From: Klebsiella pneumoniae
GTDB taxonomy: Bacteria > Desulfobacterota > Binatia > UBA12015
Assembly (NCBI GenBank): GCA_945872365.1
Contig: CAMBZJ010000011.1
Location: 1 to 64,000 of the forward strand
Reading direction: 5' to 3'
Length of the DNA stretch: 64,000 nt
In this document: positions 1-64,000 of the stretch, piece after piece
Layout: each line of letters starts with the position of its first letter
How positions within the stretch are numbered: the stretch's first letter is position 1
Translations under genes and position numbers: made by a program
The notes under the pieces: generated by a model
Told to the model about the DNA's origin: nothing
The model's input: only the letters and a program-made list of their open reading frames with translations
Databases searched by the model: none

Positions 1-1
1 C

Positions 2-721
2 GAGCGTGCGGCGATCGAACGCGCGGAGCGCCGCGCGAAACTCGCCGTGGCACAGGAGCAGAAGCGCCTCGCTCTGCAGGCTCGCCGGGAGGCCGAACGT
101 GAGGCTCGCACGACCAGGCTGACGAAGGAGGCGGAGGCACGTGCGGACCGCAAGACCCGCATGAACGTCGAACGCCTCGTGCAGGCCGAGCAGGCGGAGG
201 CGGCACGGCGTAGCCGCTCGGCGAAGTCCGCGAAGGAAGACGCGCACATGGCAGCCGCCGCACGCGAAGCCATCGCCGCACGCGAAGCCCGCGACGGGAG
301 AAGTCGCAGCGGGCGTACGGCCACTCGCGAGACAGCGACGGTCGCGACCACGCCTCGAAATGCGGGACGCGGTGGTGCCGCCTCCACGGCAAGCGCCCGC
401 GGCGTCGACAGCCACGCGACGGCTCGTGGACGTAAACCCGCACCGGACACCGCGCGCACCAACCCCGCGACCCTACGAGGTCGCACGGTCGGGACCGCCG
501 AGCGCGCGCCGACGACACGCTCGGCAAAGGCCGACCCCGCGCGATCGACGGCCACGCGCGGTGCCGCCACGCGCCGACCGGTCGCCCAAGGGGACTCGGA
601 GGAAGCCGCCGAGCCCGGCGCGCGTACGAAACGGCCGGCCGCCACTCCGGCCAAGCCCGCTCACGCCACGAAGGCTTCCGCGAAAGCCCCGGCACACGGC
701 GCCAAGGCCGCGCGGCGCTGA
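2..721 (+). CDS. C-terminal part of a basic, Ala/Arg-rich low-complexity protein (5' end outside window)
   Basis: The reading frame is open from base 2, so the gene starts before the window and only the last 239 residues are seen. The first ~90 residues are charged and likely helical (repeated Glu-Arg-Ala and Arg-Glu-Ala patterns, coiled-coil-like). The rest is rich in Ala, Arg, Lys, Thr and Pro, like histone H1-type or AlgP-like tails. No enzymatic motif is visible. A hairpin follows the stop and it converges with rpe. Binding to nucleic acid or another polyanion is only inferred from composition; the missing N-terminus could hold the functional domain. Confidence 0.5.
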   Translation, partial: ERAAIERAERRAKLAVAQEQKRLALQARREAEREARTTRLTKEAEARADRKTRMNVERLVQAEQAEAARRSRSAKSAKEDAHMAAAAREAIAAREARDGRSRSGRTATRETATVATTPRNAGRGGAASTASARGVDSHATARGRKPAPDTARTNPATLRGRTVGTAERAPTTRSAKADPARSTATRGAATRRPVAQGDSEEAAEPGARTKRPAATPAKPAHATKASAKAPAHGAKAARR

Positions 722-730
722 ACCCCGGGG

Positions 731-752
731 CCCGGGGCGGCTTCGCCCCGGG
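731..752. terminator. Hairpin between convergent genes
   Basis: A perfect 9-bp GC stem (731-739 with 744-752) and a 4-base loop sit between the converging basic-protein gene and rpe. It lacks a clear T tract on either side, so it may be a bidirectional terminator or a 3'-end stabiliser. Confidence 0.5.
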
Positions 753-755
753 GCA

Positions 756-1436
756 TCATGCCCAGGCGGCGCAGCAGCCCTGCAGTCGGGCGAGGCCAGC
801 CGCCGGCCCCCCCTTCGCGGCGAAAACCGAGGTGCCCGCGACCAGCGCCGTCGCCCCCGCCTCGGCGGCGAGCGGCGCGGTGCGTTCGTCGATGCCGCCG
901 TCGACCTCCACCTCGCAGGGTGGGTTGCGCTCGTCGAGCAGCGCCCGCAGGCGGCGGATCTTGGGAAGCATCGACTCGATGAAGCTCTGGCCACCGAAGC
1001 CGGGGTTCACGGTCATCACGAGCACCGAGTCGAGTTCGTGGAGAACGTCCTCGAGCGTCGCGACCGGGGTCGCCGGATTCAATGCGACGCTCACCTTGCG
1101 GCCGAGTTCCTTCACCTGGTGGACGGCGCGGTGGAGGTGGTCGGTCGCCTCGCGATGCACGATGATCCGGTCGCAACCGGCGCGGGAGAAGTCGCCCAGA
1201 TAGCGCTCCGGTCGCTCGATCATCAGGTGCACCTCGACCGGGAGCCTCGTCGCGCGACGTACCGCCTCGACGATCGGCAGGCCGAGGCTCAGGTTCGGCA
1301 CGAAGAGGCCGTCCATCACGTCGACGTGGAAGCGTTCGGCACCACCGCGCTCGCACTCGGCGAGTTGCTCGCCGAGGCGCAGGAAGTCAGCGGCCAGGAT
1401 CGACGGTGCGAACGCGAGTCTTCCTCCGTTGCTCAT
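756..1436 (-). CDS. rpe: Ribulose-phosphate 3-epimerase
   Basis: This enzyme interconverts D-ribulose 5-phosphate and D-xylulose 5-phosphate in the pentose phosphate pathway. The 226-residue length is normal for the family. The (beta/alpha)8-barrel signatures are present: APSILAAD near the start, metal and catalytic HVDVMDG at residues 37-43, EVHLMIE, VNPGFGGQ and EVDGGI. The ATG lies 11 bases after the stop of the 6-phosphogluconate dehydrogenase gene, so the two are very likely cotranscribed, the dehydrogenase making the epimerase substrate. Confidence 0.95.
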   Translation of the reverse strand: MSNGGRLAFAPSILAADFLRLGEQLAECERGGAERFHVDVMDGLFVPNLSLGLPIVEAVRRATRLPVEVHLMIERPERYLGDFSRAGCDRIIVHREATDHLHRAVHQVKELGRKVSVALNPATPVATLEDVLHELDSVLVMTVNPGFGGQSFIESMLPKIRRLRALLDERNPPCEVEVDGGIDERTAPLAAEAGATALVAGTSVFAAKGGPAAGLARLQGCCAAWA

Positions 1437-1447
1437 CCGAACGTCCC

Positions 1448-2467
1448 CTACTTGGCGGGCTTCTCGTGATGACCGCCGAACTGGAAGCGCATCGCCGAGA
1501 GCAGCTTGTTGGCGAAGTCGCCCTCGCCCCGCGACGCGAAGCGGTCGTAGAGCGCAGCCGACAGGACATGGGCGGGAACACCCTCGTCGATCGCGGCCTG
1601 GATCGTCCAGCGGCCCTCACCGGAATCCGAGACGCGCCCCCCGAAGTCGGCGAGATCGGGACTCTCGAGCAGGGAGATTGCGGTCAGGTCGAGGAGCCAA
1701 GACGCGATGACGCTGCCACGGCGCCACACCTCCGTGACGCCCGCGAGATCGATGTCGTACTGGTACTCCTCCGGGTGGCGCAGCGGCGTGGTCTCCGCGT
1801 CGACCTCGCGGGCCGCCTTCCCTACGTTGGCGTGCTTCAGGATGTTCAGGCCCTCGGCATAGGCGGCCATCAGGCCGTACTCGATGCCGTTGTGGACCAT
1901 CTTGACGAAGTGGCCCGCGCCGTTCGGCCCGCAGTGCAGGTAGCCGTGCTCGGCCGTGCTCGGCTTCGCCTTGTCGCGACCCGGCGTGCGCGCGGCCGAT
2001 TCCATCGGCGGCGCGAGCGTGCGGAAGATCGGGTCGAGGCGACCGACCGCCTGCGCGTCGCCGCCGATCATCATGCAGTAGCCGCGCTCGAGGCCCCACA
2101 CGCCGCCGCTCGTGCCCACGTCGACGAAGTGGATGCCCTTCTCCGCGAGGCCCTTCGCATGGCGGATGTCGTCCTTGTAGTAGGAGTTGCCGCCGTCGAT
2201 CAGGACGTCGTCGGGGGCGAGCAGCGGCAGGAGGTCGGCGATCGTCCGATCGACGAGGGCGGCCGGGACCATGAGCCAGATCGCCCGAGGCTTCTGCAGC
2301 TTGCCGACGAAGTCGGCGAGCGAAGAGGATCCCGTCGCGCCCTCGCCGGCCAGCCCCTCGACGGCCTTCGGAGCGACGTCGTAGGCCACGCAGGAGTGTC
2401 CCCCGCGCATCAGCCGGCGCACCATGTTGGCGCCCATCCGCCCGAGTCCGATCATTCCGAGTTGCAT
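1448..2467 (-). CDS. gnd: 6-phosphogluconate dehydrogenase, decarboxylating (short form)
   Basis: Predicted NAD(P)-dependent oxidative decarboxylation of 6-phosphogluconate to ribulose 5-phosphate. The N-terminus carries the Rossmann motif GLGRMGANM, followed by the NAD-binding domain and a helical C-terminal domain containing the substrate-site pattern SDSGEGRWT. At 339 residues it belongs to the short class (GntZ/YqeC-like) rather than the ~470-residue Gnd. A purine-rich Shine-Dalgarno stretch (GGGAGAA) precedes the ATG. It is followed directly by rpe, giving a two-gene oxidative pentose phosphate unit. Cofactor preference cannot be decided here. Confidence 0.9.
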
Positions 2468-2611
2468 CGAAGTTCTCCCACCCCGCCCGGGGTCCCCGAT
2501 CCCGCCTTCCCGCGCATCCGAGTCCGCTCTTCACGGGATCGGGCTCCGGATTGCAACTCCGGCCCCGGCCCGCGCATGGCGTGCGGAGCACCGGGGCCAC
2601 CCCGGGCTCGC

Positions 2612-2635
2612 GAGCCGAGCGCGCGGGCTCGGCTC
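2612..2635. terminator. Hairpin abutting the HAD phosphatase stop codon
   Basis: A perfect 9-bp stem (2612-2620 with 2627-2635) and 6-base loop begin inside the minus-strand stop codon of the HAD gene, a good position for ending the kinase-HAD transcript before gnd. There is no T tract. A second, weaker inverted repeat lies at about 2541-2565; the rest of 2468-2611 shows no gene. Confidence 0.5.
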
Positions 2636-3260
2636 AGGCGAGAAGCGAGACGAGGTCGGCGAACGCCGCCAGATCGACGTCGCCCGGAACACGCGAGTCG
2701 ACCGAGACGAAACGGACGCCCGCGGCCCGCGAGGCCGCGCGGTCGCCGCTCGAATCGCCGACGTAGATCGACTGCGCTGCCGGGGCGTCGAAGTGCGCAA
2801 GGCAGTGCAGCAGCATGTCCGGTGCGGGCTTGGGCCGCGCGACGTCGTGGATCCCGACCACGAGGTCGAAGTGGGGCAGGAGGTCAAAGTGCCCGAGCAA
2901 CCGCGTGATCGAGCCGCCGCGATTCGTCGCGAGCGCGGTCCGGTGGCGCGCATGCACCCAGTCGAGCGTCTCGACGAGGCCCGGGACAGGCGTCATGAGC
3001 TCGAGGTAGGGAGCGTAGTCGGTGCGGTGTGCCATCCGCGTCGCCTGCTCTAGACCGACGGGGTCGTCGCGGAACAGGTGCGCGAAGAGCAGCGGCGTCG
3101 CCATGTGGTGGGCGAGGTCGCGGCCTTCCGCGTCGAGGGGGGACCGCCCGATGCTCCGCAGCACCTCGTCGTAGAAGCTGCGATTCGCCTCGTAGGAATC
3201 GAAGAGGGTGCCGTCGCAGTCGATCATGACCAGCGAGACGGCATCGGCCGGCTGCTTCAC
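2634..3260 (-). CDS. HAD-superfamily phosphatase
   Basis: A 208-residue HAD hydrolase. Motif I is DCDGTLFDS with the nucleophilic and acid/base aspartates, motif II is TNRGG, and motifs III/IV are RPKPAPD and YVGDSSGD, so the catalytic set is complete. The helical cap between motifs I and II suggests a C1-cap phosphoglycolate-phosphatase-like enzyme. The GTG start at 3260 overlaps the TGA of the upstream kinase by four bases (GTGA), so translation is probably coupled. The substrate is unknown; a sugar or glycerol phosphate made by the coupled kinase pathway is an inference only. Confidence 0.8.
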   Translation of the reverse strand: MKQPADAVSLVMIDCDGTLFDSYEANRSFYDEVLRSIGRSPLDAEGRDLAHHMATPLLFAHLFRDDPVGLEQATRMAHRTDYAPYLELMTPVPGLVETLDWVHARHRTALATNRGGSITRLLGHFDLLPHFDLVVGIHDVARPKPAPDMLLHCLAHFDAPAAQSIYVGDSSGDRAASRAAGVRFVSVDSRVPGDVDLAAFADLVSLLA

Positions 3261-4714
3261 GACGACGCCTCGCGAGCGAGGGCCACGCGCCGGGACCACG
3301 TCTCGCGAGCACTTTCGCGCTCGTCCTCGCCGGTGCGCGGCTCGATTCTGCACGCCGGGCGCCAGCGCCCGGCAACGTCCGCGTCGCGCCACAAGCCGAC
3401 GGCGCGGCCGGCGAGGAGCGCGGCACCCATGGCCGCCGAGTCGAGAACCGCGGGGGTCTCGATCGGGATCCCGAGCGCGTCGGCGAGAAGTTCGAGCAGC
3501 AGGCGGTTGCGCGCGGCAACGCCGTCGACGCGAAGCACCGACGGCCTCTCCGCGAAATCCGCGACGAGCGCATCGAAGACCTCCCGGCAGCGCCAGGCGA
3601 CCCCCTCGAGCAGGGCGCGGGCGACGTGCGCCCGTCCCGAGGCGCGCGACAGTCCACCGACGAGAGCGCGCGCCGCGGGTTCCATGTACGGCGTGCCGAG
3701 ACCCTGGAAGGCCGGTACGACCCAGACGCCCGCGGCGGAGTCCACCGAACGCGCGAGCGGCTCGATCTCGTCGAGCGAGCCGACGAGACCGATCCCGTCG
3801 CGCAGCCATTGCGCGGCCGCGCCCGCGGTGACGGTCGTGCCCTCGAAACAGAAGCTGCGCGCGCCGTCGATCGACCAGAGCACGAGCGGGTAGGCGCCCC
3901 GGCTCGGGGCCGCGAGAACGTCGCCCGCGTGCGCGTCCATCATGCCCGAGGTGCCGAGAGTGAGCTTGACCGAGCCCGGCGAAAGGCAGGCGAGTCCGAA
4001 CATCCCCGCCTGCTGGTCGCCGGCGAGGGCCGCGATCGGGATGCGTGCTCCGATCGCCCGGACCGACGTTTCGCCGAGCACGTCGCTCGTGTCGGCGATG
4101 CTAGGCAGCCACGCCGTGTCGAGGCCGAGGGCCGCGGCCGTGCGGGAGTCCCAATCGCCGCGCTCCCAGGCGTAGAGCCCGGTGCACGAGGCATTGGAGT
4201 GATCGGTCGCGCGCACGCCGCCATCGGACAAGCGGTGCGCGAGCCAGGCATCGACGGTGCCGAGGCGGAGGGTGCCGCGCGGCAGGCCGGTCGCGCAGTT
4301 GCGGACCAGCCACTCCCATTTCGTCGAGGCGACTAGCGTCGCGGCGAAGAAGCCCTGTCGCACGAGATCGGCGCAGCGTCCGGCGGTTCGCTGGTCCTGC
4401 CAGCCGACGAGGGGGCCGAGCGCGCCTCCGGCCTCGCTCCACAAAACCGCCGAGCCACGCTGGTTGGCGACCCCGATCGCGGCGACGTCGCCGAGCGAGA
4501 GGCCGGCTGCGGCCACGGCCTGCTCGGTCACCCGACGCGTCGCGCTCCAGACCGCTTCGGCATCCTGCTCCACCCAGCCCGGATGCGGGAATCCTTGGTC
4601 GATCTCTGCATAGGCGAATCCCGCGATCTCGCCGCCCTCGCGCACCACCACGGCCCGCACGCCGGTCGTGCCCTCGTCGATGCCGATCGCGTGTTCCCGC
4701 GTGCTCCGATGCAC
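3257..4714 (-). CDS. FGGY-family carbohydrate kinase, glycerol-kinase-like
   Basis: ATP-dependent sugar/polyol kinase, about 485 residues from the chosen GTG. Glycerol-kinase landmarks are visible: DEGTTGVRA phosphate loop at the N-terminus, FPHPGWVEQD, TVDAWLAHRL followed by DHSNASCTGL, the catalytic-base segment LAGDQQAGMFG, GLGTPYMEP, and the C-terminal adenosine motif with ARNRLLLELLADALGIPIE. Phosphorylation of glycerol to sn-glycerol 3-phosphate is the best guess, but related FGGY kinases act on other polyols. The frame is open further upstream, but that sequence has no kinase character, so the start at 4714 is an estimate. It overlaps the HAD gene. Confidence 0.85.
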   Translation of the reverse strand: MHRSTREHAIGIDEGTTGVRAVVVREGGEIAGFAYAEIDQGFPHPGWVEQDAEAVWSATRRVTEQAVAAAGLSLGDVAAIGVANQRGSAVLWSEAGGALGPLVGWQDQRTAGRCADLVRQGFFAATLVASTKWEWLVRNCATGLPRGTLRLGTVDAWLAHRLSDGGVRATDHSNASCTGLYAWERGDWDSRTAAALGLDTAWLPSIADTSDVLGETSVRAIGARIPIAALAGDQQAGMFGLACLSPGSVKLTLGTSGMMDAHAGDVLAAPSRGAYPLVLWSIDGARSFCFEGTTVTAGAAAQWLRDGIGLVGSLDEIEPLARSVDSAAGVWVVPAFQGLGTPYMEPAARALVGGLSRASGRAHVARALLEGVAWRCREVFDALVADFAERPSVLRVDGVAARNRLLLELLADALGIPIETPAVLDSAAMGAALLAGRAVGLWRDADVAGRWRPACRIEPRTGEDERESARETWSRRVALAREASS

Positions 4715-4796
4715 CTGCGGACGTTGCCCCGGAAGATCGCGCCGCGCAACTGGCGAGGATCGTTTGCGAGTCGCGGTCGCCGCGGACGGTTCGACG

Positions 4797-5627
4797 TCAA
4801 ACCGACCGGGGCGGCGCGAACAGGGTCGCCGACGACACCCGCTTACCGTCGGCATGGGCGCTCAGCTCGATCTCGAGGGGGTTGCCCTCGCGGGCCTCGG
4901 CGACGACCGAGACGCGACCCGACGGTGTCGTGAAGGATCGCACCTTCACCTGTCGCAGCCGACTGCCCGGTGGCAGATCGCCCGCGGCGGACGGCGACCA
5001 TCCCGGCAGCAATTCGAAGGCGAGGCGCAACTGCGCGTCGAGCAGCAGGGTCGCCGGGTAGACCGGGCGCCGGGCGAAGTGGTCGGCATAGAGCGGACCC
5101 GGCGGGGACGCCTGCAACTCCGCCGCGATGCGGCCGGCGGTCTTCTCCCGCGACAGCACGGCGGGCGCGAAGGCCGCTCGTTCCGGGAAACGACGCGCGG
5201 CGAGCCCGGTGGTGAGAAGCGCCTCGAAACGCGCGCGCGCCGCATCCGGGGAGTCGAACTCGCTCATCGGCAGCATGGCGCCGGCCGCGCCGCGCAGTTC
5301 GACGACCGGCTTGCCGCCGATGCGCCCCTCGCCTTCGTAGGCGATCGCTACGCTCTTGCAGCTCTGCACCGAGATCTCGAGCTCCAGCCGTTCGCCCGGG
5401 GGCACGGTGCCGAACACGCGGACGTCGGCCGCGCGGGCCGCGACCGGCCGTCGCTCGAAGGACGCGCGCTGCATCGCGACCCAGGCGGCCAGCTGGCCGA
5501 TCGCCTCGACGACGAGACACGCGGGGAACTCGCTCATGTCGGCCGGGATCGCGAGATGACCCCGGGCGCTGCGCTCCGGGACCAGGTCGTCGATGCGGTC
5601 GACGAGATGAAAGGAGAGGTCGGACAT
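4797..5627 (-). CDS. Double-hotdog FabA/FabZ-like acyl-ACP dehydratase homologue
   Basis: A 276-residue protein with two hotdog-like halves. The first has FPACLVVEAIGQLAAW, the place where FabZ has its FP-x-x-P-G-V-L-x-x-E-A-x-A-Q helix. The second has DHFARRPVYPATLLLDAQL, matching the H-F-P-x-R-P-x-x-P-G-V-L loop of FabZ. In both, the usual Gly is replaced by Ala, and the paired His and Glu sit in different halves. A dehydratase or thioesterase-like role on acyl thioesters is inferred. It stands alone upstream of the kinase with an 80-base gap; no fatty-acid gene is adjacent. Confidence 0.65.
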   Translation of the reverse strand: MSDLSFHLVDRIDDLVPERSARGHLAIPADMSEFPACLVVEAIGQLAAWVAMQRASFERRPVAARAADVRVFGTVPPGERLELEISVQSCKSVAIAYEGEGRIGGKPVVELRGAAGAMLPMSEFDSPDAARARFEALLTTGLAARRFPERAAFAPAVLSREKTAGRIAAELQASPPGPLYADHFARRPVYPATLLLDAQLRLAFELLPGWSPSAAGDLPPGSRLRQVKVRSFTTPSGRVSVVAEAREGNPLEIELSAHADGKRVSSATLFAPPRSV

Positions 5628-5781
5628 CCGGCGACTCTCCTACTTTGGCGAGCTACCACCCGCCACGTGCCACCCCGGGCGGAACGGGACGGGGGTTGCC
5701 CGGCGGGTCGGCTGATTCCGAAACGGCGCCGCTCGGGCCGGGCGACGACCCCCGGGCGCGTCTGGTATCATCGGCGGCACC

Positions 5782-6696
5782 TTGATCAAGAGCGTGCCAA
5801 GGAGCGTACTTGCCTTCGACGTCGAGTGGGTGCCCGACCCGGTTGCCGGGCGGCTGCTGCTCGATCTCCCCGACGACACGCCGCCGGAGAGCGTTCTCGA
5901 GGCGATGTGGCGCTACGGCGGCGCGACCGAGGAGAACCCGAGACCCTACCTCAAGACGGTTCTCTGCCGCGTCGTCTCGCTCGCGGCCGTCTGGCGGCGC
6001 ACGAAGCCCGACGGCGAGGTGAACCTGAGCCTGCTCTCGCGCCCCCGCATGACGGCGATCGACGAGGCGGCGCCCGACGGGACGATCGAGCGCACGCGCA
6101 TCGTGGTCGATCGCGGCGATGCCGCCGAGCGCAGCGTCGTCGGCCATTTCCTCGAGTGGCTCGGGAAGACCGAGCCGCAGCTCGTCGGCTTCAACTCGGT
6201 CGAGGCCGACCTGAAGATCCTCCTGCAGCGCGCCATCGTGCTCGGAATCCGGGCCGACGGCTTCGCCCGGCGCCCGAACAAGCCGTGGGAAGGGCGCGAC
6301 TACTTCCACCGCGACAACGACTGGAACTGCGACTTGAAGCAGATGCTCGGCGGCTTCGGGAAAGCGACGCCGGCGCTGCACGAGATCGCCATTCAGTGCG
6401 GGATCCCCGGAAAGTTCGGCATCGACGGCAGCCAGGTGGCGGAGCTCTGGCTCGCCGGGGGGCTCGATCGCATCGTCGCCTACAACGAGTGCGACGCCCT
6501 CACGACCTACCTGCTCTGGCTCCGCGTGGCCCACTTCGCCGGCCACTTCACGACCGAGCAATATGCAGCCGAGCAGGAGCGCGTGCGCGACCTCCTGCGC
6601 AGCGAGGGCCAGGTGCCCTCGCGGGCTCACCTCGGTGCCTACCTCCGGGAGTGGGACCGCCTCTCCGAACGAATCGCGGTCTGGCGCCCGGATTGA
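5782..6696 (+). CDS. Predicted 3'-5' exonuclease related to the PolB proofreading domain
   Basis: Stand-alone DEDDy-type exonuclease of the DNA_pol_B_exo2 family. The three motifs are present: Exo I as FDVEW near residue 12, Exo II as LVGFNSVEADLKIL, and Exo III as YNECDALTTYLLW, where the Tyr and Asp are the DEDDy pair. The length of 304 residues is slightly longer than typical. The start is a TTG at 5782; a GTG four codons later is also possible. It diverges from the double-hotdog gene across 154 bases. A role in repair or nucleic-acid turnover is inferred from the family. Confidence 0.85.
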   Translation: MIKSVPRSVLAFDVEWVPDPVAGRLLLDLPDDTPPESVLEAMWRYGGATEENPRPYLKTVLCRVVSLAAVWRRTKPDGEVNLSLLSRPRMTAIDEAAPDGTIERTRIVVDRGDAAERSVVGHFLEWLGKTEPQLVGFNSVEADLKILLQRAIVLGIRADGFARRPNKPWEGRDYFHRDNDWNCDLKQMLGGFGKATPALHEIAIQCGIPGKFGIDGSQVAELWLAGGLDRIVAYNECDALTTYLLWLRVAHFAGHFTTEQYAAEQERVRDLLRSEGQVPSRAHLGAYLREWDRLSERIAVWRPD

Positions 6697-6811
6697 GCCG
6701 GGGGCCGGGGGCCCTTGCGCCGTGCCCCCGCTCGCACCACAATCGCGGCTTGGATGCGCGCGGCCGGGCGGCCGGAGCGCTCGGCTTCCATAACCGGGAG
6801 GTGGGTCCGAC

Positions 6812-7291
6812 ATGGCGATCGAGGAAGGCAAGGCGGCTCCGACTTTCACGCTCAAGGACCAGGACGGCAACAAGGTCTCTCTCGCGGACTTCAAGGGGAA
6901 GCAGGCGGTGGTGATCTACTTCTACCCGAAGGACGACACCCCGGGTTGCACCAAGGAGGCTTGCGGCTTCCGCGACTTCAACAAGGAACTCGTGAAGCTC
7001 GGCGTCGCGGTCCTCGGCGTGAGCGCCGACGACGAGGCCTCGCACCAGAAGTTCATCAAGAAGTTCAAGCTGAACTTCCCGCTGCTCTGCGACACCGACC
7101 GCAAGGTGATGACCGCCTACGGGGCCTACGGCGAGAAGATGCTGTACGGAAAGAAGACCGTCGGCGTGATTCGCTCGACCGTGCTCGTGGGCAAGGACGG
7201 CAAGGTGCAGCGCCACTGGGCCCGGGTGGCCAGTGCCGAAAAGCACCCCGGGCAGGTGGTCGGCGTGATCAAGGAACTCAGCGTCGCCTGA
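6812..7291 (+). CDS. bcp: Thioredoxin-dependent thiol peroxidase (peroxiredoxin Q/Bcp)
   Basis: Reduces hydrogen and organic peroxides using thioredoxin. The 159-residue protein carries the Bcp signature DDTPGCTKEACGFRD with peroxidatic Cys46 and resolving Cys51 five residues later, the spacing typical of the alpha-2 helix type. A good ribosome-binding site (GGGAGG) precedes the ATG. The acyl-CoA dehydrogenase gene starts 35 bases later, so cotranscription is likely; it may protect against peroxide from flavin enzymes, which is inference. Confidence 0.95.
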   Translation: MAIEEGKAAPTFTLKDQDGNKVSLADFKGKQAVVIYFYPKDDTPGCTKEACGFRDFNKELVKLGVAVLGVSADDEASHQKFIKKFKLNFPLLCDTDRKVMTAYGAYGEKMLYGKKTVGVIRSTVLVGKDGKVQRHWARVASAEKHPGQVVGVIKELSVA

Positions 7292-7326
7292 GCGCGATCG
7301 AACCAACCGAAGCAACGGAGAAGAAG

Positions 7327-8511
7327 ATGGCCGACCTCGAGAAGTTCCGCCGCGAAACCCGCCAGTGGCTGATCGCGAATGCACCGCCGATCGCCTCGAC
7401 GCCGGTCGCGAACGCCGATGACCTCTGCTGGGGCGGCCGCAAGGCCAAACTCGACCAGGGTTCGCGCCAGTGGCTCGACGTGATGGCCGAGCGCGGCTGG
7501 ACGGCGCCGACCTGGCCCCGGGAGTACAGCGGTGGCGGACTCGACAAGCCGGAGGCCCGCGTCCTCGGCCAGGAAATGGCGGCGCTGGGCCTGCGGCCGC
7601 CGCTGATCGGCTTCGGACTCAACATGATCGGCCCGCTGCTCCTCCAGGAAGGCAGCGAAGACCTGAAGAAGACCCATCTCCCGGCGATCATCCGCGGCGA
7701 AATCCGCTGGTGTCAGGGCTACTCGGAGCCGGGTTCGGGCTCCGACCTGGCGAGCCTGCAGACCCGTGCGGTCGTCGACGGCGACGACTTCGTCCTCAAC
7801 GGCCAGAAGGTCTGGACCTCCTATGCCGACCAGTGCGACTGGATGTTCATCCTCGTGCGCACCGACACTCAGGCGCCCAAGCACGAAGGCATCACGTTCC
7901 TGCTCATGGACATGGAATCGCCCGGGGTGAGCGTGAAGCCGATCCGGCTGATCAGCGGGAAGTCGCCCTTCTGCGAGACCTTCCTCACCGACGTGCGGGT
8001 GCCACGGGGCAGCGTCGTCGGAAGAGTGAACGGCGGCTGGACGATGGCCAAGGCGCTGCTCGGACACGAACGCACGATGATCGCCGGCATGGGCACCGAG
8101 CGAACCCAGGGCGACTCGCTGGTCGACCTCGCGCGGCGCTACATCGAAGGTAGCGAGAAGAAGATCAGCGACGCGGTCGTCCGCGACCGGGTCTCGCAGG
8201 TCGAAATCGACCGCAAGTGCTTCGAACTCACGCTCGCACGCTCACGCGACGGGCAGAAGGCCGGCCACCAGCCCGGCCCGGAGACCTCGTTCTTCAAGCT
8301 CTACGGCACCGAGCTGAACCAGCGCAGGCGCGAACTCATGATGCAGATCGCCGGCCCGCAGGCGCTCGGCTGGGACGGCCCGGGCTTCGAGGACGACGAG
8401 ATCCGGATCGCGCGCGACTGGCTGCGGTCGCGCGGCAACTCGATCGAGGGCGGTACCTCGGAGGTCCAGCTCAACATCATCGCGAAGCGCGTGCTCGGGC
8501 TGCCGGACTGA
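7327..8511 (+). CDS. Acyl-CoA dehydrogenase family protein
   Basis: FAD-dependent dehydrogenase of about 394 residues that would introduce an alpha-beta double bond into an acyl-CoA. Visible are the N-terminal helical domain, the mid-domain flavin motif CQGYSEPGSGSDLASL, the KVWTSYAD segment, and the C-terminal SIEGGTSEVQLNIIAKRVLGL typical of the family. The ATG at 7327 follows AACGGAGAAGAAG and replaces a longer open frame that overlaps bcp. The substrate cannot be read from sequence; this subgroup often acts on branched or side-chain substrates. Confidence 0.9.
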   Translation: MADLEKFRRETRQWLIANAPPIASTPVANADDLCWGGRKAKLDQGSRQWLDVMAERGWTAPTWPREYSGGGLDKPEARVLGQEMAALGLRPPLIGFGLNMIGPLLLQEGSEDLKKTHLPAIIRGEIRWCQGYSEPGSGSDLASLQTRAVVDGDDFVLNGQKVWTSYADQCDWMFILVRTDTQAPKHEGITFLLMDMESPGVSVKPIRLISGKSPFCETFLTDVRVPRGSVVGRVNGGWTMAKALLGHERTMIAGMGTERTQGDSLVDLARRYIEGSEKKISDAVVRDRVSQVEIDRKCFELTLARSRDGQKAGHQPGPETSFFKLYGTELNQRRRELMMQIAGPQALGWDGPGFEDDEIRIARDWLRSRGNSIEGGTSEVQLNIIAKRVLGLPD

Positions 8512-8534
8512 GGGGTCCGGCCGCTCGCCCCGCT

Positions 8535-9140
8535 TCAGTCGTCGATCAGGACGAGCGTGCCCTCGGGTGCCAGCTCGTACAGTTCATTCACGTCCTTGTT
8601 CATCAGCGATACGCAGCCCCAGGTCCAGTCGTAGCCGGTCTCGTTCAGCTTGGGCTTGTCGGTGCCGTGGATGCCGACCTCGCCTCCCGGGCCGCGGCTG
8701 ACCTCGCCCTTGGCGAGTCGCTTGCGGTGGACGTCGATGTCCTTCGCGTTCGGGTAGTCGAGCAGCATGAAGCGCGACCAGCGGTCGTGATGCCGCTTGA
8801 AGGAGATGTGGTAGAGCCCGTCGGGCGTGCGCCGGTCGCCCTCCTGCTCCTTCACGCCCGGGTTCTGACCGAGCGCCACCTGGTCCCAGGTCCGGACCCA
8901 CTGGCCGAAGCGGTAGAAGCTCACCGTCCGACAGGAGCGGTCGACCACGACCAAGTTCGGCTCGGTCTTCGCCCATTCGAGCGGCGCCCGGTCATCGGGT
9001 GCCGGCGTGTTCTCCAAGCCGGTCGGAGCGCGCCGCACGGCACAACCGGAAGCGAGACAAGCGGCCACGACGAACGGGAGAAACGCTCCGGAACGGACTC
9101 CCTGCCTCCACCACCTCTTCATCCACATCACGGCGTCCAT
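8535..9140 (-). CDS. L,D-transpeptidase (YkuD domain) lipoprotein
   Basis: Predicted periplasmic or outer-membrane-anchored transpeptidase cross-linking peptidoglycan or attaching proteins to it. The N-terminus has a hydrophobic stretch ending in the lipobox LASGC. The YkuD domain covers most of the rest, with HGTDKP and the nucleophile motif WGCVSLMNKDV; the usual Arg after the Cys motif is replaced by Leu-Met. The start is uncertain: ATGs at 9140 and 9122 and a TTG at 9167 are in frame, none with a strong ribosome-binding site. It converges with the acyl-CoA dehydrogenase gene. Confidence 0.85.
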   Translation of the reverse strand: MDAVMWMKRWWRQGVRSGAFLPFVVAACLASGCAVRRAPTGLENTPAPDDRAPLEWAKTEPNLVVVDRSCRTVSFYRFGQWVRTWDQVALGQNPGVKEQEGDRRTPDGLYHISFKRHHDRWSRFMLLDYPNAKDIDVHRKRLAKGEVSRGPGGEVGIHGTDKPKLNETGYDWTWGCVSLMNKDVNELYELAPEGTLVLIDD

Positions 9141-9300
9141 TTTCTCGATCGGTAGCCCGAGTTTCAAATGGCCCGCCGAGACCGCTCAGGTCGGCCGAGC
9201 GTTGGCAACCCCGGGGCCTACAGCTAGAAGGAGGGCGGTGAACCCGCCGGGTCGTGGACGACCTGTTTCTGCGCGAAAAGGCTGCGCGCGAAAGGCTGCG

Positions 9301-9780
9301 ATGGCTGTCGATCAATCCGAGTTCCGCCGCGTCATGGGGCATTTCGCGACCGGCGTCACCGTGGTGACCACCCTCGATGCGCAGGGGCAGCCGGCGGGAC
9401 TCACCGCCAACGCCGTCTCCTCGGTCTCGCTCGACCCGCCGCTCGTCCTGGTCTGCGTCGACAAGAAGGCCGAGACGGCTTCCTGCTTCACAGCCTCGGG
9501 CGTCTTCACGATCAACGTGCTGAGCGAAGGCCAGGAAGCGATGTCGCGGCGCTTCGCGAAGTCGGGCGCCGAGAAGTTCTCGGGCATCGGCTTCCGAACC
9601 GGCTCGAACGGCGCGCCGGTGCTCGACGGCTCGATCGCGCACCTCCAGTGCCGGATCCGCGACTCCTTCGACGCGGGCGACCACACGATCCACGTCGGCC
9701 TGGCCGAGACGATCGGGGTCGACGGCGAGCTCGATCCGCTGCTGTACTTCCGCGGCGGCTACCGAAACCTCGCAAGATGA
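9301..9780 (+). CDS. Flavin reductase-like domain protein
   Basis: A 159-residue FMN-binding split-barrel protein of the flavin reductase family, supplying reduced flavin to a partner oxygenase or acting as an FMN-dependent reductase. Family motifs are FATGVTVVTT, GLTANAVSSVSLDPPLVLVC, and the C-terminal YFRGGYR. The stop TGA overlaps the ATG of the next gene (ATGA), so it is coupled to the BMP-type lipoprotein. No two-component monooxygenase lies next to it, so its partner is unknown. Confidence 0.85.
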   Translation: MAVDQSEFRRVMGHFATGVTVVTTLDAQGQPAGLTANAVSSVSLDPPLVLVCVDKKAETASCFTASGVFTINVLSEGQEAMSRRFAKSGAEKFSGIGFRTGSNGAPVLDGSIAHLQCRIRDSFDAGDHTIHVGLAETIGVDGELDPLLYFRGGYRNLAR

Positions 9781-10757
9781 CGCGCCGCGGGAAGATCGTC
9801 GGGGCGCTCCTCGCCGCGCTCGCCGTCACCACGGTGGCCTGCCAATCCGGCGACGCCGGCAAGCCGCACGGTTTCCGCGTCGCCCTGCTCACGCCCGGCC
9901 CGGTCAGCGATGGGGGCTGGAACGCGAGCGCCTACGAGGGCCTGCAGCGGATCGCCCGGGACCTCGGCGCCGAGGTGAGCAACGTGCAGACCTCGAATCC
10001 GGCCGAGTTCGAGCAGGGCTTCCGCGACTACGCGCGCCAGGGCTACGACCTCGTGATCGGCCACGGCTTCGAATACCAGGACGCGGCGATGAAGGTCGGC
10101 GCACAGTTCCCGGACACGGCCTTCCTGGTCAGCTCCGGGGGCGTCTCGGCGAAGAACGTCGCCTCGCTCACCTTCAACCTCGACGAGGCGACCTACCTCG
10201 CCGGTCTCGTCGCCGGGTCGCTTTCCAAGTCCGGCAAGGCGGGCTGCGTCGGGGGCATCCAGTTGCCGGTCATCAAGACGACGTTCGACGGCTTCGCGGC
10301 GGGTGCGAAGTCGGTGCGTCCCGACTTCAAGGTCGCGACCGTCTACACCGGCAGCTTCGAGGACGTGGCGGGTGCGAAGTCGGCGACCGACGCGCTGGTC
10401 GCGCAGGGGGCGGACTTCGTGCTGCACAACGCAGACGCGGCCGGGATCGGCGTCTTCCAGGCGGCGAAGGCGGGCGGCGCCCTCGCCTTCGGGACGAACA
10501 AGGACCAGGCGCCGGTCGCGCCCGACACCGTGCTGGCGAGCGCCGTCATCGACATGCCCAAGGCGTTCGTGCAGGTCGCCGGCGAAGTAAAGGAGAAACG
10601 CTTCACCGGGCGCGTCGTCCAGGAGGGGTTCTCGACCGGCTGCGTCGACTTCGTCTGGAACCAGCGCCTGCTCGACCGGGTCACGCCGGAACTCCGCGCT
10701 CGCGTCGACGATGCGAAGGCGAGGATCACCAGCGGGGCGCTGAAGGTTCGCCCGTGA
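9777..10757 (+). CDS. BMP-family substrate-binding lipoprotein (orphan)
   Basis: Predicted lipoprotein of 326 residues with a signal peptide and lipobox-like VTTVACQ at residues ~17-24. The mature part matches basic membrane protein/Med-type binding proteins: LLTPGPVSDGGWNASAYEGL, GYDLVIGHGFEY, and FNLDEATYLAGLVAG. Members bind nucleosides or related ligands for an ABC importer. No ATPase or permease is encoded nearby, so transport partners are elsewhere or it acts as a sensor or scavenger. It overlaps both neighbours by four bases, ATGA in front and GTGA into glmU. Confidence 0.85.
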   Translation: MTRRGKIVGALLAALAVTTVACQSGDAGKPHGFRVALLTPGPVSDGGWNASAYEGLQRIARDLGAEVSNVQTSNPAEFEQGFRDYARQGYDLVIGHGFEYQDAAMKVGAQFPDTAFLVSSGGVSAKNVASLTFNLDEATYLAGLVAGSLSKSGKAGCVGGIQLPVIKTTFDGFAAGAKSVRPDFKVATVYTGSFEDVAGAKSATDALVAQGADFVLHNADAAGIGVFQAAKAGGALAFGTNKDQAPVAPDTVLASAVIDMPKAFVQVAGEVKEKRFTGRVVQEGFSTGCVDFVWNQRLLDRVTPELRARVDDAKARITSGALKVRP

Positions 10758-12154
10758 GGGGCAGACTCGCGGTCGTCGTGCTCGCGGCCGGGCAGGGAAC
10801 CCGCATGCGATCGGCCCGGGCCAAGGTCCTCCACCCGATCGCCGGCCGGCCGCTCCTCCTCCACGTCCTGCGCGCGGTGGAACCCCTCGACGCGGAACGC
10901 ACGGTCGTCGTCGTCGGACACCAGGCGGAGGCGGTACGCGCGGCCTGCGCCGGGTATGACGTCCGCTTCGCGATCCAGGAGCAGCAGCGCGGCACCGGGC
11001 ATGCGGTCGCGGTCGCCGGCGAGGCGGCGCTCGGGGACTTCGACGGCGACGTGCTCATCCTCTACGGCGACGTTCCGCTGCTGCGGACCGAAACCCTGCG
11101 TCGCCTGCTCGACGCGCACCACGCACGCGGGGCGACGCTCAGCATGCTGACGAACGTGGTCGACGAGCCACGCGGCTACGGTCGGATCGTGCGCGACCCG
11201 GCCGGGGCGCTGGTTCGCATCGTGGAAGAGCGCGATGCGTCCGACACCGAGAAGTCGATCCAGGAGGTGAACCCCGGCATCTACTGCGTGCGGCGCGATT
11301 TCCTCCTGCCCGCGCTCGCCGGACTGCGCCCGAACAACTCGCAGGGTGAACTCTATCTGACCGACGTGGTCGCGGAGGCCGTCGGCCGCGGACTCGCAGT
11401 CGCGACCGAAACGGTCGACTCGGACGAGGTCGCGGGGATCAATTCCCGTGCCGATCTCGCTGCGGTCGAGGCCACCCTCCGGCGCGAGATCGTCCACCGG
11501 CACATGGACGCGGGCGTCAGCTTCCTCGACCCGGACACCGCGTACGTCGAGCCCGACGTCGAGATCGGCCCGGACACCTCGATCGGTCCGGTCGTGTACC
11601 TCGCGGGACGGACCCGGATCGGCCGCGATTGCCGGATCGACGGCAACGCCTTCCTGACCGATGCCGAGATCGGGGACGGCGTACACCTGAAGCCGATGGT
11701 GGTGGTCTCCGAGTCGCGGGTCGACGAAGGTTCGATCCTCGGGCCGTTCTGCCAGATCCGCCCGGGCTCGCACCTCCATGCCGGCGTCCACGTCGGCAAC
11801 TTCGTCGAGGTGAAGAAGTCAGAGCTCGGTCGCGGCACGAAGGCGAACCACCTGGCTTACCTCGGTGACGCCACGATCGGGCAGGAGACGAACATCGGAG
11901 CCGGCACGATCACCTGCAACTACGACGGCTTCGAGAAGCACCGCACGGTGATCGGCGACCGGGTCCAGATCGGCAGCGACAGCCAGTTGGTCGCCCCGAT
12001 CACCATCGCCGACGACGCCTACGTCGCGACCGGTACGACCGTCCGACACGACGTGGAACCGGGCGCGCTCGCCTTCAACCCCCGGCCCGACCAGCGCCGT
12101 CCGGGCTGGGTCGAAGGCTTCCGCAAGCGCAAGTCGTCCAAGCGTCCCGCCTGA
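10754..12154 (+). CDS. glmU: Bifunctional UDP-N-acetylglucosamine diphosphorylase / glucosamine-1-phosphate N-acetyltransferase
   Basis: Makes UDP-GlcNAc for peptidoglycan and lipopolysaccharide. The N-terminal uridyltransferase domain has LAAGQGTRMRS with the catalytic Arg and QRGTGHAV. The C-terminal half is a left-handed beta-helix acetyltransferase with the KKSELGRGTKANHLAYLGD and NIGAGTITCNYDG motifs. Length 466 is normal. The GTG start overlaps the BMP gene stop. glmS follows 140 bases downstream, bringing both ends of the UDP-GlcNAc route together. Confidence 0.97.
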   Translation: MRGRLAVVVLAAGQGTRMRSARAKVLHPIAGRPLLLHVLRAVEPLDAERTVVVVGHQAEAVRAACAGYDVRFAIQEQQRGTGHAVAVAGEAALGDFDGDVLILYGDVPLLRTETLRRLLDAHHARGATLSMLTNVVDEPRGYGRIVRDPAGALVRIVEERDASDTEKSIQEVNPGIYCVRRDFLLPALAGLRPNNSQGELYLTDVVAEAVGRGLAVATETVDSDEVAGINSRADLAAVEATLRREIVHRHMDAGVSFLDPDTAYVEPDVEIGPDTSIGPVVYLAGRTRIGRDCRIDGNAFLTDAEIGDGVHLKPMVVVSESRVDEGSILGPFCQIRPGSHLHAGVHVGNFVEVKKSELGRGTKANHLAYLGDATIGQETNIGAGTITCNYDGFEKHRTVIGDRVQIGSDSQLVAPITIADDAYVATGTTVRHDVEPGALAFNPRPDQRRPGWVEGFRKRKSSKRPA

Positions 12155-12192
12155 GCCTGCGTCGTTGACCGATCGCCGCCGCCTCACCTCGT

Positions 12193-12226
12193 GCGGCCCG
12201 GGCGGAGCCGGCCCCGCCCGGGCCGC
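12193..12226. promoter_or_regulatory. 13-bp perfect hairpin between glmU and glmS
   Basis: GCGGCCCGGGCGG (12193-12205) pairs perfectly with 12214-12226 around an 8-base loop. It has no T tract. It may terminate glmU, shield its 3' end, or act in glmS expression. It does not resemble the glmS ribozyme. Confidence 0.45.
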
Positions 12227-12238
12227 TAAAGGCCTGCG

Positions 12239-12268
12239 TTGCCGTAGTCGATCCCCAGAGGGTAGTGT
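12239..12268 (+). promoter_or_regulatory. Possible sigma-70-like promoter of glmS
   Basis: TTGCCG and TAGTGT are separated by 18 bases and end 27 bases before the glmS ATG. The match is moderate and the call rests on position after the hairpin. Confidence 0.3.
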
Positions 12269-12295
12269 TCGCTCCACCGGAGGTAGGCTGACTCT

Positions 12296-14125
12296 ATGTG
12301 CGGGATCATGGGTTACATCGGGAATCAGGAGGCCAGCCGGATCCTGGTCGACGGACTGCGCAGGCTCGAGTACCGGGGCTACGACTCCGCCGGGCTTGCC
12401 ACCCTCGATGGCGGCGGAATCGACGTCCGGCGCTGCGTGGGCAAGCTCGACAACCTGGCCCGGCTCCTCGACGAGAAGCCGCTGCACGGAACGATCGGCA
12501 TCGGCCACACCCGCTGGGCGACGCATGGCCGTCCCTCGGAGGAGAACGCCCACCCGCACCGGGCCGGCAAGATCGTCGTCATCCACAACGGGATCATCGA
12601 GAACTTCGTCGAACTGAAGACCGAACTCGAGTCGCGCGGGCGCCGGTTCAGCTCCGAGACCGACACCGAGGTGATCTCGCAGCTGGTCGACGAGTATGTG
12701 TCGAGCGGACTCGATCTGATGTCCGCCGCACGCGCCGCGGTGAAGCGGCTGCAGGGCTCGTTCTCGATCGTGATCCTCTCGGAGGACGACCGGACCCGTC
12801 TGCTCGCCGCGAAGACCGCGACGCCGATCGTCATCGGACTCGGCAAGGGCGAGAATTTCGTCGCCTCCGACATCCCGGCGATCCTCGACCACACCCGCGA
12901 CGTCCTCTTCCTGGAAGACGGCGAGATGGCCGAGGTGACGCGCGACGGCGTGACCGTGACCTCCTTCGACGGCACCCTGATCGAACGCGCTCCACGACAC
13001 ATCACCTGGGACCCGATCACCGCGCAGAAGGGTGGCTTTCGCCACTTCCTGCTGAAGGAGATCCACGAGCAGCCGCAGGCCATGATCGACACGATGCTCG
13101 GGCGCATCCGCCAGGAGGAGGGCGACGTCGTCCTGCCCGAGCTCGACGCGCTGCGCGACTCCTGGCCCACCGTGAAGCGCATCTACCTGACCGCCTGCGG
13201 CACGGCGTGGCATTCCTGTCTGGTCGGCAAGTTCCTGATCGAGGAGCTGGCGCGGATCCCGGTCGAGGTCGACTACGCGAGCGAGCTTCGCTACCGCCAG
13301 CCGCTGCTCGCTCCCGACACGCTGCTCGTCGCCGTGTCGCAGTCCGGCGAAACAGCCGATACGCTCGCGGCCGTCGACGAGGCGCGCAACGCGCGCGCCA
13401 AGGTCCTGTCGATATGCAACGTCGTCGAGGCCTCGATCCCGCGCAAGGCCGACGCCGTGCTCTACACGCACGCCGGACCCGAGATCTCCGTCGCGAGCAC
13501 GAAGGCCTTCACGACCCAGTTGACCGCGTTCTACCTGCTCGCCATCCACCTCGGTCGACTGCGCGGCACGCTCGACGAGCAGCGCGGCCGCGCGCTGGTG
13601 CATGAACTGGTGAACCTGCCGAGCCGGGTGCAGGAGGCGATCGCCGGGGGCGAGGAGGTCGAGCGGATTTCGCGCAAGTTCGCGAGCGCGAGCGACTTCC
13701 TCTACCTCGGCCGCGGCATCAACTACCCGATTGCCCTCGAGGGCGCCCTCAAGCTGAAGGAGATCTCGTACATCCACGCCGAGGGATACCCCGCCGGCGA
13801 GATGAAGCACGGGCCGATCGCGCTCATCGACGAGAACCTGCCGGTCGTCGTGCTCGCCCCGCGCGACCCGATGTACGCGAAGACGATCTCGAACCTGAAG
13901 GAAGTCGAGGCACGCGGCGGGCGGATCATCGCCGTCACCGACTCGCCCTCGGCCGACCTGGAGAAGGTGGCCGAGGAGATGATCGTCGTGCCGCGCGTGG
14001 CGCACGAACTCTCACCAATCCTGATGTCGATCCCTCTCCAGTTGCTCGCCTACCACGTCGCCGTCCACCGCGGCAGCGACGTCGACCAGCCGCGCAACCT
14101 CGCGAAGAGCGTGACTGTCGAGTAG
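12296..14125 (+). CDS. glmS: Glutamine-fructose-6-phosphate aminotransferase (isomerising)
   Basis: Forms glucosamine 6-phosphate from fructose 6-phosphate and glutamine, the first committed step to UDP-GlcNAc. The N-terminal class II glutamine amidotransferase domain starts with Met-Cys-Gly-Ile, giving nucleophile Cys2 after Met removal, followed by [12 protein letters not shown] and HTRWATHG. Two SIS sugar-isomerase domains follow, with [18 protein letters not shown] and the C-terminal LAKSVTVE. Length 609 is standard. The start is fixed because Cys2 must be second. Confidence 0.98.
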
Positions 14126-14126
14126 A

Positions 14127-14154
14127 CGGCACGGCCCTGCGGGCGGCCGTGTCG
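14127..14154. terminator. Hairpin between convergent glmS and exbD
   Basis: A 10-bp stem with one G-T pair (14127-14136 with 14145-14154) and an 8-base loop begins just after the glmS stop and lies before the exbD stop. It is placed to stop both transcripts. Confidence 0.5.
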
Positions 14155-14179
14155 CTTGCAGGGCAGGACGAGCCGTCGA

Positions 14180-14605
14180 TCAGCCACCGGCGGGTGCGAG
14201 GGTCTCCTTCCTCGTCACTACGCCGATCCGCGTGATGCCCGCGGTGCGGCAGTCGTCCATCAGGTCGACGATCCGGCCATGCAAGTGCGTTCGGTCGGCC
14301 TCGAGGAAGATGGTCTTGTCGGCGCGCCCCTCGTAAATCGCCGTGAGTCTCGGCACGACCTCACCGGCGGGAATCTCGGAGCCGTTCACGAGGAGCCGGC
14401 CGTCGGCGGCCAGCGTGAGGGTCACCTGGTCGTTTCGGTCGGCGGAGGTGCCGGTCGATGCGAGCGGCAGGTCGATCGGCACCTCCTGTCGCATGAGCGG
14501 GGTCACCACCATGAAGATGATCAGCAGCACGAGGACGACGTCCACGAGCGGCGTGACGTTGATCTCGGCCTTCAGGTCGTCGTCGCTGGTCGCGCGGACA
14601 GCCAT
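14180..14605 (-). CDS. exbD: ExbD/TolR-family energy-transducing membrane protein
   Basis: A 141-residue inner-membrane protein that couples proton motive force to TonB. It has a short cytoplasmic N-terminus, the sequence [19 protein letters not shown] with the essential membrane Asp in the single transmembrane helix, and a periplasmic domain. It starts nine bases after the exbB stop. The local tonB and receptor argue for ExbD rather than TolR. Confidence 0.9.
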
Positions 14606-14614
14606 CGCTTCCTC

Positions 14615-15295
14615 CTATCGCTCCGCGACGCCATGAGCGACGTCCCCGGCCGAGATCGCCTCGACCGCGAGTTCCTCGGCGACGCACTCGAGCTCGGCGA
14701 CGGTCCGCTGGATCCGCTGCGTCAGGTAGTTGAACACCCACAGCGCGGGAATCGCGACCAGGATGCCGAGTGCGGTCGCGACCAGCGCCTCGGAGATCCC
14801 GGTTGCGACCGACCCGATGCCGCCCTGGCCGGTGACGCCCATCGTGTGGAAGGCGGACACGATTCCGAGCACGGTGCCGAACAACCCGACGAAGGGGGCG
14901 GTGGAGCCCACCGTCGCGAGCAGGCCCAGGCCCTTGCGCAGTTCAATGCCCGACGCGAGGATGATGCGCCGCGCGGTGCGGTCGAAGGCCTCGAGTCGTG
15001 ACGCCGCGGAGCTGCCGCCGCCGCGCAGGACGGTCGTGCCCTCGCGAACCAGCCATGCCGCGTGGCTGTGGGGAAAGCGATCGGCCTCGCCCGCGGCGGC
15101 CACCGGTCCCCTTTCCGCGACCGCGGATCTCCACGACCCGAGGAAGGCAGCCGACTCGCGGGTGCTGCGGACGATCGAGGCGATGCGCTCGATCGCCACG
15201 GCGAGCGAGACCATCGACATCGCCAGCAGGAGCAGCATCACTCCCTTGGCCAGCGGCCCCATCGAGGACCAGAGATCGATCAGGTTGAAACTCAT
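14615..15295 (-). CDS. exbB: ExbB/TolQ-family proton channel protein
   Basis: A 226-residue membrane protein with a transmembrane segment near the N-terminus (MLLLLAMSMVSLAVAIER) and two more in the C-terminal half (TAPFVGLFGTVLGIVSAFH and LVATALGILVAIPALWVFNY), the normal ExbB topology. The ATG at 15295 is preferred to a GTG two codons upstream because AAGGGAG sits at proper spacing. It is the proton-channel partner of ExbD and belongs to the minus-strand TonB locus. Confidence 0.9.
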   Translation of the reverse strand: MSFNLIDLWSSMGPLAKGVMLLLLAMSMVSLAVAIERIASIVRSTRESAAFLGSWRSAVAERGPVAAAGEADRFPHSHAAWLVREGTTVLRGGGSSAASRLEAFDRTARRIILASGIELRKGLGLLATVGSTAPFVGLFGTVLGIVSAFHTMGVTGQGGIGSVATGISEALVATALGILVAIPALWVFNYLTQRIQRTVAELECVAEELAVEAISAGDVAHGVAER

Positions 15296-15319
15296 CGTCA
15301 CTCCCTTGTAATCCGCGCC

Positions 15320-16300
15320 TCAGCGCAGGACGAAGCGGATCGGAATCTCGAGGATCACGCGCACAGGACTCCCGTCCCGGCTGCGGGCCGGCTGGAATCT
15401 CCATTGCCGGACGGCCTCGATCGCGGCGCGGTCGAGCTCCGGGATCGACTGCAGGACCTTTACGCCCGACTCGACGTTGCCCCCGACGTCGAGCACAGCC
15501 TCGAGGAGGACGAGGCCCTCGAGGCCTCGACGGCGTGCATCGGGCGGGTAGTTCGGGGGCACGCGTCGCACGAGGGTCGGCCGTTGCGCGACCGACCCGA
15601 TCGACACCGGGCCGCGGCCAGTCGCGCCGACGACCCCGCCGGGCGTCCCGCCTCGCACGCCGCCGACCACGCCTCCTTCGGCGCCACCGACCGAGCCCTG
15701 GGCGACGCCGCGGGGGGCTTTCGCCGCGGCGCCACCGGCGCCACCCGCCTCCCCTCCAGACGAGGCGGCGGCCGGGGCCGGCTCGGGGGGCCGCACCTCG
15801 CGCGGCTTCTCCTCGGCCGAAGTCGAGGCTTCGCGCGCGGGCTCCTCCTCTCGGCGACGGGGCCCGGGCTTCTTGCGCGGATCGGCCTGCCGCAGCGAGT
15901 CGGACTCCGGCTCGGAGACGCGTCGCTGCGGCTCTGGTTTCTTCGGCTTCTCGACGGGTCTCGGTCTCTCCACCTTCGCCTTCTCGACCTTCGGCTTCGC
16001 AGGCTCGGTGGGCCGCGTATCGTCGGGGATCGTACTGCCGGGCCCCGGCGCGGAGCTCATCATCTCGTCGGTGGCCTCGCCCTCTCCGTCTGGCCTGCCG
16101 AGCGGGGGTGGCGGGGGCGGAGCGGGCTCGATGAAGACGAGCCGCGGGGGCTCCTCGACGGGAACCTCGACGCGCGGCCACCAGAGGATCGCCGCCGCGA
16201 CCGCGAGATGGAGCATCAGCGCGAGCGCCGCCGCTCCGGCATACCGGCGACGCGCGAGCGCCTCGGGGACAAGGCCCCCGGCTTCGAGCGCGTCGGTCAA
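15320..16300 (-). CDS. tonB: TonB-family energy transducer
   Basis: A ~326-residue periplasm-spanning protein. It begins with a cytoplasmic segment, a single transmembrane helix (AALALMLHLAVAAAILWW), then a long Pro/Lys/Glu-rich region and a Gly-rich stretch, and ends in a TonB C-terminal domain with RVPPNYPPDARRRGLEG and VRQWRFQPAR. The TTG at 16300 is chosen because GGGGAG lies six bases upstream; the open frame further upstream is a shadow of the receptor. exbB follows 24 bases downstream. The Pro-rich spacer is unusually long. Confidence 0.88.
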   Translation of the reverse strand: MTDALEAGGLVPEALARRRYAGAAALALMLHLAVAAAILWWPRVEVPVEEPPRLVFIEPAPPPPPPLGRPDGEGEATDEMMSSAPGPGSTIPDDTRPTEPAKPKVEKAKVERPRPVEKPKKPEPQRRVSEPESDSLRQADPRKKPGPRRREEEPAREASTSAEEKPREVRPPEPAPAAASSGGEAGGAGGAAAKAPRGVAQGSVGGAEGGVVGGVRGGTPGGVVGATGRGPVSIGSVAQRPTLVRRVPPNYPPDARRRGLEGLVLLEAVLDVGGNVESGVKVLQSIPELDRAAIEAVRQWRFQPARSRDGSPVRVILEIPIRFVLR

Positions 16301-16434
16301 GGCTCGCTCCCCGAGTCGAGTCGCGCGCGGTCGCGCGGGAACAGACCCGGGCGTTCGGCCGGTTCGGGTCGGCCGCACGCCGGGGTGGTGTGCGTCCCGT
16401 GCAGGCGCGACGTGTTCGGTCCGGGCTCGACCAT

Positions 16435-18684
16435 TCAGAAGACCAAGTTGATCCCGCCGGCCACGCCGAAGCCCGGCAGCGGCGCGATGTCCTTCAGCAC
16501 CGAGACCGAATCGCGCGCGGTTTCGTTCAGCAGGTTCGTCGCTCGCAGGAAGAGGCTCGTGCCCTCGGGAAGCCCCAGCGACTGCGGCAAGTCGTAGGTG
16601 AAGAAAAGGTTCAGCATGGCGTAGCCAGGCGTGAACGTCTGGAAACTGGGATTCCGGGTCTGCGGTGCGACCTGCAGCCAGTCGAACCGGGAAGTGAACC
16701 CGCCGATCTCGTAGACGAGGCCGGCCCCGAAGCGGAAGGGCGGCATCCGGGGCAACGGCTGGTCGTCGTTGCGCTCCTGCGCCCAGACGTAGTCGCTCTG
16801 CAACTCGAGGTGCAGGTGGTGCGGGCCGGTCTCGAGCAGCGGAACGTCCGCCTGCATCTCCATCCCGGCGAGGGTGGCGGGCACGGCTCGGAACGCATAC
16901 ACCGGCAGTTCGCTCTCGGGATCGATGAGGCCGGTCGGGAAGAGGGCGATGAAGTCGTCGAAGCGGTCGTAGAAGCCCGTCACCGACCCGGTTATCCAGC
17001 CGAGCGTCCTGCGCAGCGAGAGGTCGATGCCGAGACCAGTTTCGACATCGAGGTTTCGGTTTCCGATCTCGAAGATCCCGGTCGCGAGGTGCGGGCCGTC
17101 GGCGAACAGCTCCTGGTAGGTCGGAGCGCGGTTGGTGTAGGCGACCGAGAGCGCGACGTTCCAGCCCTCGACCGGGGTGTAGACCGCCCCGATCGATCCG
17201 CTCGGGGTGAGGAAGCTCCGGTCGTCGCCGGGCCCGAACTGCTCCGAGGCGATCGCCTCGACCCTCTGGTGATCGAGGCGGACGCCGAACTGGAGCAGAA
17301 CGGGGTCGAACTTCGCCTCCTCGAACAGGAAGCCCGAGTTCACCCACGTCCGGGCCGATGGGAGGAAGGCCTCTTCTCCGAGCGCCGAGAGGCGCTGCCC
17401 CTGGGTCTCGAAGCCCACCGCGCCTTCGAACGGACCGAGCGAAGAGTGCGGAGCGTCGAGGCGACCGTCGTAACCCTGGTTCTTGAAGGTGGTACCGACG
17501 TCGGTGCCCTCGTATTCGATGTGCTGGTAGTCCTGCCACGCGAACTTGCCGGTGACCTGCTCGAGTCCACGGATCGGGGACTCGAGACCGCCGGCCACGT
17601 CGAAGCGCGTCGTGCCCAGGTCGATCGTGACGTCCGGCTCGGCCACCGTGCCGTAGTCGGTCTTGTAGTAGGACGGCGCGACGCCGAAGTAGCCGGCGTC
17701 GCCGATGAACGACATTCCGCCGCCCCCGCCGTAGGTCGTGATCGCGCTGTTCGGAAGGGTGCCGTAGGGCTCCTTCTCCCCTGGCGGCAGGGGGTCGTTC
17801 TCGCGAAGTCGCTTGCTCCGGGCGTAGCCCGGGATGGACAAGTCGTCCGCCTTTCGCGCGAACCCGTTCAACTGCCAGGCGATGGGGCCGTTGCCGCCCT
17901 CGAGTCGCGCCGCGCCCGACGGCGAGGCGTCCACGGAACTGCCCTGCATCTTCAGCTGGCCGCCGATCGTCTTCTCGATGCGCTCGGTGGGGATCCTGCC
18001 GTCGAGCACGTTGACGACGCCTCCCACCGCCGAGCTGCCGTACATGAGCGTCGCGGGGCCGCGGACGATGTCGACTCTCTTCACGTTCATCGGCTCGATC
18101 GTGAGCGCGTGATCCACGCTCGTGCCCGACCCGTCGATCGTGTTCACGCCGTTCTGCAGGATGCGAACGCGGTCGCCGTCGAGGCCGCGGATCACCGGGC
18201 GACTCGCGCCGGGGCCGTAGTAGGTCGAGCTCACGCCGGGCTGGGAGGCGAGAGTGTCGCCCAGCGTCGGCTGGTTCTTCAGGAGGAGTTCCTCGCCCTT
18301 CAGGACCGTCACCGGCTGGGCCAACTCGGAGAGGGTTCGGCCGAGCGGGGTGGCGGTGACCGTCGTCTCGTCGAAGGCGTAGTGCCCGAGGCCGGCATCT
18401 TCATGGGCCTGCTTGCGGCTGGCGTCGGGCGCGTCGCCCGCACCCGTCGCGGCCTCGCTCGGCTCGAGGCGCTGCCCAGCGCTCTCCGCCCGAGGGATTG
18501 AATCGGAGGGCACGGGCGCGCGCCCGTCGACCTCGGCGCTCGGGCTCGCCTGCGCCGCTGCTCGCGGGCAGTCGACGAGGAGAGTCGCGGCGAGAGCCCA
18601 CGGGACGAGATTCGTTCGGCCGGCGCGACGCGCTCGGCGCGCGCGCGAGGAGGGACACTTGGTCCCCCGAATGGGGATTGTCAC
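16435..18684 (-). CDS. TonB-dependent outer membrane receptor, ZnuD-like
   Basis: A ~749-residue receptor. A signal-peptide-like N-terminus (WALAATLLVDCPRAAAQA) leads to a TonB-box-like segment (ETTVTATPL), a plug domain with SRPVIRGLDGDRVRILQNG and IVRGPATLMYGSSAVGGVV, and a barrel ending in INLVF with terminal Phe. The plug resembles ZnuD zinc receptors, with the typical VDHALTIEPMN following. The GTG at 18684 has AAGGGA upstream. It is followed by tonB, exbB and exbD and preceded by a small His/Cys membrane protein, so a metal or metallophore substrate is likely; zinc is inference. Confidence 0.88.
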   Translation of the reverse strand: MTIPIRGTKCPSSRARRARRAGRTNLVPWALAATLLVDCPRAAAQASPSAEVDGRAPVPSDSIPRAESAGQRLEPSEAATGAGDAPDASRKQAHEDAGLGHYAFDETTVTATPLGRTLSELAQPVTVLKGEELLLKNQPTLGDTLASQPGVSSTYYGPGASRPVIRGLDGDRVRILQNGVNTIDGSGTSVDHALTIEPMNVKRVDIVRGPATLMYGSSAVGGVVNVLDGRIPTERIEKTIGGQLKMQGSSVDASPSGAARLEGGNGPIAWQLNGFARKADDLSIPGYARSKRLRENDPLPPGEKEPYGTLPNSAITTYGGGGGMSFIGDAGYFGVAPSYYKTDYGTVAEPDVTIDLGTTRFDVAGGLESPIRGLEQVTGKFAWQDYQHIEYEGTDVGTTFKNQGYDGRLDAPHSSLGPFEGAVGFETQGQRLSALGEEAFLPSARTWVNSGFLFEEAKFDPVLLQFGVRLDHQRVEAIASEQFGPGDDRSFLTPSGSIGAVYTPVEGWNVALSVAYTNRAPTYQELFADGPHLATGIFEIGNRNLDVETGLGIDLSLRRTLGWITGSVTGFYDRFDDFIALFPTGLIDPESELPVYAFRAVPATLAGMEMQADVPLLETGPHHLHLELQSDYVWAQERNDDQPLPRMPPFRFGAGLVYEIGGFTSRFDWLQVAPQTRNPSFQTFTPGYAMLNLFFTYDLPQSLGLPEGTSLFLRATNLLNETARDSVSVLKDIAPLPGFGVAGGINLVF

Positions 18685-18806
18685 GGGGAATTCCCTTCTC
18701 GATTCCTGCGCTCGACGTCGGTCGACGCGTGCGCAGGTGTTCGCTGGTGCCGGCTGTCCGGCGTCTTCCCGCCATCCCGGGTCGGAGAACCGGCCGGGCG
18801 CGGTCG

Positions 18807-19127
18807 CTAAGCGATCACGAGAACGAGTGAATCCCTTGGTGGAGAGCGGCCACGGGGTCGGGTGGAATGGCCGCGAAGCAGCGAGTCCGCCACCGGAGCT
18901 GAAGGCTCCACGCCGGCGACGGACTGCGGGGCGAGGGCGGGAGGTGACGCCGGCTCGAGCGGCGTGAGGTGGGCAGCGACGCAAGTCGAGCAGGAATCGG
19001 TCGCGACCCCCTCGGAGTGCCAGTGCGCCGCGAGCGACGCCGCCACCAGCAGGAGCCCGACCAGAAACGAGGCCGCCAACGACCTGCTTGGCGACGGGCG
19101 CCTCGGCCATGCGCTCCCCCGACTCAT
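18807..19127 (-). CDS. Small membrane protein with HxH and CxxC candidate metal motif
   Basis: A 106-residue protein with one strong hydrophobic segment (LAASFLVGLLLVAASLAAH) followed by HWHSEG, then CSTCVAAH and a Pro/Ala-rich tail. The His and Cys pattern just outside the membrane segment could bind metal. Small proteins of this layout, some annotated DUF2946, occur beside metal-uptake TonB receptors. It lies 122 bases upstream of the ZnuD-like receptor in the same orientation. No clear ribosome-binding site is seen, so the start is uncertain. Confidence 0.55.
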   Translation of the reverse strand: MSRGSAWPRRPSPSRSLAASFLVGLLLVAASLAAHWHSEGVATDSCSTCVAAHLTPLEPASPPALAPQSVAGVEPSAPVADSLLRGHSTRPRGRSPPRDSLVLVIA

Positions 19128-19262
19128 CGACGTACGGAATAACTGGCACGCCCGAGGGCGTCAACGCGGAGTGACGTGCCTGTCTCATGTGCCATCGCCT
19201 TGCCCGCGCGGCCCCCTTGTCTTGACCAGAGTGGCCGCAACCTCTAAGGAGTCATGCGATTT

Positions 19263-19277
19263 TGATAATCATTTTCA
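19263..19277. promoter_or_regulatory. Fur box upstream of FecA-like receptor
   Basis: TGATAATCATTTTCA differs at one base from the 7-1-7 Fur consensus TGATAATNATTATCA and ends 15 bases before the receptor ATG, where bound Fur would block transcription or initiation. The surrounding AT-rich patch stands out in this GC-rich region. It lies in the divergent space, so it might also affect the minus-strand TonB locus. Confidence 0.85.
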
Positions 19278-19292
19278 TTGGAGATGTCCAGC

Positions 19293-21542
19293 ATGCCCAC
19301 CCACCGACTGCCCCGACCTCCCCGACCCGGCCTCGTCCTGCGCGCGGCGGTCACGGCCGCTTGCCTCCTCGCCCTCGGCGGTGCGCGGGCGGCGCTCGCC
19401 CAGCTCGAGGCTCCGGCCACCGGGAGAATCGGTCCCGAGACCTACCGCCTCGACGAGGAGCAGGTCGTCTCCGAGCACGACCCCGCCGTGGACTTTGCGC
19501 GCTTCCTGCCCGACGTAGGCGACGTCGAGATCTACGACGGCAAAAAGACGCAGGTCATCGAACCGAAGGAGCTGCCGAAGATCGCCAACGACAACTACCG
19601 ACAGGCGCTCTCGCGGACGCCCGGGCTGGTGCTGGCCGAGGAATCCACCCCGCTCGTGAGCATCGGCTACCGTGGCTTCGATCCGAATCGCACGCAGACC
19701 ACCATGGTGCTGAAGGATGGCATCCCTATCTCGGCCGACATGATCGGCTATCCGGAGAATTACTACCTACCCCCGATCGACTCGGTCGACACGATCGACT
19801 TCCTGCACGGCGGCGCAGCCCTGCTCTACGGCCCGCAGCCCGGCGGCGCACTCAACTACGTCACCCGCAAGCCAAAAGCCGGGGTGGGGTTCTCCCTCCT
19901 CTCGAACCAGACGTGGGGCAGCGACAGTTTCTTCTCGAGCTACGACGAGGTTTCCGGCACGGTCGGACGAGTGGGCTACGACGTCTACTACTATCAGAAG
20001 CAGGGCCTCGGCTTTCGCGAGCGCAACAGCGACTTCGGGCTCTGGTCGGGAAGCGCCAAGACCACCTACGCGATCGATGATCGCAGCAGTTTCACCGCCG
20101 GCTTCGACGGCTACTCCGAGGAGAACGGCGAGCCCGGCGGCCTCTGCCCGATCCGGTCGAGCTCGGACCCGAAGAACTGTTCGAACAGTCCCGACGTCGT
20201 CTCGTACGCGGCAGATCGAGACGCCTACTCCCGGCTGTGGGATCGCTTCAGTCTCCAGCGCTACGTCGGCTGGGGCATCTATGAGAACACGATCGATCCG
20301 AACACGTTCCTGCGGGTCGCGATCTGGGGCGGCAGCTACGACCGCTGGAGCAGGCGCCAGCGGGGCGGCGGGTTCGGGACGCTACCGACCGGGGAGGCCG
20401 CGTCCACCACGGCCATCGAGCGGCAGAAGTTCAGAGTCGCCGGACTCGACGCCCGGGTGAAGCGCGACTGGCACGCCTGGGGCGAGACCCACACCCTGAC
20501 GACGGGCGTCGAGTACTTCCACGACGACTCGCCGCGCACGGATCGGCGCGGAACCACGCCGGAGGCCGACTGGGGAGAACTCCGTGGGGAGAGCTTCCGG
20601 ACGACAGACTACGGCTCCGCCTTCGCCGAGAACCGCTTCGTCTTCGGGAAGTTCTCCTTCGTCCCTTCGATCCGACTCGAGAACTACGCGCAGTCCGTCG
20701 ACGAGTCGGTCAACGTCGACAAGGCTGCGGCCGAGGTGCCGCTCGCCGACGAGTCAAACTACCAGTTCGTACCGCTGGTCGGACTTGGCACCAGTTATCG
20801 CCTGCGGTCGTCGGTCGAGATCTATGCGAACGCCTCCTCGGCCTACCGACCGGAGATCTTCACCCAGGCGGTTCCCACGAGCCCGAACCTCGTCGTGCCG
20901 CGCAACCTGAAGCCGACCGGGTCCTGGCAGTACGAGATCGGCCTGCGCGGGCAGCCTTTCCCTTGGGTCTTCTGGGACACCAGCCTCTTCTGGATCGACG
21001 TCGCGGACGCGATCGGGACCGTGCAGGTCTCGCCGACGCTGAGCGAGATCCGCAACACCGGCCGGGCGCGCCGGGCCGGCTGGGAGTTTGCGGCGGAGGC
21101 CGGCGCTCTCGGCCTCGTCGACCACTTCCGCGGCTCGAAGCTCGTACCCAGATTCGGTGACCTCGCGCTGTTCGCGAACGTGATGATCCTCGACGCCAAG
21201 TTCACGGCCGGGTCCCAGAAGGGGAAGACCCCCGCATATGCTCCCGACTGGCTCGTGCGAGCCGGCCTCCAGTACACGCTGCCCGGCCGCCTCAAGGCGA
21301 GTCTCATGACGACCGCGGTCGCCAAGGAGTGGGGCAACGACAACAACACCGAGGACTTCTTCATCCCGTCGTACCAGGTCTGGGACCTGACCTTCGAGAC
21401 CGACGTCTGGACCGAGCGGGTCGCCCTCTTCTTCGGCGTGAACAACCTCTTCGACGAGAACTACTGGGCGCGCGTGACCTCTACCGGCTTGGACCCGGCC
21501 TACGAGCGCAACTTCTATGGCGGGTTGAAGGTCCGCCTCTGA
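19293..21542 (+). CDS. TonB-dependent siderophore receptor, FecA-like
   Basis: A ~749-residue outer membrane receptor. A signal peptide (LVLRAAVTAACLLALGG) is followed by a plug domain with the iron-siderophore pattern VSIGYRGFDPNRTQTTMVLK, DGIPISADMIGYPENYY and LLYGPQPGGALNYVTRKP, then a beta-barrel. The plug resembles ferric citrate receptors such as FecA. GGAG lies before the ATG at 19293; an ATG at 19284 is also in frame. The Fur box immediately upstream predicts iron repression. The energising TonB-ExbBD set is encoded divergently next door. Confidence 0.92.
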   Translation: MPTHRLPRPPRPGLVLRAAVTAACLLALGGARAALAQLEAPATGRIGPETYRLDEEQVVSEHDPAVDFARFLPDVGDVEIYDGKKTQVIEPKELPKIANDNYRQALSRTPGLVLAEESTPLVSIGYRGFDPNRTQTTMVLKDGIPISADMIGYPENYYLPPIDSVDTIDFLHGGAALLYGPQPGGALNYVTRKPKAGVGFSLLSNQTWGSDSFFSSYDEVSGTVGRVGYDVYYYQKQGLGFRERNSDFGLWSGSAKTTYAIDDRSSFTAGFDGYSEENGEPGGLCPIRSSSDPKNCSNSPDVVSYAADRDAYSRLWDRFSLQRYVGWGIYENTIDPNTFLRVAIWGGSYDRWSRRQRGGGFGTLPTGEAASTTAIERQKFRVAGLDARVKRDWHAWGETHTLTTGVEYFHDDSPRTDRRGTTPEADWGELRGESFRTTDYGSAFAENRFVFGKFSFVPSIRLENYAQSVDESVNVDKAAAEVPLADESNYQFVPLVGLGTSYRLRSSVEIYANASSAYRPEIFTQAVPTSPNLVVPRNLKPTGSWQYEIGLRGQPFPWVFWDTSLFWIDVADAIGTVQVSPTLSEIRNTGRARRAGWEFAAEAGALGLVDHFRGSKLVPRFGDLALFANVMILDAKFTAGSQKGKTPAYAPDWLVRAGLQYTLPGRLKASLMTTAVAKEWGNDNNTEDFFIPSYQVWDLTFETDVWTERVALFFGVNNLFDENYWARVTSTGLDPAYERNFYGGLKVRL

Positions 21543-21600
21543 ACCGCGGCTGCGCGCAGTCGCCGGGCCAGTTCCGCCCCCGGCTCCCGGATTCCGTTCT

Positions 21601-22815
21601 TCAGGGCTCCGGGGCGAGCGGAGTCAGCATCGGATCGACCTGCTGCGCGTCGGCGAACGCGGAGGCCGTCGACAGCGGCGAGGCATCGGCCGTCGGATCG
21701 ATCGCGCGGAGGATCGGCTCGATGAACTTGTCGTCCTCCCAGGTCGCCGGGCCGAGCGTGCTCAGGTAGTTCGAGCCCGTGCGGATCGGTTGCCCGTTTC
21801 CGAGCCTCTGGTAGCTGCCGTTGCGTACGACAACGAGGTCGAGTTCCGGGAAGACGTAGACGTTCTGGGTGTGGAGCCCGCGGGCAGCGAACATGCGCAC
21901 CGGGCGGCCGCCCACGACCGAACTCAGGTCCGTCCACCACTGCAGCGCGTAGAACGGTGAATTCGCCTGCGGCTTCGTCGCCTCCTCCACCCAGCCGCGG
22001 CTCACCACCTGCTTGCCGTTCCACTCGCCGCCGCGTGCGAAGAGCAGGCCGAAGCGTGCGAAGTCCCGCGTGGTCGTGTCCACACAGCAGTACGTTATCG
22101 TGTGCCCGGTGCCGTCGACCCACCACTCGGCCTTCATGCCGATCGGTGCGAACAGGTTTTCCTGCGCAAAGTCGCCCGCGAGGCGGCCGGTCGAACTCTG
22201 CACGACTCCCGACATCAGCATCGAGTCGGCGCTCGAGTAGTTCCAGAGGCTGCCCGGCTCGCGGGCGAGTGGCCGGCCGAGCGAATACCCCAACTGGTCC
22301 TGCTCGACCGCGTGGAAGTAGGGGTCGTCGAGCGCCTCGTTCCACTTGAGACCGGAGCGCATTTGCAGGAGCGTCCGGAGTGAGATGTCGCCGCGGGCGT
22401 CGCCTTGCCACTGCGGGTAGAAGCGCGAGAGCGGGGCGTCGAGTCCCTCGATGTAGCCTTGATCGATCGCGATGCCGACGAGCGTGCTGGCGAAGCTCTT
22501 GCCGGCGGACCAGGAAGTCGCGAGAGTCTTGGCATCGCGGCCGGGTGCATACCACTCGGCGACGATCGCGCCGTCCTTGATGACGACCACGCCCTGGGTG
22601 TTGCGCGCGGGCTCGAACGCGTAGTCGCGGGCCGCGTCGAGCTGGGAGGCGTCCATACCGACGCCTGCTGGATCGACCACCTGCCACTCGCGACCGGGCC
22701 AGCGCAGGGCGTTTGCGCCGTCGCCGCTGGAGGAATCGCCGCAGGCGGCGAGGCTCGTGAGCAGGGCGAGGAGGACGAGGCGGGGGGTGTGGAGGGTCTT
22801 CGAGGTCGGTGTCAT
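21601..22815 (-). CDS. Serine hydrolase, class C beta-lactamase/EstB-like lipoprotein
   Basis: A 404-residue exported hydrolase. The N-terminus is a signal peptide ending in the lipobox SLAACG. The SxxK nucleophile motif is SAGK (TSWSAGKSFAS), and the YxN-like motif is YSS in WNYSSADS. A third motif may be HTQN near GLHTQNVY. The fold suggests a penicillin-recognising esterase or transferase, not necessarily a beta-lactamase. It converges with the FecA-like gene and follows the carotenoid oxygenase on the same strand after 111 bases. Confidence 0.85.
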   Translation of the reverse strand: MTPTSKTLHTPRLVLLALLTSLAACGDSSSGDGANALRWPGREWQVVDPAGVGMDASQLDAARDYAFEPARNTQGVVVIKDGAIVAEWYAPGRDAKTLATSWSAGKSFASTLVGIAIDQGYIEGLDAPLSRFYPQWQGDARGDISLRTLLQMRSGLKWNEALDDPYFHAVEQDQLGYSLGRPLAREPGSLWNYSSADSMLMSGVVQSSTGRLAGDFAQENLFAPIGMKAEWWVDGTGHTITYCCVDTTTRDFARFGLLFARGGEWNGKQVVSRGWVEEATKPQANSPFYALQWWTDLSSVVGGRPVRMFAARGLHTQNVYVFPELDLVVVRNGSYQRLGNGQPIRTGSNYLSTLGPATWEDDKFIEPILRAIDPTADASPLSTASAFADAQQVDPMLTPLAPEP

Positions 22816-22926
22816 GCGGAGATTCCTAGCCCGAGACCGGGGTGCTTGAAAAGAAGGGTTCGCGTGGGGGCGCGTTTTTTCTGTGCGGGGAGTCGCATTC
22901 GGGTGGGTAGCCCGGGGCGGCTCCGG

Positions 22927-24306
22927 TCAGTCGCGGGGCGAGAGTTCCCGGTCGGCGACCCAGTTGCCGTGAAAGCCGAAGGGTACCCGCCTGGGCAGCG
23001 GAACCCGTGCGACGTAGCCGCGCGCGAACTCCCGGGCGTCCCAGACGGCGAGTTCGGCCCCCCCGGTACCGAGGTCGTGCACGAAGGTCATGAGCCAGCC
23101 GTCGTCTTCATCGTGTTCATCGTGTTCATCGTGCCCGCTCAAGCGCGGAACGAAGACCGGCTCGCCGGCCATGCGGCCCGCGCCGTGGTCGAAAACCTCG
23201 CGGCGACCGCTCACCAGGTCGTGCTTGAGGGTCGGCCACCCGATCCCCATGTCGGACTGCGGACTCGCGCAATACCCGAAGCGGTGCTGCAGGCCGACCA
23301 GCGATTCGCGCACGCGCGGGAACTCGTTTGGTGCATCGTCGACGACGGTGGCCGAGAGGCGGCGGCCGGCGGGGTCGATCACCCAGCGCTCCAGGCGCGC
23401 GCTGCCGTCGCCGAGCGCACCGCGCAACTCGCCGGCGAACATGCTGCGGTAGGCGCACAGGTCGACGACGACCGTTCCGTCGGCGGCGTCGTAGGCGTTC
23501 AGTGGGTGGAACGAGTAGCCGAGCGGTGCTTCGACCCAGGCGATCTCCGACGCCGAACCCTCGCGTGGCAGCAGGCCGACACGGCTGCCGTAGTCGGGAT
23601 TCCAGCGAAACGGGAAGCGTCCCGCCACGGCGAGTTCGAAGTCGACGGTGACCGGCTGGTCGTAGACCAGCGCGAAGCGCCGGGTGAGCGACATGTCGTG
23701 GAGCATCGTCATGCCCGGCAGCGGGACGTCCACGGTGCGCCGCACGCGGCCGTCGCGGCCGACGACGACGTACTGGACATGGTCGAGCCACTCCGCCCAG
23801 GCGTACACCACGGCGTGCATCTCGCCGGTGCCGGGATCGAGCTTCGGATGCGCGGTGAACCCGCCGGGGAGCGTCCCGAAGAAGTCGTTGCGGCCGACGC
23901 TGGCCAGTTCGCGATCGAGTTCCACAGGACAGCCGCCGGCCTCGACGATCGCCCAGATCCGCCCGGCGTGCGTGACGACGTTCGTGTTGGGCCCTGTGGG
24001 CGAGCCGTTCCAGTTGGGTCCGGCGACGTCCGCGGTGCCTCGCGCCTCGGCGACGCGGCGGCTCCCGATGTAGCGATTGCGGTACCACTCCGCGCGACCG
24101 CCGCGCAGGCGTACGCCGTGGACCATGCCGTCGCCGAGGAACCAGTGGTGGGTCGCCGGGTCGGGCGGCGCGATCGGGTTCGGGCCGTTGCGCAGGTAGA
24201 GTCCGTCGAGCTCGACGGGCAGTTCGCCCACGACCGGCAGGTCGGTCGCCGAGATCTCCTCGGCCACCGGGGCGAAGTTGCCCTCGAGATAGGGGTTTCC
24301 GGACAT
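22927..24306 (-). CDS. Carotenoid oxygenase (RPE65/lignostilbene dioxygenase family)
   Basis: Non-haem iron dioxygenase of 459 residues that cleaves carotenoid or stilbene-type double bonds. The iron-binding histidines are recognisable in DGMVHGVRL, TAHPKLDP, MLHDMSL and the C-terminal GFHGNW. A ribosome-binding site AGGAG lies seven bases before the ATG and overlaps the stop of a small upstream frame. An unusual His-Asp-Glu tandem stretch lies at 23107-23133. The substrate is unknown; no carotenoid synthesis gene is in the window. Confidence 0.92.
   Translation of the reverse strand: MSGNPYLEGNFAPVAEEISATDLPVVGELPVELDGLYLRNGPNPIAPPDPATHHWFLGDGMVHGVRLRGGRAEWYRNRYIGSRRVAEARGTADVAGPNWNGSPTGPNTNVVTHAGRIWAIVEAGGCPVELDRELASVGRNDFFGTLPGGFTAHPKLDPGTGEMHAVVYAWAEWLDHVQYVVVGRDGRVRRTVDVPLPGMTMLHDMSLTRRFALVYDQPVTVDFELAVAGRFPFRWNPDYGSRVGLLPREGSASEIAWVEAPLGYSFHPLNAYDAADGTVVVDLCAYRSMFAGELRGALGDGSARLERWVIDPAGRRLSATVVDDAPNEFPRVRESLVGLQHRFGYCASPQSDMGIGWPTLKHDLVSGRREVFDHGAGRMAGEPVFVPRLSGHDEHDEHDEDDGWLMTFVHDLGTGGAELAVWDAREFARGYVARVPLPRRVPFGFHGNWVADRELSPRD
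23107..23133. repeat. 9-bp microsatellite inside the carotenoid oxygenase gene
   Basis: Three exact copies of TTCATCGTG, coding on the minus strand for repeated Asp-Glu-His in an acidic surface-loop-like stretch. Copy changes would stay in frame. Confidence 0.8.
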
Positions 24307-24315
24307 TAGCTCTCC

Positions 24316-24507
24316 TCAGCCCGCAAGCGGCGGGGGCCTCTCGGGTTCCACGCGCCCGGGAACCCATCCGTCGAGGCGATCGCCGCGCGTGGCGAGATCG
24401 CCGCGGATCCGCGCGAGGACCGGGCAATAGCGGAACCCGCTCGGTCGCGCTGCGCGATGCCGTGCATGCTCTCGTGGAATGCGCTCGGCCGGCTCCACGG
24501 TCGCCAT
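24316..24507 (-). CDS. Possible 63-residue protein preceding the carotenoid oxygenase
   Basis: The frame runs from an ATG at 24507 to a TGA that overlaps the ribosome-binding site of the oxygenase gene, an arrangement typical of coupled genes. The product is basic, with FRYCPVLARIRGD and DRLDGWVPG, a single Cys and no membrane segment. No family is recognised. It is short and lacks a clear ribosome-binding site, so it may be a chance frame. The remaining bases 24508-24649 show no other gene. Confidence 0.35.
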   Translation of the reverse strand: MATVEPAERIPREHARHRAARPSGFRYCPVLARIRGDLATRGDRLDGWVPGRVEPERPPPLAG

Positions 24508-24649
24508 TCTAGCCGCGGCCGATGGCTTATCAACGCGGCCTGACGCCATGCGCCGACAAGTGACCGTCTTGTGGGGCGAGGCCGGGTCGTCGTAGAGGAA
24601 ATTCCGAGAAGAGCGAGGCCTCGCCCGGAGGCCGCTCGCGCCCTCGCCG

Positions 24650-25078
24650 ATGTCGAACTCCACCTGTCCCTTCTGCGATCCGCCTCCGGAGCGCGTGTTC
24701 CACCGCGGAGAGCGCGTTCTCGGCCTGTGGGACGGATTCCCGGTCGCGCCGGGCCATGCGCTGCTGGTCCCGGTGCGCCATGCGCCGACCTGGTTCGACG
24801 CGACGGCAGAGGAACTCCGCGAGATCGCGGCCTCGGTCGAGATCGCGCGTGACGCGATTCTCGCGCGCATCGCGACACCGGGCGCCGATTGGGGCCCGGA
24901 TCCCCCACCCCTGCGCCCGCCCGACGGATTCAACGTCGGCGCGAACGTCGGTCTGGCCGGCGGCCAGTCGGTGTTCCACCTCCACGTCCACGTGATCCCG
25001 CGCTGGGAGGGCGACGTTGCCAACCCGCGCGGGGGCGTGCGCGGCGTGATCCCGATGCGGCGCGACTATCGTGGCTGA
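24650..25078 (+). CDS. HIT-family nucleotide hydrolase/transferase
   Basis: A 142-residue histidine-triad protein. The catalytic motif is FHLHVHVIPR (His-x-His-x-His) near residue 110. The N-terminal CPFC pair is the zinc-binding half seen in many HIT hydrolases. Members split nucleoside phosphoramidates or dinucleoside polyphosphates. Its stop overlaps the next gene by eight bases, coupling it to an HNH nuclease-domain protein. Confidence 0.9.
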   Translation: MSNSTCPFCDPPPERVFHRGERVLGLWDGFPVAPGHALLVPVRHAPTWFDATAEELREIAASVEIARDAILARIATPGADWGPDPPPLRPPDGFNVGANVGLAGGQSVFHLHVHVIPRWEGDVANPRGGVRGVIPMRRDYRG

Positions 25079-26177
25079 GGGCACGGAGCCGAGCGACCTC
25101 GTCCGCTTCGCCGAGAAGCTGATCGGACTGCTCGACCAGGGAAGCTTCGTCTCCACCTACAAGTACGCGGTTTTGCTCGGGCTCATGGACCTGTGCCTTG
25201 AGCAGGGTGGACGCGACGGTGCACCGCCGGCGATGGTCACGACACGCCAGCTCGCGCGGAAGGTGATCGGTCTCTACTGGCCGCATACCCGGCCGTTCCA
25301 GGTGCCCGGACACCCGGCCCGCGTGCTCAAGCAGAACCCGGATCGGCAGGCGCGGATCGTGAGCCTCGTCGCCGAGTACCGCGCGAGCCGCGCGGCCGAC
25401 CCGAGCGCTCCCCTCTACCGTGCGCGCGAGGAGGACCGGCGGGGAATGGAGGCCCTCGAGCGGGAGGTCGAGTGGAAGCTCGTCGAAATGCCCCTGCCGA
25501 AGCTGCAGCGCGTGGGCGGGCAGCTCGACGACTTCGTCTACCGGATCGGCTGGAACGACGGGATCAAGCGCAGCCGGTTCGGGAAGGACTTCGACAACCG
25601 CATCCATTTCCGGCCCGGCGCCGCCGGGCACCTGGTCGCGCTCGCCGCAGTGATCCGACCGCTGGTTCACCGCCAGTGGGTGCTCATGGTCACCCGGCTC
25701 AACGGCATTCCCGAGTCCAGGCTGGAGGACTTCCTGTTCGAGCGCGACCGCTCCGCGGTCGCCGTGCTCGCCGGGCCGCTGCAGGAATTGCAGCGCGGCC
25801 GATGCTTCTACTGCGACCTCGAGCTCGGCCGGAAGCAACGCGAGGTCGACCACTTCATACCCTGGGCGCGACATCCCGACGACGGCATCGCGAATCTCGT
25901 CCTGGCCGATGCCGGCTGCAACCGCAGCAAGCGGGACTTCCTCGCCGACCTCGGACACGTCGAGCGCTGGGGGCAGCGGCTTTCGGACCACGGTGCCGAA
26001 CTCGGTCGGATCGCCACCGAACTTCGCAGGCCGCGCGACGAATCCGAGACCATCGGCGTGCTGCGTTCGATTTACGCGGCACTTCCCGCGGGCGTCATGC
26101 TCTGGCGCAGCACGGAGGCCTTCTCTCCGCTCGACCGGGCTCGCGTGGGACGGGCGCTCGAGGCCATACCGGCCTGA
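25071..26177 (+). CDS. HNH endonuclease-domain protein
   Basis: A 368-residue protein. The last third holds an HNH module: CFYC at residues 245-248, DHFIPW with the catalytic His, and an Asn/Cys segment NLVLADAGCNRSKRDF. The N-terminal ~230 residues are helical, start with a segment that mentions STYKYAVLLGLMDL, and match no motif I recognise. The GTG start lies inside the HIT gene. It could be a DNA nuclease of a defence or repair set; only the HIT gene is coupled to it, and no helicase or methylase is adjacent. Confidence 0.8.
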   Translation: MAEGTEPSDLVRFAEKLIGLLDQGSFVSTYKYAVLLGLMDLCLEQGGRDGAPPAMVTTRQLARKVIGLYWPHTRPFQVPGHPARVLKQNPDRQARIVSLVAEYRASRAADPSAPLYRAREEDRRGMEALEREVEWKLVEMPLPKLQRVGGQLDDFVYRIGWNDGIKRSRFGKDFDNRIHFRPGAAGHLVALAAVIRPLVHRQWVLMVTRLNGIPESRLEDFLFERDRSAVAVLAGPLQELQRGRCFYCDLELGRKQREVDHFIPWARHPDDGIANLVLADAGCNRSKRDFLADLGHVERWGQRLSDHGAELGRIATELRRPRDESETIGVLRSIYAALPAGVMLWRSTEAFSPLDRARVGRALEAIPA

Positions 26178-26244
26178 GCGGAGCCCCCCGCGTCGCGGGC
26201 CGAGGCTTCGCCGGCTCCGCGCGACGCGACCGCGCACTGCGAGG

Positions 26245-26307
26245 CCTGACCGGCGTGACCGACGTGACCGGCGTGACCGGCGTGACCGGCCTGACCGGCG
26301 TGACCGA
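26245..26307 (+). repeat. Seven-copy 9-bp tandem repeat
   Basis: Seven units close to CGTGACCGG occupy 26245-26307, with small substitutions (CCTGACCGG, CGTGACCGA). The array lies after the HNH gene and before a decayed CoA-transferase. Because the unit is 9 bp, any frame crossing it would have a three-residue repeat, but no real gene covers it. Confidence 0.85.
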
Positions 26308-26448
26308 CGCCAGACCGAACGTCCTCGTTGCCAGGCGGCGGTCGCCAGCCGGATCGCGTCGGGTGGCGAGAGCGTTGACGAAGGGTGCCCGAACGGCCAT
26401 GCCTGCGCGGTGTCACACGTCGGGGCACGGGGAAGGGCGGCAAGCGAG

Positions 26449-26758
26449 ATGTCGGGACCGCTCTGCGGGATCAAGGTGGTCGAGATCGGCTTCTGGGTCG
26501 CAGGCCCGGCGGCTGATCGACGGCGCGGACGTGTTCGTCTCGAATCTCCGCCCGGGCGCCCTCGAACGCATGGGACTCGACCCCGCGACCCTGCGCGGCC
26601 GCAACCCCCGGCTCGTCTACTGCTCGGTCACCGGCTACGGCGTGGTCGGCCCGGATCGCGACCGACCGGCCTACGACATCGGCGCCTTCTGGTCGCGCGC
26701 CGGCGTCGCCGCCATGCTGACCCCGCGGCCCCCGATCACCCGCAACGTCACGCGGTGA
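26449..26758 (+). pseudogene. Remnant of a CaiB/BaiF-type CoA-transferase
   Basis: A start with GGAAGGG upstream begins MSGPLCGIKVVEIGFWVAG, the normal N-terminus of class III CoA-transferases. At about 26508 the similarity jumps to another frame with DGADVFVSNLRPGALERMG and YCSVTGYGVVGPDRDRPAYD, then DIGAFWSRAGVAA, and stops at 26756. Roughly 80 residues between these blocks and all of the C-terminal two thirds are missing. The gene is therefore broken by an internal deletion plus frameshift and truncated. The remaining bases of 26178-26836 hold only the tandem repeat. Confidence 0.8.
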
Positions 26759-26836
26759 CGACGTCGATGCCGTCGAGGCGCGGCGACGCCATGGCCGTCG
26801 GCCCCGACAGATTCGGCTACGCCGCCTGGCGCGCGC

Positions 26837-29122
<2,286 letters not shown>

Positions 29123-29265
29123 GCGGCGAAACCTAAGACCGATCGAGGGTCCGTCAACCGGCGTTTGGCGAACCTCTTGCCGAGCCCGGTCGGCGCTGCG
29201 AGGCGGTTGCGAGGCGGTTGCGACCCGGGGTGCTCGCGCCTCCCGTGCGTGATCTCCTCGGACTC

Positions 29266-29630
29266 ATGGCACGCGCCGCTTCGAGGAGGGCGGAACGACG
29301 CTCCGCAGGAAGGGTCTGCGCCCTGCAGGCGGCGGCATGGTTCTTCCTCGTCTCCGTCGGGCCGGCGTCGCCGCATCCTTCGGTCGCGGAGCGCCGCTCC
29401 GTGCTCGAGGAGGCCGAGCGCGATACGGGGAAGGCGCCGGACGCGAGGGGCTGGCTCGAGCGGGGACGGCTGCTCGCCGAGAAGGGCGACTTCGCGGCTG
29501 CACTCCGGGCCTTCGACGCAGCCTCGCTCCCCGATCCTGCGCTGGTGCCTCGGAGGGCCTCGCGAGGACGGGCAGCCGAGGCGCGCCGACACCTCGGACC
29601 CAGCCGGAGCAGGCCCCGACCGGCCCGTGA
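29266..29630 (+). pseudogene. Probable remnant of an exported TPR protein
   Basis: The frame from an ATG at 29266 gives a signal-peptide-like stretch (VCALQAAAWFFLVSV) and one tetratricopeptide-like helix pair with WLERGRLLAEKGDFAAALRAF. After about 29530 the repeat pattern is lost and continues only weakly in shifted frames before stopping near 29630. This looks like the front of a TPR protein whose body was deleted. The rest of 29123-29733 shows nothing else. Confidence 0.4.
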
Positions 29631-29733
29631 TCCCCGAGGATGCCTGCCGGGGCCCGGGAATCCCGGTTCGGGAAAAGACCGCATTGTCAGAGCCCGGCTC
29701 TCCTGCGAGGGGTGTGATGCCCCGGAGGCACGG

Positions 29734-32478
29734 ATGTCCGATCGCCCCGAACCCACTTCCGTCCGAGTCCGTCGCGTGCTGGCGGCGTTGCTTCTCCTCG
29801 CCTCGATCTCGTCGCGGCCGGCTTTGGCCGGCACCACGACCTTCGTCGCCGGCGGATCATCCTGGAAGTACTTCGACCAGGGAACCGACCAGGGCAGTGC
29901 ATGGCGGGCTCCCGGCTTCGACGACTCCACTTGGTCGACCGGGGTCGCCCAGCTCGGTTACGGCGACGGCGACGAGGCGACGACGGTCGGCTTCGGTCCG
30001 AACTCGGCTTCGAAGTACGTTACGACCTGGTTCCGCAAGAGCTTCACGGCGACCGGGGTCGCGGGTCTCGTGCGCCTCGACCTGCGGCTGGTGCGGGACG
30101 ACGGCGCGGTCGTCTACCTGAACGGCAACGAGATCGCGCGCAGCAACATGCCCGCGGGCGCGATCGGCTCCTCGACGCTCGCCTCGACCGCGATCTCGGG
30201 GGCCGACGAGTCGGCGTGGCAGAGCTTCTCCATCTCGCCCGCGGCCCTGCTCGAGGGCACGAACGTGCTCGCGGTGGAGATGCACCAGTCGGGAGGCTCG
30301 AGCACCGACCTGAGCTTCGACCTGAAGCTGTTCGGCTCGGACGCGAGCGTGCTGATGACCCGCGGACCCTACCTCCAGTCCGGCACGCCCGAGGCAGTGA
30401 CGGTGCGCTGGCGCACGGACGCGGCGACCGACAGCCGCATCCGCTGGGGCACCGACGTCGCCCACCTCGAGCAGGTGGCCGACAACGCGACCTCGACGAC
30501 CGAGCACGCGGTGCGCGTCACCGGGCTCACGCCCGGCACGACCTACTTCTACTCGGTCGGTTCGACGACGAACGTGCTCGACGGAGGCGACGCCGAAACC
30601 TGGTTCACGACCCCGCCGGCGGTCGGCACCTCGCAGGCGACGCGCGTTTGGGTGATCGGCGACTCCGGCACCGCGAACGCGTCCGCGCGGGCGGTGCGCG
30701 ACGCCTACGACGCCTTCACCGGCGTGCGCGGCACGGACCTCTGGCTCATGCTCGGCGACAACGCCTACAACTCCGGCACCGACGCCGAGTACCAGGCCGC
30801 GGTCTTCGACACCTACCCGGAACACCTCCGACACGAGGTGCTCTGGCCGACGCTCGGGAACCACGACGGCGCCTCAGCCGACTCGGGGGCGCAGACCGGG
30901 CCCTACTACGAGATCTTCTCGCTGCCGACCGCCGCCGAGGCGGGCGGCGTCGCCTCGGGAACGGAGGCCTATTACTCGTTCGACTGGGCGAACGTCCACT
31001 TCGTCTGCCTCGATTCGCAGGACAGCTCCCGGCTGCCGGGCAGCCCGATGCTGACCTGGCTCGAGGACGACCTCCAGGCGACCGATCAGGAGTGGATCGT
31101 CGCCTTCTGGCACCACCCGCCCTACACGAAGGGCTCGCACGACTCGGATGCCGAGGCGCAGCTCGTCGAGATGCGGGCGAACGCGCTGCCGATCCTCGAA
31201 GCCCACGGCGTCGACCTGGTGCTGAGCGGCCACAGCCATTCCTACGAGCGAAGCGTGCTGCTCGACGGGCACTACGGGCTCTCGACCACGCTCGCCGCGG
31301 GTATGGTCGTCGACCCGGGCGACGGCGATCCCGACGGCGCCGGCGCCTACGGAAAGGACGGCCCCGCGGCGGTTCCGCACGGCGGCGCGGTGTACGCGGT
31401 CGCGGGAAGCGCCGGGCAGGTGGGTGGCGGGAGCCTGAACCATCCCGTGATGCAGGCCTCGCTGAACGCGCTCGGATCGCTCGTGCTCGACGTCGAGGGC
31501 GACGTGCTCGACGCCCGATTCGTCGACTCGACCGGCACGGTGCGCGACCGGTTCTCGATCGTGAAGACGGTCGTCACGCCAACTCCGACGCCGGTTCCGA
31601 CCCTGCCCCCGCCCACCCCTTCTCCGCCGCCCTTGTCGACGCCTGCACCCTTCGACCTCATGGTCGACGTTCCCAAGTCGGTCCGGCTCTCGATCCCTTC
31701 CGGCACGGACCATGCCGACAAGACCGTCCGGCTGCGGGTTCGGGACCTCGATCCCTCGTTCTGGAACCCGAACCCGGTCGGGCTGACAGCGCAGACGAGC
31801 TGCCCCGGACTGATCGCCGAAATGCCCGACTTCAACCCGCACCTGAGCGGAGCCCAGGGCACGACCGTCCTCGTGCCGGGCCAATCCGCGTCCGCGACGC
31901 TGCGCCTGACCGCCAAGGCGGCCGACCACGTCACCGTCTTGCCGAAGGTGCCGACTCGTTGCACGGTGACGGTCGCCGCGAACACGACCATCGTCAACGC
32001 GGGAGATCCCAGTTACGACAACGCGACGGCGACGTTCGACGTCGACATCTTCGATGGCAACGACGCGCCGAGCGCGTCGCCTCACGAGTCCTGGGCCGCG
32101 GTCCAGAAGCCGATGCGCGTGACCCTGCAACCCGGGGTCGCCTCGCTCACGAAGACGCTGCGGCTTCGGATCGGCAACGGCGATCCCGCTTCGTCGTCGG
32201 AGAACGCCGGACACGGGATCGTGCCGGGTTTCGACGTCGGCAATTGTCCGGCGGGAATCATCTCGCTCGACCCGACCCCGGTGCTCGTACCGGCCGGGCG
32301 CCAGGCGGTCGTCCCCGTGACCGTGACCGTGAAATCGAGCGAGTTCGGGCAGTGGTACGGTCCCGGTCCCGACCGCTGCACGTTCACGCTCCGCGCGACG
32401 ACCCTATCGCCGGGGAACGTCGAGCCCGACGCCTCCAACGACGCGACGCACGTCGTCCTCGACGTCTACGACCCGTGA
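29734..32478 (+). CDS. Large exported metallophosphoesterase, purple-acid-phosphatase-like
   Basis: A 914-residue secreted protein with a clean GGAGG ribosome-binding site. Signal peptide at residues 10-32 (LAALLLLASISSRPALA), a galactose-binding-like beta domain to ~200, a fibronectin-type-III-like domain at ~208-295 (RGPYLQSGTPEAVTVRW), then the phosphoesterase at ~302-525 with all metal motifs: GDSG, LMLGDNAYN, LGNHDG, FWHHPP and GHSHSYER. A Thr/Pro linker at ~614-640 is followed by two Cys-containing beta-sandwich-like segments. The stop overlaps a decayed TetR gene. Substrate is unknown; extracellular phosphate scavenging is plausible. Confidence 0.88.
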   Translation: MSDRPEPTSVRVRRVLAALLLLASISSRPALAGTTTFVAGGSSWKYFDQGTDQGSAWRAPGFDDSTWSTGVAQLGYGDGDEATTVGFGPNSASKYVTTWFRKSFTATGVAGLVRLDLRLVRDDGAVVYLNGNEIARSNMPAGAIGSSTLASTAISGADESAWQSFSISPAALLEGTNVLAVEMHQSGGSSTDLSFDLKLFGSDASVLMTRGPYLQSGTPEAVTVRWRTDAATDSRIRWGTDVAHLEQVADNATSTTEHAVRVTGLTPGTTYFYSVGSTTNVLDGGDAETWFTTPPAVGTSQATRVWVIGDSGTANASARAVRDAYDAFTGVRGTDLWLMLGDNAYNSGTDAEYQAAVFDTYPEHLRHEVLWPTLGNHDGASADSGAQTGPYYEIFSLPTAAEAGGVASGTEAYYSFDWANVHFVCLDSQDSSRLPGSPMLTWLEDDLQATDQEWIVAFWHHPPYTKGSHDSDAEAQLVEMRANALPILEAHGVDLVLSGHSHSYERSVLLDGHYGLSTTLAAGMVVDPGDGDPDGAGAYGKDGPAAVPHGGAVYAVAGSAGQVGGGSLNHPVMQASLNALGSLVLDVEGDVLDARFVDSTGTVRDRFSIVKTVVTPTPTPVPTLPPPTPSPPPLSTPAPFDLMVDVPKSVRLSIPSGTDHADKTVRLRVRDLDPSFWNPNPVGLTAQTSCPGLIAEMPDFNPHLSGAQGTTVLVPGQSASATLRLTAKAADHVTVLPKVPTRCTVTVAANTTIVNAGDPSYDNATATFDVDIFDGNDAPSASPHESWAAVQKPMRVTLQPGVASLTKTLRLRIGNGDPASSSENAGHGIVPGFDVGNCPAGIISLDPTPVLVPAGRQAVVPVTVTVKSSEFGQWYGPGPDRCTFTLRATTLSPGNVEPDASNDATHVVLDVYDP

Positions 32479-32791
32479 CCCGGCTCACCGTCGAGAGCCT
32501 GCTCGAGGCGACGGCTCGGGTTCTCATGGCTCGCGGCTGGTCGGGAACGACGACGAATCACGTCGCACGCCGCGCCGGAGTCTCGGTGGGGAGCCTCTAC
32601 GAGTATTTTCCCGGAAAGGAGGCGCTGGTGGCAGCACTCGTCGAGCGACATCTCGAGGACGCGGAGGCGAGACTCGACCGGCGCTCTCTCATCGATGGAT
32701 CGTCGGCGCCGACGCGAGTCCCTTGCCCCGAGCGAGGATGCAGGCGGAACTCGAGCGCCTCGTCTTGGGATACCTGCGGAGTCCTTCCTGA
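32475..32791 (+). pseudogene. TetR-family regulator gene with internal deletion
   Basis: The GTG start overlaps the phosphoesterase stop (GTGA). The first ~65 residues are an intact TetR DNA-binding domain with TTNHVARRAGVSVGSLYEYF and PGKEALVAALVERHL. Then TetR-like sequence is lost. In another frame, from about 32738, a short TetR-like C-terminus (ELERLVLGYLRSPS) ends at 32791. About 100 residues of ligand-binding domain are gone. The original frame continues to 32813, giving a 112-residue product that could still fold a DNA-binding domain. Confidence 0.65.
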
Positions 32792-32834
32792 AAAGGCTGC
32801 GCCCTTGGACTGACCCGCGCGGCGACGCCGCTGC

Positions 32835-33671
32835 TCAGTGCAGCGTGGAGCCCTTCTCGCCGTGTTCGAGGATCGCGTCCATGCGGCTGCGGATCATCGG
32901 CAGGAAGTCGGGGTGGGTCAGGATGTAGAGGTGCTCCTCGCGGATCGCCTCGACGACGCGCTCGGCGACAGTTGCAGGGGCGAGTCCCTTCGAGAGCAGG
33001 CCGCGCACCACGTCGCGCATGGCCTCGAATTGCGGGTTCGCGGTGCGCCGCTCCGGGCCGGCCGGATGATTGCGGTCGGCGTCGGCGATGCGGGTGTTCA
33101 CCCAGCCCGGGCAGAGCACCGAGACTCTGATCTCGGATCCCTCCATCGCGAGCTCGTGGTGCAGCGTCTCCGAGAGCGCGACGACGCCGAACTTGCTCAC
33201 GTTGTAAGGGCCCATGCCGGGGCTCGCGAGCAGGCCTGCCACCGAGGCGGTGTTGACGATGTGCCCCGGGCCGCCCTGCTTCAGCATGCGCGGCACGAAG
33301 GTACGGATGCCGTTGAGGACCCCCCAGAGGTTCACGCCCAACACCCACTCCCAGTCCGCGTGCGGGATCTCCCAGGAGCGACCGCCCGCGCTCACGCCGG
33401 CATTGTTGCAGACGACGTGCACCTGACCGAAGGCCGACCAGGCCTTGTCGGCGAGCGCCTCGACCTCGCCGGCGCGCGAGACGTCGGTGATCGACGACAC
33501 GACCGGGACCCCCCGCTTCTCGAACGAGGCCGCGGCCTCGGCGAGCGCCGGGGCCTCGACGTCGGCGAGCACGAGTTTCATGCCCTCGTTCGCGAATTTC
33601 TCCGCGAGCGCGAGCCCAATGCCGCTCGCGGCCCCGGTGACCACCGCCACGCGATTGCGCAGATCCTTCAT
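32835..33671 (-). CDS. Short-chain dehydrogenase/reductase
   Basis: An NAD(P)-dependent oxidoreductase of ~278 residues. The Rossmann motif is TGAASGIG, followed by NNAGVSAGG and the catalytic Tyr-x-x-x-Lys as YNVSK with the upstream Ser in NTASVAG. The start at 33671 is chosen because family similarity begins at MKDLRNRVAVVTG; the frame is open further upstream. The product is clearly related to the SDR at 36547-37368, which shares many segments. Substrate unknown. Confidence 0.92.
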   Translation of the reverse strand: MKDLRNRVAVVTGAASGIGLALAEKFANEGMKLVLADVEAPALAEAAASFEKRGVPVVSSITDVSRAGEVEALADKAWSAFGQVHVVCNNAGVSAGGRSWEIPHADWEWVLGVNLWGVLNGIRTFVPRMLKQGGPGHIVNTASVAGLLASPGMGPYNVSKFGVVALSETLHHELAMEGSEIRVSVLCPGWVNTRIADADRNHPAGPERRTANPQFEAMRDVVRGLLSKGLAPATVAERVVEAIREEHLYILTHPDFLPMIRSRMDAILEHGEKGSTLH

Positions 33672-33732
33672 CGTGTCCCGGGGAATCACGAATCCGCGTG
33701 CCGGTGCAAGCGGATCGAGGTAGGCATGGCCC

Positions 33733-34632
33733 ATGACGCGCGCGGCCGCGATTCCCGTGCACCTGGTGGATGGCACCTACGAGTTGTTCCGTCACTACTA
33801 CGCGGGCCTGCCGCCGCACGCCGACACCCGCGGGCGCGAGGTGGGCGCCGTCCGCGGCGTGCTCGCCTCGATCCTCGGCATGCTGCGGGAGGGAGCGAGG
33901 CACGTCGGCGTCGCGACCGACCGGGTGATCGAGTCCTTCCGCAACGAACTCTGGGATGGCTACAAGACCGGCGAGGGCATGGACCCGATTCTCGGGGAAC
34001 AGTTCCGACCACTCGAAGACGCTCTCGAAGCGCTAGGCGTCGCAGTATGGCCGATGGTCGAGTTCGAGGCCGACGACGCGCTCGCCTCCGCCGCGGCGAT
34101 CGCCGCGGGCGATCGCTCGGTGGGTCGGGTCTTCGTCTGCACTCCGGACAAGGATCTCGCGCAGAGCGTATCGGGCGATCGCATCGTCCAACTCGACCGC
34201 CGCCGGGGCGTGGTCGTCAACGAGGCCGCGGTGCGGACGCGCTGGGGTGTCGGACCGACATCGATTCCCGACTGGCTCGCGCTGGTCGGCGACAACGCCG
34301 ACGGCTTTCCCGGGCTGCGCGGCTGGGGCGGCAAGTCGGCGTCGGCGGTGCTGGGGCGTTTCGCACACATCGAGCGGATACCCGTCGATCCCGCCGACTG
34401 GGGCCTGTCGCTGCGCGGCACGGATCGGCTCGCCGCGACCCTCGAGCGCGACCGCGAACTCGCGGTCCTGTTCCGGCGGCTCGCGACGCTGCGGACCGAT
34501 GCGCCGGTCGGCGATTCGGTCGCCGACTGGCGGTGGCGCGGCCCCACGCCCGACTTCGCACGGGTGGCGGCGGCACTGCGGGCGCCCGACCTGGCGCGCC
34601 GGGCGGACGAGATCGCTTCGGCCACGGGGTGA
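33733..34632 (+). CDS. Stand-alone 5'-3' exonuclease (polymerase I exonuclease/FEN-like)
   Basis: A ~299-residue flap-type nuclease resembling the N-terminal domain of DNA polymerase I without the polymerase. Metal-binding acidic residues appear in HLVDGTYELFRHYY, EFEADDALASAA, TPDKDLAQSV and DWLALVGDNADGFPG, the last leading into the helix-hairpin-helix GGKSASAVL. It diverges from the SDR gene with 61 bases between starts. A role in flap or primer removal, parallel to PolA, is inferred. Confidence 0.88.
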   Translation: MTRAAAIPVHLVDGTYELFRHYYAGLPPHADTRGREVGAVRGVLASILGMLREGARHVGVATDRVIESFRNELWDGYKTGEGMDPILGEQFRPLEDALEALGVAVWPMVEFEADDALASAAAIAAGDRSVGRVFVCTPDKDLAQSVSGDRIVQLDRRRGVVVNEAAVRTRWGVGPTSIPDWLALVGDNADGFPGLRGWGGKSASAVLGRFAHIERIPVDPADWGLSLRGTDRLAATLERDRELAVLFRRLATLRTDAPVGDSVADWRWRGPTPDFARVAAALRAPDLARRADEIASATG

Positions 34633-34709
34633 CGCCGCCACGTCACCCGCCGCGGTCGGGTGTCGCGGTCGGGTTGATCCGCGACCGTCGCGTCGCCTAG
34701 TCTCGGCGG

Positions 34710-35459
34710 ATGAAGCGTTTCGCGAATCGTTCCGTCCTCGTCACCGGTGCAGCCTCCGGGATCGGTCGAGCGGTCGCCGAGCGAATCGCCGCCGAGGGGG
34801 GTCGGGTTTTCGGCCTGGACGTGCAGGAGGGGCCGCTCGCAGAACTCGCTGACGCCTTGCGATCCGCCGGTGGCGAGATTGCGACCGCGTGCTGCGACGT
34901 CAGCGACGAGGCGCAGGTCGCGGCCGCGGTCGACGCCTGCGTCGCGCGCTTCGGCAGGCTCGACGCGCTGGTGAACGTGGCGGCGATCCTGCGCGCCGAC
35001 CTGTTGCACGAGCTGCGCACGGCGGACTGGAACCGCGTCCTCTCGGTCAACCTGACCGGAACCTTCTTCACCTGCAGGGCGGCTCTACCCCACCTCGTCG
35101 AGAGTCGCGGCAACATCGTGAACGTCGCCTCGACCGCGGCGGTCCACGGACAGCCCTATGCCGGCGCCTATGCGGCTTCGAAGGGCGGGGTTGTCGCGCT
35201 CACGAAGTCGATCGCGATCGACTACGGCAAGCAGGGCGTGCGGGCGAACGCGGTGCTGCCCTGCGACATCGCGACGCCGATCTTCTCGCAGTTCCAGATG
35301 CCCGAGGGCGGCGACTGGAAGCTCGTGAAGCGGGTCATGGCGCCCAAGGGTTCGGGTGATCCGGCCGACGTGGCAGGCGTGGTCGCCATGCTCGCGAGCG
35401 ACGACGGCGCGCACGTGACCGGGGCCGATATCCGTGTCGACGGCGGCTGCTTCGCCTGA
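34710..35459 (+). CDS. Short-chain dehydrogenase/reductase
   Basis: A 249-residue classical SDR. Cofactor motif TGAASGIG near the N-terminus, acidic residue in GLDVQEG after the second strand suggesting NAD preference, catalytic Ser in NVASTAAVHG and YAASK motif, and the C-terminal VTGADIRVDGGCF. The C-terminus resembles 2-keto-3-deoxy or 3-hydroxy acid dehydrogenases (DHRS6-like), but the substrate cannot be fixed. It converges with the dehalogenase gene at a distance of 21 bases. Confidence 0.92.
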   Translation: MKRFANRSVLVTGAASGIGRAVAERIAAEGGRVFGLDVQEGPLAELADALRSAGGEIATACCDVSDEAQVAAAVDACVARFGRLDALVNVAAILRADLLHELRTADWNRVLSVNLTGTFFTCRAALPHLVESRGNIVNVASTAAVHGQPYAGAYAASKGGVVALTKSIAIDYGKQGVRANAVLPCDIATPIFSQFQMPEGGDWKLVKRVMAPKGSGDPADVAGVVAMLASDDGAHVTGADIRVDGGCFA

Positions 35460-35480
35460 GCAGCCGCCTCGAACAGAAGC

Positions 35481-36392
35481 TCAGGGATTCGCGGCGAGGA
35501 AGTCGATGACCACCCGGGCGAGTTCGGGCCCGCAGTCCTCCTGCAGGAAGTGCCCGCCGCCAGCGAGGGTCGTGTGCGGCTGGCCCTGGGCGCCCGGAAT
35601 GCGCTTCTCGAGTGCCTTGTTACCGCCGCGGTTGAACGGGTCCTTGTCGCTGAAGGCGCAGAGCAGCGGACGGTCGAAACGATCGAGGGAGGTCCAGGCG
35701 CGCAGCTGGTCAGGCACCGCCGGGTTGTCGGGCGTGATCGGGATCAACCCCGGAAAGCTCTTCACGGCCGACTTGAAGCTCTCGTCGGGGAACGGCGCGT
35801 CATAGGCGGCGAGCTCGGCCTCGGAAAGTCCGCCCGTGCAACCCATGCTCACCATCTGGCCGACCGGGAAGACCTTCATCTGGCGGGCCATCTCCGGCCA
35901 CTTGCGGAGGTCCTCGCTCACCGGCGTCTGCCCGGTCGGCATCCCGGTATTTGCCGCGACCACCGAGCGGAATCGCGCGGGATGTTCCGCGACCAGTCGA
36001 AGCCCGATGATGCCGCCCCAGTCCTGGCAGACGAGGTTCACCTCGCGCAGGTCGAGGGCGTCGAAGAGAGCCGCGCGCATCCACTCGACGTGGCGCGCGA
36101 CCGAGTAGTCTTCCTGTAGCGCGGGCTTGTCCGACCGCCCGAGCCCGACCAGGTCGGGCGCGATGCAGCGGTGGCCTGCCTCGACCAGCAGAGGGATCAT
36201 CTTCCGGTAGAGGTAGGACCAGGAGGGATTGCCGTGCATCAGCAGGACAATCCGGCCGTCGCGGGGCCCCTCGTCGAGGTGGTGCACGCGGAGCCTGCCG
36301 CCCTCGCCATCGGGCACCTCCACATAGTGCGGGGCGAACGGGAACCCCGGCAGGTCGGTGAATCGTTGGTCGGGGGTACGCAGGATCTCCAT
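35481..36392 (-). CDS. Haloalkane dehalogenase
   Basis: A ~303-residue alpha/beta-hydrolase that hydrolyses carbon-halogen bonds to give an alcohol and halide. The oxyanion motif is HGNPSWSYLYRKMI, with Asn and Trp expected to bind halide. The nucleophile is the Asp in VCQDWGGIIG, followed by the second halide-binding Trp. The acid is in FSDKDPF and the His in GGHFLQED. This set distinguishes dehalogenases from epoxide hydrolases. The ATG at 36392 has AAGGGAG at good spacing. It diverges from an SDR gene that could act on the alcohol product. Confidence 0.85.
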   Translation of the reverse strand: MEILRTPDQRFTDLPGFPFAPHYVEVPDGEGGRLRVHHLDEGPRDGRIVLLMHGNPSWSYLYRKMIPLLVEAGHRCIAPDLVGLGRSDKPALQEDYSVARHVEWMRAALFDALDLREVNLVCQDWGGIIGLRLVAEHPARFRSVVAANTGMPTGQTPVSEDLRKWPEMARQMKVFPVGQMVSMGCTGGLSEAELAAYDAPFPDESFKSAVKSFPGLIPITPDNPAVPDQLRAWTSLDRFDRPLLCAFSDKDPFNRGGNKALEKRIPGAQGQPHTTLAGGGHFLQEDCGPELARVVIDFLAANP

Positions 36393-36546
36393 GGGGACTC
36401 CCTTTTCCCGTATCTTTTCCGTTATCTGCTCGCCGGCTCTCTTCCGAACCGGCAGCACTCAGGCTGGTGGCACCACTTTCGTGCTTGCCACCGCCACCGT
36501 CATGAGCATAGGGTCTGCCAATTCTCGGAACAAGGGGGCGGAAGGC

Positions 36547-37368
36547 ATGGAGATCGGTGGAAGGGTGGCCGTGGTCACCGGCGCCGCATCGGGGATCGGA
36601 CTCGCGCTCGCCGAGCGGTTTCTCGCCGAGGGGATGTCGGTCGTCATGGCCGACGTCGAGCGCGCGGCGCTCGAGCGCGAAGCCGGGCGCCTCGGTGCGG
36701 GCGGAGCACCGGTACGCGCGGTGGTCTGCGACGTCGCCGAGCCGGCGCAGGTCGCGCACCTGCGCGACGAGACCATCGCCGCCTTCGGAGCAGTACACGT
36801 CCTCTGCAACAACGCGGGTGTCGCCGGCGGGAGGCCGTCGCTCAAGACCAAGCCGGAACTCTGGCGCTGGATCGTCGACGTGAACCTGCTCGGGGTCGCC
36901 TACGGCCTGCACGCCTTCGGACCACTCATGGTCGCCCAAGGCGTGGGACACATCGTGAACACCGCCTCCGAGGCCGGCCTCGCTCCGGGCGCTCTGGTCG
37001 GACCCTACCATGCGACCAAGTACGCGGTCGTCGGCCTCTCCGAGTCGCTCGCACTCGAGCTCGACGGCACCGGGGTCGGTGTGTCCTGCCTGTGTCCGGA
37101 ACTCGTCGCCACCCGCATCTTCGAATCCACGCGCAACGCGCCGGCCGCGCTCGGTCTCAAGCCCCCGAGCGCCATCCCGATGGACCAGATCGAGCAAATG
37201 ATGAACACAACCGCCCTGCAGCCCGCCGACGTGGCGGGCCTCGTCGTCGAGGCGATCCGCGAGGGCCGCTTCTGGATCATCACCCACGAGATCACCCAAC
37301 GCCGCCTCCGGCAGCGCAACGCCGATCTCGAGAACGGCCGCGCGCCGTCGCACCCGGTGATGCCGTGA
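36547..37368 (+). CDS. Short-chain dehydrogenase/reductase
   Basis: A ~273-residue SDR with VVTGAASGIGLALAE, NNAGVAGG, NTASEAGL and the YHATK catalytic motif. The ATG at 36547 follows GGAAGG. It is a close relative of the SDR at 32835-33671. Its stop overlaps the GTG of the membrane protein that follows (GTGA). Divergent pairing with the dehalogenase suggests, without proof, oxidation of an alcohol released by dehalogenation. Confidence 0.9.
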   Translation: MEIGGRVAVVTGAASGIGLALAERFLAEGMSVVMADVERAALEREAGRLGAGGAPVRAVVCDVAEPAQVAHLRDETIAAFGAVHVLCNNAGVAGGRPSLKTKPELWRWIVDVNLLGVAYGLHAFGPLMVAQGVGHIVNTASEAGLAPGALVGPYHATKYAVVGLSESLALELDGTGVGVSCLCPELVATRIFESTRNAPAALGLKPPSAIPMDQIEQMMNTTALQPADVAGLVVEAIREGRFWIITHEITQRRLRQRNADLENGRAPSHPVMP

Positions 37369-37985
37369 CGCCGTTGCTCATCTGGGGTGGCGCCGCGCTC
37401 GCCTACGCCGGCTTCCGCCTCTGGTACGACGGCATCCCCCGGCCGCTCGCGGCGGTGGAGATCGACGAGTTGATGACCCGGCTGCCCGCCACGACTCTGG
37501 CCGACGCGCGAGAGTTGGCGAACCTGCGCACCTTTCTTGCCGCCGACGACGGGCGCGAGTTCGTCATGGCGAACCTGGTGCGTCTTGCCCCGGAGCCGGT
37601 TCCCGACCCCGATACCGGCAAGCTCACGCGGTCGCGGGATCTCCTCGAGCGCTACACGGCCGACTTCTTCCCGGCCCTCCTGCGTCGCGGCGGCCACCCG
37701 GTGGTGGTGGGGCGTGCCATCGGATCCTACATCGACAGCTGGAACGTCCCCGACGATCCGGGATGGAGCCTCCTCGGCACCATGCGGTACCGCAGTCGCC
37801 GCGACATGATGCAGCTGGTGGTCGATCCGCGCTTCGCCAGGGCCCACCAGTTCAAGATCGCGGCAACCCCTGTCACGTTCTCCTTTCCGACCAAGCCGCT
37901 AATCGGGCTTCACCTCGGGCCGCGCGCCTGGGTCGGTCTGGCCCTCGCACTCGCCGCCGCGCTGCTCCACATCGCACTCGTCTGA
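37365..37985 (+). CDS. Membrane-anchored DUF1330-like protein
   Basis: A 206-residue protein with a hydrophobic N-terminus (LLIWGGAALAYAGFRLWY) and a C-terminal transmembrane segment (VGLALALAAALLHIAL). The middle has MANLVRL, a central GGHPVVVG, and RYRSRRDMMQLVVD, which parallels the DUF1330 (dimeric alpha-beta barrel) protein at 43786-44229. Coupled by GTGA to the SDR. Function unknown; the barrel domain may bind a small organic substrate at the membrane. Confidence 0.6.
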   Translation: MTPLLIWGGAALAYAGFRLWYDGIPRPLAAVEIDELMTRLPATTLADARELANLRTFLAADDGREFVMANLVRLAPEPVPDPDTGKLTRSRDLLERYTADFFPALLRRGGHPVVVGRAIGSYIDSWNVPDDPGWSLLGTMRYRSRRDMMQLVVDPRFARAHQFKIAATPVTFSFPTKPLIGLHLGPRAWVGLALALAAALLHIALV

Positions 37986-37996
37986 GGAGGCTTCCG

Positions 37997-40459
37997 ATGA
38001 AGACGCGAATCCAATCCTCGATCCGCCGGCTGACGCGGCGGTTTGCGCGACCGGCGACCGCTGTTGCGACGGTGGCCTTCGCCGCCACGCTCTGCGGGCT
38101 CTTGGGCTGCAGCGACTCGGGCGGCGACGCCGTGCCGCCGGCTCCCACCGCGACGCCGGCTCCACCCGAAGCCCTCGTGGTGCCCGGCGCATGGTCTCGC
38201 ACCGAGCAGCGCGAGGCCTGTGCGAGCTTCGACATTTACCGGCAACCCTGGTTCGGCGAGACCCACGTCCACACCGCGTATTCCTCGGATGCCGTCTTCG
38301 CCGGGACCCGGGAAAATCCGCGCGGCGCCTACGTCTTCGCCAAGGGCGGCGACCTTCCGCTTCCGCCCTTCGATGCCGAGGGCAACCCGACCCGCAAGGC
38401 GCGCCTGCGCCGACCACTCGATTTCGCGGCCGTGACCGACCACGCCGAGCAATTCGGCGAGATCCAGATCTGTCTCACGCCGGGACTCTCGGGCTACGAC
38501 TCGCCCGAGTGCGTTTCGGCGCGCAACCAGCTGGCCGCGCCGCTTCCGGATGTGCCGACACAGCTCCCCCCGCCCGCGGTCATCCAGTTCCTGCTCACCT
38601 ACGGCCTGCCGAATGCCAAGCGCTATTCCTGGTGCGGCCCCGACGGGGAACTCTGCCTCGCCCAGGCCTCGCTCGTCTGGCAGGACGTCCAGGCCGCGGC
38701 GGAGGAGCACTACGACCGGACCGACGCGTGCGACTTCACGACCTTCGTCGCCTACGAGTGGTCGGCGCAGCCGAGCGGCAATAATCTGCATCGCAACGTG
38801 ATCTTCCGCAACACGCAGGTTCCCGAACGGCCCACGACCGCGATGGAGGCCATCCGTCCGGACCAGCTCTGGAGTGCCCTGCGCGAGCAGTGCCTCGACG
38901 GCAAGCCCGGCTGCGACGTCCTCGCGATCCCGCACAACCCCAACGTGAGCGGTGGTCTCATGTTCGAGCCGGTGAACCCCGACGGCCGTGCGCTGACCGC
39001 AGCCGACGCGGCCTTCCGCTCCGCGATGGAGCCGCTCGTGGAGATGAACCAGCACAAGGGCGACTCCGAGTGCCGCACCGGCTTCGGTACGAGCGACGAA
39101 GCGTGCGGCTTCGAGAAGTTGAACCGCCTCCAGCTCTTCAATCCGCTCTCGGACCCCAACCAGGCGTTTCCCCCGCTGAACTACGTGCGCAACGCGCTGA
39201 AGGAGGGACTCGTCCAAGAGGAGAAACTCGGCGAGAATCCCTTCCGGTTCGGCTTCGTGGGTGCCACCGACGGTCACAATTCCGACCCGGGCAACGTCGT
39301 GGAGCGCGACTACGGCGCGGTGGGTCACGTCGGCAACCGTGAGCGCAATCCGCGTACCATTCTCGCCCGCATCTCCCCGGCCGGGGTCGAGGGAAATCCG
39401 GGCGGGCTCGCCGTGGTCTGGGCGGAGGAGAATTCGCGCGACGCGATCTTCGCCGGCATGCGGCGCCGCGAGGTCTACGCCACGAGCGGCACGCGGCCCA
39501 TCCTGCGCTTCTTCGCCGGCGCCGAGCCGGACCTGCGCTGTGGCGACCCGCGCTTCGTCGAAAACGCCTATCGCGGCGGCCTGCCGATGGGCGCGGAGAT
39601 CGGACCGGTCGCCGGCGCCGCGAGCCCGCGCTTCGGCGTGCTCGCCTTCCGCGATCCGGGCAGCGAAGGCGACCCCGGTGCACCGCTTCAGCGTCTCCAG
39701 ATCGTCAAGGGCTGGGTCGACCGCGACGGCAAGGCGCAGGAAAAGGTCGTCGAAGTGGCGGGGAATCCCGCCAACGGCGCGGACGTGGACACGAGAACCT
39801 GCACCCCGACCGGGGCTGGCGAGGACTCGCTGTGCGCGGTGTGGAGCGATCCGGACTTCGATCCGGCGCAGCGCGCGTTCTATTACGCCCGCCTGCTCGA
39901 AAACCCGACCTGTCGCTGGCACACCTACGTCTGCAACCGACTCGGCATCGACTGCACGGCTCCCGATACCGTCCCCGAGGAGTACGCGGAGTGCTGCAAC
40001 GCAGCCCTGCCGCGCAAGATCCAGGAGCGCGCCTGGTCTTCGCCCATCTGGTACCAGCCGGACGGGGTTGCGACGCTCAAGGGAGAGATCGCCCTCGACG
40101 GTGCGGGAAGCAACGTTCTGCGCCTCGCGATGACGCTCGGTGCCCTGCCCGCGGGCTTCGATCCGGCGACGCAGGAAGTGGTCGTCGTGCTGCGCGACGA
40201 CGACGAGATCTTCCGCACGACGCTTCCCGCGGGCGCACTCGAGGGCACGGCCGGCCTACCCGAAGGCCTCGAAGAGGCCTCCCTGCAGCGCGCCGGCGAC
40301 GGCTCGGTGGTCTTCGCGTTGACGACCTCGCCGCGCGACCTCTCCGCGGCGGCGGCCGCCGATCACTTCGTCGAGGTCCAGGTGCGCTTCGGCGAGCATC
40401 AGGTTTCGACCGTCCCGCTCTGGCGGTTCGCCGACGGGCGACTGGCGACCGGGGACTGA
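37997..40459 (+). CDS. DUF3604 lipoprotein (PHP-like putative metal-dependent phosphoesterase)
   Basis: An ~820-residue lipoprotein with signal peptide and lipobox GLLGC at Cys38, then a low-complexity Pro/Ala linker. The DUF3604 domain carries metal-ligand-like motifs: WFGETHVHTAYSSDA, DFAAVTDHAEQFGE, IPHNPNVSGG and GATDGHNSDPG. These match PHP-type trinuclear metal centres. It is preceded by GAGGAGG and its stop overlaps the next ATG by one base, so it forms a unit with the isomerase and HupE-like protein. Substrate is unknown. Confidence 0.85.
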   Translation: MKTRIQSSIRRLTRRFARPATAVATVAFAATLCGLLGCSDSGGDAVPPAPTATPAPPEALVVPGAWSRTEQREACASFDIYRQPWFGETHVHTAYSSDAVFAGTRENPRGAYVFAKGGDLPLPPFDAEGNPTRKARLRRPLDFAAVTDHAEQFGEIQICLTPGLSGYDSPECVSARNQLAAPLPDVPTQLPPPAVIQFLLTYGLPNAKRYSWCGPDGELCLAQASLVWQDVQAAAEEHYDRTDACDFTTFVAYEWSAQPSGNNLHRNVIFRNTQVPERPTTAMEAIRPDQLWSALREQCLDGKPGCDVLAIPHNPNVSGGLMFEPVNPDGRALTAADAAFRSAMEPLVEMNQHKGDSECRTGFGTSDEACGFEKLNRLQLFNPLSDPNQAFPPLNYVRNALKEGLVQEEKLGENPFRFGFVGATDGHNSDPGNVVERDYGAVGHVGNRERNPRTILARISPAGVEGNPGGLAVVWAEENSRDAIFAGMRRREVYATSGTRPILRFFAGAEPDLRCGDPRFVENAYRGGLPMGAEIGPVAGAASPRFGVLAFRDPGSEGDPGAPLQRLQIVKGWVDRDGKAQEKVVEVAGNPANGADVDTRTCTPTGAGEDSLCAVWSDPDFDPAQRAFYYARLLENPTCRWHTYVCNRLGIDCTAPDTVPEEYAECCNAALPRKIQERAWSSPIWYQPDGVATLKGEIALDGAGSNVLRLAMTLGALPAGFDPATQEVVVVLRDDDEIFRTTLPAGALEGTAGLPEGLEEASLQRAGDGSVVFALTTSPRDLSAAAAADHFVEVQVRFGEHQVSTVPLWRFADGRLATGD

Positions 40460-41514
40460 TGCGAGGCGCTCTCGCAGCGCATTGGTTGCGGTCACCCCTG
40501 CTGCAATTTCTCGTCGGCGGCGCGTTGCTGTTCCGTGCCGTCCACGGGCCGCACCCGTTCGCTGCGGCGGCCCGGGGCGACGGCGCGCGTCCGATCGTCG
40601 TCTCCGCCGCGGAGGTCGCGCGGATGCGCGAGGACTACACCAAGCAGACCGGACTCGATCCCGGAGAAGCCGGTGAGGCGGCGCTGGTCGACCAGGCGAT
40701 CGACGAGGAGGTCCTGTACCGCGAGGCGCGCGCGCGCGGCCTCGACCGCAACGACCGCAGCGTGCGCAGCTGGCTCGTCGAGCAGGCGCGCGTGCTGGCC
40801 GACGATGCCCTCGGGCCGAGCGTCGCGACGGCATCGGAGGGCGGATCCACCGCGGCCGAGGAGGAGCTCTACCAACGCGCTCTCGAACTGGGCCTCGACC
40901 GCAAGGATCTCGTCGTGCGTCGCATCCTCGTCCAGAAGATGCGCCTGCTCGCCTCGCGTGTCGGTGAAACCGAGGCGACTGACGCCGAGCTGCGGGCCTT
41001 CTACGAGCGGGAGGCCGAAACCTATCGCGTTCCCGCGCGGGTCACGCTCAGCCACGTCTTCTTCTCCGATGCGCGTCCGGCGGCGGGCGAGCCGGACGGG
41101 CCATCCGCCGGTGAGCGCGCGCGGCGCACCCTGCTCGACGTGCGCACGGGTCGCATCGACGTTTCCGCCGCGATCGGCCGAGGCGACTCCTTCGCGCTGC
41201 CGGCGCGCCTGGTCGCCTGGTCGCCCGCGCACATGGAGAAGCTGTTCGGCGGCGACGTGACCGCCACGGTGATGGAAGCGGCAGCCGGCGTCTGGACGGA
41301 ACCGATCCCCGGGATTGGCGGCGTACACCTGTTCCTCATCGAGGAGCGCCACGCGGGCGGGCCCCCCGCCTTCGGCGCGGTGCGCGGCCGATTGCGGGAG
41401 GCCTGGCTCGAGCGGCAGAGAAAGGAGCGCGTGACAGCCCTGCGGCGCGAGTTGCGTGCGCGCCAATCGATCATCGTGGAGTCCGCGGCCTGGAACGCGA
41501 GGCCGCACTCGTGA
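40459..41514 (+). CDS. Parvulin-type peptidyl-prolyl isomerase family protein, membrane-anchored
   Basis: A 351-residue protein with one N-terminal hydrophobic segment (PLLQFLVGGALLF), a helical SurA-like region, and a PpiC/rotamase_2-like domain with YRVPARVTLSHVFFS and VWTEPIPGIGGVHLFLIEE. Proteins of this type assist folding of exported proteins. Its start overlaps the DUF3604 stop and its stop overlaps the next GTG, so three genes are translationally linked. A dedicated foldase for the DUF3604 lipoprotein or the HupE-like protein is an inference from this coupling. Confidence 0.8.
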   Translation: MRGALAAHWLRSPLLQFLVGGALLFRAVHGPHPFAAAARGDGARPIVVSAAEVARMREDYTKQTGLDPGEAGEAALVDQAIDEEVLYREARARGLDRNDRSVRSWLVEQARVLADDALGPSVATASEGGSTAAEEELYQRALELGLDRKDLVVRRILVQKMRLLASRVGETEATDAELRAFYEREAETYRVPARVTLSHVFFSDARPAAGEPDGPSAGERARRTLLDVRTGRIDVSAAIGRGDSFALPARLVAWSPAHMEKLFGGDVTATVMEAAAGVWTEPIPGIGGVHLFLIEERHAGGPPAFGAVRGRLREAWLERQRKERVTALRRELRARQSIIVESAAWNARPHS

Positions 41515-42572
41515 GGGTCTTGCGGGATACGGCGGGGGGTGAGGCACGGACGCGACGTTCACGCATCCTCCCGGGCGCTCTCGCGGTCGGACTCGCGGTC
41601 GGACTAGCCGCCGTCGCCTGCGCGCGCCCGGCCCGGGCACACGGCCTAGAACCCGCCCTGCTCGTCCTCCGCGAGATCGGCCCCGGTGCATTCCAGGTCA
41701 CGTGGAAGTCGGCGGCACAGCGTCTTCCGGGGGCTGAGGTCCGACCGGACCTGCCCGCGGAGTGCCGCTCGACGTCGCCAATCGAGGCCGAGGACGGCGG
41801 TGAGCGCGTCCGGCTTCGCTGGACGGTCGACTGCGGTCCCGAGGGACTCGCCGGGCGCGACGTCGGGGTACGCGACCTCGACGTCGCAAAGATCACGGCA
41901 CTGCTCCGCATCGAGCTGCGCGACGGCACGAGCCGGCAGACCGTCCTGAACGAGGCCACCCCGGTCTACCGCGTGCCGGTGCGGCCGCAGCCGCTCGACG
42001 CCTTTCGCGACTACCTGCGACTCGGGGTGGAACACATCCTCTCCGGGCCGGACCACCTGCTCTTCGTGGCCGGCCTCCTCCTGCTCTCCACCGGCGCCGG
42101 CCCGTTGCTGCGCACCGTGACCGGATTCACGGTCGGCCACAGCGTCACGCTCTCGGCCGCCGTTCTCGGCCTCGTGCGCGTGCCTTCGCGTGCGATCGAG
42201 GTGCTGATCGCCGCGAGCATCCTCGCCCTCGCCGTCGAACTCGCGCGTCGCCCGGTGCGTGGCGCCTCCGGAGCGTGGATCCGGGTTCCGTGGCTGGTCG
42301 CCGCCGGCTTCGGACTCTTGCACGGCTTCGGCTTCGCGGGTGCGCTCACCGAGGCCGGGCTTCCGGCCGACGGCATCCCCGCTGCCCTGCTCGCCTTCAA
42401 CGTCGGGATCGAGATCGGCCAGGTTGCCTTCGTCACGGCCCTGCTCGCCCTCGGCGGCTTGCTCGCCCGGGCGGGTCTGGCTTCGGGCGGCGCCCGCCGG
42501 GCGGTCGTCTGGTCGATGGGCGTCCTCGCCGCCTTCTGGTGTTTCGAGCGAATCGCGCTCTTGCTGGGTTGA
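41511..42572 (+). CDS. HupE/UreJ-family membrane protein
   Basis: A 353-residue protein. A signal peptide-like N-terminus is followed by a soluble N-terminal domain (~residues 45-155) and then six or so membrane helices. Family landmarks are VEHILSGPDHLLFVAGLLLL, TVGHSVTLSAA and GFGLLHGFGFAGAL, with several membrane His and Asp residues. HupE and UreJ are nickel/cobalt permeases, but this subgroup with the extra N-terminal domain is of unknown function. No hydrogenase or urease genes are present. Confidence 0.82.
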   Translation: MRVLRDTAGGEARTRRSRILPGALAVGLAVGLAAVACARPARAHGLEPALLVLREIGPGAFQVTWKSAAQRLPGAEVRPDLPAECRSTSPIEAEDGGERVRLRWTVDCGPEGLAGRDVGVRDLDVAKITALLRIELRDGTSRQTVLNEATPVYRVPVRPQPLDAFRDYLRLGVEHILSGPDHLLFVAGLLLLSTGAGPLLRTVTGFTVGHSVTLSAAVLGLVRVPSRAIEVLIAASILALAVELARRPVRGASGAWIRVPWLVAAGFGLLHGFGFAGALTEAGLPADGIPAALLAFNVGIEIGQVAFVTALLALGGLLARAGLASGGARRAVVWSMGVLAAFWCFERIALLLG

Positions 42573-42648
42573 GCCATCGGGCGCGGCCGGGTAAGGAGGC
42601 AATCGGCACGAGCACTGCCGCTTGTCCCGAGCCATCCGAGGAGTCCGC

Positions 42649-43758
42649 ATGCCTGGCCAAGATGACGGAACCGCCATCGACTTCGAGATCGACCGACGCG
42701 ACTGGCACAAGGTGCGCTTCCGCGACTCGGCGAGCCCGGTGGCGACGTCCCCCGGACAGGTCCTGCTGCGCGTGGATCGTTTCGCCCTCACGTCGAACAA
42801 CGTGTCTTATGCGCTCACCGGCGACATGCTCGGCTACTGGAACTTCTTCCTCGCGGAGGCGGGTTTCGGGCGCGTGCCGGTGATGGGCTTCGCGGACGTC
42901 GTCGAGTCGCGCCACCCCGACGTGAAACCCGGCGAGCGCTTCTTCGGCTTCTATCCGATGTCCACCCACCTGCTCGTCGAGGCGGCCGACGCGACCCGGT
43001 CGCAGTTCGTCGACGTGGCTGCGCACCGGCGCGACACCGCGCTCGCCTACCGGCAGTACCTGCGCTCGTCGGCCGATCCGCAGTACGAAGAGCAACGCGA
43101 GGACGCGATCCTGCTGCTGCGCGGGCTCTTCCTCACGTCGTTTCTGGTCGACGACTTTCTCGCCGAAAACCGAGAGTTCGGAGCTACGCGGTTCTTCGTG
43201 TCGAGTGCGTCGAGCAAGACGGCGATCGCGCTCGCCGCCTGCCTGTCGCGCCGCAAGGCCGGCCGCGTGGTCGGTCTCACCTCCGAGCGCAACCGCGCCT
43301 TCGTGTCCGGCCTCGGCTGCTACGACGAGGTGCTTCCCTACGCGGCGATCGAGGCCGTCGATCCCACGACGCCGAGCGTCTTCGTCGACCACTCCGGAGA
43401 CGGTCGCGTGGTGAACGGGCTTCACCGCCGGCTCGGCGAGAACCTGCGCCACAGTGCGGCCGTCGGCGCCACCCACTGGAACGGCGAGCGTCCCGCCCGC
43501 AACCTCCCGGGTCCGTCGCCCACCTTCTTCTTCGCGCCCAGCCAGCTCGAGAAGCGACGCGCCGAGTGGGGGCCGGAGGGGTTCGAGGCCCGGCTCGGCG
43601 AGAGTTGGCGCTCCTTCCTCGGTTTCAGCGATGGTTGGCTGCGGATCGTGCGCGGCCGGGGCCGCGCGGATCTCGAGCGGGTGTGGGGAGACCTGGTCGA
43701 CGGGCGGGTTCGCCCGGAGGAAGGCCACATTCTTTCGCTTCAGGACCGCAACGGCTGA
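42649..43758 (+). CDS. DUF2855-family protein
   Basis: A 369-residue protein that matches the DUF2855 family in layout, with an MDR/quinone-reductase-like fold: LLRVDRFALTSNNVSYAL near the N-terminus and FVSSASSKTAIALA where a Rossmann nucleotide-binding motif would lie. GAGGAG precedes the ATG. It is followed 28 bases later by a DUF1330 gene, likely cotranscribed. The enzymatic role is not known; an NAD(P)H-dependent reductase is inferred. Confidence 0.75.
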   Translation: MPGQDDGTAIDFEIDRRDWHKVRFRDSASPVATSPGQVLLRVDRFALTSNNVSYALTGDMLGYWNFFLAEAGFGRVPVMGFADVVESRHPDVKPGERFFGFYPMSTHLLVEAADATRSQFVDVAAHRRDTALAYRQYLRSSADPQYEEQREDAILLLRGLFLTSFLVDDFLAENREFGATRFFVSSASSKTAIALAACLSRRKAGRVVGLTSERNRAFVSGLGCYDEVLPYAAIEAVDPTTPSVFVDHSGDGRVVNGLHRRLGENLRHSAAVGATHWNGERPARNLPGPSPTFFFAPSQLEKRRAEWGPEGFEARLGESWRSFLGFSDGWLRIVRGRGRADLERVWGDLVDGRVRPEEGHILSLQDRNG

Positions 43759-43785
43759 TCCGAGCCGCCCAAGGAGGAATCGTCG

Positions 43786-44229
43786 ATGAACGTCGAAAAT
43801 CGCGTCTACCCCGACAAGGGCCAGATCGAGGAGTGGATGCGGCCCGGTCCGCCGGGCCCGGTCGTCATGGTGAATCTGCTCAAGTTTCGCGAGCGCGCGG
43901 CCTATCCCGACGGCCGCGACCCCGGGATCTCCGGTCGCGAGGCTTATGGTCGTTACGGCGAAGCCTTCACCCGTGGACTGCTCGAAATCGGTGGCAGGGT
44001 CCTCTTCGTCGGGGACGCGACGTACCTCCAAGTGGGACAAGCCGAGCAGCTCTGGGACGAGGTGGCGATCGTCGAGTACCCGAGCCGCGAAGTCTTCTTC
44101 GCCATGGCGACGAGCGACCGCTGGCGCGAGATCTCGGTGCATCGCGAAGCCGGGCTCGAAGGCCAGCTCAACATCGAGACCGTTCCGACCGAGGCGTTCA
44201 AGGCGCTCGCAGCGCGCACCCGCGGCTGA
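43786..44229 (+). CDS. DUF1330-family protein
   Basis: A 147-residue dimeric alpha-beta-barrel protein. Characteristic segments are VVMVNLLKFRERAAYP, YGRYGEAF, and EVAIVEYPSREVFFAMATS. No membrane segment or signal. AAGGAGG precedes the ATG. It belongs with the DUF2855 gene, and a membrane-anchored relative is encoded at 37365-37985. Function unknown. Confidence 0.8.
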   Translation: MNVENRVYPDKGQIEEWMRPGPPGPVVMVNLLKFRERAAYPDGRDPGISGREAYGRYGEAFTRGLLEIGGRVLFVGDATYLQVGQAEQLWDEVAIVEYPSREVFFAMATSDRWREISVHREAGLEGQLNIETVPTEAFKALAARTRG

Positions 44230-44258
44230 GCCGGACCGGGCCGCCGCGAAGAATCGCG

Positions 44259-44289
44259 AGGTCCCCGGCTTCCTCTTTCCCGGGGACCT
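44259..44289. terminator. Hairpin after the DUF1330 gene
   Basis: AGGTCCCCGG (44259-44268) pairs perfectly with 44280-44289 around an 11-base loop, 30 bases past the DUF1330 stop. No T tract follows. Confidence 0.5.
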
Positions 44290-44380
44290 GAATCGGCACG
44301 CAGCCATGGCGGGGCGCAACCACCCGCCGCAGGCCCGCTTTCATGGCGCCCCTCGCCGCCGCCCCGGCGACCTTCGTCGA

Positions 44381-44614
44381 AGGCATGTCCCGGCGACGCC
44401 GGAGGGGGACGTCCGCGCGAAGGGCCTGCTCGACCTGGCGGACTCGCCCGGGCGTGCGACCGTCCTGCAATCGGTCGGCCGACGGCATACCTTCACCGAG
44501 GGGCGACCTTGGGGCGCGGAGCCGGCGGGCTCGCGCCTCGTCGTGATCGGCGTCGCGGGCAGCCTCGACCGCGACGCGCTCGACGCGGCGATCGCCCTCG
44601 CCCGCGAGGCGTGA
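44381..44614 (+). pseudogene. C-terminal remnant of a CobW/GTPase-family metallochaperone
   Basis: In one frame the sequence reads GDVRAKGLLDLADSPG, then LQSVGRRHTFTEG and SRLVVIGVAGSLDRDALDA up to a TGA at 44612-44614. This is the CobW_C domain pattern. No GTPase domain, start or ribosome-binding site precedes it, so only the end of the gene survives. The interval 44230-44711 otherwise holds only the hairpin. Confidence 0.6.
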
Positions 44615-44711
44615 GGGGTGCCGTGGACCTGTAGCCGGCATGGCTGCGGCGAACGGAGCCGGAACGACGCCTCCTTGCGCCGCGGGCGCACCGGGTTCTA
44701 AGGCATCGGTA

Positions 44712-45923
<1,212 letters not shown>

Positions 45924-45962
45924 GCCCGCACCGCGGACGTGCTAGCATCGGGGGGCGTCAGC

Positions 45963-47837
45963 ATGGGACGTCTCTCACGATGGGCGAGTGCGGCCCCGGC
46001 CGCCGTCGCGGCGATCGCGGCCACGCTCCTTTCGGCCTGGGCCACACCTCCGCCCGCGAACGTGGTGAAGCTCGGTGGCGCGATCGAGACGCTCGAAGGC
46101 GGACGCACCCGTGCACGCGCGATCCTCGAGGTGGCACCCGGCTTTCACATCAACGCCCACCGACCCAGGCAGACCTTCCTGATCCCGACCGAACTCACTC
46201 TGGTCGGGGGCTCGTTCGGAGCACCGAGCTACCCGGAACCGGTCGACAAGCGCCTCGCCTTCGCGGGCGAGGAGTCGCTCCTGGTCTACGACGGGACGGT
46301 GCGGATCTCCGCGGAGAGCGATCGCCCTCCCGATGGGCCGGTGTTCGCGAAGCTGCGCTACCAGGCCTGCGACGAAGAGCGCTGCCTCCCCCCCCGGACG
46401 ATCGAAGCCCTGCTCGCCCCGGCGAAGGGCGGACCCGGGGCGGGCACGACGGCCGCGGCGGAGGGGAGCGTCGGCGAACAGGCCAAGGCCCCTGCTCCGA
46501 CCGGAACTCCGGGGGGGATAGAAGGGGACGCAGGCTCCCGGGCCACCGATCGCCAGCCCTGGCTCGCGCGCTGGCTTGCGCGGGCAAGCCTGCCGGCGGC
46601 CGTGGCGATGACCTTCGTGCTGGGCCTCGGCCTGAACCTGACCCCCTGCGTCTATCCGTTGGTCTCGGTGACCGTCGCTTTCTTCGGCCATCAGGCAAGG
46701 CCGGGGCTTCGATCGCTCCCCTTGTCGATCGCCTATGTCGCGGGGATCACCCTCACGTTCGCCCTGCTAGGCACCAGCGCCGCCCTCTTCGGGGGACTCG
46801 TCGGGGCACCATTGCAGCATCCCGTGGTGCCGATCTCCCTCGCCGCCCTGCTGGTGGCGCTCGCCGCGTCGAGTTTCGGGCTCTTCGAGATCCGGGCTCC
46901 TTCCGCCCTCATGGAGCGCTTCGGACGAGCCTCCGGTGGCGTGGCGGGCGCTCTCCTCATGGGGCTCACGATGGGCATCGTCGCCGCGCCCTGCATCGGG
47001 CCGGTGGTTCTCGGGCTGCTGCTCTACGTCGGCGCGAAGCGCGACGCCGTGCTCGGATTCCTGCTCTTCCTCTCGATGGGTCTCGGGATGGGCCTGCCCT
47101 ACGTCTTGCTCGCGGCCGCCGCCGGGTCGATCGGTTCGTTGCCCCGGTCCGGCGAATGGCTGCGCTGGATGAACCGACTCTTCGGCGTGATCCTGCTCGG
47201 GATGGCGCTGTACTTCGTCGCTCCCCTGTTGCCGCCCGGGGTGGCGCGCTTCGCGCTCCCGACCCTGCTCGCGGTAGCCGGACTCTACCTCGGCTTCCTC
47301 GAGCCTTCGGGCCGCAACCTGCGCGGCTTCACCCGGTTGCGGCGCGGCCTCGGCACGGCGGCAATCGCCACCGCCGCCTGGCTCGGGTTGGCGAGCGGTC
47401 TGCGGGCCACGCCCGCAGGTTCCGGTATCCGCTGGGAACCGCTCGCCGTCGACTCGATCGACCGCGCGATCGCGAGCCGGCGACCGACGATCCTCGAGTT
47501 CGGTGCCGAATGGTGCATGCCCTGCGGCTTGATGGAGCGCACGACGTTCGCCGATGCCGAGGTCACACGGGAGGCCGGGCGCTTCAGCATGCTGCAGGCC
47601 GACGTGACGGAGAACTCGCCCGAGAATGAGGCTCTGCTCGGGCGATTCGGCGTGCTCGGCGTGCCGACGGTCATCTTCTTCAACGCGCACGGCGTCGAGG
47701 TCGACCGCGTCGTCGGCTATGTCGATTCGGTCCGCTTCACGGACCTGATGCGCAAGGTGGCCGCTGCACCGGGGGCGCCCGGGGCCAACGAGCGCACCGA
47801 GGCCGCGCCGTCGGACGTAGCGCGGGACCGCAACTGA
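45963..47837 (+). CDS. dsbD: Thiol:disulfide interchange protein DsbD
   Basis: A ~624-residue inner-membrane reductant conduit passing electrons from cytoplasmic thioredoxin to periplasmic thiols. Signal peptide, an N-terminal immunoglobulin-like DsbD-alpha domain with the Cys pair in QACDEERCLPP, about eight membrane helices with the redox cysteines in LNLTPCVYPL and APCIGPVVLG, and a C-terminal thioredoxin-like domain with EWCMPCGLME. All three Cys pairs are present. The TGA overlaps an in-frame CTG of the next gene. Confidence 0.93.
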   Translation: MGRLSRWASAAPAAVAAIAATLLSAWATPPPANVVKLGGAIETLEGGRTRARAILEVAPGFHINAHRPRQTFLIPTELTLVGGSFGAPSYPEPVDKRLAFAGEESLLVYDGTVRISAESDRPPDGPVFAKLRYQACDEERCLPPRTIEALLAPAKGGPGAGTTAAAEGSVGEQAKAPAPTGTPGGIEGDAGSRATDRQPWLARWLARASLPAAVAMTFVLGLGLNLTPCVYPLVSVTVAFFGHQARPGLRSLPLSIAYVAGITLTFALLGTSAALFGGLVGAPLQHPVVPISLAALLVALAASSFGLFEIRAPSALMERFGRASGGVAGALLMGLTMGIVAAPCIGPVVLGLLLYVGAKRDAVLGFLLFLSMGLGMGLPYVLLAAAAGSIGSLPRSGEWLRWMNRLFGVILLGMALYFVAPLLPPGVARFALPTLLAVAGLYLGFLEPSGRNLRGFTRLRRGLGTAAIATAAWLGLASGLRATPAGSGIRWEPLAVDSIDRAIASRRPTILEFGAEWCMPCGLMERTTFADAEVTREAGRFSMLQADVTENSPENEALLGRFGVLGVPTVIFFNAHGVEVDRVVGYVDSVRFTDLMRKVAAAPGAPGANERTEAAPSDVARDRN

Positions 47838-47875
47838 CGTCGCGCGAGCAACTCGCCTGTGCGGACCCGCGGGTC

Positions 47876-49504
47876 GTGGTGGTGTTGGCAGAGCACCTCG
47901 GTCCGCACGGCCTTGCGGCGGATGCGCGGGACCTGCTCACGGAGCGAGAGGGTTGGCCGGAGCCCGACGTCGATCTGCTCGCATCCGGCTTGCGCCTATA
48001 CTTCCGACGCACGCACGACCTCGCGCGACGTACCGTCGAGTTCTCGGTGCCGTTGGTCCGCAACCTCGCGGTCGTGCTCGCCGCAGGCAACGTGCGACCC
48101 TTCGCTTCGTTGCTGAACGTCGGCGCATGGACGCTCGATCGCTCCGACCTCGACGCCCTCACCTCGCACCCCGAGTTCATCGCCTGGTTGCTCGCGCTCG
48201 GCGACCGCCTGCGCACCACGCCCGACGCGACTTTGGCGCCGATCCAGATCGCCGCCTGGTGGTTCGAGCGAAGCGAAGCGGAGCGCGCGGCTTTCACGCG
48301 AGCCGTGCAGCAGTCGACCCGCCCCGATGCGGACTGCCTGCGGACGTTCGCTGCGTCGATCCCTCACCTGCGCGACCTTCGCCACGATCGGCTGCGCCCG
48401 GTGCGCCGGGCCGGATCCGATCGTCGGATTCACGGTACCGGGCTCCTCGTGCCGCCCGCGCTCGAAGCCTTCCCACCGCGACTTGCGGAGGACTTGCGCC
48501 TCGATTCGCTCGCCGCGCTGGAGGCCTTCCATCGCCGCCAGGGCGGCTCATCCGAACCCGCGGTGCGCGAACTTTGCGAATGGCTGCGCGACACCGCACC
48601 GCCGCTCGTCGTCGCTGGCCGTGGCGGAAGGATCCACTGGTCGCGGGAGCGGGCCGACCGATGCGACCTGCTCGCGGATCTGCTGCGGGAAGCCCCGGAA
48701 ACGGCCGTGCGCAGCATGTATCGCGAGCTCGCGATCACCGCCGAGCGCACCACGAGTTTTCTCTCGGCGCTGGTCGCACCGGAGGAACTCGCGCTTACGG
48801 ATCTCGATGCGGCACAGGAAGGCTACGTCTTCATGCACCCTGCGAGCGGACTCCTCGCCTACGACCCCGAGGAACCGGGCATCGAGCGGCTTCGCGGACC
48901 GGGGATTCCCTGGGCCGCCGAGATGCTCGGGGCGCGCTGCCTGCACGAGTGGGCGCATCGCGCGGTGGACTCCGGGTGGGTGCCACGGGTGGTCGGGGAC
49001 GAGCAATGGCGCGAACGCCTCGCGGGGCTCGCCGGCCTGCTCGAAGAGGCGGTCGCGAAGGCGCCGCGCGAGTTGCGCGCGTATGCGCTCGAAGACGGCT
49101 CGCCCGGCTCCACCGGCGCCGGACTCGCCGCGCGCTTCGCGCAGCGGCTGCCCGACCATGCCTCGAACTTACTCGCGGCAGAGTTCTGGAGCCCGGTCGA
49201 GCGCGAAGTCTACGTCGCCCATAACGTGCGGCCGCTCGGGGTGTTCTACCCGCCGCAGGGGGTGTGGAACAAGCTCGTCCGGCACCTCTACGAGATGCAG
49301 TACCTGGCGTTCTCGTCGGTTCCCGATCCGCTGCGTGCCTACGCTTCGATGACCGACCTCGGCGAGGACCTCGACCGGCTCCGCATCGGTCCCGGCGAGT
49401 TCGCCGGACTCGCACGGGCGGCCGCCGAGGTCTGCGAGGTCCACCGGATCGACGATTCCCGGATACGGCGGCGTGGGGGTCGGGAGGCCGGGCCGGGGTG
49501 GTAG
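47876..49504 (+). CDS. Unrecognised protein with HEWAH zincin-like motif
   Basis: A ~542-residue protein of unknown family. It has a largely helical N-terminal half and, at residues 357-361, HEWAH within CLHEWAHRAVDSGWVPR, which fits the HExxH zinc-protease pattern. A later FWSPVEREVYVAHNVRPL could hold a third ligand. No signal peptide or membrane segment is obvious. The frame extends in front of the chosen GTG to a CTG at 47834 that overlaps the DsbD stop, so the true N-terminus may be 14 residues longer. It may be a cytoplasmic metallopeptidase, but this is not proved. Confidence 0.65.
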   Translation: MVVLAEHLGPHGLAADARDLLTEREGWPEPDVDLLASGLRLYFRRTHDLARRTVEFSVPLVRNLAVVLAAGNVRPFASLLNVGAWTLDRSDLDALTSHPEFIAWLLALGDRLRTTPDATLAPIQIAAWWFERSEAERAAFTRAVQQSTRPDADCLRTFAASIPHLRDLRHDRLRPVRRAGSDRRIHGTGLLVPPALEAFPPRLAEDLRLDSLAALEAFHRRQGGSSEPAVRELCEWLRDTAPPLVVAGRGGRIHWSRERADRCDLLADLLREAPETAVRSMYRELAITAERTTSFLSALVAPEELALTDLDAAQEGYVFMHPASGLLAYDPEEPGIERLRGPGIPWAAEMLGARCLHEWAHRAVDSGWVPRVVGDEQWRERLAGLAGLLEEAVAKAPRELRAYALEDGSPGSTGAGLAARFAQRLPDHASNLLAAEFWSPVEREVYVAHNVRPLGVFYPPQGVWNKLVRHLYEMQYLAFSSVPDPLRAYASMTDLGEDLDRLRIGPGEFAGLARAAAEVCEVHRIDDSRIRRRGGREAGPGW

Positions 49505-49555
49505 CCCGCTTGGTCGCCTTGCCGGTCCGGGGGCGGCGTGCGAACGCTTCGCCAT

Positions 49556-49697
49556 GGGAATGGCGGTCATCGGCACGGTAAGGTGGGGCACGGCCCTCGC
49601 GATCACCGGGGAGATGTGCCGTCTGCTATCCGAAGGGAAGTCGCCTCGCGAGGCGATGATCGATCTCATGACGCGATCGTTGAAGGCGGGGTTCTGA
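49556..49697 (+). pseudogene. C-terminal remnant of glycerol-3-phosphate dehydrogenase (gpsA)
   Basis: One frame ends in LAITGEMCRLLSEGKSPREA followed by MIDLMTRSLKAGF and a stop, the usual GpsA C-terminus. The catalytic and cofactor domains are absent, with no start site of its own upstream. It lies between the HEWAH gene and the zinc-finger gene. Confidence 0.6.
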
Positions 49698-49741
49698 GCC
49701 GCCAACGCGTCCCGGCAAGTCTCGAAGGAGCGAAATCGAAG

Positions 49742-50053
49742 ATGGCAAGCAAGGGAAACTGCAAGGCCGAGGGTTGCGAGAAGGACACCGTGGGCAAGGG
49801 CTATTGCTCGCGCCACTACAAGGAGTGGCGCCAGGGCACGTTGCCCAAGGCCCGCTACGCGACGTGCAAGACGGCGGGTTGTCGCAAGAAGCAGACGGCA
49901 TTCGCGCACTGCGAGGAGCACCAGAAGAAGAAGGCGGCGCCTCCGGTCGAGGCTGCCGCAGCGGCAACGCCGACGCCTGCGGCTGAGGCCCCTGCGGCTG
50001 AGGCGCCTGCGGCTGAGGCCCCCGCGGCCGAGGCCCCGGCCGCCGAGGGCTGA
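49742..50053 (+). CDS. Small double zinc-finger protein with Ala/Pro/Glu repeat tail ('vegetative protein' type)
   Basis: A 103-residue protein. Two similar halves each have a Cys-x4-Cys pair followed by Cys-x2-His: CKAEGC with YCSRH, and CKTAGC with HCEEH, consistent with two small zinc modules. A Lys-rich hinge leads to a tail of repeated Ala-Glu-Ala-Pro-Ala units. Resembles small proteins annotated as 'vegetative protein' in myxobacteria. AAGGAG lies upstream of the ATG. Nucleic-acid binding is inferred from charge and zinc modules. Confidence 0.7.
   Translation: MASKGNCKAEGCEKDTVGKGYCSRHYKEWRQGTLPKARYATCKTAGCRKKQTAFAHCEEHQKKKAAPPVEAAAAATPTPAAEAPAAEAPAAEAPAAEAPAAEG
49978..50050 (+). repeat. 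15-bp repeat coding Ala-Glu-Ala-Pro-Ala units
   Basis: About five imperfect 15-bp units (GCGGCTGAGGCCCCT-like) form the 3' end of the zinc-finger gene, giving a low-complexity tail. Unit number could vary in frame between strains. Confidence 0.75.
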
Positions 50054-50138
50054 ACTCTCGAGCACGCGACGTCGAGGGTTCCTGATCGCGGTCGACCGCC
50101 CGGCCGGCTCCCCCGACCCCGAGCAGTCGCACCCCCGG

Positions 50139-50167
50139 TTGACAGCCCGGGGGTCGGCATGGTTGCA
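50139..50167 (+). promoter_or_regulatory. Possible promoter -35 element before rpmH
   Basis: An exact TTGACA lies at 50139-50144, 86 bases before rpmH. The hexamer at the right distance is a poor -10 match, so this is tentative. Confidence 0.25.
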
Positions 50168-50229
50168 ACCGGATTGGCCTTCAAGACGGCTTTCGCGGTC
50201 GGGGCTCCATCGAACAACGGGCGGTTTAG

Positions 50230-50388
50230 ATGAAACGGACCTACCAGCCGAGCAATCGGCGTCGGAAGCGCGTTCACGGCTTCCTCGCGAGGATGGCGAG
50301 CCCGACGGGACGCCAAGTGATCAAGCGTCGGCGGCGCAAGGGCCGCAAGCGTTTGACCGTCTCGATTCCGGGCAAGCAGCCCGGCTGA
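50230..50388 (+). CDS. rpmH: 50S ribosomal protein L34
   Basis: A 52-residue basic ribosomal protein beginning [14 protein letters not shown] with [20 protein letters not shown] and [10 protein letters not shown], all typical of L34. It is slightly extended at the C-terminus. The gene is too short to stand out among longer frames but is unmistakable. It opens the rpmH-rnpA-yidD-yidC block near the replication origin. Confidence 0.98.
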
Positions 50389-50453
50389 GCCTTACGGGGA
50401 AATCCGCTCGTCCTGGTGCCGCGGGCCCCGGGGCGTGGACCCCATGTGCTCCG

Positions 50454-50870
50454 GTGGCGTGCTTGCAGAACCTTCCAAAGCTCGCTCGCGTCCGACGCCG
50501 GAAGGATTTTCTCGCGATTCAGTCCAGGGCTCGGCGCCACCCGACGCGCCACTTTCTGGTTCTGGTCGCCCGGGACGGCTCCCCGGCCGCGCGCTTGGGG
50601 ATCACCGTGACCCGCAAGGTCGGGAACTCGGTCGCCCGAAACCACATCAAGCGACGCGTCCGTGAAGCCTTTCGTCGCCGGCGCGACCAGCTACCCGGGG
50701 GATATTCTCTCGTCGTGATCGCACGCGACGGCTCGCCCGGCCTCGATGCCCTCGCGACCGCACTGGAACTGGGCCCGGTCTTCGATCGGTTGAACCCCTC
50801 GGTCAGCGGCCCGGCACCGGAACCGACCTCCGGCTTGCCCGCGCGCCCGGAATCGGCTCTGGATCGGTGA
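50454..50870 (+). CDS. rnpA: Ribonuclease P protein component
   Basis: The protein cofactor of RNase P, which removes 5' leaders from tRNA precursors. Core motifs are [38 protein letters not shown], the latter being the RNA-binding helix, and [12 protein letters not shown] Pro-rich C-terminal tail of about 30 residues is extra. Start is GTG 50454 or TTG 50463; both lack a clear ribosome-binding site. The TGA overlaps the GTG of yidD. Confidence 0.93.
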
Positions 50871-51154
50871 TCGCCTCCTTGCACCGAATCGCCCAAGGGC
50901 TCGACCAGGCGACTGGCGTCCTGCTGCGAGCACTCGTGCGCCTCTACCAGCTGACGCTGTCACCGGTCCTCGGGCCTCATTGCCGCTTCCAGCCGACGTG
51001 CTCGTCCTTTGCTCGCGAGGCCATCGGGCGCCACGGTGCAGTCATCGGCACGGCCCTCGGGTTGCGCCGTCTCGCCCGCTGCCATCCCTTTCACCCGGGG
51101 GGTTTCGACCCGGTCCCCGGAGCGACGCACGCCCGAGCGCGGAGAACCAACTGA
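50867..51154 (+). CDS. yidD: Membrane protein insertion efficiency factor YidD
   Basis: A 95-residue protein with the signature [20 protein letters not shown], then AIGRHG and [13 protein letters not shown]. It supports YidC-dependent insertion of membrane proteins. The GTG start overlaps the rnpA stop and its stop lies one base before the yidC ATG. Confidence 0.95.
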
Positions 51155-51155
51155 C

Positions 51156-52841
51156 ATGGACCGCCGAACCCTTCTCTTCATCACGATCTCGGTCGGCATC
51201 ATTCTCGCCTATCAGGAACTGGTTCTGAAGCGCCTGATGCCGCCTGAGCCGGGGGCGGGGCAGACCCAGTCAGCCCCCGCCACGACCGGTGAACGCAGTG
51301 GCGAGCCGACTCTCCCCGCGGAGCGCGAGAACGTGGCACCGAACACGAATCCAGGCGCGGCCGGGTCATCGGCCAGCGGCGAGCGGCCCGGCGAGCGGCC
51401 GCAGGGCAGCACTGTGACGATCGAGACCGACCTCTACACGGCGGTTCTCGAAACGGCGGGTGGCCGCATCCGCAGCTACACCCTCAAGCAGTTCCGCGCG
51501 ACGAACGCGCCCGACAGTCCGGCGCTCGAGTTGGTCGTCCCGGGAAGCGAGTCGGAACTCCCGATGGGCCTCGAGATCCGCGGCGCGAGCAAGTGGTCCG
51601 ACGTGCAGGCGGTCTATGCCTCGGATGCGGGCGATCGGAAGATTTCCGGCACCGAGGAAACGCTCGTCGAATTGAAGGCGGATCTCGGCGGTCAGCCGAT
51701 CCTCAAGCGGCTCCGGTTCCGCGCCAACGCCTACCCGATCGAGCTGCACGTCGAGACTCCGCCGGCGTCGGCACTGGCTCCCGAACTCACCGCAGCCGGC
51801 CCCGACGGGCAGCCGCCCGGGATCGGTCTCGTCTGGAGCAAATCGATCAACAAGACGAAGGACGCCGGTGGGGTGTTCGAGGGCGCCGCCTCCCTGGTGG
51901 ACGGCAAGCTGGTCCAGACGGCTCCGACCGCGCTCTCCACACCGCAGAACCTGAGCGGCACGATCGGCTGGTCGGGCTTCGAGGACCACTACTTCCTGTC
52001 CGCCGCGGCCCCCGCACACGCGACTCAGGTCGCCTTGCGCAGCCGTGGCGATGCGATTGAAGCGCGCATCATCACGCCGCGCGCCGGTTCGGGTGTGGTG
52101 TCTTCCGACTACACGCTGTTCATGGGCCCCAAGGAGAGCGCGGTTCTGGAAGCGGCCGGCCACGACTTCGTGCGCGGCCTCAATCTGGGCTGGTTCGGGC
52201 CGATCTCGCTGTTCCTTCTGAAGATCATGAACCTGTCGCACCGCATCACCCGGAACTACGGGATCGACATCATCCTGCTCACGATCCTCGTGAAGATCGC
52301 CTTCTGGCCTCTCACGAAGAAGAGCTTCCAGTCGATGCGCGAGATGCAGCGCCTCCAGCCGGAGATGCAGCGGCTGCGCGAGAAGTACAAGGACGACCCG
52401 AAGCAGCTCAACAACGAGGTCATGGAACTCTACAAACGGCACAAGGTGAACCCGGTCGGGGGTTGCCTGCCGATGGTGCTCCAGATCCCCGTGTTTTTTG
52501 GCCTCTACCAGGCGCTCTCGAGCACCATCCAGCTGCGACATGCTCCCTTCATGCTTTGGGTTCACGATCTTTCGGCCCCGGAGCGGCTTCCGATTCTCGG
52601 CTGGGGAATTCCGGTATTGACGATCCTCCTCGGGATCACGATGTTCCTGCAGCAACGCATGGCCCCACCGGCAGGCGATCCCGCGCAGCAGCGGGTGATG
52701 ATGTTCATGCCGCTCGTCTTCACCTACATGTTCATCGGCTTTCCCGCGGGGCTGACCCTCTACTGGATCACGAACAACCTCCTCACGATCGCCCAGCAAT
52801 ACTTCGTCATGCGATCGAATCCGCCAGTCGCGACGGCCTGA
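51156..52841 (+). CDS. yidC: Membrane protein insertase YidC
   Basis: A 561-residue insertase. N-terminal transmembrane helix (LLFITISVGIILAYQ), a large periplasmic beta domain (~60-350), then five C-terminal helices with GIDIILLTILVKIAFWPLT, the charged cytoplasmic loop MREMQRLQPEMQRLREKYKD, CLPMVLQIPVFFGLY and ITNNLLTIAQQYFVMR. The large periplasmic domain is the Gram-negative form, supporting a two-membrane organism. Immediately follows yidD. Confidence 0.97.
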   Translation: MDRRTLLFITISVGIILAYQELVLKRLMPPEPGAGQTQSAPATTGERSGEPTLPAERENVAPNTNPGAAGSSASGERPGERPQGSTVTIETDLYTAVLETAGGRIRSYTLKQFRATNAPDSPALELVVPGSESELPMGLEIRGASKWSDVQAVYASDAGDRKISGTEETLVELKADLGGQPILKRLRFRANAYPIELHVETPPASALAPELTAAGPDGQPPGIGLVWSKSINKTKDAGGVFEGAASLVDGKLVQTAPTALSTPQNLSGTIGWSGFEDHYFLSAAAPAHATQVALRSRGDAIEARIITPRAGSGVVSSDYTLFMGPKESAVLEAAGHDFVRGLNLGWFGPISLFLLKIMNLSHRITRNYGIDIILLTILVKIAFWPLTKKSFQSMREMQRLQPEMQRLREKYKDDPKQLNNEVMELYKRHKVNPVGGCLPMVLQIPVFFGLYQALSSTIQLRHAPFMLWVHDLSAPERLPILGWGIPVLTILLGITMFLQQRMAPPAGDPAQQRVMMFMPLVFTYMFIGFPAGLTLYWITNNLLTIAQQYFVMRSNPPVATA

Positions 52842-52895
52842 GCCCGCCGAAGGGGCTGGTCCGCAGCGCGCCGGCGGCTTTGATCGGAAACTTCC

Positions 52896-54290
52896 GTGGC
52901 CTACGTCGAGGACACGATCGCAGCCGTCGCCACCGCACCGGGCCCCGGGGCGATCGCGATCGTTCGGCTGAGCGGCCCGCAAGCCTTCGCCCTTAGTCGG
53001 AAGGTCTGCATCAAACCGGACGGCTCCCCGGTCGACTTCGCGGGATCGCACCGCGCCCGGCTCGCCCATGTCGTCGATCCGTCGAGCCGGCGCGTGATCG
53101 ACCAGGTGCTCCTCCTGCCGATGCGCGGGCCTCGTTCCTACACCGGTGAGGACTCCGTCGAACTCCACTGTCACGGCGGCGATCTGGTACCCAGACTCGT
53201 TCTGGGAAGCCTGTTGCGAGCCGGGGCGCGGCCAGCCCGCCCAGGCGAATTCACGGAGCGCGCCTTCCTCAACGGCAAGATCGACCTCTGCCAGGCCGAA
53301 GCCGTCGCCGAACTTGTCCGGGCCTCGAGCGAGGCCGCCGCGGAACTTGCCCAAAGCCACCTAGAGGGCCGGTTGTCGGACTCGATCCAAAAGGTCCGGG
53401 ACCGTCTCCTCGATGCGCGCTGTCTCGTCGAGGCGCACCTGGATTTTCCTGAGGACGACATCCCGGTTGACGTGATCGCGAGCATGGATGGCAGTCTGGA
53501 GGACGCCAGGTCCGCAGTGAAGGAACTGCTCTCGACCTATGACCGAGGTCGACTGGTCCGCGACGGTGCGCGGGTGGTTCTGCTCGGAAGGCCCAACGTC
53601 GGGAAGTCGTCGTTGCTGAACTCGCTGCTCGGTCGGAACCGGGCTCTGGTGAGCCGCGAGCCGGGGACGACCCGCGACTTCCTGGAGGAGTCGCTGACGC
53701 TTGGCGACGGACTGCGGATTATTCTGGTCGACACAGCGGGACTGCGCGAGTCCGAGAGCGAAGTCGAGAGGGCCGGGATCGAGCAGACCCGTCAACTCGC
53801 TCTCTCGTCCGACGCCGCGATCGCCCTATTCGATGGATCCACGCGGCTGTCACCCGAGGATCGGGAGGTTTCGGCGATCGCCCGCAGCCTCGCCGCCCGA
53901 GGGGTGCCGATCCTGGCGGTCCGAAACAAGGCGGATCTCCCTCCGTCGCCCTGGCTCTTTGCCGATCTGGAAGCGGACGAAGGGGCGACGGTCGAGGTCT
54001 CCGCAATGACCGGGCAGGGTCTCCCAGAGCTTTGCTGCTCCCTCGAGCATGCGCTAGCGGCGCATGACGGCGACAGTTCGCGGGAGCGGCCGGTCATCTG
54101 CTTGGAAAGACACAGGAGCGCGCTCGAGCGAGCTGCCGAGGCCCTGCGGGAGATTTCCTCGGACCAGGAGTTGGAAGTCGTCGCGCAGGGCCTTCAACGG
54201 GCGGCTTTCGAGTTGGAGTCGATCCTCGGTCATGCAACCACCGAAGAGGTGCTCGACCGGATCTTCGAGCGGTTCTGCATCGGGAAGTGA
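52896..54290 (+). CDS. mnmE: tRNA uridine-5-carboxymethylaminomethyl modification GTPase
   Basis: With MnmG, modifies the wobble uridine of several tRNAs. N-terminal tetrahydrofolate-binding domain, with [12 protein letters not shown], a helical domain, and an inserted G domain with [16 protein letters not shown] and NKAD. It ends in the conserved FCIGK with the essential Cys. Length 464 is standard. Start is GTG 52896. No jag gene lies between yidC and mnmE. The TGA shares GTGA with an in-frame GTG of mnmG. Confidence 0.97.
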
Positions 54291-54301
54291 TCCAGGACGA
54301 G

Positions 54302-56176
54302 ATGTTCCACGTGAAACAACCGCAGGTCATCGTCGTCGGTGGTGGCCATGCCGGCATCGAGGCCGCTCTCGCCGCGGCGCGGATGGGGGCTGAGACACTC
54401 CTGCTCACCCAGAACCTCGACCAGATCGGCCAGATGTCCTGCAACCCCGCGATAGGAGGCGTCGGCAAGGGTCACCTGGTAAAGGAGATCGACGCGCTGG
54501 GTGGCGAAATGGCCCGTGCCATCGATGCGACCGGGATCCAGTTCCGGACCCTGAACACGCGCAAGGGGCCCGCCGTTCGCGCTTCGCGCGCCCAGGCCGA
54601 CAAGCTCGCCTACCGCCGGCACATGAAGCGGGTCGTCGAGAATCATGCTGGTCTCGAGATACGGCAGGCTTCCATCGAGCGGCTGCTGGTCGAGAACGGG
54701 CGGGTGATCGGCGTCGAGTCGTCTCTCGGCGAAGTCTTCGAGGCGGCTGCCGTGATCCTGACCACGGGGACTTTTTTGCGTGGCTTGATTCATGTCGGGG
54801 ACCGTCAATTCCCAGGCGGACGCGCTGGCGATGCTGCATCCGAGGGACTCTCCCCGCACCTGGAGTCTCTGGGCTTTCGTGTCGGTCGTCTCAAGACCGG
54901 AACTTGCCCCCGGCTGGATGCGCGAACGATCCGGTTCGAGTCTCTGGAAGAGCAGGCCGGCGACGAGGCGCCCACCCCTTTCTCCTTTCGAAACAGCCGG
55001 ATCGAGCAGACCCAGATCCCCTGCCACATCACCTATACGACCCCCGAAACGCATGCGCTGATCTCCGCCAACCTCGACCGCTCGGCCATGTTCGGTGGCC
55101 GAATCCAGAGCCGTGGCCCACGCTACTGCCCGTCCATCGAGGACAAGGTGGTTCGCTTCGCCGACAAGCCTCGGCATCAGGTGTTTCTGGAGCCCGAGGG
55201 TCGCGACACGGTCGAGATCTACCCCAACGGCCTCTCGACCTCCCTGCCGCTCGACGTCCAGGTGGCCATGATTCGCTCGATCCCGGGCCTGGAAGAGGCC
55301 GTGATCATGCGGCCGGGCTACGCCATCGAATATGATTTCGTCGACCCGTTGGAGCTGAAGCCGAGCCTGGAGACCAAGCGCCTTGCAGGCCTGTTCCTCG
55401 CCGGCCAGATCAACGGCACGACGGGCTACGAAGAGGCCGCAGCGCAGGGTCTGATGGCGGGCATCAACGCCGTTCGCAGGCTGCGCGAGGAAGACGCCAT
55501 CGTCCTCGCGAGGGACACGGCCTACATCGGCGTACTGGTCGACGACCTGGTGACCCAAGGGGTCGGGGGCGAGCCCTACAGGATGTTCACGTCACGCGCT
55601 GAACATCGATTGCTGCTGCGCGAGGACAATGCCGACCGCCGGCTGCGGGCGATCGCGTGCGAGGCGGGTCTGCTTTCCGCAGCCGAGGGCGAGGCCGCGG
55701 CTGTCAAGGACGCGGAGGCTTCGCGCCTGGCCCGCACCCTCGAAGGACACCGCTTTCTCCCCGACAGCGAGACGAACCGGAGGCTCGAGACGCTCGGAAT
55801 TGCGGCGATCCGCCGGCCGACATCCGCCGCGGATCTAGCCCGCCGGCCCGAGATCGGCTGGCCTGAGTTGGTCGCCCTGGGCTTCGAGAGGCCGCGGGAC
55901 GAGCGGATGGGCGCCTCGATCCTCCTCGATCTGAAGTACGAAGGCTACGTTGTCCGACAAGAGGAATTGGTGGCACGAACTCGACGGCTGGAGGAAACCC
56001 GACTGCCCGAGGACACCGATTTCGCCTCGATCTCGGGGCTCTCGGCCGAGGCGCGCGAGAAGTTGGCCGCCATCCGACCAAGAACCCTCGGCCAGGCGTC
56101 CCGCATTCCGGGCATGACACCTGCCGCGATTTCACTGCTCGGCATCCACCTGCGTCGGAATCGCGCTTCGCGTTGA
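54302..56176 (+). CDS. mnmG: tRNA uridine-5-carboxymethylaminomethyl modification enzyme
   Basis: FAD-dependent partner of MnmE. The N-terminus [20 protein letters not shown] is encoded across a parS-like site and followed by the FAD-binding motif GGGHAG. Conserved [13 protein letters not shown] and the C-terminal helical domain ([27 protein letters not shown]) are present. Length ~624 is standard. ATG 54302 is preferred; a GTG at 54287 overlapping the mnmE stop is also in frame. Confidence 0.97.
54303..54318. promoter_or_regulatory. parS-like ParB-binding site over the mnmG start codon
   Basis: TGTTCCACGTGAAACA differs at one base from the parS consensus TGTTTCACGTGAAACA and includes two bases of the mnmG ATG. 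The encoded MFHVKQ is the common mark of a parS at this place. Confidence 0.8.
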
Positions 56177-56187
56177 GGTTCGGCGGG

Positions 56188-56856
56188 ATGGGAAGCTCAA
56201 GTTCCCCGCCGGGCCATACCAGGGCGCGGCTTCTAGCGGGGGCCGCCCGACTGGCGGTGCCGCTCGCGAGCGATCAAGTCGATGCGCTGGAAGCCTATGC
56301 GGAAGAACTCATGCTCTGGGCACCCCGCTTCAACCTGATCTCGATCCGCGACCTGGACTCTTTCGTCGATCGGCATCTCCTGGACTCCCTTGCCGCCGCT
56401 CCACTGATCGCGCCACTTGCAAGGCACCCGAGGATTCTCGACATCGGCAGTGGCGCAGGCCTGCCGGGGGTCCCGGTTGCGATCGCCACGCGGGCGGCAA
56501 GCGCGTACCTGGTCGAGCCTCGTCAGCACCGGGCGAGCTTCCTCCGATCAGTCGCTCGCCGGCTCCCTGGCTTCGGCCTCGAGATCGTCCCGAGGCGGAT
56601 CGAGGATGTGGATCCCGCCAGCAACGGAAATCTCGATGCGGTGCTCAGTCGCGCCACCCTGCCGCTCGACCAACTACTCGCCTGCTCGTCCACCTGCCTC
56701 AGAATTGGCGGTCTCTTGGTGTCCTTCAGGGCCATCGGACAACATGAGCACCCGGCCGCAGCGGCGAGCAGCTTCCGCAAACTTCAGGATCGGCTCTACT
56801 CCGTCGCGCCGGGCGCCCCGCAGATGAAGCTCTCCGTGTGGGAGCGGGAAGGCTGA
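56188..56856 (+). CDS. rsmG: 16S rRNA (guanine527-N7)-methyltransferase
   Basis: A ~222-residue S-adenosylmethionine methyltransferase acting on 16S rRNA. Motif I is LDIGSGAGLPGVPVAIA, preceded by the RsmG segment FNLISIRDLDSFVDRHLLDSL, and SRATLPLDQLL follows. ATG 56188 is chosen; a TTG at 56173 overlapping the mnmG stop is an alternative. Gene order mnmG-rsmG-parA-parB is conserved in many bacteria. Confidence 0.92.
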   Translation: MGSSSSPPGHTRARLLAGAARLAVPLASDQVDALEAYAEELMLWAPRFNLISIRDLDSFVDRHLLDSLAAAPLIAPLARHPRILDIGSGAGLPGVPVAIATRAASAYLVEPRQHRASFLRSVARRLPGFGLEIVPRRIEDVDPASNGNLDAVLSRATLPLDQLLACSSTCLRIGGLLVSFRAIGQHEHPAAAASSFRKLQDRLYSVAPGAPQMKLSVWEREG

Positions 56857-56876
56857 GAAACCTGTCAGACCAAGCT

Positions 56877-56892
56877 TGTTTCACGTGAAACA
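56877..56892. promoter_or_regulatory. parS: parS centromere site (exact consensus)
   Basis: TGTTTCACGTGAAACA is an exact copy of the chromosomal parS consensus and a perfect 16-bp palindrome, 52 bases before parA. It is expected to nucleate ParB loading near the origin. Confidence 0.95.
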
Positions 56893-56944
56893 TTGCTTTC
56901 GGTTTCTTTTTCGCAAGGCGATCTGGTACCTTGAGGTCAACCCG

Positions 56945-57721
56945 ATGAGTCGCGTGTTCTCGATCGTCAATCAGAAGGGTGGCGTGGGCAAGACGACCAC
57001 CGCCGTCAACCTGTCCGCCGCCCTGGCAATCGGTGGTAACACTGTTTTGCTAATTGATGTTGACCCGCAGTGTAGCGCGACCAGCGGCGTCGGGATTCGA
57101 CAGGAGCGCGGTGAGGCCTCGTCCTACGAGGTCCTGCTCGGCCACATCGGGGCCGACGAAGCGTTGCGCAAGACCATGTTGCCGGGACTGCAGTTGATTC
57201 CCGCCAGCCGGGACCTCGTCGGGGCCGAGATTGAACTCGTGCCGCTCGATCGCCGGGATCTCCGTCTGAAGGAGGCGATCGCCGAAATCCGCCACCGTTA
57301 CGACTACGTCGTGATCGATTGCCCACCCTCGCTGGGACTCGTGACGCTCAACGCGCTCATCGCGAGCGATTCCATCCTGATTCCCCTACAGTGCGAGTAC
57401 TACGCCCTCGAGGGTCTCTCGGCCTTGCTCGAAACCGTGTCCCTGGTGCGCGACCGACTCAACCCCGATCTCGAAATCGAGGGGTTGCTGCTCACGATGT
57501 TCGACGGCCGCAACACCCTGAGTCGGCAGGTCGCCGAAGACGTGCGCGCGCACTTCCCCGACAAGGTGTTCGCGACGGTCGTGCCGAGAAACGTCCGACT
57601 GAGCGAAAGCCCGAGCCACGGCCTTCCGGCGGTGCTCTATGACCCGACCTCGCGCGGCGCAGTCGCCTACGGCGAACTAGCCCGAGAGCTTGCGTCGCAA
57701 CTCGCCGCACACGATCGCTGA
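56945..57721 (+). CDS. parA: Chromosome-partitioning ATPase ParA/Soj
   Basis: A 258-residue ParA with the deviant Walker A KGGVGKTTTAVN at residues 11-22, including the signature Lys, and the switch motifs DVDPQCSATSG and DYVVIDCPPSLG. It drives segregation of parS-ParB complexes. ATG 56945 gives the standard SRVFSIVNQKGG start. The parS site lies upstream, and parB follows in the same orientation after 31 bases. Confidence 0.98.
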   Translation: MSRVFSIVNQKGGVGKTTTAVNLSAALAIGGNTVLLIDVDPQCSATSGVGIRQERGEASSYEVLLGHIGADEALRKTMLPGLQLIPASRDLVGAEIELVPLDRRDLRLKEAIAEIRHRYDYVVIDCPPSLGLVTLNALIASDSILIPLQCEYYALEGLSALLETVSLVRDRLNPDLEIEGLLLTMFDGRNTLSRQVAEDVRAHFPDKVFATVVPRNVRLSESPSHGLPAVLYDPTSRGAVAYGELARELASQLAAHDR

Positions 57722-57752
57722 ATCACGGACAAGCCACCAGGAGGAGGTCAGG

Positions 57753-58670
57753 ATGCGGCAGGCGCTCGGCAAGGGAATCGGGGCCCTCATTCCTTCGGCA
57801 CCACCACGGCCGCAGGCGGAGTCGGCCGAGGGTGGCCCGGGATCCGGCGCTCAGCCGGGGACACGCGGCTTCGGCCGGGAGATCCCGGTCGATTCGATCG
57901 TCGCGAATCCGCGTCAGCCGCGCTCGCACTTCGATCCCGAAGCGATCGCGGAACTCGCCGAATCCATCCGTACCCACGGCGTCCTCCAGCCGATACTCGT
58001 CCGCTCGCTCGAAGATGGACGCTACGAGCTGATCGCGGGGGAGCGGCGCCTGCGCGCATCGCGCGCCGTGGGAATCGCGACGATCCCGGCCCTCGTCAAG
58101 CAGACGGCGGAGGACGACAGCCTCGTTCTCGCCATCGTCGAAAACGTCCAGCGCGCCCAACTCTCTGCCCTCGAAGAGGCTCGCGCCTACCGGGCCCTCC
58201 TCGATGAATTTGGCTTGACACAGGATGCTGTGGCAACCCGGGTCGGCAAGAGCCGGCCCGCGGTCGCGAACTCCATGCGCCTCCTGCTGTTGCCCGACGA
58301 GATCCAGATGGAACTCGAGAAGGGAAACTTGACACCCGGCCATGCACGCGCGCTCCTCGCACTCGATGGAGATACGGCTCGAACGACGCTCGGCCGCGAA
58401 GTCGTCCAGCGTCGTCTTTCCGTGCGCCAGACCGAGGCCGCCGTGAAAGACTCGGCCGCGGCCGGCAAGTCCCCACGCCGTGGCGATCCGGACATCGCGA
58501 GGATGGAGTCCGATCTCAGGCGACTTCTCGGGAGCAAGGTCGGGATTCACTCTGGAAAGGACGGCGCGGGCAAGATCGAGATAGCGTTCTACTCCGACGA
58601 CGACCTCGCCCGACTCATCGATCTTCTCGGAACCGTCCGCCCACAGATGGCGAGAAGCGCGCGGGCCTAG
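57753..58670 (+). CDS. parB: Chromosome-partitioning protein ParB
   Basis: A 305-residue ParB starting with the ParA-interacting RQALGKGIGALIP. The N-terminal CTPase/nuclease-like domain has NPRQPRSHFDPEAI and GERRLRAS; the helix-turn-helix region has EFGLTQDAVATRVGKSRPAV; a C-terminal dimerisation domain follows. Strong AGGAGGAGG site before the ATG. Both parS sites in this window are its expected targets. Confidence 0.98.
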   Translation: MRQALGKGIGALIPSAPPRPQAESAEGGPGSGAQPGTRGFGREIPVDSIVANPRQPRSHFDPEAIAELAESIRTHGVLQPILVRSLEDGRYELIAGERRLRASRAVGIATIPALVKQTAEDDSLVLAIVENVQRAQLSALEEARAYRALLDEFGLTQDAVATRVGKSRPAVANSMRLLLLPDEIQMELEKGNLTPGHARALLALDGDTARTTLGREVVQRRLSVRQTEAAVKDSAAAGKSPRRGDPDIARMESDLRRLLGSKVGIHSGKDGAGKIEIAFYSDDDLARLIDLLGTVRPQMARSARA

Positions 58671-58723
58671 TTCCAACTCCCTGACGCACAGAATGCGGCG
58701 CCCTAATACCTGTTGCGCAGTTT

Positions 58724-58752
58724 TTGACATCTTCCCTGCTAGGTGGTAGGCC
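58724..58752 (+). promoter_or_regulatory. Possible sigma-70-like promoter for the bactofilin gene
   Basis: An exact TTGACA (58724-58729) is followed after 17 bases by TAGGCC, a weak -10, 84 bases before the bactofilin ATG. No terminator-like hairpin is visible after parB. Confidence 0.35.
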
Positions 58753-58836
58753 CCGGAGATTGGCTTTCCGATGGGTCGAAAGCCGCCGTCGGGATCTGCA
58801 ATCTGCACTTCACTTCTCCCGGGAAACGGAGGCCGA

Positions 58837-59421
58837 ATGGCTCTCTTTCGCAAGGACCGCGACCGGAGCGACCAGCTGACTTCGGGTGAGCGAGAAGACG
58901 GACTCGCAGACTCGGATCGAAACGTCGCGGCCCGCAACTTCAACGTCCATGGCTCGGGGCAGGGGGTGAACGTGTCGGCCGACAAGTCCTTCGACGCAGC
59001 CACGGTCACCGCTTTTCTGGGGCAGGGTACCCGCCTCACCGGGAAGGTCGCCTTCGAAGGACCCGCACGCATCGAGGGCCAGGTCGAAGGAGAGATCGTC
59101 GCGAGCGAAACCTTGTGGATCGGCGAGTCCGCGGTGCTCAATGCGCAGATCGCGGGAGCGACCGTGATCATCCACGGCAAGGTCACCGGCGACATCACGG
59201 CATCGCGCCGACTCGAGATCCGGGCGCCGGGCCGGCTCTACGGGAACGTCACCACTCCGAGCCTCGTCATCGAGGAGGGCGTCATCTTCGAGGGTCACTG
59301 CTCGATGGGTGCGGCGGAAAACAAGGGGGCCAAGGTCACCGTCCTCGCCAAGGAGGACAAGCCGCAAGTGGGCGCCGGCTCGACGCCGCCCCTGAAGGCC
59401 CAGGGCGGCGAGGCGAAGTAG
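58837..59421 (+). CDS. Bactofilin family cytoskeletal protein
   Basis: A ~194-residue protein with a disordered charged N-terminus and the bactofilin beta-helix domain from residue ~60 (GQGTRLTGKVAFEGPARIEG, GEIVASETLWIGESAVLNA, GKVTGDITASRRLEIRAPGR). The C-terminal tail is short and Lys-rich. Polymer scaffolds of this family organise chromosome-segregation or cell-wall machinery; in myxobacteria bactofilins sit close to parABS, which fits this location. GGAGG precedes the ATG at 58837. Confidence 0.93.
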   Translation: MALFRKDRDRSDQLTSGEREDGLADSDRNVAARNFNVHGSGQGVNVSADKSFDAATVTAFLGQGTRLTGKVAFEGPARIEGQVEGEIVASETLWIGESAVLNAQIAGATVIIHGKVTGDITASRRLEIRAPGRLYGNVTTPSLVIEEGVIFEGHCSMGAAENKGAKVTVLAKEDKPQVGAGSTPPLKAQGGEAK

Positions 59422-59504
59422 CCGCGGCCGCGGACGAACCCGCGAGACCCAGCTGCGTTCCTCAGGTCGAACGCGGCCGCCTCGCTCCGCGAGAGAACCC
59501 GACG

Positions 59505-59945
59505 ATGCTCCAACTGCCGCCAGACGAAACCTTCTACGTCGAGGTCCTGCTTTTCCTCGGCTTCGCCTTCCTCATGCGCAGGCTCATCTGGGAGCCCCTG
59601 CTGCACGCCCTTCACGAGCGCTCCAAGAGCACCATCGGTGCGCAGAAGGAGGCCGCCGCCATGAAGGAAGAGGCCGCCGCCCTCCGTAAGCGCATGGAGT
59701 CGACGATCGAGCAGGCACGGATTGCGGGCAACGATGCAGGCGAGGCCGTGCGTCGCGAGGCCGAGGCCGAGGAGCGACGCCTCCTCGACGCGGCCCACGT
59801 CGAAGCGGCAAGCGTTCTCGACGAGGTGCGGAGTCGCGTGGCGCGCGAGACCGAGGCGGCGCGCAGCGAATTGCGGTCACACGCGGAAACTCTCGCGGCC
59901 AGCGCCGCCGAGCGCATCCTCGAGCGGCCCCTGGTGCAGTCGTGA
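59505..59945 (+). CDS. ATP synthase F0 subunit b' (peripheral stalk)
   Basis: A 146-residue subunit with one N-terminal membrane helix (FYVEVLLFLGFAFLMRRLIW) and a long Ala/Glu/Arg-rich helical stalk (~40-140). It lies directly upstream of a second b-type subunit, so the synthase has a b/b' heterodimer stalk. Its TGA overlaps the GTG start of the next gene. Confidence 0.9.
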   Translation: MLQLPPDETFYVEVLLFLGFAFLMRRLIWEPLLHALHERSKSTIGAQKEAAAMKEEAAALRKRMESTIEQARIAGNDAGEAVRREAEAEERRLLDAAHVEAASVLDEVRSRVARETEAARSELRSHAETLAASAAERILERPLVQS

Positions 59946-60580
59946 AGTACCCGCTCTTCGGGTCCATGCGCCGACTGAGGGATCGACTCAGCGCCGTCGC
60001 CGCAGTCGGCTTGATCCTGCTGCCCGTCATCGCGCTCGCCGCCGAAGGGGAGGCCGGGCACGCGGCCGAACATCACGCTCCCTCGCCTTGGGGGCTCATC
60101 TATCCCTTCATCAACTTCGCTATCTACTCGTTCGTCCTCTGGCGCTACGCCTGGCCCGCCGTGCGCGACTATCTCTCCGACCGCCGTGCCAACACGCTCT
60201 CGGCGCTCGAAGCGGCGAAGAGCGTTCGCGCCGAGGCGGAGGCGCTCAAGGCGGAGTACGACGCGAAACTTCGCAACCTCGAGGCAGAAGCGGCCCGAGC
60301 GCGCGAGGAGGTGCTCGCGACGGCTCAGGTCGAAGCTCGCAACATCTTGGAGCAGGCACAGAAGTCCGCCGATCGGATTCGCAAGGATTCCCGCCTCGTC
60401 GCCGACGAGGAGGTCGCGCGCGCGCGTCGCACCCTTCAGGAAGAGAGTGCCGCGCTTGTCGCACGCCTCGCCGGGGAACTCGTCACCAAGCAGATCGGCC
60501 CGAACGACCAGGCGCGCTTCGTGAAGGACTTCGTCACCCAGACGCGCTCCGCCGCCATCGCGCCTGAAGGTTCCCGATGA
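59942..60580 (+). CDS. atpF: ATP synthase F0 subunit b
   Basis: A 212-residue b subunit with an extra signal-like leader (SAVAAVGLILLPVIALA), a His-rich segment, then the membrane anchor WGLIYPFINFAIYSFVLWRY and a long helical stalk. The additional leader is typical of deltaproteobacterial AtpF. GTG start overlaps the b' stop; its TGA overlaps the ATG of atpH (ATGA). Confidence 0.92.
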   Translation: MKYPLFGSMRRLRDRLSAVAAVGLILLPVIALAAEGEAGHAAEHHAPSPWGLIYPFINFAIYSFVLWRYAWPAVRDYLSDRRANTLSALEAAKSVRAEAEALKAEYDAKLRNLEAEAARAREEVLATAQVEARNILEQAQKSADRIRKDSRLVADEEVARARRTLQEESAALVARLAGELVTKQIGPNDQARFVKDFVTQTRSAAIAPEGSR

Positions 60581-61125
60581 CCGGCGCCCTCGCGAAGCGC
60601 TACGCACGCGCGCTCCTGGCCGTTGCTAGCGGCCAGGGTCGCGTCGAGGAGACCGCCGCCGAACTCGGTCGGACGGCGGTCTGGCTCGCCGACCCGGAGC
60701 TCGGGGGAGTCCTCGCATCGCCGATGCTCGGCGCCAAGGCACGGGCGGAATTGCTCGCGAGTATCGCCACCTCTCTCGACCTCTCGGCTCTGATGCGCGA
60801 CTTTCTCGCCGTACTCGCCGAAAAGGGCCGCATCGCCGAGTTCGGCGCGATCGACAAGGCCTTCGAGGCGATGGCCGATGAGTCCGCCGGGCGGGTTCGT
60901 GCGACGATTCGGTCGCCCCGCGCGATCGACGAGGCCGAACTCTCCGACTTGACGGGTGTTCTGGAGAAGATCGCTGGGCGCAAGGTCGTGCCCACCGTGG
61001 AGATCGAGCCCGCGCTCATCGGCGGTCTCACCGTCGAGATGCAGGGCACCGTGTACGACGGAAGCGTGCGTACGCAGCTCGAACGCCTGGCGCAGGCCAT
61101 GGCAAAGGACGCGGTCGCCGGCTGA
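60577..61125 (+). CDS. atpH: ATP synthase F1 subunit delta
   Basis: A 182-residue subunit linking F1 to the peripheral stalk. Pattern AKRYARALLAVA at the N-terminus, then DFLAVLAEKGRIAEF and the C-terminal VEIEPALIGGLTVEMQGTVYDGS. Length standard. Coupled to atpF by ATGA; a short hairpin separates it from atpA. Confidence 0.95.
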   Translation: MTGALAKRYARALLAVASGQGRVEETAAELGRTAVWLADPELGGVLASPMLGAKARAELLASIATSLDLSALMRDFLAVLAEKGRIAEFGAIDKAFEAMADESAGRVRATIRSPRAIDEAELSDLTGVLEKIAGRKVVPTVEIEPALIGGLTVEMQGTVYDGSVRTQLERLAQAMAKDAVAG

Positions 61126-61133
61126 CCAGAAGC

Positions 61134-61151
61134 GCCCTCCCGCTGGAGGGC
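61134..61151 (+). promoter_or_regulatory. Intra-operon hairpin between atpH and atpA
   Basis: GCCCTCC (61134-61140) pairs perfectly with 61145-61151 around a 4-base loop, nine bases past the atpH stop. A 7-bp stem inside a constitutive operon suggests RNA processing or partial termination rather than a full stop. Confidence 0.35.
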
Positions 61152-61206
61152 TCGTTTCAAGACGCCGACGCCCAAGGACAGCAGGACTCTAGAGGAGACC
61201 CAACCG

Positions 61207-62715
61207 ATGGCGATTCGCGCCGCAGAGATCAGCGACATCATCCGCCAGCAGCTCAAGGACTACGGCAAATCGCTGGAGGTCCGCGAGACGGGCACGGTGT
61301 TGTCGACGGGTGACGGCATCGCCCGCATCTACGGCCTCGAGCGCGCGGCGGTCGGAGAACTCCTCGAGTTCCCCCACGGCGTCTTCGGCATGGTCCTGAA
61401 CCTCGAAGAGGACAACGTCGGCGCCGCCCTGTTCGGCGAAGCGCAGGCGATCGGCGAGGGCGACGAGGTCCGGCGCACCGGCCGCATCGCCGAGGTGCCT
61501 GTCGGGCCGGAACTCCGCGGACGTGTCGTGAACGCGCTCGGCCAGGCGATCGACGGCAAGGGCGAGATCAAGAGCACGGAGACGCGGCGGATCGAGGTCA
61601 AGGCGCCCGGCATCGTCGACCGCCAGCCCGTCCGAGAGCCCCTCCAGACCGGCATCAAGGCCATCGACGCCCTGATCCCGATCGGCCGAGGTCAACGCGA
61701 GCTCATCATCGGCGACCGCCAGATCGGCAAGACCGCGCTCGCGATCGACACGATCATCAACCAGAAGGGCGGCGACGTGACGTGCATCTACGTCGCGATC
61801 GGCCAGAAGCGATCGACCGTCGCCCAGGTCGTGGAGCGCCTCACGCGATATGGCGCGATGGAGTACACCACCGTCGTCGCCGCGACGGCTTCGGAGTCAG
61901 CACCCCTCCAGTTCATCGCTCCCTACTCCGGCTGCGCGATGGGCGAGTACTTCCGCGACAACGGCCAGCATGCGCTGGTGATCTACGACGATCTCTCGAA
62001 GCAGGCCGTCGCCTATCGCCAGCTATCGCTGCTCCTGCGCCGCCCACCGGGCCGCGAGGCGTTCCCCGGCGACGTGTTCTACCTCCACTCGCGGCTCCTC
62101 GAGCGTGCCGCCAAGATGTCGTCCGAGCGCGGCGGCGGCTCGCTCACCGCACTCCCGATCATCGAGACCCTCGCCGGCGACGTCTCCGCCTACATCCCGA
62201 CCAACGTCATCTCGATCACCGACGGACAGATCTTCCTGGAGTCCGACCTGTTCTACTCGGGTGTCCGACCCGCGGTGAACCCGGGCATCTCCGTCAGCCG
62301 CGTGGGCGGCTCCGCCCAGGTGAAGGCGATGCGCCAAGTGGCCGGAACGCTGCGCCTCGATCTCGCCCAGTACCGCGAGCTCGCGGCCTTCGCCCAGTTC
62401 GGATCCGACCTCGACGTCGCCACGCAGAAGCAGCTCTCCCGCGGCGCGCGCCTCATGGAGGTCCTGAAGCAGAAGCAGTACGAACCGCTTCCCGTCGAGA
62501 AGCAGGTCCTCATCGTCTTCGCGGCGACCAACGGCTTCGTCGACGACCTGCCGGTCGAGGACGTCGGACGCTTCGAGCGCGACCTGTATGCGTTCGTGGA
62601 GAGCCGCCACCCGCAGCTTCTCTCCGACATCAAGTCGAAGCGAGAGCTCGGCGACGAACTGAAGAAGCAGGTGGCTGCAGCCATCGACGACTTCAAGAAG
62701 ACCTTCGTGAAGTAA
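61207..62715 (+). CDS. atpA: ATP synthase F1 subunit alpha
   Basis: A 502-residue F1 subunit with the regulatory nucleotide site. Motifs: [13 protein letters not shown], Walker [14 protein letters not shown], and the alpha signature [24 protein letters not shown] precedes the ATG. The stop TAA overlaps the ATG of atpG by one base. Confidence 0.98.
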
Positions 62716-63584
62716 TGCCGAGTCTCAAGGCCATCCGAAGGCGCATCGGGTCGGTGCGCAGCACGCAGCAGATCACCAGGGCGATGAAGATGGTCGCTGC
62801 GGCAAAGCTGCGCCGAGCCCAGGAAGCCGCGATCGCGTCGCGCCCCTACTCGAAGAAGCTCGAGGCGATGGTCTCGAGTCTGGCGAGCCGGGTCGACGAA
62901 AAGGCTCACCCCCTGCTGCGCGTCCCCGAAATCGAGGGCCGCATTCTCTTCTTCGTGATCACCAGCGATCGAGGATTGTGCGGCGGCTACAACGCCAACA
63001 TAGGGCGACTCGCCGAGAACTTCCTCCGCGAGCGCTCCGGCACCGCCGAGATCCGTATCGTCGGGGTTGGTCGCAAGGGAGCGGACGCGCTGCGGCGGCG
63101 GGGCTTCGACGCGGCCGACCGCCACGCCATGCCGGCGGCAAGTGCCGCGGGCGAACTCGCCCGCGAACTCGCGCGCATCGCGACCCAGGCCTTCGTTGCC
63201 GGCGAGGCCGACGCGGTCTACCTGGCCTATGCGGGCTTCCGCTCGGCCATGTCGCAGACCCCGACGATGGAGCGGCTGCTGCCTTTCGAGCGACTCGCTC
63301 CCGAAGCCGACGACACCTCGGCCAGCGATTACGTGTTCGAACCCGATCCCAACCGGATCATCGGATTCCTGCTGCCCCGATTGGTAGAGGTCCGCGTCCT
63401 GCACGGACTTCTCGAAGCCGCGGCGAGCGAGCAGGGGGCGCGGATGACCGCGATGGATTCGGCCACACGCAACGCATCGGACATGATCGAACGGCTGACG
63501 CTGGAATTGAACAGGGCCCGCCAGGCGGCCATCACGAAGGAACTCATGGAGATCATCGGCGGCGCCGAGGCGCTGAACGGCTGA
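62715..63584 (+). CDS. atpG: ATP synthase F1 subunit gamma
   Basis: A 289-residue rotor subunit with the conserved N-terminal ATRAMKMVAAAKLRRAQ-like helix (QQITRAMKMVAAAKLRRAQ), central SDRGLCGGYNANI and C-terminal MDSATRNASDMIERLTLELN helix that enters the alpha/beta ring. Overlaps atpA by one base. Confidence 0.97.
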   Translation: MPSLKAIRRRIGSVRSTQQITRAMKMVAAAKLRRAQEAAIASRPYSKKLEAMVSSLASRVDEKAHPLLRVPEIEGRILFFVITSDRGLCGGYNANIGRLAENFLRERSGTAEIRIVGVGRKGADALRRRGFDAADRHAMPAASAAGELARELARIATQAFVAGEADAVYLAYAGFRSAMSQTPTMERLLPFERLAPEADDTSASDYVFEPDPNRIIGFLLPRLVEVRVLHGLLEAAASEQGARMTAMDSATRNASDMIERLTLELNRARQAAITKELMEIIGGAEALNG

Positions 63585-63611
63585 CCCAGCCGACCGACGG
63601 AGACCGAGAAC

Positions 63612-64000
63612 ATGGCAACGGAGAACATCGGCCGCATCACCCAGGTCATCGGACCCGTCGTGGACGTCGAGTTCGCGGGCGGCAAGCTGCCCCCGATCTT
63701 CAACGCATTGAAGATCACGAACCCGGCGATCAGCGACCAGAAGGACAACCTGATCGTCGAAGTCGCACAACATCTGGGCGAGCGCACCGTCCGCTGCATC
63801 GCGATGGACGCGACCGAGGGCCTGGTGCGCGGCATGGAGGTGGCGGACACCGGCGACGGCATCACCGTGCCCGTAGGCGAAGCCACGCTCAGCCGCATCA
63901 TGAATGTCATCGGCGACCCGGTCGACGAGGCCGGTCCGATCTCGTCGGCCAAGCGCTGGGCGATCCACCGGCCGACGCCCGAGTTCGTCGACCAGGCCGT
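63612..64000 (+). CDS. atpD: ATP synthase F1 subunit beta (3' end outside window)
   Basis: The first ~129 residues of the catalytic subunit: [36 protein letters not shown], and [21 protein letters not shown]. The P-loop and signature motifs lie past the window edge. Follows atpG after 27 bases; atpC is expected downstream. Confidence 0.97.

Follow-up and report, generated by a model that had tools for sequence, protein, structure and literature searches.

A recurrent DUF3604–PpiC–HupE gene trio that probably encodes one cell-envelope system

The window analysed here, 64,000 nucleotides of contig CAMBZJ010000011.1 (assembly GCA_945872365.1), carries at positions 37997-42572 three overlapping genes on the forward strand, coding in this order for a DUF3604 protein, a parvulin of the Rotamase_2 family (PpiC) and a HupE_UreJ_2 membrane protein (HupE). 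Do these genes form one system, and what could such a system do? No paper linking DUF3604, PpiC and HupE was found in the literature searched, where DUF3604 itself appears in an incidental table entry only.

Gene layout and further copies in the genome

The DUF3604 gene (37997..40459, + strand) codes for 820 aa matching PF12228 with 548 bits (E 3.6e-164), and the sequence GAGGAGG lies immediately 5' of its ATG. Its TGA (40457-40459) shares one nucleotide with the ATG of the PpiC gene at 40459 (TGATG). The latter (40459..41514, +) encodes 351 aa with a match to PF13145 (Rotamase_2) of 41 bits at a cut-off of 27. Its end shares four nucleotides (GTGA) with the GTG start, at 41511, of the HupE gene (41511..42572, +), whose product of 353 aa matches PF13795 (HupE_UreJ_2) with 150 bits. 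The coordinates and both overlaps given in the first-pass annotation were reproduced from the sequence, and its family assignments were confirmed by Pfam.

The gene upstream of DUF3604 has no Pfam match and stops 11 nt before the DUF3604 start, and transcription may thus start at a point farther upstream; a scan for promoters and terminators at the trio revealed nothing exceeding shuffled sequence. Genes for DUF2855 and DUF1330 proteins follow the trio (42622-44229) and stand beside it also in loci L013 and L022; these two families recur beside the trio in only a few loci. Further downstream, on the same strand, a DsbD-like thiol-disulfide membrane protein with a thioredoxin domain is encoded (45939-47837). 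On the reverse strand at 35481-36458 lies a gene for an alpha/beta hydrolase, with Abhydrolase_1 as its only Pfam match and sequence motifs that, in our reading, resemble those of haloalkane dehalogenases.

This genome contains three DUF3604 regions and as many HupE genes. The end of contig C36 carries an apparent DUF3604 C-terminus followed by PpiC and HupE and thus represents a second trio, the missing start of which is perhaps on contig C18. Contig C17 contains a PpiC-HupE pair of the HupE clade B described below, and contig C37 a DUF3604-PpiC pair without an adjoining HupE (L062:3446-8536, − strand), followed by a sulfatase gene on the same strand. This is the one co-directional case of a sulfatase, which in several other loci is found nearby. 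As a fourth partner the sulfatase was rejected, its linkage being near expectation in a 10 kb-scale test on five genomes.

Co-occurrence and evolution of the three families

Among 299 genomes of Pseudomonadota, 20 carry DUF3604, 59 carry HupE_UreJ_2 (above 40 bits) and 18 carry the two together, a co-presence with a hypergeometric p of 2.7e-12, phylogeny not being corrected for; shared ancestry of the sampled genomes may explain part of it. The families are also linked on the chromosome: for 22 of the 30 DUF3604 matches in this set a HupE_UreJ_2 match is no more than 5 kb away, the chance for each being at most 1.2%, and the spacing is typically 1.3 kb, matching the size of a single PpiC gene. 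By our reading of the match tables, the 198 genomes of the phylum to which the window belongs include 13 with DUF3604, 12 with HupE_UreJ_2 and eight with both, and many of these copies are adjacent.

The complete trio was found in 38 loci among the 117 stretches scanned, in Pseudomonadota, Myxococcota, Binatota and others. Judged by domain coordinates, 25 loci have the order DUF3604-PpiC-HupE and six PpiC-HupE-DUF3604, while DUF3604 lies on the opposite strand in five and other orders occur in two, so that at least four arrangements exist. No fourth widely recurring gene family was found beside the trio in the scanned loci. Failure of the families to co-occur had been set beforehand as grounds for refuting the first-pass proposal of one envelope system; they do co-occur, and that proposal is well supported by the co-occurrence (18/20), the linkage (22/30 within 5 kb), the 38 loci and the presence of the pairing in two HupE clades. 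Since the trio travels together in very different bacteria, it is probably one cell-envelope system.

Overlapping genes are common in bacteria, and the overlaps observed here could in principle reflect a compact genome, the three proteins having no joint function. This explanation is highly improbable: it is contradicted by the co-occurrence, the recurrence of the trio across phyla and gene orders, a linkage far above expectation and the fact that no other neighbour is kept.

Adjacency is nevertheless not obligatory, as indicated by DUF3604 without HupE and by genomes rich in DUF3604 and poor in HupE. The DUF3604 genomes without HupE are three of one family plus G333 and G454. Two Myxococcota (G206 and G207, loci L010 and L011) possess about 20 DUF3604 genes each; their HupE genes are few and nearly all distant from DUF3604. 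Genome G242 contains a single 333-aa frame (C2:46141-46476) in which the beginning of a DUF3604 match runs directly into the last part of a HupE match; it resembles the remnant that a deletion would leave of a DUF3604-PpiC-HupE trio.

In the HupE tree, neighbouring PpiC or DUF3604 genes are confined to clade A (43 rows, SH-aLRT 99) and clade B (11 rows, SH-aLRT 100), both of them supported, and the other 60 rows have neither neighbour. The AU test does not reject the hypothesis that the pairing arose once (p 0.40). The protein distances of the three families correlate with r of 0.79-0.88, against a permutation maximum of 0.32, with species history, which contributes to the correlation, not removed. 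A separate HupE clade (L219, L223 and L239 with the relatives L212, L225, L228, L236 and L237) clusters with genes for DUF4331, a TPR-like protein and an apparent pair of sigma and anti-sigma factors. DUF4331, RND efflux, DUF4198 and YHYH proteins also recur beside HupE but were set aside as trio partners, as they belong to other HupE clades.

Predicted properties of the three proteins

The DUF3604 precursor carries a type II signal peptide with the lipobox LLGC, a PHP-like metal domain and C-terminal beta domains. The metal-site motifs, encoded at 38264..39277 (+), comprise H90xH92, D98, D148-H149, E254, H265, H313 and D425xH427 in protein numbering. The nine ligands H90, H92, D98, H149, E254, H265, H313, D425 and H427 are invariant in all 44 aligned DUF3604 proteins, including those of the divergent clade B, and stand in the order of a trinuclear PHP site (H,H / H or D / H / E / H / H / D,H), which is also found in four YciV-like PHP proteins. 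An AF2 model (pLDDT 86, pTM 0.88) compared with the PDB by Foldseek gave a match to the PHP-like phosphoesterase 3e38 (E 6e-4, probability 1.00). This was the only meaningful one among six matches under E 0.001; the others are of immunoglobulin type and presumably fall on the modelled C-terminal beta domains. The PHP-like metal site named in the first-pass annotation is thus strengthened by both the ligands and the fold. The Pfam profile search gave no PF02811 (PHP) match, and for this reason DUF3604 is filed as PHP-like by fold and ligands and not as a PF02811 member. Alignment with the YciV-like PHP proteins by hhalign, a weak test with a profile of four sequences, reached a probability of 9.9% and covered the first motif only. 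No solved relatives were found by sequence. A simple rule detected an export signal in 39 of 49 DUF3604 proteins, with a few doubtful lipoprotein assignments and several of the other proteins truncated by the rule. Two DUF3604 copies within one operon occur in L014, L015, L023 and L245. The best reading of DUF3604 is an exported PHP-fold enzyme with predicted metallo-phosphoesterase activity.

PpiC has a single N-terminal hydrophobic segment serving as a membrane anchor. Its profile matches structures of PEB4/Cbf2, HP_0175 and SurA, 3rfw among them, with E from 1e-10 to 3e-8. The active-site histidine pair of parvulins is retained in part of the family: the C-terminal H290 is present in 36/36 sequences and H199 in 27/36, while the first histidine is replaced by Gln in 8/36; the PpiC of the window keeps both. 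By sequence it is a membrane-anchored periplasmic parvulin of the SurA/PrsA/PEB4-like type, with a predicted role as isomerase or chaperone.

HupE carries a signal peptide ending in ARA, directly followed by His44 (codon 41640..41642, +) as the predicted mature N terminus, and His occupies this position in 37 of 38 clade-A HupE proteins. The permease motif HX5DH (H175, D181, H182; 42033..42056, +) is conserved in 38/38, as are H210, E243, H271, N297, E301 and Q304 downstream of it. The AF2 model (pLDDT 87.5) shows a beta-strand domain (residues 49-154) followed by long helices; fold search with this model was uninformative, giving no match under E 0.001, with the Ang-1 structure 9GCE likewise unmatched, and no solved relatives were found by sequence, the profile of trio HupE having no match to any solved Ang-1 structure.

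Anglerases, which consist of an ectodomain with an N-terminal His fused to a HupE/UreJ-2 permease, were described in Nat Commun in 2025, where the ectodomain of RbAng-1a is reported to bind Cu (73.6 nM) and Ni (220 nM) (PMC12537917). The extra N-terminal domain of HupE remarked on in the first-pass annotation is beta-rich and bears a mature N-terminal His like these proteins (PMC12537917). The trio HupE is of anglerase architecture and, by analogy, is predicted to bind metal at its N-terminal His. Across a diverse set of about 115 HupE_UreJ_2 proteins (L004-L265), a near-invariant His immediately follows the signal peptide in almost every member, extending beyond both anglerase groups described in 2025.

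The absence of the usual HupE/UreJ partners, reported earlier for the neighbourhood, holds for the whole genome: no strong urease-alpha and no NiFe-hydrogenase match is present, PF00374 being unmatched and PF00449 matched only partially (27 bits). By our reading of the match tables, a strong urease or hydrogenase match is missing in 12 of the 22 genomes with DUF3604 and HupE, so nickel supply to these enzymes is ruled out as the common reason for the pairing.

The permease could also carry something other than a metal, for example the product of DUF3604, with HX5DH and the His serving another role. Such a substrate-product couple would agree with the lack of known metal-homeostasis partners and with a permease strictly paired to a single enzyme family. 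All residues of the classical HupE/UreJ metal site are invariant, however, and the mature N-terminal His is near-invariant across the wider HupE_UreJ_2 family, which makes this quite unlikely.

The distance from the PpiC stop to His1 of mature HupE is mostly 48-129 nt, with a few values distorted by the search pattern. A signal peptide takes up roughly this distance, and the two genes therefore abut or overlap in most pairs. Such tight coupling, together with PpiC-HupE pairs that have no DUF3604 nearby (L007, L235, L254, L260), would suit a PpiC that mainly folds the HupE ectodomain, DUF3604 being a frequent passenger of the pair. Against this stand the presence of HupE_UreJ_2 in 18 of the 20 DUF3604 genomes and the DUF3604-PpiC pair without HupE on contig C37 (L062), and several of the apparent pairs lacking DUF3604 sit at contig ends; the passenger role is rather unlikely.

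Proposed joint function and comparison with known systems

The best explanation of the trio, to which we assign a probability of about 0.42, is an exported metallo-phosphoesterase of PHP type, served by a foldase of its own and by a permease that handles metal. From the gene layout, the repeated co-occurrence, the conserved ligands, the folds and the export signals, which the analysis shows, we infer a scheme of catalysis, foldase-client relation, metal identity, transport direction and physical contact. DUF3604 would be exported as a lipoprotein (in other species by means of a signal that is cleaved or serves as an anchor) and would fold with the aid of the co-translated inner-membrane parvulin. 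Its nine-ligand PHP site would bind up to three divalent metal ions, and the enzyme would hydrolyse a phosphate ester, or a similar ester, outside the cytoplasm. The mature N-terminal His on the beta-rich ectodomain of HupE would bind a divalent metal in the periplasm, above the HX5DH permease, and HupE and its partners would keep the metal available to, or balanced with, the DUF3604 enzyme.

Metal delivery to an exported phosphoesterase, as suggested in the first-pass annotation, is the leading but unproven idea, and we infer metal supply from co-occurrence. Transport direction is the main difficulty. The known HupE-type permeases import into the cytoplasm and would therefore draw metal away from a periplasmic enzyme, which counts against the best explanation. 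The genomes with DUF3604 but no HupE, the two Myxococcota with many DUF3604 and few HupE genes, the missing PF02811 match and the low-probability alignment with YciV-like proteins weigh on the same side. A dedicated metalation line, in which HupE works outward or in both directions, its N-terminal-His domain passes metal to DUF3604 and the parvulin keeps the enzyme open, would amount to machinery for inserting metal in the periplasm of which the literature searched gives no description; we consider it rather improbable.

The chief rival reverses the order of events, with metal capture after hydrolysis: DUF3604 would cleave an external phosphorylated or metal-chelating compound, the HupE His would catch the released metal for import and PpiC would fold the exported parts. 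Metal import by HupE-type permeases fits this order, and so does DUF3604 being exported, sometimes duplicated within an operon and present in about 20 copies in two genomes, as is often the case for hydrolases of varied substrates. Capture and uptake of metal are also what the 2025 anglerase study proposes (PMC12537917). Yet TonB receptors, metallophore genes and metal regulators are not among the recurrent neighbours of the trio, and the additional DUF3604 copies mostly lack an adjacent HupE; scavenging is somewhat unlikely.

The trio is real, widely conserved and undescribed as a unit in the literature searched, although each of its parts resembles something known. In it, an exoenzyme of PHP-like type is joined by a foldase and by a permease that catches metal. 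DUF3604 is widespread, and little is understood of how exported enzymes receive their metal; with the trio, HupE ectodomains gain a candidate client enzyme, and the hypothesis is testable within one operon.

The best meaningful fold match to DUF3604 is 3e38 (BVU_3505), a two-domain predicted PHP-like phosphoesterase of 343 residues with 10% identity and a TM of 0.45 by target. The exported PHP phosphodiesterase Sb-PDE of Sphingobium TCM1, which binds Zn, offers a precedent for such an enzyme (PMC5460133). It is exported and has a nine-ligand PHP-type site like DUF3604, for which metal-dependent phosphodiester hydrolysis is only proposed; Sb-PDE is, however, a PF02811 member of 441 aa, whereas DUF3604 is a lipoprotein of 820 aa that carries additional beta domains and does not match PF02811. 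The trio PpiC matches SurA, PrsA and PEB4 (Cbf2) over the N-terminal and parvulin parts, with an invariant C-terminal catalytic His, and differs in its membrane anchor, in the occasional replacement of the first His by Gln (8/36) and in its dedication to one operon. Classical HupE/UreJ nickel permeases share HX5DH and the further invariant His/Glu residues with the trio HupE, which differs from them in its large ectodomain and the lack of linkage to urease or hydrogenase.

According to the anglerase study, Ang-2 often has metallophosphatase genes nearby; no mention of PpiC or DUF3604 neighbours was seen in the text found of that paper (PMC12537917). The neighbours it gives for Ang-1 (DUF4198, PfkB, Indigoidine_A) occur here with a separate HupE clade (L214, L215, L217, L224, L229, L230, L232 and L233), the Ang-1 group being placed in the tree by these neighbour genes and not by the Ang-1 protein itself. 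The trio HupE, belonging to a different clade, is therefore regarded as anglerase-permease-like and not filed as Ang-1. With both Ang-1 and Ang-2 it shares a signal peptide, a mature N-terminal His, a beta-rich ectodomain and a HupE_UreJ_2 permease within one chain.
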